A stretch of 40,051 bases of DNA from Gemmatimonadota bacterium (GCA_003221995.1 QHUR01000023.1:1-40051); one strand, 5' to 3'; counted from the stretch's first letter, positions 1 to 40,051 are shown. Program-made: numbers and translations. The notes: generated by a model from the sequence alone, not told the origin.

Positions 1-1100
1 TGATCGTCGCGAAGGGGACCTGCTACCCGCTGTTCGCCTACGAGGTCGCGCAGTCGATCGACCTCGACGCGGCGGAGCGGCGGCTGCTCGCCGCCGCGAC
101 GGAGCGACTGAGCGTCAAGCAGAAGCGCCGCGCCCCCGCCTACTTCGAGTACCGGCCGGCGCCGCTGCGGGTGACGCAGGAAGCCGAGTCGCTGGGCCTG
201 GCAGCCTACCACACCGCGCCGAGCGTGGAGCTCGTGCTCTACGACTTCGGCGCCATTTCGGTGAGTTACGCGGTGCCGGTCGCCGGACCGCTCACGGGGC
301 TGCCGGCCCTGAGCGCCGAGCTGTGGGGGAACGACCGGCTGGTCGCCGACTCCCGCCGCCACGTGGAGCGGGTGCTCGGGACCCTGGGCGACGCGGCGGT
401 CCGGCCGCGGATCGCGGACTTCGTGGAGGACTACTCGATCTTCCAGGTCGAGGCGTTCACAACGCCGTGCGAGGCCGCCGCCCTGTGGACGCACCACGCG
501 CAGACGGTCGCCCAAATCCTGCGCGCCGAACCGCGCAGCCTGTCTCAACAGGAGATCAACGACGCCACCGCCTCCCGGATCTCCTTCGGGCTGGACGACG
601 CGACGTTCATCGACACCGACGCCACGCTGCTCTTCGACCCCGAAGCGGACGATGTCCGCGCGGTGATCGAGTTCGCGAACACGCAATTGCTCGAGATGCG
701 GTTCCTGGACCAGCGGCTCGACGACGCCCTGGAGCGGGCGTACGAGACGCTGATGCGGCGCCGTGCGCGTCTCTTCGGGCTCGGCCAGTACCGCCCGGAG
801 CTCCGTCGCCTCGCGCGGCTGCAGCTCGACGGCGCGATCCTCTTCGAACAGGTGACGAACGCCCTGAAGCTCGTGGGCGAGCAGTACCTGGCACGGGTGT
901 ACTCGCTCGCGTCCCGGCGCTTCCACCTGGCGGAATGGGACGCGAGCATCACCCGCAAGCTGCAGACGATCGACGGCATCTATGCCAAGCTGGCGGACCG
1001 CGCGACCAGCCGGCGCATGGAGCTGCTGGAGTGGATCATCATCGTGCTCATCGCGCTGTCCATCATCGTGTCGCTCGGACCCGTGCTGGGGGCTCGATGA
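1..1100 (+). CDS. RMD1/YagE (DUF155)-family protein, 5' truncated by window edge
   Basis: Open frame runs from position 3 (IVAKGTCYPLFAYEVAQSIDLD...) through the listed 171 start to a stop at 1100. C-terminal TM segment (WIIIVLIALSIIVSLGPVL) and overall pattern typical of RMD1/DUF155. Confidence 0.7.
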   Translation, partial: IVAKGTCYPLFAYEVAQSIDLDAAERRLLAAATERLSVKQKRRAPAYFEYRPAPLRVTQEAESLGLAAYHTAPSVELVLYDFGAISVSYAVPVAGPLTGLPALSAELWGNDRLVADSRRHVERVLGTLGDAAVRPRIADFVEDYSIFQVEAFTTPCEAAALWTHHAQTVAQILRAEPRSLSQQEINDATASRISFGLDDATFIDTDATLLFDPEADDVRAVIEFANTQLLEMRFLDQRLDDALERAYETLMRRRARLFGLGQYRPELRRLARLQLDGAILFEQVTNALKLVGEQYLARVYSLASRRFHLAEWDASITRKLQTIDGIYAKLADRATSRRMELLEWIIIVLIALSIIVSLGPVLGAR

Positions 1101-1952
1101 CACCGGCCGGCTGCCGCGGTGTCGCTGCCCTGGTGACGTGTCTCTTGGGGCTGACGCTGGCGGCGCGAGTCGGGGCGCAGACGGCGGAGGAGCTGGAGGC
1201 TCTGCCCCCTGGCGACCTGTTCCGGCCGCTCCTCGCGGACCCCAAGCAGCCGCAGTTCTTCGCGGCTTATCTCTGGGAGAAGTCCGCGCAGACGAGCGAC
1301 CAGGTTGCGAGCGTCGGGCTGGGCGAGAACATCGGTCTCGTGCGGGGGCGGGGCGGGTGGTGGCAGGTGAGCGTCGCCGCGGGCGTCTTCTCCCAGTTCG
1401 ACATGGAGCGGCCGTCCTACGACCTGATCAACACCGACTTCATCATCGGCTTTCCGTTCACCTGGCGCCGGGGCGTCTTCTCGGGCCGGGCGCGAGTCTA
1501 TCACCAGAGCTCGCATCTGGGGGACGAGTACCTGCTCCGCGTCCATCCCGAGCGCGTGAACCTCAGCTTCGAGGCGGCGGAGCTCATCGTCGCCCGTGAC
1601 TTCGGCACTCTCAGAGGGTACGCGGGCGGCGAGTACCTGGTCAGGCACGAGCCCTCCGATCTCAAGCCTGGCGTCCTGCATGCTGGACTGGAGTGGCGCC
1701 CCGGCACTCCTCTGCTCCACCTGGGCCGACTGGGGTCGGGGCGCCTCGTGGCGGCGCTCGATGCCAAGGCACCCCAGGAACGCGAATGGGAGGTGGGATG
1801 GGGCGCGCGGGCCGGAATGGAGTTCAGTCCGGGCGCGCCGGGCATCGAGGCGAGCCGCCGCTGGAGCATCCAGATCCACGCGTATCGCGGCCCAACGCCC
1901 TACGGACAGTTCTACCTGGAGAACGTGTCGTCGATCGGGGTGGGGCTGCACT

Positions 1953-1963
<11 letters not shown>
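1097..1963 (+). CDS. DUF1207-family secreted protein
   Basis: ATG at 1097 overlaps upstream stop (ATGA). Signal peptide MTPAGCRGVAALVTCLLGLTLAARVGAQ, then FRPLLADPKQPQFFAAYLW typical of DUF1207. Confidence 0.7.
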
Positions 1964-4756
<2,793 letters not shown>

Positions 4757-4757
<1 letters not shown>

Positions 4758-5134
4758 CAGTCCACGACCTTGACGTTCGTCACGAAGTATTCGGTCTCGC
4801 CGAAGCAGCGAGTCGGCAGGCCCTTGTGCTGCTCATAGGCCAGCGCCACCCGCTTGCCGAGGGCCGCGTTGACGTACGCCGCCACCGAGTCGTCCCGCAC
4901 GGTGAAGTAGAACATCTCCGGCATCGCGCCGGGGAGCGCCACCATCGCGAGCTCGCCCTCCCAGGTCTTGCAGATCCAGCCCTTCTTGGAAAACTTCTGC
5001 ACGTAGCCGGCGCGCTCGCCCTTGGCGTAGCTCCACGACAGCGCGGACCAGGTGTAGAGGGCGAGACCGAGCAGCGGCGCGATGACCAATCCGGCGATGA
5101 TGAGCTTCTGCTTCCGCGACAGAGTGAAGTTCAC
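4757..5134 (-). CDS. Membrane-anchored hypothetical protein
   Basis: 125 aa, N-terminal TM helix (LIIAGLVIAPLLGLALYTW). Stop overlaps acnA start (TGATG), so likely co-transcribed. Confidence 0.7.
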
Positions 5135-5147
5135 CCGGGAAGTCTAA

Positions 5148-5651
5148 TCAAGTCGCCACCTCATAGTGCTCCGTCTTGTACGCGACGAACCCCCGTGCCT
5201 CGTAGTTGGAGAGCGCGTGCGGATGGTCGAGGGTGCACGTGTGGAGCCACACCCGGGTCGGCCGCAGGGCCCACGCGTCACGCACCGCGCACGAGAGGAG
5301 ATGCTTCCCCAGGCCCTGGCCGATCATCCCCGGCGCGAGGCCGAAGTAGGCGATCTCGACCGAGTCATCCTGCGGCACGCAGCGCAGTTCGTACCAGCCG
5401 ACGAGCGCGCGACCGCGCACGGCCACGAAGAGCGAGATCTCGGGCTGCGCGAGGTGCGCGCGAATCTCGGCGTCGCTCCAGTCCCAGCGGTCGCGCCAGT
5501 GGTACTCTGCGCCCACCGTGCGGTAGCAGTGGCGATACAGGCCGGGGGTCGGATGGGCGACCCGCTCCACGACGACGTCTGGAAAATCGCCGGAGGCCGG
5601 CCGAAACTGACCCTGCTCCCTGAGTTCGAGATAGGTCCGCGTAGCTTCCAC
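5148..5651 (-). CDS. GNAT-family N-acetyltransferase
   Basis: GNAT core pattern VEIAYFGLAPGMIGQGLGKHLLSCAVRDAW ... NYEARGFVAYKTEHY. Confidence 0.85.
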   Translation of the reverse strand: MEATRTYLELREQGQFRPASGDFPDVVVERVAHPTPGLYRHCYRTVGAEYHWRDRWDWSDAEIRAHLAQPEISLFVAVRGRALVGWYELRCVPQDDSVEIAYFGLAPGMIGQGLGKHLLSCAVRDAWALRPTRVWLHTCTLDHPHALSNYEARGFVAYKTEHYEVAT

Positions 5652-5703
5652 GTGCGCCCTCGTGCGGCTTGGCGTGTTGGCGTCTGGCCTCTATTTTAGC
5701 GCC

Positions 5704-6069
5704 ATGACGTTCAATCGGATGGGCACGGTCCCCCTGCCGCTGGCCCTGCACCTCGCCAGCCACACGGTGCTCGGGTTGTTCTGCTTCTTCGCTGGCGTAT
5801 TGAATCTGATCGACCCCGTCAAGATTCCGCAGGGCATCCTGTTCCTGCTCGTGTGCGGGTTCAGCTGGGGCTACGTCTTCGGAATCCTGATGGCGCGCAG
5901 GGAGGTGGTGGTGCTCGGCTACGTCGCGAGCGCCGTGTTCCTGTTGGCCGGCATCGCGGGTGCCGCGCGGTTCGGATTCGACTGGCGGCTCACCGCCCTC
6001 TTGGTCGGGATTGGCGCCTACGGCCTCATCGTGCTGAGCCTCTACCGGAAACGAATCCTCGAAGCCTAG
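5704..6069 (+). CDS. Small integral membrane protein
   Basis: MTFNRMGTVPLPLALHLASHTVLGLFCFFAGVLNLIDPVK...; about four hydrophobic segments. ATG at 5704 lies just after a TTGGCG-17-TATTTT promoter-like sequence. Confidence 0.65.
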   Translation: MTFNRMGTVPLPLALHLASHTVLGLFCFFAGVLNLIDPVKIPQGILFLLVCGFSWGYVFGILMARREVVVLGYVASAVFLLAGIAGAARFGFDWRLTALLVGIGAYGLIVLSLYRKRILEA

Positions 6070-6182
6070 GCGTAGAGTTGCACCCCCGCAGCAAGCCTTC
6101 GTGCCCTTAAGAGACGTCGAGGACGGGCGTCGAGGGGAACCGTAGCTGCGGGGCGGCGTTTAGCGGGGGAAAAGGAGGCGGT

Positions 6183-7232
6183 ATGCGAAATTTCTCGAGC
6201 GATGCCATCGCCCTGATCGGCGGCCCCGAGGCGGCGCGCGGCGAGCCCGCCGAGCCGGCTCCCGCGTCGCCCCCATCCGACGAGCCGCTCGACGCGTATT
6301 CGGCGGCGGTGGCGGGCGCGGTGGAGCGGGTCGGCCGCGCCGTGGTCAGCGTCGAAGTACGGCACCCCGTGCGGCGGCGTGGCCGGCCGGAGCGCGAGCT
6401 GCCCGGTCACGGGTCGGGGTTCGTCTTCACGCCCGACGGGTTCATCTTGACGAATAGCCACGTGGTCCATGGGGCTACGCACGTCGCCGTGCGCCTGCCC
6501 GATGGCCGCGAGCTGCCGGCCGACCTCATCGGTGACGACCCCGACACCGATCTCGCGGTGGTGCGCGTCGGCGGGGATCCACCCACCGCCGCGCCGCTCG
6601 GCGACTCGGCCTCCCTGCGCGTGGGTCAGCTCGTGATCGCGATCGGCAACCCGCTGGGCTTCCAGAGCACCGTCACTGCCGGGGTCGTGAGCGCGCTGGG
6701 CCGCTCCTTCCGGTCGGTGGGCGGACGGCTCATCGACGACGTCATCCAGACGGACGCGGCCTTGAACCCGGGCAACTCGGGCGGTCCGCTTGTGGACTCG
6801 CGGGGGCGCGTCATCGGAGTCAACACGGCCGTCATCCTGCCCGCCCAGGGGATCTGCTTCGCGGTGGCCATCAACACGGCGAAGTTCGTGGCCGCACAGC
6901 TGATCGCGCACGGCCGCATCCGGCGCGGCCGCATCGGCGTGGCCGGCCAGCACGTGCCCCTCTTGCGCCTCGCGGTGCGCGCGCACGGGCTCGAGGCGAA
7001 GAGCGGCGTGCTGGTCACGGGCGTCGAAGCGGGCAGCCCGGCCGAGCGGGCGGGCCTCAAGCAGGGCGACATCATCGTCGGGTTTGCCGGCCAGGTGGTA
7101 GGCGGCATCGACGATCTGCACCGGTTGCTCGCGACGGACCGCATCGGGACGCCCGCCGTCGTGGCCCTGCTGCGCGGGGCGGACAAGCTCGAGTTGTCGA
7201 TCGTGCCAGAGGACTCCCCCGCGTCCCGCTGA
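6183..7232 (+). CDS. HtrA/DegP-like S1C trypsin-like serine protease with PDZ domain
   Basis: His motif TNSHVVHGATHV, Asp motif DPDTDLAVVRV, Ser motif QTDAALNPGNSGGPLVDSRGRVIGVNT; PDZ region SGVLVTGVEAGSPAERAGLKQGDIIVGFAG. Confidence 0.95.
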   Translation: MRNFSSDAIALIGGPEAARGEPAEPAPASPPSDEPLDAYSAAVAGAVERVGRAVVSVEVRHPVRRRGRPERELPGHGSGFVFTPDGFILTNSHVVHGATHVAVRLPDGRELPADLIGDDPDTDLAVVRVGGDPPTAAPLGDSASLRVGQLVIAIGNPLGFQSTVTAGVVSALGRSFRSVGGRLIDDVIQTDAALNPGNSGGPLVDSRGRVIGVNTAVILPAQGICFAVAINTAKFVAAQLIAHGRIRRGRIGVAGQHVPLLRLAVRAHGLEAKSGVLVTGVEAGSPAERAGLKQGDIIVGFAGQVVGGIDDLHRLLATDRIGTPAVVALLRGADKLELSIVPEDSPASR

Positions 7233-7256
7233 GCTGGTTGTGGAGGCACACCACCG

Positions 7257-8225
7257 GTGAAAGCGATCCGAGTCGAGGCGAGCGGCGCGCCCGAGGTGCT
7301 GCGCTACGCGGACGTGCCTCAGCCCACCCCCGGGCCGGGGCAGGCGCTCGTGAAGATCGACGCGGCCGGCGTGAACTACGTCGACGTGTATCAGCGCACC
7401 GGGCTGTATCCTGTGCAGCTGCCATTGATCCTCGGTCAGGAGGCCGGGGGCACGGTCACGGCGGTGGGCCCGGGCGTGAGCGAAGTGAAGGTCGGCCACC
7501 GGGTCGCCTACGCCCACGTGCTGGGCGCTTATGCGGAGTACGCCGCCGTGCCGGCGGAGCGGCTGGTGGTGCTGCCGAACGGCGTGAGCACGAAGCAGGG
7601 CGCCGCGGCCATGCTCCAGGGGATGACCGCGCACTACCTCGCCACCACCACCTACCCGCTCAAACCCGGCGACACATGCCTCGTGCACGCGGCGGCGGGC
7701 GGCGTGGGCCTGTTGCTGTGCCAGATCGCGAAACTGCGCGGCGCACGCGTGCTCGGGACCGTCTCCACGGAAGAGAAGGCGCAGCTCGCGCGCGAGGCGG
7801 GCGCGGACGAGGTGATCCTCTACGCCCGAGAGGATTTCGAGGCGGCGGTCAAGCGCCTCACCGGCGACGCCCGTTTTCAGGTGATCTATGATTCGGTCGG
7901 CAAGACGACCTTCGCGAAGGGGCTGAGCTGCCTGGCGCCACGCGGGATGATGGTGCTGTACGGCCAGTCGAGTGGACCCGTGGGGCCGTTCGACCCGCAG
8001 GTGCTGAGCCGCAACGGGTCGCTGTTTCTCACCCGGCCGACTTTAGCGCACTACATCGCCACGCGGGACGAACTGGTGGCACGCGCCGAGGAGGTGCTGG
8101 ACTGGGTGCGGCAGGGCAAGCTCGCGCTCCGGATCGAGCACGAGTTTCCGCTGGCGGAGGCGGCGGAAGCCCACCGGCAGCTCGAAGCGCGGAAGACGAC
8201 GGGGAAGGTGCTGCTGATACCGTAA
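7257..8225 (+). CDS. NADPH:quinone oxidoreductase (MDR superfamily)
   Basis: AAGVNYVDVYQRTGLYPVQLPLILGQEAGGTV, nucleotide-binding VHAAAGGVGLLLCQIAK. Confidence 0.93.
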   Translation: MKAIRVEASGAPEVLRYADVPQPTPGPGQALVKIDAAGVNYVDVYQRTGLYPVQLPLILGQEAGGTVTAVGPGVSEVKVGHRVAYAHVLGAYAEYAAVPAERLVVLPNGVSTKQGAAAMLQGMTAHYLATTTYPLKPGDTCLVHAAAGGVGLLLCQIAKLRGARVLGTVSTEEKAQLAREAGADEVILYAREDFEAAVKRLTGDARFQVIYDSVGKTTFAKGLSCLAPRGMMVLYGQSSGPVGPFDPQVLSRNGSLFLTRPTLAHYIATRDELVARAEEVLDWVRQGKLALRIEHEFPLAEAAEAHRQLEARKTTGKVLLIP

Positions 8226-8241
8226 CGGGGTCACCGTCGGT

Positions 8242-8283
8242 TCTGACGTCTTCCTCGTGACGCCTTTCCCGTGACGTCTTTAG
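8242..8283. repeat. Imperfect 14-bp tandem repeat, 3 units
   Basis: tctgacgtcttcct / cgtgacgcctttcc / cgtgacgtctttag in the gap between convergent stops at 8225 and 8280. Confidence 0.6.
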
Positions 8284-9542
8284 CCTCTTATCGCCCCGGG
8301 GAATCGCGTGGGGTCGGGCGTGAACCCGGGAAACACGGCCGACAGATCCGTCGCGCCGAGATGGCGGGCGAGGACCTCGCCGAACAGGTCGCGGAAGTCC
8401 GTCGTCACCGCGAGGTCGCGGCCCTCGAAGCGGCTCGCCGGGTCGAGGCCGGGCCAGCGCCCGAGCACGCGCCCCCCGTTCACCGGTCCGCCCATCACCA
8501 GCATCGCCGTGGCGTGGCCGTGGTCCGTGCCGATGTTGCCGTTCTCACGGATCGTGCGGCCGAACTCGGACATCGTGAGCACGACGACGTCGCGCAGCCT
8601 CTCCCCGAGGTCCTGGGCGAACGCCGCGAGCCCTTGACCGAGCTCGGCGAGCCGCGCGGCGAGCTGCCCCTCGCTCGCTCCCTGGTTCACGTGCGTGTCC
8701 CACCCTGTGACGTCCGCGAAAGCCAGCTGTAAGCCCAGGTTCGCCTTAATGAGCTGCGCGATTTGCTGCAGCGAGCGCCCCAGCCGGCCGCGCGGATAGT
8801 CCGCGTCGTGGTCGGGCCGATACTGCGCTGGGTTCGCCTGCTGCAGCAGCTGTACGGCCTCGAAGGCCTCCTGCGAGGACGACGACAGCAGGCCCGTCGC
8901 CGAGCCGGCGTACAGCTCCTCGAAGGCGCGGGTGAGGCGGTCGCGCGCCGCTTCTTGGGGCGCGCGCAGCCCGAACGCCTGCAGGTCGTCGATCGCGAGC
9001 GACGGAGCCGACCCCGCGAGGATGCGGGGGAGCTGAGGTCCGAAGGCGACCGCGCGGAAGGGCGTGTCGTCGTGCTCCCGATCGTGCTGGCAGTAGCGGT
9101 TGAGCCAGCCGTCCGTGGTGGACTTCGCGCCCGGCGTGCCCGACTCCATGTAGTCCTGCGCGTCGAAGTGGCTGCGCGTGGAGTCGGGCGAGCCTACGGC
9201 GTGGATCACGCCGAGGCTCTTGTTGTCCCACAGGGGCTTGAGCGCGGCGAGCCGCGGGTGCAGGCCGAAGTGTCCGTCCAGATCGACCACCTCGCTCGCC
9301 GGCACGGCGATGCGGGGCCGTTCCCGGTAATAGAGCGACTCACCGTGCGGCACGACCATGTTGAGGCCATCCACGGCGCCGCGCTGGAAGAGGCAGACGA
9401 GAATCGGGCGGTCGGAGGCGGCAAGGGGCGGTAAGGGGTGGTAAGAGGCAAACGCGGCCCGCGCGAGGAACAGCGGGTCGAGACCCAAACTGACCAACGC
9501 TAGACCTCCCGATTTCACGAAGACGCGTCTCGAAACCGACAT
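8280..9542 (-). CDS. DUF1501 domain protein, Tat-exported
   Basis: Twin-arginine signal SRRVFVKSGGLALVSLG; DUF1501-type segments LVCLFQRGAVDGLNMVVPHG, MSEFGRTIRENGNIGTDHGHATAMLVMGG. Confidence 0.9.
   Translation of the reverse strand: MSVSRRVFVKSGGLALVSLGLDPLFLARAAFASYHPLPPLAASDRPILVCLFQRGAVDGLNMVVPHGESLYYRERPRIAVPASEVVDLDGHFGLHPRLAALKPLWDNKSLGVIHAVGSPDSTRSHFDAQDYMESGTPGAKSTTDGWLNRYCQHDREHDDTPFRAVAFGPQLPRILAGSAPSLAIDDLQAFGLRAPQEAARDRLTRAFEELYAGSATGLLSSSSQEAFEAVQLLQQANPAQYRPDHDADYPRGRLGRSLQQIAQLIKANLGLQLAFADVTGWDTHVNQGASEGQLAARLAELGQGLAAFAQDLGERLRDVVVLTMSEFGRTIRENGNIGTDHGHATAMLVMGGPVNGGRVLGRWPGLDPASRFEGRDLAVTTDFRDLFGEVLARHLGATDLSAVFPGFTPDPTRFPGAIRG
9417..9446. repeat. 10-bp tandem repeat, 3 units (GGCGGCAAGG/GGCGGTAAGG/GGTGGTAAGA), inside DUF1501 CDS
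   Basis: Direct reading; opposite orientation to the array at 9561-9600. Confidence 0.7.
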
Positions 9543-9560
9543 CGGTGTTTCCTCCCAGGC

Positions 9561-9600
9561 TACCGCCTCTTACCGCCTCCTACCGCCCCCTACCGCCTAT
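9561..9600. repeat. 10-bp tandem repeat, 4 units (TACCGCCTCT/TACCGCCTCC/TACCGCCCCC/TACCGCCTAT)
   Basis: Exact 10-bp periodicity in the DUF1800-DUF1501 intergenic gap. Confidence 0.85.
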
Positions 9601-11321
9601 TGTCTTTGAAACTCCGGCCCTCCGAGCACCAGCCCCACCGCCAGCGCGCGCGCCGCGACCGGGTCGCGCGCGTCCGCCAACTCGTCGCGGATCACGCGTC
9701 TCGTGTTGTCGGACATGGTGCCCCCGAGGATACCGTCGTTCACCGCGGCGATGAGCTGCTCGGCGTCCCCGGTTGCGGGAGCCACTGAGTCGAGGGCGAC
9801 CGTAACCCCCGGGAGCCTGCCGGCAGCGAGCGCGACGGCCACGTTCATGCGGTCGAGCAAGGCGCCGCTGTTCACCCAGGCCTCCTCCCGTTCGGGGTAC
9901 CCGTCCGGCGCGACGTGGCGATAGAGGGGCTGGCCGAGCCGCGCCACGACCTGCGCCAGTCGGGGCGTCGTATCCGGGTCGCCACCCACGGCGCGCACGG
10001 CACTCACGACGAACTCGAGCGGCGTCTTCACCTTGGCCCCGATGTTCTGGGGCGCCCAGAAGTCGGGTCCGCGCACGATCGCCCGCACGACTTCTCGTAT
10101 GTCGCCGCTCGAGCGCTTCCAGGCGGCGACGGCGTCATCCACGCAGCCGTCGGGTGGCTCGTCGTTCACGAGCCGCTGGCACAGCTTGCGGCTCACGTGG
10201 TGCATGGTAGCGGGGAGGCTCGCGAGCAGCTTCAGCAGCCGGACGCCCTCGTCCATCCCGTGGCCCGCCGGGAACCTGACGCCCAGGACCGTCTTCTCAC
10301 CGTAGTCGTGCGCCCAATCGTGGAACTCGAAGCCGCCCCCTTGCTGCGGCCGCTTGATGCTCCACCCGGTGAGGATCCGCGCGACCTCGATAACGTCCTG
10401 CTGGGTGTAGCCCCCGTCTACCCCCAGTGTGTGCAGCTCGAGCAGCTCGCGTGCGTAGTTCTCGTTGATCCCCTTGGGCATCCGCTCGAGGGCGCGCCGT
10501 CGCTGGGAGTCGGCTCGCGCAGGCTCCTGCGAAAACCCCGGGACGTAGCGGCCACGGCTGAACCAGGGACGCGCCTGGAGGCGGGGCCGCGTGAGGGCAG
10601 GCGGCATGGAACCGGGGGCCACGCTCTGCCAGTTATCGAGATAAAAGAGCAGCGCCGGGCTGCGAGCCGCGGCGATCAGCAGGTCCGCGAACTTCCCGAG
10701 CGCGCGTGGGCGGAGCGTCTCCTCGATGTAGGACGGCACGAGCACCCGATCGGCGCCCTTGCCGAAGAACACGTTGAAGTGATTGACCCAGAAGTCGACC
10801 ATGACCTCGTACAGCTGGCGTCGGGACAGCGCGGCACGCACTACGACGAGCTGCTCCACCTCCCCGGCGAGCCGGCGGCCCATCTGCTCCTCCTTGCCGC
10901 CCTGCTGGGCTGGCGGGGCCAGGCTGTCCATCGCGGGCTGTCGGGCGCCCTGCTGCTGACGCTCCCGCCGCTCCTCGCTCGCCGCGGCGTACAGGCGGGC
11001 AAGGTCCCCCGAGTCGTAGCGCAGGATGCGGAACGTGGCGGCCCGCTCGGCCGCAAGCCGATCGTCGAGCTGGTCGGGGGAGAGTTGGCGGTCGATCCAG
11101 TTCATCACGCCGCCCGCCGCCACCGCGTCTACCTCTCCCGGCCGGGGGCCATAGGCGAGGCGGTCGAGAGCGTGCAGTGCGGAGTCGTGGGGCGACAGCT
11201 GAGCGGACAGCCGGACGGTCGGACAGACGGACTGGAACGCCAAGACGAGCGCAGCGAGCACGTGAGCTCGCCGACGCAGTCGATCCGCCCGTCCGACCGT
11301 CCGCCTGTCCGACACTTTCAT
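9597..11321 (-). CDS. DUF1800 domain protein, secreted
   Basis: LDRLAYGPRPGEVDAV, FWVNHFNVFFGKG, NENYARELLELHTLGVDGGYTQQDVIEVARILTGW are DUF1800 hallmarks. Confidence 0.93.
   Translation of the reverse strand: MKVSDRRTVGRADRLRRRAHVLAALVLAFQSVCPTVRLSAQLSPHDSALHALDRLAYGPRPGEVDAVAAGGVMNWIDRQLSPDQLDDRLAAERAATFRILRYDSGDLARLYAAASEERRERQQQGARQPAMDSLAPPAQQGGKEEQMGRRLAGEVEQLVVVRAALSRRQLYEVMVDFWVNHFNVFFGKGADRVLVPSYIEETLRPRALGKFADLLIAAARSPALLFYLDNWQSVAPGSMPPALTRPRLQARPWFSRGRYVPGFSQEPARADSQRRRALERMPKGINENYARELLELHTLGVDGGYTQQDVIEVARILTGWSIKRPQQGGGFEFHDWAHDYGEKTVLGVRFPAGHGMDEGVRLLKLLASLPATMHHVSRKLCQRLVNDEPPDGCVDDAVAAWKRSSGDIREVVRAIVRGPDFWAPQNIGAKVKTPLEFVVSAVRAVGGDPDTTPRLAQVVARLGQPLYRHVAPDGYPEREEAWVNSGALLDRMNVAVALAAGRLPGVTVALDSVAPATGDAEQLIAAVNDGILGGTMSDNTRRVIRDELADARDPVAARALAVGLVLGGPEFQRQ
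11204..11311. repeat. Inverted repeat, 22-bp arms (20/22 match), within DUF1800 5' coding region
   Basis: Arm 1 11204-11225 CGGACAGCCGGACGGTCGGACA; reverse complement of arm 2 (11290-11311) CGGACAGGCGGACGGTCGGACG. Confidence 0.85.
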
Positions 11322-11362
11322 GCGGTTATATTGACGAGTCGCCCCGGAAGGAAGTTAAGCGC

Positions 11363-13252
11363 GTGACCGCGCCGCCGCGTTTTGTCTCCCACGGGATGCT
11401 GCCCAGGCCCCGGAGCCTCCTGACGCAGGGGGACGGCAAGCCGCCCAGCTGGGGGCAGCGGCTGGAAGCGCTCAAGTACGTCCCGCCCCTGCTGCGACTC
11501 GTGTACCAGACGCACCGCGGCTACACGGTCGCGATCCTCGCGCTCCGCGCCATCCGGTCCTTCGTCCCCCTGGCGGTCCTATGGATCGGCAAGCTCATCA
11601 TTGATGGCGTGATCGGGGCTGCTCGGGCGCGCACCGGGGGTGTGCCCGTGGACTGGTGGCACCTCGGCGGGCTCGTGGGGCTCGAGCTCGGGATCGCCAT
11701 CGCCGGCGAGGGGCTGGCGCGGCTCTCCTCGCTACTCGAGAGCCTCTTGGGCGACCTGTTCTCGAATCGCATCAGCGTGCGCCTGATGCAGCACGCCGCC
11801 ACGCTCGACCTCGCCCAGTACGAGGACGCCGAGACCTACGATCATCTGGAGCGCGCCCGGCGCCAGACCGTGGGGCGGCTCGGGCTGATCGCCCTGCTGC
11901 TCTCCACGGTGCAAGACTTCGTCACGCTGGTCCTGCTCGGGGGGGTCCTGGCGGTGCAGCTGCCGTGGCTCCTGCTGCTGCTGGTCGTCGCCGTGCTGCC
12001 GTCGTTCCTGGGCGAGACGCACTACGCGGCCCTCGGGTACTCGCTGCTCTTCCAGTGGACTCCCGAGCGGCGCTTGCTCGATTACCTGCGCTACGTCGGT
12101 GCATCGGACGAGATGGCGAAGGAGGTGAAACTCTTCAGCCTCTCCGACTTCCTCGTCGGCCGCTACGCGAAACTGTCCGACGAGTTCTACGAGGCGAACA
12201 AGCGACTGGCGGTGAAGCGCAACCTGGTCTCGACGCTGTTCGTGACGATCGGGACGTTGGGCTACTACGGCGCCTACGCCGTCACGATCTACCTCACCGT
12301 CTTGGGACGGTTCACCATCGGCGCGCTGACGTTCCTCGCCGGGTCCTTTCGTCAGAGCCGCGACCTGATCCAGCGCATCCTGCTCTCCGTGTCGCAGGTG
12401 TTCGAGCAGAGCCTGTACCTCTCGGACCTATTCACCTTCTTCGACGTGCGGCCCCGGGTCACGTCGCAGCCCGGCGCGCGGCCCGTGCCCGCGCCGATCC
12501 GGCGCGGGTTCGAGTTCCAGGGCGTCGGCTTCCGCTATCCCGGGTCGGATCGCTGGGCCGTGCGGAACCTCGGGTTCCTGTTCGAGCCGGGCGAGCGCAT
12601 CGCCCTCGTGGGCGAGAACGGGGCGGGAAAGACGACGCTGGTGAAGCTGCTCGCACGCCTGTACGACCCCGATGAAGGGCGCATCCTGCTCGACGGCGTG
12701 GACCTGCGGGAGTACGATCTGGACAGTCTGCGCCGGAACATCGGCGTGATCTTCCAGGACTTCGTGCGCTACGACTTCGTCCTGAAAGAGAACATCGGCG
12801 TGAGCCAGGTGGACGCGCTGAGCGACGAGGCACGGGTGCGCGAGGCGGCGCGGCGCAGCCTGGCGGACTCGGTGGCCGCCCGTCTCGAGCGGGGCTACGA
12901 CCAGATGCTGGGCCGGCGGTTCGACGGGGGCGTCGACCTGTCGGGGGGCGAGTGGCAGAAGGTGGCGCTGGGCCGGGCGTACATGCGCGAGGCGCAGGTT
13001 CTGATCCTTGACGAGCCCACGGCGTCGCTCGACGCGCGGGCGGAGTACGAGGTGTTCCTGCGGTTCGCGGAGCTCACGCAGGGCCGAATGGCCGTGCTGA
13101 TCTCGCACCGCTTCTCCACGGTGCGGATGGCCGACCGCATTCTCGTGCTGCAAGGGGGCGAGCTGGTGGACCAGGGGACGCACGGGGAGCTCGTGGCGCG
13201 AGGCGGGCTGTACGCCGAGTTGTTCTCCCTCCAGGCGGCCGGGTACCGCTGA
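11363..13252 (+). CDS. ABC transporter, fused permease/ATP-binding (exporter type)
   Basis: Walker A GENGAGKTT, signature LSGGEWQKVALGRA, Walker B VLILDEPTASLD, multi-TM N-terminus. Start chosen at GTG after GGAAGG; the ORF opens further upstream. Confidence 0.92.
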   Translation: MTAPPRFVSHGMLPRPRSLLTQGDGKPPSWGQRLEALKYVPPLLRLVYQTHRGYTVAILALRAIRSFVPLAVLWIGKLIIDGVIGAARARTGGVPVDWWHLGGLVGLELGIAIAGEGLARLSSLLESLLGDLFSNRISVRLMQHAATLDLAQYEDAETYDHLERARRQTVGRLGLIALLLSTVQDFVTLVLLGGVLAVQLPWLLLLLVVAVLPSFLGETHYAALGYSLLFQWTPERRLLDYLRYVGASDEMAKEVKLFSLSDFLVGRYAKLSDEFYEANKRLAVKRNLVSTLFVTIGTLGYYGAYAVTIYLTVLGRFTIGALTFLAGSFRQSRDLIQRILLSVSQVFEQSLYLSDLFTFFDVRPRVTSQPGARPVPAPIRRGFEFQGVGFRYPGSDRWAVRNLGFLFEPGERIALVGENGAGKTTLVKLLARLYDPDEGRILLDGVDLREYDLDSLRRNIGVIFQDFVRYDFVLKENIGVSQVDALSDEARVREAARRSLADSVAARLERGYDQMLGRRFDGGVDLSGGEWQKVALGRAYMREAQVLILDEPTASLDARAEYEVFLRFAELTQGRMAVLISHRFSTVRMADRILVLQGGELVDQGTHGELVARGGLYAELFSLQAAGYR

Positions 13253-13307
13253 GCCGGCGGGCGCGCGTCCCGATCGGCGACTATCTTTGCGGGCACGGGA
13301 GGTCACC

Positions 13308-13709
13308 ATGCGTACGGTCGCTCTGACGGTGCTCAGCCTGTCCGTCGCGACGCTTGCGGGCCAGTCGCCGCTCGCGGCCCAGCGGCGGAGCAACGTGCTC
13401 ACGGCTGAAGAGATCCAGCGCGCGAACGTCGGCTCGGCGTACGACGCAGTCCAGACGCTGCGGCCACGCTGGCTCCAAGGGCCCAGAGAACTCAACCGCA
13501 TGCCGGCCAACGCGGAGGAGTCGGCTCGCCCGGCCGGAATCTCCGTCTACGTCAACGAGGTGTCCATGGGCGGCGTGGACTATCTCAAGGAGATCCCGGC
13601 CGCCATGGTCGTCGAGCTGCGTTGGTTGAGCTCGTTCGAGGCCGCTAACCGCTTCGGTCCCACGGAGGGCCAGTCCGCGATCGTCGTCACGCTGAAGCGT
13701 GGGGGCTAG
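13308..13709 (+). CDS. Small secreted protein, plug-like
   Basis: Signal peptide MRTVALTVLSLSVATLAGQSPLAAQ; LTAEEIQRANVGSAYDAVQTLRPRWL...VYVNEVSMGGVDYLKEIPAAMVVELRWL resembles TonB plug-like short proteins. Confidence 0.6.
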   Translation: MRTVALTVLSLSVATLAGQSPLAAQRRSNVLTAEEIQRANVGSAYDAVQTLRPRWLQGPRELNRMPANAEESARPAGISVYVNEVSMGGVDYLKEIPAAMVVELRWLSSFEAANRFGPTEGQSAIVVTLKRGG

Positions 13710-13716
13710 CGCCGAG

Positions 13717-14493
13717 CTAGCTTCCCGTCGAAAACCGCACGGCGCCGAGCTCAACGAGCCCGTGCAGCGTCTGCTCCAGTTCGCGGACCTCAAGCCCCGC
13801 GCCGTGGGCCAGCTCCGCCAGTGTCTTGCGCCCATCGGCGAGCCCGAGCAGGGCTGCGATCGCGTCCGTGCTGCGCGCGACCGCCACGCGCCCGCGCGGT
13901 GAGCGTGCCACGAGCAGTTTGGTGGACCGTGCCGGCGCCTGTGGTACCTCGCTCCACGGCCGCAACAGCTCCGGCAGCACGACCGGCAGATCGTAGGCGA
14001 GCTCCAGGAGGACCGTCCCCTCCACCGTTTCCGGCGCGGACCATTCCCCACTCCCCGCGCCTTCGCCCCCGCTCTCCGGATCCTCTCTCCAGATCCGCGG
14101 ACCCGCTTCCACGACCATCATCGCCGCCTCGTACTGCAGCAGGTCTCCGAGATAACGGATCGCGGCGCCCGCATCGCCCACGTGAGTGACGACGAGCTGC
14201 GCCACGGCCTTCGCCGTCTCCCGGCTGCCGAGCACGATCGACGGCACCAGGGCCTCGAAGCCCGGGCGCGTGAGGACCGCTTCGGGCCTGCGACCCGTGA
14301 CCCGGGCGAGCGCCCGGGAGTACTTGAAGAAGTGGACGACGCGCTCATGGTAGAAGTGCCGCGCGAGGAAGCGCGCGAACCGCTCGACGCGATCGGGGTC
14401 GGCGAGGCCGCGGGTGCGCCACGCGGCGGACTTCCGGTAGGGCGCGTCGGCGAGCGCGCGGATGACGTCGTCCTGCAGTGCGCGGTCGCTCAC
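13717..14493 (-). CDS. DUF2063/HvfC-like partner protein of the MNIO enzyme (putative precursor-recognition subunit)
   Basis: GTG at 14493 overlaps MNIO stop (GTGA). N-terminal helical region and C-terminal winged-helix-like TKLLVARSPRGRVAVARSTDAIAALLGLADGRKTLAELAHGAGLEVRELEQTLHGLVELGAVRF. Family call is by eye. Confidence 0.6.
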   Translation of the reverse strand: MSDRALQDDVIRALADAPYRKSAAWRTRGLADPDRVERFARFLARHFYHERVVHFFKYSRALARVTGRRPEAVLTRPGFEALVPSIVLGSRETAKAVAQLVVTHVGDAGAAIRYLGDLLQYEAAMMVVEAGPRIWREDPESGGEGAGSGEWSAPETVEGTVLLELAYDLPVVLPELLRPWSEVPQAPARSTKLLVARSPRGRVAVARSTDAIAALLGLADGRKTLAELAHGAGLEVRELEQTLHGLVELGAVRFSTGS

Positions 14494-15278
14494 AGCGTTT
14501 CCCGGATCCGCTCCACGCTCCGGAAGAGCGCCTCCGCCGTGAGTGAAGGCGAGAATGCGTCGAACGTCACCGCCTTCGCCTGAGGGCACCGCGTGACCGC
14601 GTGGGCCAGGAACCCGAGCATCTCGTCCGACGGCTCGGCCGGTGCGATCCAGGGGCCCGCGAGGTCCTTGTCCTCCTCCACGCCCGCTACGTGCAGCTCC
14701 ACGACGCGGTCGAGCGGAAACTCGGCGAGCCAGCGCTCGGGCTTCAGGCCACGGTAATGTGCTTCGAGCCACACGTGGGGCAGATCGAGCAGGAACCCCG
14801 TCTGCGTGGCGTCGAAGAAGCGCCGCAGCCACACCGGTTCAGGCAGCTGGCTGGCCCGCACGTCGAAGAAGCCGGGGATGTTCTCCATCACGAGCGGCTG
14901 ATCGAGCCGCGCCCTCAGGGCGTTGGCGTTGCGGACGAAGCGCTCCAGGAAATCCTCGCTGTAGAGCGGAGGAAAGACGTAGTTCAGGTTGTACGTTCCG
15001 TCCACCGTGTGGAGGCACTGGAAGTGCTCAGCGACCCACGGTGTGCGATACAACTCGGCGAGCGTGCGGGCTCGCTCGATCGAGCGGTCGTCGAGTGGCT
15101 CGGAGAGCTGCCCCAGGTAGTCGTGCAGCAGCAGGGTGTAGCGTGCGCGGATCGCGGGCCAGTGGGGATCGCCAGCCGCCGGCGGGTCGGCCATCGCGAG
15201 GTGGTCGATGCCGTCCGCGCGGACGAGTTCCGCGCCGAGGTGGGGGTTGTAGAAGGCGCCGATCATTAAGGCAGCCAT
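14490..15278 (-). CDS. DUF692 / MNIO-family multinuclear non-heme iron oxidase
   Basis: ATG at 15278 overlaps AKR stop (TAATG). Motifs LLLHDYLGQL, WVAEHFQCL, LVMENIPGFF, GFLLDLPHVWLEAHYRG, PLDRVVELHVAG match DUF692/MbnB-type ligand segments. Confidence 0.85.
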   Translation of the reverse strand: MAALMIGAFYNPHLGAELVRADGIDHLAMADPPAAGDPHWPAIRARYTLLLHDYLGQLSEPLDDRSIERARTLAELYRTPWVAEHFQCLHTVDGTYNLNYVFPPLYSEDFLERFVRNANALRARLDQPLVMENIPGFFDVRASQLPEPVWLRRFFDATQTGFLLDLPHVWLEAHYRGLKPERWLAEFPLDRVVELHVAGVEEDKDLAGPWIAPAEPSDEMLGFLAHAVTRCPQAKAVTFDAFSPSLTAEALFRSVERIRETL

Positions 15279-16390
15279 TACCCGGCCATGCCCTCGTCTG
15301 CGAGCTGGTCCACGAACACCTTCACCTGCGCTGCGATCATGGGCTTGTCGCCGCGATCGGTCCACGCCGCCGCGATGGCTTCATAGGCGGTGCGGCCGTC
15401 CAGCCGCTCGACGATGAAGCGCTCCCGCTCGCCCCACGTCGTGGCCTGCCGCATCGCTGCGTCCGTCGCGCGCGCCGGGCGGAACACGTCCGCGACGATC
15501 GCGTCGATCTCAGCCAAGGTGGCGGGTGTCAGGCGTCGGGCGCCGGAGAGATTCTCATCCACCTGACTCGCGTTGCGTGCGCCGGCTAGGACGATGCCGA
15601 CGCCCGGCTGGGCGAGGACCCAGGCGAGCGCCAGGGCCGGGAGAGGCAGCTCGAGCCGTTCGGCGAGGGGCCGCAGTCGCTCGACCACGCGGCGCCGCCG
15701 CTCGAACTCCTGGCCCCGGAACCAATAGATGTTGCGTCGGTGGTCGCCGGCCGGGAACTCGGGCGGCTTGCCATACGTGCCGGCGAGGAGTCCCGAGGCG
15801 AGCGGCCGGTAGGCGAGGAAGGCGAGCCCGCGCTCGCGGCACAGCGGCAGCTCGCGCTGCTCCACGTCGCGGTCGAACAGGTTGTAGGGCCCCTGATAGC
15901 TGGCGAGCGGCGCGAGCTCCGTGGCACGGGCGATCTGCAGATGGGTCGCGTTGCACAACCCGATCGCCAGGGCTTTCCCTTCCTCCTGGAGCTTGAGCAG
16001 CCCCTCGAGCGACCACTCCCAGCGCCCCAGTGCTTCGTGCAGCTGGATGAGGTCCACGTAAGCGCTCGCGAGGCGGCGCAGCGACCCCTCGAGGGAGGCG
16101 CGGGGATCGTCGTGAGGGCCGACCTTCGTCGCGATCGCGACGCGCTCGCGGTGCGCCCGGAGCGCGCGGCCCAGCAGGCGCTCGGACTCGCCGTCGCCGT
16201 AGGTCGGCGCCGTGTCGAAGAACGTGATGCCGCGCTCGAGCGCGCGCCGAATCGCGGATTCGCGTTCGGCCGCATCGCCCGTCGCTCCCCAACTCCGGCC
16301 TCCTACCGCCCACGCGCCGAACCCGAGGCGCGGCTCGGACGTTATGAAACGCGGAGGGGGCCCGACGTCAGGCCGGGCCCCCGGGCGCAT
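15278..16390 (-). CDS. Aldo/keto reductase
   Basis: RLGFGAWAVGGRSWG, ITFFDTAPTYGDGESERLLGRAL (Asp/Tyr), VAIATKVG (Lys), LIQLHEALG (His). ATG 12 nt after the 30-aa ORF stop, with GGGAG upstream. Confidence 0.92.
   Translation of the reverse strand: MRPGARPDVGPPPRFITSEPRLGFGAWAVGGRSWGATGDAAERESAIRRALERGITFFDTAPTYGDGESERLLGRALRAHRERVAIATKVGPHDDPRASLEGSLRRLASAYVDLIQLHEALGRWEWSLEGLLKLQEEGKALAIGLCNATHLQIARATELAPLASYQGPYNLFDRDVEQRELPLCRERGLAFLAYRPLASGLLAGTYGKPPEFPAGDHRRNIYWFRGQEFERRRRVVERLRPLAERLELPLPALALAWVLAQPGVGIVLAGARNASQVDENLSGARRLTPATLAEIDAIVADVFRPARATDAAMRQATTWGERERFIVERLDGRTAYEAIAAAWTDRGDKPMIAAQVKVFVDQLADEGMAG
16356..16382 (-). promoter_or_regulatory. GC-rich stem-loop (9-bp perfect stem, 9-nt loop) over the first codons of the AKR gene; possible attenuator or translational brake
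   Basis: GGGGGCCCG (16356-16364) and CGGGCCCCC (16374-16382). No U-tract follows on the transcribed strand. Confidence 0.5.
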
Positions 16391-16402
16391 CGAACCGCTC
16401 CC

Positions 16403-16495
16403 TCAGGAGTGGCAGGACGGCTGGAGCTCGCTCGTCTCGACGATCTCGGGACGATGACAGCTGGGGACGAGTTCCGTGGTCTCGATGATCTGCAT
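16403..16495 (-). CDS. Putative MNIO RiPP precursor peptide, MQIIETTELVPSCHRPEIVETSELQPSCHS
   Basis: AGGAGG-5 nt-ATG, upstream TTGACG-17-TAGGAT, two internal repeats (9/12 identical residues, 6 of those 9 with different synonymous codons), first gene of the AKR-MNIO-partner operon. Confidence 0.82.
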   Translation of the reverse strand: MQIIETTELVPSCHRPEIVETSELQPSCHS

Positions 16496-16542
16496 CGCTT
16501 CCTCCTGGTAGTTGGACAACAAGGAAGACGGCTGTCTGGTCA

Positions 16543-16571
16543 ATCCTACGGGTTGCCGTCGAACCCGTCAA
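16543..16571 (-). promoter_or_regulatory. Sigma70-type promoter for the peptide/AKR/MNIO operon
   Basis: TTGACG (16571-16566), 17-bp spacer, TAGGAT (16548-16543) on the minus strand. Confidence 0.65.
16548..16568. promoter_or_regulatory. Candidate operator dyad ACGGGTT-N7-AACCCGT between divergent operons
   Basis: Perfect 7-bp inverted repeat covering the spacer of the minus promoter and the -35 region of the plus promoter candidate. Confidence 0.5.
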
Positions 16572-16581
16572 CCGGTAACCT
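16553..16581 (+). promoter_or_regulatory. Promoter candidate for the methyltransferase/ABC operon
   Basis: TTGCCG (16553-16558)-17-TAACCT (16576-16581); ATG 9 nt later at 16591. Confidence 0.4.
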
Positions 16582-16590
16582 CTGAGGCCG

Positions 16591-17529
16591 ATGATCCCAA
16601 CTCAGACTCTGCTGACAGAGAACGCTCTCGCCGAGGAATTCGTTTCCGCGTTCCGGGAGCGGCGCCTCGCCGAGAAGTTCTTTTACTGGTTTCCGCTGTC
16701 GGTGCGGGCCTGGCTCGCCCTCTGCTCCGACGGCGCGTACCGCAACTACGTGCGCTCCCGCTCGCTCATCGCGCGCTCGGCCGACGCTCTCGCGCGGCAC
16801 TTCGCCCCCGGCCCGCTCGAGGTGGTGAGCCTCGGCGCGGGCCAGGGTGACAAGGACCTGCTGCTGCTGGAGGCGCTGCGCGCGCACGGCGTGCGCGTCG
16901 CCTACCTCCCGGTCGACACCAGCCAGGCGCTGCTCGAGCTGGCGTGCGGCGGCGCGCTCGCAGCGCACTTCGTGGCGCACGGGATCAAAGCGGACTTCGC
17001 GCGCCCCGACCACCTCGCCGCGCTGGCGCCCGATCCCGAGACGCCGGCTCGCCTCGTGCTGCTGCTCGGGAATACGCTCGGCGCGTTCGACCCGATCGCC
17101 GAGGCGCGAGAGCTGCGCGGCTTGCTGCGCCCCGGCGACCTGCTCATCGTGGACGGCGAGCTGTACGGCGACGAGACCACCCTCGCCGGCTACGACAATC
17201 CGCTCAACCGGCGCTTCGCATGGGCCCCGCTGCACGCCGTCGGGATCCGGGACTCGGACGGCGAGCTGGTGTTCGAGGCCCGAGACGACACACGCCTCCC
17301 GGGTCTCCACGTCATCGCCAAGCATTTCCGTGCCGGGCGCCCCGTCGCAGCGTTGATGGGCGGAGAAGAGCTGCGCCTCGACGCGGGCGAGCGCCTCGCC
17401 ATGAGCCACTCCTACAAGTACGCTCCGGAGACCCTGCTCCGGATTCTCGGGGACGTGGGGCTCGCCGTGCGGTGGCAGGGCACGAGCGACGATCGCCGGT
17501 TCCTGATGGCGCTGGCCGGACCCGCGTGA
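16591..17529 (+). CDS. EgtD-like (Methyltransf_33 / DUF2260) SAM-dependent methyltransferase
   Basis: VVSLGAGQGDKDLLLLEAL, YLPVDTSQALLELA, LLLGNTLGAFDPIAEARELRGLLRPGDLLIVDGEL, C-terminal SHSYKYAPETLLRILGDVGL. Confidence 0.8.
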   Translation: MIPTQTLLTENALAEEFVSAFRERRLAEKFFYWFPLSVRAWLALCSDGAYRNYVRSRSLIARSADALARHFAPGPLEVVSLGAGQGDKDLLLLEALRAHGVRVAYLPVDTSQALLELACGGALAAHFVAHGIKADFARPDHLAALAPDPETPARLVLLLGNTLGAFDPIAEARELRGLLRPGDLLIVDGELYGDETTLAGYDNPLNRRFAWAPLHAVGIRDSDGELVFEARDDTRLPGLHVIAKHFRAGRPVAALMGGEELRLDAGERLAMSHSYKYAPETLLRILGDVGLAVRWQGTSDDRRFLMALAGPA

Positions 17530-18257
17530 GCGCGGTCCTCGAGGTGCGGGGGGCGCGGTACGTCCTCCCGGAGGGCCGCGTGCTGGTCGCGGACGTGTCC
17601 TTCGGCGTCGCGGCCGGGGAAACGCTGGTGCTGCTCGGCCGCAGCGGGTCGGGCAAGACCACGACGCTCAAGCTGATCAATCGCCTGCTCGAGCCCACGG
17701 CGGGCGAGATCCGGGTCGCCGGACAGCTCACGCACGCGCTCGAGGCCACGCGGCTGCGCCGCGGCATCGGCTATGTGATCCAGGAGATCGGGCTGTTCCC
17801 GCACTTCACGGTCGAGCGAAACGTCGGTCTGGTGCCGCGGCTCGAGGGGTGGCCCGCCGAGCGCATCGCCGCGCGCGTGCGCGAGCTCCTCACCCTGGTC
17901 GGTCTCGATCCCGGCGTGTTCGGCGCGCGCTACCCGCACGAGCTGTCGGGCGGGCAGCGCCAGCGGGTCGGCGTCGCGCGGGCGCTGGCCGCCGATCCGG
18001 CGCTCCTCCTGCTCGATGAGCCGTTCGGGGCGCTCGATCCCATCACGCGCGTCGAGCTGCAGCGCGAGTTCCTCGCGCTGCAACGGCGTCTCGGCAAGGC
18101 GATCGTCTTCGTGACGCACGACGTGCGCGAGGGGCTGCTGCTCGGCAGCGCGATCGGGCTGCTGCAGGAGGGCCGGATCGTGTTCCTCGGGACGCCGGAC
18201 GAGTTCCGGCGCTCGGAGCATCCCGCCTGTCGAGCCTTCCTCGCCGCCGCGGGATGA
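17526..18257 (+). CDS. OpuC/ProV-type (betaine-like) ABC transporter ATP-binding protein
   Basis: Walker A GRSGSGKTTT, LSGGQRQRVGVARALA, LLLLDEPFGALDP, KAIVFVTHDVREGLLLGSAIGLLQEGRIV. GTG overlaps upstream stop by 4 bp. Confidence 0.9.
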   Translation: MSAVLEVRGARYVLPEGRVLVADVSFGVAAGETLVLLGRSGSGKTTTLKLINRLLEPTAGEIRVAGQLTHALEATRLRRGIGYVIQEIGLFPHFTVERNVGLVPRLEGWPAERIAARVRELLTLVGLDPGVFGARYPHELSGGQRQRVGVARALAADPALLLLDEPFGALDPITRVELQREFLALQRRLGKAIVFVTHDVREGLLLGSAIGLLQEGRIVFLGTPDEFRRSEHPACRAFLAAAG

Positions 18258-18261
18258 TCGC

Positions 18262-18900
18262 ATGAATCTCTTCACGTTCTACGCGCACAACTCCCGCGAG
18301 GCCCTGACCCTCATCGGCCAGCATCTCTACCTGGTCGCTGTCTCCACGGGCATCGCGATGACGGTGGGGGTGCCGGGCGGCATCCTGCTCACGCGACGGC
18401 CGGCATGGCGCGGCCCGGTGCTCGGGCTCGCCAACGTGTTGCAGACGATCCCGAGCCTCGCGCTGTTCGGCTTCCTCATTCCGCTGCCCTTCATCGGGGG
18501 GATCGGCGCGCGTACGGCGATCGTGGCGCTCGTGGTGTACGCGCTGCTGCCGATCGTCCGCAACACCTACACGGGGATCGCGGGCGTCGATCCCGCGGTG
18601 CGCGAGGCGGGACGGGGAATGGGGATGACCGACGGGCAGCTGCTCGCGATGGTGGAGCTGCCGCTCGCGGCCAGGGTGATCCTCGCCGGGATCCGGGTCG
18701 CCACGGTCGTGAGTGTGGGCACGGCCACGATCGCGGGGGCCATCGGTGCCGGGGGATTGGGCGTCTACATCTTCCGCGGCGCGGACATGGTGAACAACAC
18801 GCTGATCCTGGCCGGGGCGCTCCCCGCAGCCCTGATGGCGCTCGCGGCCGACGGTCTGCTCGGTCTTGCCGAGCGGAAGCTGGCGTGGCACGGACGGTGA
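18262..18900 (+). CDS. OpuC/ProW-type ABC transporter permease
   Basis: VSTGIAMTVGVPGGILLTRRPAW, LANVLQTIPSLALFGFLIPL, LLPIVRNTYTGIAGVDPAVREAGRGMGMTDGQLLAMVELPLA, ATIAGAIGAGGLGVYIFRG. Confidence 0.93.
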   Translation: MNLFTFYAHNSREALTLIGQHLYLVAVSTGIAMTVGVPGGILLTRRPAWRGPVLGLANVLQTIPSLALFGFLIPLPFIGGIGARTAIVALVVYALLPIVRNTYTGIAGVDPAVREAGRGMGMTDGQLLAMVELPLAARVILAGIRVATVVSVGTATIAGAIGAGGLGVYIFRGADMVNNTLILAGALPAALMALAADGLLGLAERKLAWHGR

Positions 18901-19772
18901 CGGGCGGTCGCTGGCTGGCGCTCGCGTGCGGCGCCGTGCTGGCAGTGGGCTGCGGTCGCCCTGACCGCATCGTCGTGGGGGCCAAGAACTTCACCGAGTC
19001 GGATCTCCTCGCCGAGCTCGTCGCCCAGCAGATCGAGCGCCGCACAGGGTTGGCGGTCGAGCGGCGGCTGCATTTGGGCGGGACCTTCGTGTGCCATCGC
19101 GCCATCACCGCCGGGAAGATCGATGCGTACGTTGAGTACACCGGAACGGCGCTCACCGCGATCCTGAACCACGCGCCGCTCGGGGATCGGGACAGCGTCT
19201 ATCGCGCGGTCGCCGCCGAGTATGCGCAGCGCTTCGGGCTCACCTGGGGCAAGCCGTTCGGGTTCAACAACACGTTCGCGATCGTCGTGCGCCGGCGGGA
19301 CGCCGAGCGGTACGGCCTGCGGAGGATCTCCGACATCGCGCCCGTCGCGCCCCGCTGGAAGGCGGCGTTCGGGTACGAGTTCCTGGAGCGCGCGGACGGC
19401 TTCGCCGGGCTGGCGCGGGTGTACGGCCTGAGGTTCGCCGCGCCGCCGACGGCGATGGCGCTCGGCCTCACCTACCGCGCCCTCGCCGACGGCAAGGCGG
19501 ACCTGATCGCGGGCAACTCCACCGACGGCCTCATCCAGGCGCTGGACCTCGTGGCCTTGGAAGACGACCGGCACTACTTCCCGCCGTACGAGGCGGCGCC
19601 GGTGGCGCGCGCCGACCTGCTGGGGCGCCATCCTCAAATCGCCCGTGCGCTGGACGAGCTGGGCGGGAAGATCTCGGACGACGCGATGCGGCGGCTCAAC
19701 GCGCTCGCGGACGTGGAGCACCAGGACGTCGCGGCCATCGCGCGCGAGTGGCTCGCCCGGACCCTGCCGTGA
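18897..19772 (+). CDS. OpuC/OsmX-type substrate-binding lipoprotein
   Basis: Lipobox LAVGC; IVVGAKNFTESDLLAELVAQQIE, YVEYTGTALTAILNH, LADGKADLIAGNSTDGLIQALDLVALEDDRHYFPPYEAAPV. Start overlaps permease stop (GTGA). Confidence 0.9.
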   Translation: MTGGRWLALACGAVLAVGCGRPDRIVVGAKNFTESDLLAELVAQQIERRTGLAVERRLHLGGTFVCHRAITAGKIDAYVEYTGTALTAILNHAPLGDRDSVYRAVAAEYAQRFGLTWGKPFGFNNTFAIVVRRRDAERYGLRRISDIAPVAPRWKAAFGYEFLERADGFAGLARVYGLRFAAPPTAMALGLTYRALADGKADLIAGNSTDGLIQALDLVALEDDRHYFPPYEAAPVARADLLGRHPQIARALDELGGKISDDAMRRLNALADVEHQDVAAIAREWLARTLP

Positions 19773-20998
19773 GCGCCCGCATCATCCGCACGTACTACGC
19801 GATCACCGCGCTCTTCAATCTCGCGATGTCCCTCATCTGGGGCATCGACACGCTGTTCAAGCTCGGCGCCGGGCTCGACATCTTCCAGGTGATGCTCACC
19901 AACGCCGCCTTCACGCTGGGCTCGATGGTGTTCGAGATTCCGACCGGCGTCGTGGCCGACACGGTGGGGCGGCGGATCTCGCTGCTCCTCTGCCTCGCCA
20001 CGCTGTTCGTCACGACGTTGCTGTACGTGGGGATCGCGTGGCGGGGCGGGGGCTTCTGGCCCTTCGCCGCGGTGTCCGTGTTTCTCGGGCTCGGCTACAC
20101 GTTCTACACCGGCGCCGTGGACGCCTGGCTCGTGGACGCGCTCAAGGCGACGGGCTACGCGGAGCCGCTCGAGCCCGTGTTCGCGCGCGGCCAAATGCTG
20201 TTCGGCGCGGGGATGCTGGTGGGCACGATCGGCGGCGGGTTGCTCGGGCAGATCCACCTGTACATCCCGTATTTCGTGCGCGCCGCCGTCGTGGTGCCGC
20301 TCTTCCTGCTCGCGTGGTTCCACATGCCGGAGCTGGGTTACACGCCGCGCACGCTGGAGCTCGGGCGGGTGCCGGCGGAAATGCGGCGCGTGTTCGTTGA
20401 GGGCATGCGCTACGGGCTCGAGCATCCGGTCGTGCGGCCGGTGATGCTCGCCTCGCTCGTGTCCATGAGCTTCATGATCTTCGGCTTCTACAGCTGGCAG
20501 CGGTACTTCCTGGACCTGCTGGGCAAGAACCTCGTGTGGGTGGACGGGGTGATCAGCTCGCTCGTCGGGCTGAGTCTCATCGCGGGGAACGCGCTGGTCG
20601 CTCCGGTGTCGCGGGTGGTGCGCACGCGGACGGGGATGCTGATGGTCTCCGTCGCGGTGCAGGCGGCGAGCGTGGTCCTGTGCGGCCTGCTGACGGACTT
20701 CTATGTGGTGGTGGCGCTCTACCTCGTGTACGGCGCGGCCGTCGGACTGGCGCTGCCGGTGAAGCAGGCCTATCTCAACGCCCACATTCCCACGGCGCAG
20801 CGCGCCACCATCATCTCGCTCGATTCGATGTTCGCCAACGCCGGGGGTGTGATGGGCCAGTCGGGCTGGGGGTGGCTCGCCCGCGTGCGCTCGATCGGCG
20901 AGGCGTGGGCATACGCCGGCGCGACCTTGCTCCTCGGCCTGCCGTTCTACTGGGTGGCGCGGCGGAACGACCGGCGGCTCGACGCCTTCTCCGCGTGA
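19769..20998 (+). CDS. MFS transporter
   Basis: About 12 hydrophobic segments; FEIPTGVVADTVGRRISLLLCL. GTG overlaps the SBP stop by 4 bp. Confidence 0.85.
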   Translation: MSARIIRTYYAITALFNLAMSLIWGIDTLFKLGAGLDIFQVMLTNAAFTLGSMVFEIPTGVVADTVGRRISLLLCLATLFVTTLLYVGIAWRGGGFWPFAAVSVFLGLGYTFYTGAVDAWLVDALKATGYAEPLEPVFARGQMLFGAGMLVGTIGGGLLGQIHLYIPYFVRAAVVVPLFLLAWFHMPELGYTPRTLELGRVPAEMRRVFVEGMRYGLEHPVVRPVMLASLVSMSFMIFGFYSWQRYFLDLLGKNLVWVDGVISSLVGLSLIAGNALVAPVSRVVRTRTGMLMVSVAVQAASVVLCGLLTDFYVVVALYLVYGAAVGLALPVKQAYLNAHIPTAQRATIISLDSMFANAGGVMGQSGWGWLARVRSIGEAWAYAGATLLLGLPFYWVARRNDRRLDAFSA

Positions 20999-21011
20999 GC
21001 CCGGCTGCGTT

Positions 21012-21341
21012 CTACTTCGCGCTGTCGGCCTTCTGGTGGACGTCCCGCCGCAGATCCCGACGATCGCGGCGCAGGTCCCGCCGGTCGGCCCGGAGGTCAC
21101 GCCGATCCTGTCGCGCCTCCTTCACGTCACCGCTCTTCACGTCCTGCCGGATCTCCCGGCGGTCCTGTCGGATGTCCTTCACGTCGCCCTTGATGTCCCG
21201 GCGGTCGCTGCGCAGCTCACGCCGGTCGTGGCGAACCTCGCGGCGGTCGTGGCTCACGTCCTTGGTATCGGGCGCCTGGGCGGCGAGCACCAGCGGCAGG
21301 GTGAGCGTTAGGGCGGTGAACAGCGCGAATCGGCCTCGCAT
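21012..21341 (-). CDS. Secreted charged repeat protein (DRRDLR heptad-like repeats)
   Basis: Signal peptide MRGRFALFTALTLTLPLVLAAQA followed by VSHDRREVRHDRRELRSDRRDIKGDVKDIRQDRREIRQDVK...DRRDLRADRRDLRRDRRDLRRDV. Confidence 0.8.
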   Translation of the reverse strand: MRGRFALFTALTLTLPLVLAAQAPDTKDVSHDRREVRHDRRELRSDRRDIKGDVKDIRQDRREIRQDVKSGDVKEARQDRRDLRADRRDLRRDRRDLRRDVHQKADSAK

Positions 21342-21463
21342 AGGAATCCCCGGAAGAAGGTCGGCAGGTGAGACGTCGCCGCAGCCACGGCGTTAAGGTG
21401 AGTGACGGGGATCACGCTGCGTCACTCCCGTTTGTGGCGCAGCGCGGCCATATTCCCGCGCGA

Positions 21464-23707
21464 ATGGCCGAAGCGTACGCCTCCCTCGCCTCGTCTCTCT
21501 CGGACCGTTACGCCATTGACCGCGAGCTCGGTCGCGGCGGCATGGCGACCGTGTACCTCGCGCAGGACCGGAAGCACGACCGCAAGGTGGCGATCAAGGT
21601 GCTCCGGCGCGAGCTCGCAGCCTCGGTCGGCGCCGAGCGGTTCCTGCGGGAGATCCAGATCGCGGCGCGCCTCGCTCATCCCCACATCCTGCCGCTCATC
21701 GACTCAGGCGAGGCCCACGGTGCCCTGTATTACGTCACACCGCACGTGCCGGACGGCTCGCTGCGCCAGCGGCTGGAGCGCGAGCGCCGGATGCCGCTCG
21801 ACGAGGCGATCAGGATCGCGCGTGACGTGGGCGTGGCACTCGACTACGCGCATCGCCAGGGATTCGTCCACCGCGACGTGAAGCCCGAGAACATCCTGTT
21901 CGCGGACGGCCATGCGGTGCTCGCCGACTTCGGCATCGCGCGCGCGTTCTCCGGGGTCGGCGTGGAGGTGGTGACCGAGGGCGGGCTGGCGCTAGGGACG
22001 CCGGAGTACATGAGCCCGGAGCAGGCGAGCGGCGAGCAGGATCTGGGAGGCCGGAGCGACCTCTACAGCCTGGCGTGCGTGGTCTACGAGATGCTGGCCG
22101 GCGAGCCGCCGCTGCGCGGCCGCGGCGCGCGGGCCACCATGGCGAAGCAGGTGACGGAGACCCCGCGGCCGCTGCGCGCCCTCAGGCCCGACGCGCCCGC
22201 CCGTGTCGAGCGGGTGCTCGCGCGCGCGCTCGCCAAGAATCCCGACGAGCGGTTCGTGACCGTCGCCGAGTTCCTGGCGGCGCTGCAGGGCGAGGGAGCG
22301 GACACCGGGTCGGGGGTGATCGCCTCGGCGGCCGTCCGCTGCATCGCCGTGCTCCCGTTCGTCAACGCGAGCCCCGAGCCCGAGAACGAGTATCTCAGCG
22401 ACGGCATCACGGACGAGCTAATCGCCGCCCTCGCCGGCGTGGAAGGCTTGCGGGTGGCCTCGCGCACGTCGGTGTTCGCCCTCAAGGGGAAGCCGCAGGA
22501 CGTTCGCGCCATCGGCGCCCTGCTCGGCGCGGCCTGGGTGCTGGAAGGCACCGTGCGCCGGGCGGGCGACCGCCTGCGGATCTCGGCCCAGCTGACGTCG
22601 ACCGAGGACGGCCAGCTGCTCTGGTCCGAGCGATACGATCGCACGCTCGCCGACGTGTTCGCGATCCAGGAGGAGATCGCCCGCACCATCGTCGACACGC
22701 TGCGGGCGACCTCGTTCGCCGACCTGACCGCCCCGACCGCCAAGCGCTACACGCAGAGCATCGCGGCGTACGGGTGGTATCTGAAGGGCCGCTACGCCTG
22801 GAACAAGCGGACGCAGGAGGACATCACCGAGGCGATTGGCTATTTCGAGCGGGCGATCGCGGAGGATCCCGACTACGCCCCGGCGTACGCGGGTCTCTCG
22901 GATTCCTACGCGTTGCAGCTGGACTACCGCAGCGTGCCCGTCGCCGAGGGGTTCGCGCGCGCCCAGGAGTACGCGCGCAAGGCGCTGGAGCTGGACGAGA
23001 CGGTCGCCGAGGCGCACGCGTCGCTCGGTTGGGTGCTGTTCATCTACGACTGGGACTGGGACGGCGCCGCGCGGGAGTTCAAGCGGGCGATCACGCTGGA
23101 CCCCCGGTATCCCACCGCGCATCAGTGGTTCGCGTTCTACCTCGCCGCGATGGGCCGGCTCGACGAGGCGCTGGTCGCGGGTCACACGGCGCTGGAGCTC
23201 GATCCGGCATCGGTGTCGATCAGGCGGAGCGTGGGGTGGCTGTATCTCTACGCGCGGCGCTACGATCAAGCGCGCTATCACCTCTCCCGTGCGATCGCGA
23301 TGAATCCCACGGCGGCGGAGACCTATCGCGTGCTGGCGCTCGCGTTCGCGCAGCAGGGGCAGTGGGCCGAGGCGGAGCGGGCGACTCGCGAGGGGATGGC
23401 GCTCGCCGCTGCCGGGCCGTACACCATGGCGACGCTGGGCTACGTGCTGGCCCGGGCCGGGAGGCGCGGTGAAGCCGAAGAGCTGCTGGCCGGGCTCGAG
23501 GCGCGTGGTCAGCTGGGATACGTCTCGCCGGTCGCGTTCGCCACGCTGCACCTCGGTCTCGAGCGCTGGCACGACGCGCTCGAGTGGATCGAGCGGGCCT
23601 ACGAGGAGCGGCGCGGCTGGCTGGCGTATCTCAAGGTGAACGCGATCATGGACCCGCTGCGCGGGGACCCTCGGTTTGCGCGGCTCCTCGAGAGGATGCG
23701 CCTGTGA
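21464..23707 (+). CDS. PknB-like Ser/Thr protein kinase fused to a TolB-like/FlgO-like domain and TPRs
   Basis: YAIDRELGRGGMATVYLAQD, VHRDVKPENILFADGHAVLADFGIAR, GTPEYMSPEQ; IAVLPFVNASPEPENEYLSDGITDELIAAL; C-terminal TPR-like repeats. Confidence 0.93.
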   Translation: MAEAYASLASSLSDRYAIDRELGRGGMATVYLAQDRKHDRKVAIKVLRRELAASVGAERFLREIQIAARLAHPHILPLIDSGEAHGALYYVTPHVPDGSLRQRLERERRMPLDEAIRIARDVGVALDYAHRQGFVHRDVKPENILFADGHAVLADFGIARAFSGVGVEVVTEGGLALGTPEYMSPEQASGEQDLGGRSDLYSLACVVYEMLAGEPPLRGRGARATMAKQVTETPRPLRALRPDAPARVERVLARALAKNPDERFVTVAEFLAALQGEGADTGSGVIASAAVRCIAVLPFVNASPEPENEYLSDGITDELIAALAGVEGLRVASRTSVFALKGKPQDVRAIGALLGAAWVLEGTVRRAGDRLRISAQLTSTEDGQLLWSERYDRTLADVFAIQEEIARTIVDTLRATSFADLTAPTAKRYTQSIAAYGWYLKGRYAWNKRTQEDITEAIGYFERAIAEDPDYAPAYAGLSDSYALQLDYRSVPVAEGFARAQEYARKALELDETVAEAHASLGWVLFIYDWDWDGAAREFKRAITLDPRYPTAHQWFAFYLAAMGRLDEALVAGHTALELDPASVSIRRSVGWLYLYARRYDQARYHLSRAIAMNPTAAETYRVLALAFAQQGQWAEAERATREGMALAAAGPYTMATLGYVLARAGRRGEAEELLAGLEARGQLGYVSPVAFATLHLGLERWHDALEWIERAYEERRGWLAYLKVNAIMDPLRGDPRFARLLERMRL

Positions 23708-23717
23708 AGCCGCGCCC

Positions 23718-24155
23718 TCACTGCCCGCGAAACTTGGGCAGGTCCTTGCGATGCCGCTTCAGGAACTCCTCGTAGATGTGTGAGTCCGTGTAATCCCGCA
23801 TCTCGCAGATCTTGTTGCCCCTGAACCTGATGACGGCGCAGGTGCGCTGGTCCATGACGTCCCTGGGATCGCCCTCGAGCCAGCTCTTTTCCCGGATCTC
23901 GACGATCACGCGCTCGTCGGCCTCGTACCACTTGCGCCGCACGTCCTCATATCCCCACTCGGCCGCGCCGAGGCCCGCCTCGCGATTGTCGAAGCAGCGG
24001 CACACGGCGGTGCGCCCCTTCCACTCGCCGCCGATCGGCGGTGCGCCGGCCACCCAGTAGACGATGTCGTCCGTGAAGTAGCTCGCCACCTCGTCCATCT
24101 TGCCGGCGAACAGGGCCTTCTCGTAGGCCCTGGCGACCTGCATGCGCTCGCTCAT
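23718..24155 (-). CDS. SnoaL-like / NTF2-fold protein
   Basis: VARAYEKALFAGKMDEVASYFTDDIVYWVAG...EWKGRTAVCRCF...VIRFRGNKICEMRDYTDSHIYEEFL. ATG overlaps upstream stop (ATGA). Confidence 0.8.
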   Translation of the reverse strand: MSERMQVARAYEKALFAGKMDEVASYFTDDIVYWVAGAPPIGGEWKGRTAVCRCFDNREAGLGAAEWGYEDVRRKWYEADERVIVEIREKSWLEGDPRDVMDQRTCAVIRFRGNKICEMRDYTDSHIYEEFLKRHRKDLPKFRGQ

Positions 24156-25279
24156 ACCGTGATCTCCGCGATCTCTTCGGGCTCCGGGAGGGTGTTCGCC
24201 TTGCGTCCGGCCCGCTCCATGGGCTTGTCCATTTCGGCCTTGTGCTGGTCGATGATGGTCCAGAAGTCGAGGGCGCGGTCCACCAGCTCGTAGGACGCCT
24301 CGCGCAGCTGCTCGCTCGCCCGCACCTGGCGGACGTTGTTCTGCATATCTTCGGCGTCCCAGCCGCGCGAATGCGCGATGAACGGAAAGGGAGGGAACAG
24401 AAACCCGAGCTCCGACCAGAACGTCAGCATGCCGCCCGCGACCGCCTGGATGTTGTCCTGGCCGCCGGTGATGATGAACGCCGCGACCTTGTTCCTGATC
24501 AGCACATTGTTGTGGATCGTGATTTGGTTCTGTACGCAGTTCAGCCGCTCGATCAGCTTGTAGTAGAGCGACGAGGCGTTGCCCCAGCGGATCGGCGTCG
24601 CGATCAGCACCACGTCGGCCCAGTGCACGAGCCCCTCGTACAGGACCGTGAGCTGATCGTCCGGGTCGCGCTCCGTGATGGCGCAAGGCCAGGTGCAGGC
24701 GTGTGATGCCTTGGAGTAGTTCCCCTCGCAGTGGCGGAACTTCAGGTCGCGCAGCCTGACGTACTGCGTGGCCGCGTTGCGGCGCTTCGCCTGCTCGAGC
24801 GCGTGCTCGAGCAGGGCGTCCGATGTGGAGTAGCGGGGGTTCACGTCATCCATCGCGGTGGTGGAGATGCAGAGCACGCGCGGTGCAGCACCGGCCGTCT
24901 TGGGATGCTCCTCGAGCAAGTGCGATGGCATGTGCTTGACGAGCTTGCGCGGCATGGCGGGCGGAGTCTGCGCGTATACGCTGTCGTCGCGCTCCTCGAC
25001 CGCGAACACCGGCACCTGCTCCTCATCGTAGCCCTCCGGCCCCTTGCCGCTGATCACGCTGTACTCCCAGGCGTGCCAGGGGCACATCACGAACTCGCCG
25101 CGCAGCCGTCCCTCGCACAACGGCCCGCCCTTGTGGTTGCAGCTGTTGCCGATCGCGCGGAACTTCCCGTCGTAGAAGAACACGGCGACGGACCAGCGGT
25201 CGAGCTTGAGGGAGCAGGGGACGCGGCTCATGAGCTCAGTGCGATCGCCGAGGCGGTGCCAGGTGGTCATCGAGGGCAC
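24152..25279 (-). CDS. Fused Rieske [2Fe-2S] domain and NADPH-dependent FMN reductase/flavodoxin-like domain
   Basis: Rieske ligands CNHKGGP ... CPWHAWEYS at the N-terminus; RVLCISTTAMDDVNPRYSTSDALLEHALEQAK and HWADVVLIATPIRWGNASSLYYKLIERL at the C-terminus. Confidence 0.87.
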   Translation of the reverse strand: MPSMTTWHRLGDRTELMSRVPCSLKLDRWSVAVFFYDGKFRAIGNSCNHKGGPLCEGRLRGEFVMCPWHAWEYSVISGKGPEGYDEEQVPVFAVEERDDSVYAQTPPAMPRKLVKHMPSHLLEEHPKTAGAAPRVLCISTTAMDDVNPRYSTSDALLEHALEQAKRRNAATQYVRLRDLKFRHCEGNYSKASHACTWPCAITERDPDDQLTVLYEGLVHWADVVLIATPIRWGNASSLYYKLIERLNCVQNQITIHNNVLIRNKVAAFIITGGQDNIQAVAGGMLTFWSELGFLFPPFPFIAHSRGWDAEDMQNNVRQVRASEQLREASYELVDRALDFWTIIDQHKAEMDKPMERAGRKANTLPEPEEIAEITV

Positions 25280-25311
25280 TCCTGTGAAGGGCGGTTTAGA
25301 TTGTAGCCCTT

Positions 25312-26061
25312 ATGCCGGCCACTCGCACGCACCGCGCTGGTGTCGTGTTGCTCGTCGCTTGCGGTGTCTCGTGCTCGGGCGTCGCCGGCGCGCAGTCGTC
25401 GACGAGCTTCCGGCCACGGCCGCTGTCGCCGTTCGCCGCCGCGAAGGCACGCGCGCTCATGCGAGACCGGCTGCCGTGCTTGGGCTGCCATCGGCTGGAC
25501 GGCGATGGGGGCCGCATCGGCCCCGATCTTTCCAGCCTACCAGATACGACGTCAGCGGCCTTCGTGTATTCCATGATCCGCGATCCGCAAGGGACCCTCC
25601 CGGGAAGCGCGATGCCGCGCACCCCGCTGTCGCAGGAGATGCTGGAGCTCGTCGCGAGCTACGTCGTCATCCAGCTACCGCCGGCCGGCCGTAGCGCGCG
25701 CGTCGCGGTGCCGGCGCGGGCCGCCGCGCCCGCGGCTGCCCTGCACGACGCGAAAACGGTGTATGCGAAGTTCTGTGCGGCCTGCCACGGCGAGCGGGGA
25801 CGCGGCGACGGCTACAATGCACCGTTCCTCCCGGTCCCGCCCGCCGCGCACGCGGATCGCGAGGCGATGGGACGCCGCAGCGACGACCGGCTGTTCGATG
25901 CCGTCGCCGCAGGAGGCTACGTCGTGAATGGCAGCAACCGCATGCCCGCGTTCGGCCTCACGCTCTCTGCCGGGGAGATCCGGGGCCTGGTGCGCTACAT
26001 TCGCGACTTGTGCGGTTGCCAGGGGCCTGCCTGGTCCCGCGCTGGCGGCGCGGCGCCGTGA
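25312..26061 (+). CDS. Secreted di-heme c-type cytochrome
   Basis: Signal peptide; two heme motifs CLGCH and CAACH. Confidence 0.88.
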   Translation: MPATRTHRAGVVLLVACGVSCSGVAGAQSSTSFRPRPLSPFAAAKARALMRDRLPCLGCHRLDGDGGRIGPDLSSLPDTTSAAFVYSMIRDPQGTLPGSAMPRTPLSQEMLELVASYVVIQLPPAGRSARVAVPARAAAPAAALHDAKTVYAKFCAACHGERGRGDGYNAPFLPVPPAAHADREAMGRRSDDRLFDAVAAGGYVVNGSNRMPAFGLTLSAGEIRGLVRYIRDLCGCQGPAWSRAGGAAP

Positions 26062-28367
26062 GCCGCCGGCGCGCGTGGACCCGAGCGGCCCTGATCGCCG
26101 GGCTCGCGCTCGTGGCGGTCTTCCTCTCCCGCCGGTCTACTGCGCGCTCGCTCACGCCGTTTCCGGCGCCTCGCCCCGTGTCCCGCGCCGGCGAGCCGCG
26201 CCTGGAGGACTTCGTGGGCGCGGAGCGATGCGCGTCCTGCCACGCGCGGCAATACGCCGCCTGGAGGGGCTCGACGCACGGCCGGGCGGGCGGCGCGCCG
26301 GGCAGGACGACGGTTCTCGCCCCGTTCGGCGGCCCCCCGATCCGCTTTCGCGACGCCGTGGTCACCCCCGTCATCACCCCCTCCGGCGAGTACGCATTCA
26401 CGGTGGCTCAGCAGGACAGGCCGACGCGATGGTTCCGCGTGGACGGCGTCATCGGCGGCGGGCACCTGCAGGGCGGCGGCACACAAGGGTTCGTGACCCG
26501 TTACCCCGACGGCACGCTGCGCTTCTTGCCGTTCGAGTTCATCCGGCGTGAGGGAGTCTGGTTCTGCAACAGCACCCCGCGCACCGGCCGGGGCTGGGTC
26601 CCGATCACCGACCACATGACCCTCGCCGAGTGCGGCGACTGGCCCCCGACACGGGTGCTCGGCGACGTGCCACGATTCGCGAACTGTCAGGGGTGTCACG
26701 GGAGCCAGATCCACACACTTTACAATCCTACGGCGAGGCGCTACGAGAGCCGGTTCACGACGCTCGCGATCAACTGCGAGTCGTGCCACGGTCCAGGCCG
26801 ACGGCACGTCGAGCTCACCAGCGCCGGACAACGTCTGGTGTCGGCGGACATCGGGATGGAGGCGTTGGCGACCTTCGACAAGGATCGTTCACTCGCAGTG
26901 TGCTTCCGATGCCACGCGCTCAAAGACAACCTCGCGCCCGGCTACCTCCCCGGAATGCCGTTCGACGACTACTACGCGCTCGGCTTTCCCCAGCTTGGGG
27001 ACCGACCGCTCCACCCAGATGGACGCGTCCGCACGTTCGCTTACCAGGAGACCCAGCGCTACAGCGACTGCTCTGCGAATGGGTCGATGCGGTGCACGGA
27101 TTGCCACGACCCGCATTCGCAGAGTTACCGTGATGTGAACGGCACGCCGCTCCAAGGGCGGACGAGCAACGGCCAGTGCACCGGCTGCCATGCGAGCAAG
27201 GGTGATCGACTCGCGTCGCACACGCACCATCCCCCCGGTTCCCCGGGCAGCAGCTGCGTTGCGTGCCACATGCCGTACCTGCAGCACCCCGAGGTAGGGC
27301 GAGCGCTGCGCTACGCACGCTCAGACCACACGATCCCCGTCCCACGGCCCGCGTCCGACACAGCGGAGGGCGTCGAGGGCGCCTGCCATCAGTGCCACGC
27401 GGGCAAACCGTCGGCCGCGCTGGACGCGAAGCTGCGGGAGTGGTATGGCGAGCTCAAGCCGCAGGCCGCGCTGACGGCGGCGATGATACGGGCGGCGCAC
27501 CTGTCCGACCGGGCCGCGGCGGCGAAGCTGCTGCTGCGACCCGAGGTACGCCATCCCGCAGCGCAGTTCGCGGCCCTGGGCGACTTCCTCGAGCGGTACC
27601 TGCGGCCGGATATGCCGTCTCTGGAACGCGACGTGGTCGAGCGGCTGGAGGGGCTCGCGCAGAGCGGGGACATCGACGTGCGGGCGCTGGCCCTGGCGAG
27701 CCTGCACCTCGCGCGCGGCCGGGATCGGGGCGTGCGGCGCTTGCTCGGCGATCAGCTCGCCGCGCTGGGGGACCGGGACGACGCGGTGCGGAGGCGCTGG
27801 GTGGTCGCGCTCGGCTTCGTGGGCGACCGGTACCGTGAGCGGGGTGAGCCACGCAACGCCATCACCGTCTACGGCAAGGCCCTCGAGATTCGGCCCGGGG
27901 ATCCGTCCGTACTGCTGCAGCTCGGCCTCGCCTCCGCGGACGCGGGCGACTGGGCCGCCGCCGTCACGGCCTACCGGATGAGCGACGCGGCGGATCCCCG
28001 CCGGCCGCTGCTGCACGTCAATTGGGGGATCGCGCTCGAGAACCTGGGTGACACGGGGGCGGCCAGAGCCGAGTTCCGACGCGCGCTCGACGTGGACCCG
28101 CGGGAGCCGCTCGGCTACTTCAACCTCGGCGCCCTGGCGCTCGCGAGCGGTCGCCCCGGGGAGGCGGTGCCTCTGCTCCGCCAGGCCGGGGAGCTAGACC
28201 CGAGCCTCGCCTCAGCGCATTTCGACCTCGCGCGCGCCGCGGTGCTCCTGGGCGACGGTCGGCAGGCCGTGATCGCGCTGCGGCGCGGTCTCGAATTCGA
28301 TCCGGCGAACAGCGCCGCACGCCAGGTGCTCGAGCGGCTCGAGCGCGCCCTGTCTCATGCTCACTAG
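26058..28367 (+). CDS. Octaheme c-type cytochrome with C-terminal TPR domain
   Basis: Eight CxxCH motifs (CASCH, CQGCH, CESCH, CFRCH, CTDCH, CTGCH, CVACH, CHQCH) then TPR-like repeats. GTG overlaps upstream stop by 4 bp. Confidence 0.88.
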   Translation: MSRRRAWTRAALIAGLALVAVFLSRRSTARSLTPFPAPRPVSRAGEPRLEDFVGAERCASCHARQYAAWRGSTHGRAGGAPGRTTVLAPFGGPPIRFRDAVVTPVITPSGEYAFTVAQQDRPTRWFRVDGVIGGGHLQGGGTQGFVTRYPDGTLRFLPFEFIRREGVWFCNSTPRTGRGWVPITDHMTLAECGDWPPTRVLGDVPRFANCQGCHGSQIHTLYNPTARRYESRFTTLAINCESCHGPGRRHVELTSAGQRLVSADIGMEALATFDKDRSLAVCFRCHALKDNLAPGYLPGMPFDDYYALGFPQLGDRPLHPDGRVRTFAYQETQRYSDCSANGSMRCTDCHDPHSQSYRDVNGTPLQGRTSNGQCTGCHASKGDRLASHTHHPPGSPGSSCVACHMPYLQHPEVGRALRYARSDHTIPVPRPASDTAEGVEGACHQCHAGKPSAALDAKLREWYGELKPQAALTAAMIRAAHLSDRAAAAKLLLRPEVRHPAAQFAALGDFLERYLRPDMPSLERDVVERLEGLAQSGDIDVRALALASLHLARGRDRGVRRLLGDQLAALGDRDDAVRRRWVVALGFVGDRYRERGEPRNAITVYGKALEIRPGDPSVLLQLGLASADAGDWAAAVTAYRMSDAADPRRPLLHVNWGIALENLGDTGAARAEFRRALDVDPREPLGYFNLGALALASGRPGEAVPLLRQAGELDPSLASAHFDLARAAVLLGDGRQAVIALRRGLEFDPANSAARQVLERLERALSHAH

Positions 28368-29559
28368 CCGTTCCCGCCTCAGCGTCATCTTCTTCACCGT
28401 CTTCATCGACCTCGTCGGGTTCGGGATCGTGCTGCCGATCCTGCCCTACTACGCGCAGCACTTCGGTGCGCGGGGGCTGTTGTTCGGTATGCTGGTCGGT
28501 GCGTACTCCGGCATGCAGTTTCTCGCGACGGCGGTGCTCGGCCGGCTCTCGGACCGCGTGGGGCGGCGGCCGATCCTGCTCACCACGATGGTGATCAACG
28601 CCGCAGGGTACGTGCTGTTCGCATTGGCGGGCTCGTATCGCGTGTTGTTCGTCGCCAGGCTCGTGTCCGGATTTGCGGGCGGGAACATCTCCGCCGCCCA
28701 GGCCTACGTCGCCGATGTCACGACGCCCGCCGAGCGCTCCAAGGGGATGGGCATCGTCGGGGCGGCGTTCGGGCTGGGATTCATCGTGGGGCCGGCATTG
28801 GGCGGGCTCGCCGCGCACTACGGCGGCCACCTCGCGCCCGGGCTCGTCGCGGCGGGTCTGTCGCTGCTCAACTTCTGCTCCGCCTATGCGATCCTCCCGG
28901 AATCCCTGAAGCAAGAGCACCGCGTGACGCGAGAGCTGTTCGATTTCGGGCACCTGACGGCGGCCCTCACGCACCCGCGGGTGGCGCCCTTGATGATCGC
29001 CTGGGGCCTGATCCCGCTCGCCTTCTCGGGCTACACGGTCGCGCTCCCGCTGTACGCGGCGGCGCGGTTCGGCTGGCGTGAGAAGGAGCTGGGCTGGTTC
29101 TTCACCGTCGTCGGGATCACGGCGGCGGTGGTGCAGGGGTACCTCTTCGCCAAGCTGTCGCGGCGTGTCGGCGATCGGGCGCTCGTGATCGCGGGCACGT
29201 TCGCCATGGCCGCGGCGGTCGCCGTCGTGCCGTATCTCGACACGGCGGTGGCGCTGTACGCCTGGACGATCGTGCTCGCGTTCGGAAACAGCGTGGTCTC
29301 TCCCGCGGCGACGGGGCTGATCTCGGTGTTCGCCGATCCGACCGAGCAGGGGGCGATGCTCGGCGCCGCGCAATCGCTGGCGGCGCTGGGCCGCCTGACC
29401 GGCCCGGAGCTGGTGGGGATCACGTACGACCGCCTGTCGTCCGTGTGGGCGTTCCTCGTGGCGGGGGTCGTTATGACGCTCGCCGGTGTGGCGACGGTTC
29501 GGCTTCCCAGGGCGGCGAGTCCCGCGGCCGAGGCTGTAGACGTCGAGACGTCTGCCTAG
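28357..29559 (+). CDS. MFS transporter, TetA/DHA1-like
   Basis: VFIDLVGFGIVLPILPYYAQHFGARGLLFGMLVGAYSGMQFLATAVLGRLSDRVGRRPILL. Confidence 0.92.
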   Translation: MLTSRSRLSVIFFTVFIDLVGFGIVLPILPYYAQHFGARGLLFGMLVGAYSGMQFLATAVLGRLSDRVGRRPILLTTMVINAAGYVLFALAGSYRVLFVARLVSGFAGGNISAAQAYVADVTTPAERSKGMGIVGAAFGLGFIVGPALGGLAAHYGGHLAPGLVAAGLSLLNFCSAYAILPESLKQEHRVTRELFDFGHLTAALTHPRVAPLMIAWGLIPLAFSGYTVALPLYAAARFGWREKELGWFFTVVGITAAVVQGYLFAKLSRRVGDRALVIAGTFAMAAAVAVVPYLDTAVALYAWTIVLAFGNSVVSPAATGLISVFADPTEQGAMLGAAQSLAALGRLTGPELVGITYDRLSSVWAFLVAGVVMTLAGVATVRLPRAASPAAEAVDVETSA

Positions 29560-29618
29560 CCGTCTCGTCCCCGAGAGGTTCATATTCTCCTCGCCCCCAC
29601 CCGGAGCTGAGTGCGCCC

Positions 29619-31718
29619 ATGCGCGTGTACAAGACAGCGGAGATTCGCAACGTGGCCGTCGTGGGCCACGGCGCGAGCGGCAAGACCTCCTTGGTCGACG
29701 CCCTCGCGTTCGTGGCCGGCACGAGCAAGCGTCACGGGTCCGTCAAGGAGGGGACCGCCCTCACCGACTACACCCCCGACGAGATCGAACGCAAGTATTC
29801 CATCAACCTCGCCCTCGGCGTCGCCGAGTGGATGAACACGAAGGTCAACCTCATCGACACCCCCGGGTATCTCGATTTCACGGGCGAGGCGCTCGCCGGC
29901 GTCTGGGCGGCGGACGGCGCCCTGGTCGTGGTGTCGGCGACGGGCGGAGTCGAGGTTGGGACGGAGAAGGTGTGGGACTACGGCGAGCAACGCGGTGTCC
30001 CGCGGATGTTCTTCGTGTCCCTGATGGACAAGGAGCATGCCGACTTCGAGAAGGTGTACCGCCAGATCAAGCAACTGCTGACGCCGAAGGTCATTCCCGT
30101 GGAGATCCCGGTGGGCGAGGGGCAGGAGTTCCACGGCATCATCAATCTGTTCTCGCAGAAGTGCCATCTGTACAAGAAGGGCACGAAGGCGGGCGAGTAC
30201 GAGGAGGTGGACGTCCCCGGCGAGTTCCGGGCCCGCTTCGAGCAGTACTCGAAGGAGCTGATCGAGCGCATCGCCGAGACGGACGACACCCTGCTGGAGC
30301 GCTACCTCGGCGGCGAGGAGATCGGGCGGGACGAGGCGATCGCCGCGATGAAGGCGGGGATGCTGCGGGGCGAGCTGTTCCCGCTGTTCTGCGGCGCGGC
30401 GGAGCTCACCTACGGGACGCGGGCGCTGCTCTCCAAGCTCGTCGAGCTGATGCCCGCGCCGCACGAGCGACCGCCGGTCGAGGGGGCGAAGTGGGGCAGC
30501 GCCGAGCGCGTCACCCTGCAGGTCGACGACGCCAAGCCCTTCGTGGCGCAGGTCTTCAAGACCATCTCGGAGCCGCACGTGGGGGACGTGACGTACTTCC
30601 GCACGTACGCTGGGATCGTGAAGAATGGCCAGGAGGTCTGGAACGCGCCGCGCGAGGCGGCGGAGAAGCTCAACCATTTGTGCGTGGCCATCGGCAAGGA
30701 GCGGTCCGAGATCGGCGAGCTGCATGCGGGAGACATCGGGGTCGTGGCGAAGCTGCGCGACACGCACACCAACGACTCCCTCTCGACCCGCGAGTTTCCC
30801 TTCGTGCTGCCCAAGATCCCGTTCCCGGAGCCGATCATCACCGTGGCGGTCGAGGTGAAACAGCGGGGGGAGGAGGACAAGCTCTCGACGGGTCTGCACA
30901 AGCTTTCCGAGGAGGACCCCACCTTCCACCACGAGTACAACGCCGAGCTCGGCCAGACGCTGATTCGCGGGCTCGGGGAGCGCCATCTCGAGATCGTCGT
31001 GGGGCGGTTGGCCCGCAAGTTCGGCGTGCACGCCCTGGTGACCAAGCCCAAGGTCGCTTACCGGGAGACCCTCAAGGGCCGGGCCGAGGGGCAGGGCAAG
31101 CACAAGAAGCAGACCGGCGGCCGAGGCCAGTACGGCGACTGCTGGATCCGGGTGGCGCCGCTACCCCGCGGCTCGGGGTTCGTGTTCGAGGACAAGATCG
31201 TCGGCGGCGTGATCCCGCGGAGCTACATCCCGGCGGTCGAGAAGGGGATCGTCGAGGCCGCCCAGCGCGGCCCCGTGGCGGGCTACCCGGTCGTGGACTT
31301 CAAGGTGGAGCTGTACGACGGCTCCTACCACGACGTGGACTCGAACGAGCAGTCGTTCAAGATGGCCGGCATCCTCGCATTCCGGAACGTCACGCCCAAC
31401 GCCAGGCCGACCCTGCTCGAACCGATCATGGAAGTGGAGGTGTGGACGCCCGAGGAATACCTCGGCGCCGTGATGGGCGACCTCTCCGCTCGCCGGGGCC
31501 ACATCCTCGGTACCGACCCGGCCGGGCGGCTGACCACGGTCAAGGCACTCGTCCCCGAGGCCGAGCTGGACCGCTACGCCACGAACCTGCACTCGATCAC
31601 GCACGGCCGTGGCACCTACCGCCAGAAGTTCCATCTCTATCAGGAAGTCCCGCCCGAAGTGGCGCACAAGGTCACGGAGGCGAGGAAGAAGGAGCTGCAG
31701 GAGGCGAAGGCGTCTTGA
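29619..31718 (+). CDS. Elongation factor G-like GTPase (EF-G paralog type)
   Basis: P-loop GHGASGKTS, VNLIDTPGYLDFTGEALAGVWAADGALVVV; EF-G domain IV/V segments GGRGQYGDCWIRV, PEEYLGAVMGDLSARRGHILG. Confidence 0.92.
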   Translation: MRVYKTAEIRNVAVVGHGASGKTSLVDALAFVAGTSKRHGSVKEGTALTDYTPDEIERKYSINLALGVAEWMNTKVNLIDTPGYLDFTGEALAGVWAADGALVVVSATGGVEVGTEKVWDYGEQRGVPRMFFVSLMDKEHADFEKVYRQIKQLLTPKVIPVEIPVGEGQEFHGIINLFSQKCHLYKKGTKAGEYEEVDVPGEFRARFEQYSKELIERIAETDDTLLERYLGGEEIGRDEAIAAMKAGMLRGELFPLFCGAAELTYGTRALLSKLVELMPAPHERPPVEGAKWGSAERVTLQVDDAKPFVAQVFKTISEPHVGDVTYFRTYAGIVKNGQEVWNAPREAAEKLNHLCVAIGKERSEIGELHAGDIGVVAKLRDTHTNDSLSTREFPFVLPKIPFPEPIITVAVEVKQRGEEDKLSTGLHKLSEEDPTFHHEYNAELGQTLIRGLGERHLEIVVGRLARKFGVHALVTKPKVAYRETLKGRAEGQGKHKKQTGGRGQYGDCWIRVAPLPRGSGFVFEDKIVGGVIPRSYIPAVEKGIVEAAQRGPVAGYPVVDFKVELYDGSYHDVDSNEQSFKMAGILAFRNVTPNARPTLLEPIMEVEVWTPEEYLGAVMGDLSARRGHILGTDPAGRLTTVKALVPEAELDRYATNLHSITHGRGTYRQKFHLYQEVPPEVAHKVTEARKKELQEAKAS

Positions 31719-33073
31719 GGCGGCGCCTCCGCCTCTGGTTCGGCTTTTCCGATCCCGTGGACCGGCGCGCCTACATACTGAACGGCGCCGGTCTGATGTT
31801 CGTCAAGTACGCCGTGGACGCCGCGCTCGTCGGGGCGTACACCGGCCGGCTCTGGACTCCGCTGCAATACGTCAATTCCGTCACGCTGCTGCGGGAGCAG
31901 GCCCTCAGCAAGGTGCCGAGCGCCGCGATGCTCGGGCTCGCGCTGTGGACCCTGCCGTTCCTGTGGATCGGCTTCGGAATGTCGCTGCGCCGTGCCGCGG
32001 ACGCGGGGAAATCGGCGTGGTGGGCGCTGCTCTTCTTCGTCCCCGTCGCGAATTATCTGCTCATGGCCGGGCTCAGCCTGCTGCCGAGCGCGCCCGTGCC
32101 GGCGTGGCGGCGTGCCACGCCCGCGCCCGTCGTGAGCGACCGCTTGAAGAGCGGGCTTCTCGGCGTGGCCGCGGCGCTCGTGATCACGATCCCCACGGTG
32201 CTGCTCGGCGTGTACTTCAAGAAGAGCTACTCCGCCGGCCTGTTCCTGGGCACGCCGTTCACGATCGGGTACATCAGCGCCCACGTCTTCAACTACCGGC
32301 ACCCGCGCACGGTGGGACAGACGATCGAGGTCGTGCTCATCGCGCTCGGGCTCGCCACCGCGGCCCTGTTCTTCTTCGCTGCGGAAGGCGCATTCTGTCT
32401 CGCGCTCGCGTTCCCTCTGGCGGCCGTGGTCGGGGTCGCGGGCGGGATCTTCGGCCGGGCAATCGCGCAGCGCGGCGCCGAGCCGCCCTCGCACGCCGGG
32501 CTCGCCGCCCTGTTCGCTCCGCTGTTCGTGCTGGCGGAGCCGCGCACGCCGCCGCCCGTCCAAGAAGTCCTGACGGTCGTCGACATCGACGCGCCTCCCC
32601 AAACGGTGTGGCGTAACGTGATCACCGTCCCGGACCTGCCGCCGCCCAGCCAGCGGCTGTTCCGGATCGGGGTCGCAGCGCCGCTGCGCGCGCGGCTCGA
32701 CGGCGCGGGAGTGGGCGCGATCCGGTACTGCGATTTCACCACCGGGAGCTTCGTCGAGCCGATCACCGGTTGGGAGGAGAACCGGCTGCTGCGGTTCGAC
32801 ATCACGGCCCAGGCGCCGCCGATGCGCGAGTGGAGCCCCTACCGCGACGTGAACCCCCCGCACCTGGACGGGTACTTCCGAGCGACCCGGGGCGAGTTCC
32901 GGCTGCTCCCGCTCGCGCGCGGGCGCACGCGCCTCGAGGGACGCACCTGGTACGAGGTGGAGATGTCTCCGCAGCCCTACTGGAAGCTCTACTCCGATTG
33001 GATCGTGCGGACGATCCACCTGCGGGTGCTCGAGCACATCAAACGGCTGGCGGAGAACTCGAATCAGGAGTGA
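31715..33073 (+). CDS. Membrane protein with N-terminal DUF805-like and C-terminal SRPBCC-like domains
   Basis: FGMSLRRAADAGKSAWWALLFFVPVANYLLMAGL (DUF805-like), VVDIDAPPQTVWRNVITVPDLPPPS (SRPBCC-like). TTG start overlapping EF-G stop is tentative. Confidence 0.6.
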   Translation: MRRRLRLWFGFSDPVDRRAYILNGAGLMFVKYAVDAALVGAYTGRLWTPLQYVNSVTLLREQALSKVPSAAMLGLALWTLPFLWIGFGMSLRRAADAGKSAWWALLFFVPVANYLLMAGLSLLPSAPVPAWRRATPAPVVSDRLKSGLLGVAAALVITIPTVLLGVYFKKSYSAGLFLGTPFTIGYISAHVFNYRHPRTVGQTIEVVLIALGLATAALFFFAAEGAFCLALAFPLAAVVGVAGGIFGRAIAQRGAEPPSHAGLAALFAPLFVLAEPRTPPPVQEVLTVVDIDAPPQTVWRNVITVPDLPPPSQRLFRIGVAAPLRARLDGAGVGAIRYCDFTTGSFVEPITGWEENRLLRFDITAQAPPMREWSPYRDVNPPHLDGYFRATRGEFRLLPLARGRTRLEGRTWYEVEMSPQPYWKLYSDWIVRTIHLRVLEHIKRLAENSNQE

Positions 33074-33078
33074 GAGCC

Positions 33079-34071
33079 ATGAGACTGGGACTGTTCACTC
33101 TGTGGAGCATGGTCGTAGCGGGCGGCTGCCAGATCGAGAAGCGCCCTCCCGCGCCCCCGGCGGACTCCACGGCCGCCGTGCCCGCGGCCCCCGCGGCCCC
33201 CGCGACGCCCGCGACCCCGACCACCCCGCCGCCCGTTCCCTCCGCGACGAAGGTCATTGTGGTCGAAGGATTCTTCACGCCGGAATCCGTGCTGCACGAC
33301 TCGGTGCAGGACATCTACTTCGTCTCAAACATCAATGGCAGCCCCACGGCGAAGGACAACAACGGCTTCATCAGCCGCGTGAAGCCGGACGGCGCCGTCG
33401 AGAACCTCAAGTTCATCGAGGGTGGGCGGAGCGGCATTACGCTGAACGCTCCGAAAGGCCTCGCGCTGGCGGGCGACACGTTATGGGTGGCCGACATCGA
33501 CGCGGTCCGCGCCTTCAACGCGAAGACGGGCGCCCCGATCGACAGCGTCAGCTTGAGCAAGGTGGGCGCGGTGTTCCTGAACGACCTCGCGGTCGCCCCG
33601 ACCGGCGCGCTGTACATCACCGACACCGGCATTCGGTTCGACGACGTCGGCAACGTGCTGCACCCCGGCCCCGATCGGGTCTTTCGCATCGGCCCGGACC
33701 GCGCCGTCACGGTGGCGGTGCGGGGGGATACGCTCGGCCGCCCCAACGGGATTGCGTTGGACGCCGCGGGCAAGCGTTTCGTGATCGTGGAATTCGGCGG
33801 GCGATCGGTGCTCGCGTGGAAACCGGGGGACAAGGCGCCGAGCGTGATTGCCAAGGGCCCGGGCGGGTTCGACGGCGTCGTGATCATCGGCGGCAAGATC
33901 CTCGTCTCGAGCTGGAGTGATTCGACCGTGTCGAGCTACGAAACCGGCCAGGAAGCGAAGCTGATCACCGGCGTGCCGAGCCCGGCCGACATCGGCTACG
34001 ACGCGAAGCGCAACCGCCTGCTGATTCCCATCTTCACGGGAAACCGAGTGGAGATCTGGCAGCTGCCGTAG
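33079..34071 (+). CDS. SMP-30/NHL-like beta-propeller lipoprotein
   Basis: Lipobox VAGGC; Pro/Ala/Thr linker; repeats such as GFISRVKPDGAVENLKFIEGGRSGITLNAPKGLALAGDTLWVADIDAVRAF. Confidence 0.75.
   Translation: MRLGLFTLWSMVVAGGCQIEKRPPAPPADSTAAVPAAPAAPATPATPTTPPPVPSATKVIVVEGFFTPESVLHDSVQDIYFVSNINGSPTAKDNNGFISRVKPDGAVENLKFIEGGRSGITLNAPKGLALAGDTLWVADIDAVRAFNAKTGAPIDSVSLSKVGAVFLNDLAVAPTGALYITDTGIRFDDVGNVLHPGPDRVFRIGPDRAVTVAVRGDTLGRPNGIALDAAGKRFVIVEFGGRSVLAWKPGDKAPSVIAKGPGGFDGVVIIGGKILVSSWSDSTVSSYETGQEAKLITGVPSPADIGYDAKRNRLLIPIFTGNRVEIWQLP
34021..34071 (+). repeat. 51-bp direct repeat copy 1 (3' end of SMP-30-like gene)
   Basis: ctgattcccatcttcacgggaaaccgagtggagatctggcagctgccgtag. Confidence 0.95.
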
Positions 34072-34216
34072 ACGTGTGGCCCGTGCGCAACAGAACGAGG
34101 AGCCGATGCACCTCCGCTCGTAGCTCTCGTTGGAGCACGTTCTTCCCTGGCGGGCCGCACAAATCTTGCTGTCTCTGGAGGGCGTCCGACCCAAACGCCA
34201 GCAGGGGACGGGACAT

Positions 34217-34723
34217 ATGCTTCTCGGCAACCCCGTGGGTACCCAGCGGAATCCTATCCGCATCCTCTTAGTGGACGATAACGCCGTCTTCCGCGCTGGC
34301 CTGCGCGCGCTGCTCGAGAGGCGGCGCGGCCTTAGGGTCGTGGGCGAGGCCGGGAGCGGCGACGAGGCCGTCGCGTGCGCCACAGCCACGCGGCCGCACG
34401 TCGTCGTAATGGACTTGCTCATGCCGGGCGGGGGCGGACTCGAGGCCACGCGTCGGATCGTTGCCCTCGGAAGCGGGGCACGGATCCTCGTCCTCACCGT
34501 GGTGCCAGAGCGGCGGGAGCTGCTCGAGGCGCTCGAGGCCGGCGCGGCCGGCTTCGTGGAGAAGACTAGCCCGATCGAAGAGGTCGCGCACGGCATCCGC
34601 ACGGTGGCGAGGGGCGGGGTCTTCGTAGGGCCGGACGCAGCCAAGCTCGTCGTGCTGCAGCGGTACGGGCGGGACCTGCGGAACGAAGACCCACCTGCGC
34701 CGGGCGACCGCGCTCGGCGGTGA
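34217..34723 (+). CDS. Stand-alone response-regulator receiver domain protein
   Basis: IRILLVDDNAVFRAGLRALLERRRGLRVVGEAGSGDEAV...VVVMDLLMPGGGG; no HTH output domain. Confidence 0.87.
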   Translation: MLLGNPVGTQRNPIRILLVDDNAVFRAGLRALLERRRGLRVVGEAGSGDEAVACATATRPHVVVMDLLMPGGGGLEATRRIVALGSGARILVLTVVPERRELLEALEAGAAGFVEKTSPIEEVAHGIRTVARGGVFVGPDAAKLVVLQRYGRDLRNEDPPAPGDRARR

Positions 34724-34734
34724 GGACCGGCGTG

Positions 34735-34785
34735 CTGATTCCCATCTTCACGGGGAACCGGGTGGAGATCTGGCAGCTGCCGTAG
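34735..34785 (+). repeat. 51-bp direct repeat copy 2 (orphan SMP-30-like 3' end remnant)
   Basis: ctgattcccatcttcacggggaaccgggtggagatctggcagctgccgtag, 49/51 identical to 34021-34071. Confidence 0.95.
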
Positions 34786-34975
34786 GCCGAGCGCACCCGC
34801 TTAGGGCGTGTGAACGTCCACATCCACTCGATCACGCGGCCGGCCGCCCACATCGTGGCGCCCGCGCCACAGATCGCGAGCGGAATGTGCTTGTCTTTCC
34901 GCACGAATTTTGCTATCTAGTGGTTTCTCGCGGCCCTTGGCGTTGCACGTGACTGTGACACGAGATGCGTCCGTG

Positions 34976-35449
34976 ATGAACCTCGGCCCCACCCCCAACC
35001 CGCGGAATGCGATCCGCATCCTGCTCGTGGACGATAACGTCGTCTACCGCGCCGGCGTGCGCGCGCTACTGGGGAAGCAGCGGGATCTCGTCGTGGTCGG
35101 CGAGGTCGGGACGGGAGAAGAAGCCGTGACCTGCGCCAACGCGACCCGACCGGACGTCGTGTTGATGGACTTGGCCATGCCCGGCAAGGGAGGCCTCTGG
35201 GCGATGCGCCGGCTCACCGCGCTCGGGGTCAAGGCGAAGGTCCTCGTCCTCACGGCGCTCTCGCAGGAGTGGGAGTTGCTCGGGGCGCTCGAGGCGGGCG
35301 CGCGCGGCTTCGTGGAAAAGGGAGGTCCGGTGGAGGACCTGGTGCGGGCGATCCGAACGGTGACGACGGGGGAGCGCTTCCTGGGCGTGGACGGGGCCGG
35401 GTTCGCCGTGCTGCAACGCTACATGAAGGAGACGCGGTCGAGCACCTGA
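34976..35449 (+). CDS. Stand-alone response-regulator receiver domain protein (paralog of 34217..34723)
   Basis: IRILLVDDNVVYRAGVRALLGKQRDLVVVGEVGTGEEAVTCANATRPDVVLMDLAMPGKGG; no HTH. Confidence 0.87.
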   Translation: MNLGPTPNPRNAIRILLVDDNVVYRAGVRALLGKQRDLVVVGEVGTGEEAVTCANATRPDVVLMDLAMPGKGGLWAMRRLTALGVKAKVLVLTALSQEWELLGALEAGARGFVEKGGPVEDLVRAIRTVTTGERFLGVDGAGFAVLQRYMKETRSST

Positions 35450-35470
35450 CCGCTTGACGCGCGCAGACGC

Positions 35471-36547
35471 CTACCTCACCAGGACCGGCTCCCCCGCCGG
35501 TTGCCTGTACACGTACCGCTTCCCCGCGTAGTTGCGCAGCACGACCTCCTCGTCCGTGATCGACTCCACGTACTCGGGCAAGAGCGGGATCTTCCCCCCG
35601 CCCCCCGGCGTGTCGATCACGAAGTGCGGCACCGCGAGCCCTGACGTCCAGCCGCGCAGCGCCCGGACGATCTCGAGGCCCTTCTCGACCGTGGTGCGGA
35701 AGTGCTCCGCCCCCGCTACCTGATCGCACATGTAGATGTAGTAGGGCCGGACCCGGGCGGCGAGGAGCTTCTGCATCAGCCGCTTCATCACGTCGGGATC
35801 GTCGTTCACGCCCTTGAGCAGCACCGTCTGACAGCCGAGCGGGATCCCGGCGTCGGCAAGCAGGCCGAGCGCCTGCACCGCGGCCGGGGTGAGCTCGTCC
35901 GGGTGATTGAAGTGGGTGTTGATGTAGAGCGGATGGTACCGCTTCAGGATGGCGCACAGCTCGGGCGTGATGCGCTCGGGGAGGTGACAGGGCACCCGGC
36001 TGCCGATGCGGAGGATCTCGAGGTGCGGAATCGCCCGCAGGCGCCGGCACAGCTCGTCGAGCCGCCGGTCGGAGAGGAGCAGCGGGTCCCCGCCCGACAT
36101 GATGACGTCGCGGATCTCCGTGTGCTCCTCGAGGTAGCGGAACGCGGACTCGAGCTGCGTGAGCGAGATCTTCTCGGGGTCGCCGACCTTGCGGCGCCGC
36201 GTGCAGAAGCGGCAGTACGACGCGCACACGGGCGACACGAGAAACAGCGCGCGGTCGGGGTAGCGGTGCGAGATGTTCGGGACGGGCGAATGGGCGTCTT
36301 CGGCGAGCGAGTCCACGAGCCCATCGCGCACGTCGAGCTCCTGCAGGTCGGGCACGTACTGGCGCCAGATCGGATCGCCCGGCGACTTGATCAAGTCGAC
36401 CATCGCCGGTGAGATGCGGAACTCGAAGTTCACGGCGGCCTGCCGCAGCCGGTCGAGATCGGGGAAGTGCTCGGCGCCGAATCTGGCGACGAGCGCCTCC
36501 AGGGACGCGATGCTCCGCTTACGCAGGAGCTCTTGCCAGGACTCCAT
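35471..36547 (-). CDS. kamA: Lysine 2,3-aminomutase family radical SAM enzyme
   Basis: CASYCRFCTRRRKVG (CX3CX2C), DVIMSGGDPLLLSD, YYIYMCDQVAGAEHFRTTVEKGLEI, PHFVIDTPGGGGKIPLLPEY. Confidence 0.93.
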   Translation of the reverse strand: MESWQELLRKRSIASLEALVARFGAEHFPDLDRLRQAAVNFEFRISPAMVDLIKSPGDPIWRQYVPDLQELDVRDGLVDSLAEDAHSPVPNISHRYPDRALFLVSPVCASYCRFCTRRRKVGDPEKISLTQLESAFRYLEEHTEIRDVIMSGGDPLLLSDRRLDELCRRLRAIPHLEILRIGSRVPCHLPERITPELCAILKRYHPLYINTHFNHPDELTPAAVQALGLLADAGIPLGCQTVLLKGVNDDPDVMKRLMQKLLAARVRPYYIYMCDQVAGAEHFRTTVEKGLEIVRALRGWTSGLAVPHFVIDTPGGGGKIPLLPEYVESITDEEVVLRNYAGKRYVYRQPAGEPVLVR

Positions 36548-37019
36548 CCGCCAGATCCTTGAAATAGATCACCAGGTCGTCGCCCGGCGCGTAATAGCCC
36601 GGCACGGTGGCGCCCCTGGTGTAGCCGCGGCGCTCGTAGAACGCGCGCGTCGAGGCGTACGCCTGGAGGGAGGACGTCTCGACGACGATCAAGCGGATAC
36701 CTTCGGCCGTCAGCTGGTGCTCGACCGTCCCCAGCAGCTGGCAACCGACTCCCGTGCCGTGGCGCGTCGGGTCCACGACCAGCCAGTAGAGGTCGCAGGT
36801 GCCGGCCGTCCCGGGCACGGGCCCCCAGCAGGCGTAGCCGACGAGCTCGTCACCCTCGTAGGCGCCGAGGAAGCGGTAGTCGCCGTCGCCGGCGAGAGAG
36901 TCGTCCAGCAGCTCGACGGCGATCGCCACCTCGTCCTCGCGGAAGAGGCCGGCCGCCCGCGTCAGCCGCTCAAGCCGTGCGCGGTGCGCGGGTCCGACGG
37001 GACGGAGCGAGCAGCTCAC
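36519..37019 (-). CDS. GNAT-family N-acetyltransferase
   Basis: YACWGPVPGTAGTCDLYWLVVDPTRHGTGVGCQLLGTVEHQL ... STRAFYERRGYTRGATVPGYYAPGDDLVIYFK. GTG start at 37019 is tentative. Confidence 0.82.
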   Translation of the reverse strand: MSCSLRPVGPAHRARLERLTRAAGLFREDEVAIAVELLDDSLAGDGDYRFLGAYEGDELVGYACWGPVPGTAGTCDLYWLVVDPTRHGTGVGCQLLGTVEHQLTAEGIRLIVVETSSLQAYASTRAFYERRGYTRGATVPGYYAPGDDLVIYFKDLADGVLARAPA

Positions 37020-37989
37020 GCGCCGCCTTGGCGCCCTGCGCCTCGCGGAGCGCCACCTCGGCAATGCGGCGGACCAGCTCCGCGTAGTCCCACCCGGCCG
37101 TCTGCGCCATGCGCGACAGGCCGGCATCGTCGTTGAGGTCGGGATTCGGGTTGACGTCGAGCACCCAGGGCTGGCCCTGCTCGTCCACGCGCAGGTCCAC
37201 CCGGCCGTACCCCGTGCCCTGCATCACCCGCCACGCCGCCTCGGCCGTCCTGGTGAGCGCTCCGGCCAGTCGCTGCGGGATGTTCGCCGGGCACACGGGG
37301 ACGCTGCCCAGGTCTTCCGGGGATCCGCGGTCCCACTTGGCGGCGTGAGTAAGGATCGGCCACGCACCCTCCGGCATGCCGGCGAAGTCGATTTCGGCGA
37401 TGGCGAGCGTACGGGTGCCGACGAACCCGACGTTGAACTCCCGCCCGGGAACGTACTGCTGTACCAGCACCTCGTCGAACTGCTCGGTCATCGCCGCCGT
37501 GCGGGCCCGTAGGCCCCGGCGGTCGGTCACGACGGAGCCCCGGTCGATACCGGCGCTCGCGTCCTCGGCGGCGGGTTTCACGATCGCTGGAAGGGGGAAG
37601 TCGTCGTCGATCTTCCCCTGGGCGAGCGTCCAGCGCGGGATGGGGAGCCCTGCGTCGGCGAGCAGCGCGTTGGCGACGGCTTTGCGGCGGCAGGCGGCGA
37701 GGGTCCAGAGGCCGCACCCGGTGAAGGGAACGCCGGCGAACTCGAGCGTCCCCACGACGTGCTCCTCCCACTCGCTCTTGCCGTGCACCCCCTCGCACAG
37801 GTTGAAGACGAGGTCCGCCGAGCGGCAGATCTGGAGCCAGCGCATGTCGTGCCGGACGCCGAGGCGCCGGACCTCGTGGCCCATCGCGTCGAAGATCACC
37901 GCGATTTCGCCGACGGCGTTCATGACGCTGCGGACGTCTTCGGGCGTCCAGTCTTCCGCCCCCGGGTCGTACAGGATGACGACCTTCAC
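36970..37989 (-). CDS. ATP-grasp ligase (D-Ala-D-Ala ligase-like)
   Basis: LPAIVKPAAEDASAGIDRGSVV, VLVQQYVPGREFNVGFVG, GRVDLRVDEQGQPWVLDVNPNPDLNDDAG. GTG overlaps upstream stop by 4 bp. Confidence 0.9.
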   Translation of the reverse strand: MKVVILYDPGAEDWTPEDVRSVMNAVGEIAVIFDAMGHEVRRLGVRHDMRWLQICRSADLVFNLCEGVHGKSEWEEHVVGTLEFAGVPFTGCGLWTLAACRRKAVANALLADAGLPIPRWTLAQGKIDDDFPLPAIVKPAAEDASAGIDRGSVVTDRRGLRARTAAMTEQFDEVLVQQYVPGREFNVGFVGTRTLAIAEIDFAGMPEGAWPILTHAAKWDRGSPEDLGSVPVCPANIPQRLAGALTRTAEAAWRVMQGTGYGRVDLRVDEQGQPWVLDVNPNPDLNDDAGLSRMAQTAGWDYAELVRRIAEVALREAQGAKAARELLAPSRRTRAPRTA

Positions 37990-39053
37990 GCCGACGCCTC
38001 CAGGGCGAACGCGCGGGTCGCCGGGAGTCGCACTGGCTGGCCGGTGAGGCGCCGCCACGCGATGTGCACCACGTCCTGGATGAGCTCGTCGTAAGAGAAG
38101 CCGGCGGCCCGCGCCGCCTTGGGGAAGCAGGAGTTCATGGCCGGGTCGGGGATGATTCCGGGGAGCGGGTTGAGCTCCAGCACGTTGGGAACGCCGAAGC
38201 GGTCGACGCGGATGTCCACGCGGCACCAATCCCGGCAGCCGAGCACGAAATAGGCGTCGAGGGCCGTGCGCTCGATCTCGCGGTACAGCTCCGGCGCGAC
38301 GGGTGCGGGGCACTGGAAGATCGCCAGCGGATGCTCCGGCGTGTCCCATACCCACTTCGCCTCGTAGCCGTAGACCGGCGGCGCGCCGGGCGGCAACGCC
38401 GCGAAGTCGAAGCCGACGACCGGGAAGCAGGAGGCCTGCGGCCCGTTACCGAGTATCGCCACCGTGAACTCGGGGCCCGGCAGGTAGGTCTCGACGAGCA
38501 CCGGCTCGGCGTAGCGGTCCAGCAGGCAGAGCACCCGCTCCCGGAGCTGCGCCGGAGTCTCACACAGGTTGTTGACGAAGATGCCCTTCCCCGACCCCTC
38601 GCACACCGGCTTGACGAACACCGGATAGGGGAGCGACACGCGCGCCAGGTCCTGCGGCCGTTCGACGCAGACGAACGGCGCCGTCGGCACCCCGCGGTAA
38701 GCGAGCAGCTCCTTGGTGCGCGCCTTGTGCAGCGACAGCGCGAGGGTGAGCGGGTCGGAGCCCGTGTAGGGGATGCTGAAGTACTCGCAGATCGCGGGGA
38801 CCAGGGACTCGCGGTTTTGGCCGTGCAGCCCTTCGGCCATGTTGAAGACGAGATCGGGATGGGCGAGGGCGAGTTTCTGGGGGAAGAATTCGTCGGCTTC
38901 GAGCCGGGTCACGCTGCCGAAGAGACCGAGAGCCTCCTCCACAGCCGCGATGGTGGATGGGTCGTCCCACTCGGCGAACGCGTCGCTCGGACCTGGAGGC
39001 TCGTCGGTGGTGCTGCGGTCGGGTTTCTCGTTGTATGCGAGACCGATGCGCAT
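37986..39053 (-). CDS. ATP-grasp ligase (D-Ala-D-Ala ligase-like), second copy
   Basis: YPVFVKPVCEGSGKGIFVNNLC, VLVETYLPGPEFTVAILGNG, CRVDIRVDRFGVPNVLELNPLPGIIPD. Confidence 0.9.
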   Translation of the reverse strand: MRIGLAYNEKPDRSTTDEPPGPSDAFAEWDDPSTIAAVEEALGLFGSVTRLEADEFFPQKLALAHPDLVFNMAEGLHGQNRESLVPAICEYFSIPYTGSDPLTLALSLHKARTKELLAYRGVPTAPFVCVERPQDLARVSLPYPVFVKPVCEGSGKGIFVNNLCETPAQLRERVLCLLDRYAEPVLVETYLPGPEFTVAILGNGPQASCFPVVGFDFAALPPGAPPVYGYEAKWVWDTPEHPLAIFQCPAPVAPELYREIERTALDAYFVLGCRDWCRVDIRVDRFGVPNVLELNPLPGIIPDPAMNSCFPKAARAAGFSYDELIQDVVHIAWRRLTGQPVRLPATRAFALEASA

Positions 39054-39075
39054 GTGGTCTCGGGCACCCTCCTAC

Positions 39076-39102
39076 AAAAAAGGCCGCTCCGTGGTGCGGT
39101 CC
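39076..39102 (-). terminator. Intrinsic terminator-like hairpin with T6 tract, 22 nt upstream of the ATP-grasp start
   Basis: Minus strand ggaccgcaccacggagcggccTTTTTT; GG-(A bulge)-CCGC pairs with GCGG-CC. Confidence 0.5.
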
Positions 39103-39183
39103 GTGAATTGAAAACGAGTAGTCGACTAGACAATAAGAAACGGCGGAGCGATGCGCAATAGGGAAATCGGATTTTTTCTGACG

Positions 39184-39936
39184 TCAGACTTTGTGGTATG
39201 CAACGCGCGCGGCGTCGTGGCGATCGTCGGCGACGTACACCTCGAAGTCGCAGAACAGCGCGGGCGCCTCGCGCTGCAGCACGCGGAGACACGCGATCGC
39301 CATCCCCCGGATCTCGAGCTCGGCGCCTTCGGAGGTGCGCAACTCGAGCATTGTGCGCCACGCGCGGGCGTTCCCGGAGACGACGATCTTCACCTCGGTC
39401 GCGTTCGGCAACACGCTGCGCGCCGCCTCGCGCGCCATTTTGCGGCGATGGACTTTGTCGGCGATCCCGGCGTGACGCTCCATCAGGCCCGCGACCGCCC
39501 GCACGTATGCCGCCTGCGCGGCGGCCACCTGCTGCTCCCACTCGGCCTCGAGCGTCGCGTCCCCGACGATCGCCGGCGGCATGACGAAGGCCGCGTGCGA
39601 TTCGTCCACGTAGCGCTGGGAGATCTGGGAGTAGCCGAAACCGGCGCGGTGCCGGACGAGCTCGTGAGAGCAGGAGCGGGAGATCCCCTCGATCAACAGG
39701 ACGTAGACGGAGTGCTCCAGGACCGACCCGTGCCCCTGCTTCTTGATGTTCTCCAGGTACTCGGCCGTCGTGCGCTGGGCCGGGTTGTGCTGGCTCATGT
39801 AGCAGAGGCGGCCCGCGTACTCGGCCAGCCGCTCGCCGGGGGACGCCTCCCCTCGCCACTCGACCCGGAGGTGCTCGGGCTCGAGGAACTCGGGGCGGGC
39901 GAGCAGCGTGACGCGGGGCGCGCGGAAGATTTCCAT
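39184..39936 (-). CDS. thyX: FAD-dependent thymidylate synthase
   Basis: ThyX motif RHRAGFGYSQISQRYV; GHGSVLEHSVYVLLIEGISRSCSHELVRHR. Confidence 0.95.
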   Translation of the reverse strand: MEIFRAPRVTLLARPEFLEPEHLRVEWRGEASPGERLAEYAGRLCYMSQHNPAQRTTAEYLENIKKQGHGSVLEHSVYVLLIEGISRSCSHELVRHRAGFGYSQISQRYVDESHAAFVMPPAIVGDATLEAEWEQQVAAAQAAYVRAVAGLMERHAGIADKVHRRKMAREAARSVLPNATEVKIVVSGNARAWRTMLELRTSEGAELEIRGMAIACLRVLQREAPALFCDFEVYVADDRHDAARVAYHKV

Positions 39937-39963
39937 CAGGTGTGGGGTGTCAGGTGCCGGGTG

Positions 39964-40050
39964 TCAGGGGTCGCGAGCGAGATCCAGTTTTGGAACGGAC
40001 CACCCGGCGGTGCGCTCGATCTCGCGCAGGCGGGCGGCGATGTCGTCGGG
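39964..40050 (-). CDS. C-terminal fragment of a CDS running off the window edge
   Basis: Minus-strand open frame PDDIAARLREIERTAGWSVPKLDLARDP*; too short to assign. Confidence 0.35.
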   Translation of the reverse strand, partial: PDDIAARLREIERTAGWSVPKLDLARDP

Positions 40051-40051
40051 A

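Follow-up and report, generated by a model that had tools for sequence, protein, structure and literature searches.

The window, a 40,051-nucleotide stretch of DNA from a soil bacterium of the Gemmatimonadota, carries on its minus strand an operon of four genes in the order precursor peptide, aldo/keto reductase (AKR), MNIO, and MNIO partner. The first gene (16403..16495, stop codon included) encodes a predicted RiPP precursor of 30 residues, MQIIETTELVPSCHRPEIVETSELQPSCHS, with two repeats of the form [IV]ETxELxPSCH. A gap of 12 nt separates its stop codon from the AKR ATG at 16390. The AKR gene (15278..16390) ends in a TAA (15280-15278) that overlaps the MNIO ATG as TAATG, and the MNIO gene (14490..15278; 262 residues) ends in a TGA (14492-14490) that overlaps the GTG start of the partner gene as GTGA; the partner gene (13717..14493; 258 residues) runs to 13717. 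The four genes, their coordinates, the gap, and both overlaps are all as given in the original prediction. Thirteen Gemmatimonadota loci encode a near-identical copy of the full 30-residue peptide, whose mean pN/pS of 0.20 indicates purifying selection; the gene arrangement is therefore not a matter of chance.

Divergent from the operon, on the plus strand, lie genes for an EgtD-like SAM methyltransferase (PF10017; 16591..17529), the ATPase of a betaine/choline-type (ProV-like) ABC transporter (17526..18257), a ChoW/ProW-like ABC permease (18262..18900), an OpuAC substrate-binding protein (18897..19772), and an MFS transporter (19748..20998) that is kept near the methyltransferase in Gemmatimonadota. 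The OpuAC protein matches the OpuCC/OpuBC structures and that of the ergothioneine-binding protein EgtUC; the relatives of this importer bind betaines and ergothioneine. The methyltransferase and ABC transporter genes (16591-19772) had been overlooked in the original prediction because they are encoded on the opposite strand.

The MNIO, its partner, and related systems

The MNIO (DUF692) matches PF05114 (MbnB_TglH_ChrH; E=2.6e-24, 86 bits against a cut-off of 25). As modeled by AlphaFold (pLDDT 90), the partner matches TglI (8hi7_A) and NGO1945 (3dee); it has an RRE-like C-terminal winged helix. Both results support the claim that this is a RiPP-type operon built on an MNIO and its partner. 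Five MNIO residues (H52, H85, E132, D165, and H196) are invariant in 19 sequences and align with the His, His, Glu, Asp, and His of TglH (8hci) and 3bww; we predict them to be the ligands of iron sites 1 and 2, so that a Cys or Sec substrate would be expected to bind the diiron center. The predicted metal ligands, whose presence the original prediction had left to an alignment, are thus conserved at these two sites. The site-3 residues of HvfB (N175, D242, and H244) are not kept: the Asn position is occupied by H168 and no conserved DxH follows H196. Site 3 is essential in HvfB (PMC13419390), and its alteration means that the chemistry here may differ from thiooxazole formation.

The nearest named models for both proteins belong to the aminopyruvatide system, although the scores fall far under the equivalog cut-offs: 106 of 400 bits for the MNIO against ApyH (NF050151) and 22 of 200 bits (6e-5) for the partner against ApyI (NF050149), the partner also matching NGO1945_C weakly. 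The two systems share overlapping MNIO and partner genes and an RRE in the partner. They differ in that the operon described here has neither a P450 nor a B12-rSAM enzyme, and in that its conserved motif is Cys/Sec-His. ApyHI modifies a C-terminal Asp (PMC10635010), whereas we found no conserved C-terminal Asp in the precursors, which end in CHS, CH, CHQ, CHR, or UH(N).

The system resembles TglHI, which makes 3-thiaglutamate (pearlin), in the alignment of the MNIO profile with TglH, in the TglI-like fold of the partner, and in having a Cys at or near the C terminus of the peptide. However, TglA acquires its Cys post-translationally from Cys-tRNA, while here the Cys or Sec is encoded and followed by His. 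The bufferin and oxazolin systems (BufBC, HvfBC) likewise use an MNIO with a DUF2063/NGO1945-type partner on Cys motifs, but their precursors carry a signal peptide and EGKC(G) motifs (PMC12452194), and the site-3 residues of HvfB differ from those found here; the motif in our precursors is P[ST]CH, and the 30-residue PSCH peptide contains no signal-peptide-like stretch.

The methyltransferase linkage and the aldo/keto reductase

A sample of 400 Gemmatimonadota genomes contained 18 with a member of this MNIO clade. In a set of 101 genomes, the window's own plus 100 relatives, the MNIO is found at 82-100% identity in seven, always accompanied by the same peptide and partner. A scan of the collection with the MNIO alignment gave 39 loci, from Gemmatimonadota, Acidobacteriota, Rokuibacteriota, Planctomycetota, and Nitrospirota, and further genome sampling added L086 (from an Acidobacteriota sample) together with L090 and L091 (from the phylum of a Rokubacteria locus). 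Every locus is a MAG contig. Judged by these loci, the operon apparently belongs to a RiPP pathway family that spans five bacterial phyla and has so far gone undescribed.

The EgtD-like methyltransferase lies near the MNIO in 33 of the 39 loci. In four of the other six the contig end cuts the neighborhood (L031, L036, L037, and L055), one sits on a short contig (L044), and one is a Rokubacteria locus (L050); no methyltransferase was found near the Rokubacteria/Methylomirabilota loci. The betaine-type ABC transporter is also a usual neighbor of the operon. Three gene orders occur: a divergent one (Gemmatimonadota, Acidobacteriales, Planctomycetota, and Nitrospirota), MNIO-partner-methyltransferase-ABC on one strand (other Acidobacteriota), and methyltransferase-ABC-peptide-MNIO-partner (L086). 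Since the linkage is kept across phyla despite the changing order, we argue for a shared function of methyltransferase and operon. Within the 101 genomes, orthologs of the methyltransferase (≥70% identity) were confined to the seven MNIO genomes and two others, G011, whose contig shows the peptide and ends inside the AKR, and G040, whose contig ends inside the methyltransferase.

The methyltransferase scores 79 bits against PF10017 and 59 of the 291 bits needed against the EgtD equivalog model, and the columns of EgtD N166 and E282, which we take to be the histidine-recognition positions, hold other residues. On these two grounds we rejected the idea that it is a plain EgtD. The likeness to the ergothioneine and selenoneine pathways accordingly extends to a PF10017 homolog and an OpuAC/EgtUC-like binding protein, but not to the score, the presumed His-recognition residues, or the presence of an EgtB/SenA-like enzyme, which the operon lacks.

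The AKR matches PF00248 (E=1e-55, 189 bits). As the original prediction had supposed, its catalytic residues are retained: the tetrad D59, Y64, K89, and H118 is invariant in all 17 aligned full-length copies. Its model is an AKR11 barrel (1pyf, TM 0.77) followed by a C-terminal helical tail of about 65 residues. The tail matches the PqqD profile below threshold (E=0.0037, 18 of 23.4 bits; two of six members match) and aligns weakly with the RRE-like tail of the partner (hhalign probability 21), and a PDB fold search with the AKR model listed only AKR barrels. The tail is a candidate RRE, short of a proven one. This PqqD/RRE-like resemblance, subthreshold as it is, suggests that the AKR may act on the peptide, plausibly while the peptide is leader-bound.

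The expected co-occurrence of the AKR with this MNIO clade holds in part. In Gemmatimonadota the gene is conserved between peptide and MNIO, but no locus of the clade in other phyla (Acidobacteriota, Rokubacteria/Methylomirabilota, Planctomycetota, and Nitrospirota) has it in the operon. Moreover, it is lost or damaged in three Gemmatimonadota assemblies, all MAGs in which assembly error is possible: in one genome (L016/L056) an in-frame deletion fuses about the first 14 AKR codons to an MNIO that also carries a frameshift, L038 has an internal deletion in the AKR, and the L030 copy lacks the DTAPTYG segment with the Asp/Tyr part of the catalytic site. We rejected the AKR as a universal component on both counts, and the same two observations indicate that it is a lineage-specific accessory of Gemmatimonadota. 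It is thus unlikely that the AKR has a core tailoring role, reducing a carbonyl or thiocarbonyl intermediate and thereby defining a chemically new MNIO product. That reading can draw on the translational coupling of the gene between precursor and MNIO, the intact catalytic residues, the PqqD-like tail, and the unfamiliarity of AKRs in characterized MNIO pathways, no paper in the literature we searched placing one there; it is the distribution outside Gemmatimonadota and the losses within that speak against it. The emphasis of the original prediction on the AKR as the key feature consequently shifts: as an extra enzyme it is the EgtD-like methyltransferase that is constant, and what is surprising is an exchange of Cys and Sec in the precursor.

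Cysteine and probable selenocysteine at the predicted target position

Across the family, the precursor unit reads [VI][ED]xx[EN][LV]xP[ST]-[Cys/Sec]-His, with one to four units making up a peptide some 16 to 65 residues long. Repeated units are found in precursors of Gemmatimonadota, Acidobacteriota, and Nitrospirota (four in L038; three in L039-L042, which end ..PTCH-stop; two in L053/L054), and single units elsewhere. Loci initially taken to lack a precursor carry ..[LV]VPT followed by TGA, CAC, and then a stop codon or AAC-stop. An in-frame TGA stands at the exact Cys position of PTCH in 14 of the 14 loci with a visible precursor but no CH motif (L043-L052, L055, L086, L090, and L091, of which L045 and L046 are closely related), from Acidobacteriota, Rokubacteria/Methylomirabilota, and Planctomycetota. 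The codon after this TGA is CAC (His) in all 14, with the stop following directly or after Asn; as background, a His codon follows the TGA in 4 of 176 long TGA-terminated ORFs from 11 of the 14 loci. The shortest precursors of this type would have 16-18 residues (MLEVVDTVEVVPTUHN in L091 and MPEIVLVDAVELVPTUHN in L052).

A SECIS-like hairpin lies 3′ of the TGA, with its loop 19-26 nt downstream in 13 of the 14 loci. The loop is CGUGN, GUA, or GUU in Acidobacteriota and GGUC, AGGU, or GGGUA elsewhere. In the consensus of seven Acidobacteriota sequences, 93% of the pair cells hold and three pairs are changed on both sides, as opposed to at most 50% pairing when the partners are slid by 1-3 columns as a control. 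Fold z-scores for single loci are mixed, several of them weak, and the consensus and the position test are more informative; L050 is ambiguous, its lowest-energy fold being a hairpin different from that of its relatives. The Cys-type precursors have no hairpin at a position common to them.

Genes for tRNA-Sec and/or SelB were found in all 14 genomes of the TGA type, tRNA-Sec in 13. Since most background genomes of the same phyla also carry such machinery (tRNA-Sec in 23 of 29), we set it aside as discriminating evidence and regard it as necessary only. The two Cys-type Nitrospirota genomes, which may be incomplete, showed neither tRNA-Sec nor SelB above the cut-off. Their loci are placed among the Sec rows of the MNIO tree, on which Cys and Sec changed at least twice.

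Taken on sequence evidence, selenocysteine is the best reading of the in-frame TGA. The opposing view, that the TGA is an ordinary stop, that the peptides end ..VPT, and that the hairpin after it belongs to a leader or terminator, could point to this reliance on sequence and to the weak single-sequence z-scores. We nevertheless hold it to be very improbable, given the His codon and stop after every one of the 14 TGAs against the low background, the exact alignment with PTCH relatives, and the pair changes on both sides of the hairpin. Because UGA cuts the ORF short by two or three codons and only a tiny peptide remains, ordinary gene callers readily overlook Sec precursors of this kind.

There is precedent for Sec in a RiPP: the thio(seleno)oxazole RiPPs of SbtM also have TGA/Sec precursors with SECIS elements, and their enzyme accepts Cys or Sec (PMC11002830). 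That enzyme is, however, a radical-SAM protein, and an MNIO, an EgtD-like methyltransferase, and a betaine transporter are absent from its description. Among MNIOs, TglHI is inhibited by TglA-Sec without turning it over (PMC9016710); a natural MNIO-Sec pair would therefore be new chemistry.

Proposed pathway and its implications

The operon, its conservation, the repeat motif, the TGA at the Cys position, the hairpin, the Sec machinery, and the methyltransferase linkage can be read directly from the sequences; the chemistry, including what is produced and what the methyltransferase and AKR do, we infer. We think it probable that the locus encodes a short-precursor RiPP pathway in which the MNIO and its RRE-like partner oxidize the Cys or Sec of the T-[C/U]-H motif, to which the methyltransferase and transporter belong, and in which the AKR is optional. 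The ribosome would make a short precursor of one to four [C/U]-His units, reading UGA at the target residue as selenocysteine in the 14 loci described above. The C-terminal winged-helix domain of the partner would hold the acidic part of the unit while the iron center of the MNIO would oxidize the Cys or Sec in every [ST]-[C/U]-H motif. The EgtD-like methyltransferase would probably methylate a product amine, and the betaine-type ABC transporter would probably take the product up. In Gemmatimonadota only, the AKR with its RRE-like tail would contribute a further, optional step, the NADPH-dependent reduction of a carbonyl on the peptide.

MNIOs can convert Cys to thiooxazole (PMC12668002, PMC13419390), and the radical-SAM enzyme SbtM removes four hydrogens from Cys or Sec peptides alike (PMC11002830). 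By this precedent, the likeliest product of the MNIO is a 5-thiooxazole or 5-selenooxazole, with a C-S or C-Se bond to the neighboring His as a serious alternative. The same chemistry, together with the multi-repeat precursors, would suit a metallophore in which the oxazoles, jointly with the His next to them, bind copper or another metal in the manner of bufferins and oxazolins. We regard this as possible but doubtful: the precursor has no signal peptide, the operon has no metal genes, iron site 3 is altered, and the betaine-type transporter and EgtD-like enzyme would be left unexplained.

The invariant His, the EgtD homolog, and the betaine/ergothioneine-type importer leave room for chalcogen transfer to His. 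Along such a ribosomal histidine-betaine route, the MNIO would move S or Se from Cys/Sec to the imidazole of the adjacent His of a minimal scaffold peptide of 16-30 residues, a protease would free the His, the EgtD-like enzyme would methylate it, and the OpuAC transporter would handle an ergothioneine-, selenoneine-, or ovoselenol-like product. The invariance of the Cys/Sec-His pair, the near-constant presence of a histidine-methyltransferase homolog, and the inclusion of EgtUC in the transporter family all fit. Yet the positions presumed to recognize histidine in EgtD are not conserved, the operon contains neither a lyase nor a protease, and we know of no MNIO that transfers S or Se from Cys/Sec to His; we rate this route as improbable, somewhat below a core role for the AKR.

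RiPPs with Sec and RiPPs with an MNIO are each known separately. Our literature search, with few subscription papers in its scope, found no paper on an MNIO with an AKR, a natural Sec substrate, a CH motif, or an EgtD-like enzyme. What appears new is the combination of Sec and MNIO, the exchange of Cys and Sec, and the link to a methyltransferase and transporter. The loci would represent a cross-phylum RiPP family, from uncultured bacteria of soil and groundwater, that swaps Cys and Sec at the very residue expected to be oxidized by an iron enzyme, and their precursors would offer natural matched substrates for how an MNIO handles sulfur versus selenium. The pathway points to an undiscovered Se- or S-containing metabolite tied to an ergothioneine-type methyltransferase and a betaine-type importer. 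Were the histidine-betaine route true, an MNIO would for the first time be known to act naturally on Sec, and molecules of the ergothioneine/selenoneine type would have arisen independently here.

Variation in the MNIO and partner genes

In one Gemmatimonadota subgroup, a LssY_C-domain gene (locus L014, 9826-11013) forms an additional insertion separating the MNIO gene from its partner; a gap of the same size lies between these genes in L015 and several related loci. In the single genome that contributes both L016 and L056, the aldo/keto reductase gene carries a clean in-frame deletion, and the MNIO gene has lost approximately 12 codons and is frameshifted, lesions that reflect either an operon in decay or an error of assembly. 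The closest relative of the window's genome, G001, encodes an additional, distant MNIO (29% identity; locus L017, contig C17).

An ATP-grasp-like gene in Rokubacteria-type loci

A gene resembling circularly permuted ATP-grasp enzymes on a subthreshold Pfam match (L090, 8491-9876; L092, 4603-6060) precedes the predicted selenocysteine-containing precursor in Rokubacteria-type loci, which lack the EgtD-like methyltransferase gene. One possible role of its product is attaching an amino acid to the precursor peptide.

Genes downstream of the operon

Adjacent DUF1501 and DUF1800 genes occupy 8280-11321 on the minus strand. An unannotated 140-aa ORF (13287-13709, plus strand), convergent with the partner gene, is retained in L019 and L023, where it is tandemly duplicated. 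A MsbA-like ABC exporter gene (11177-13252, plus strand) is syntenic 3' of the partner gene, with 84-97% identity, in roughly eight loci of Gemmatimonadota (L019, L023, L027, L028, L031, L032, L034, and L036). This transporter is a possible exporter of the pathway product.
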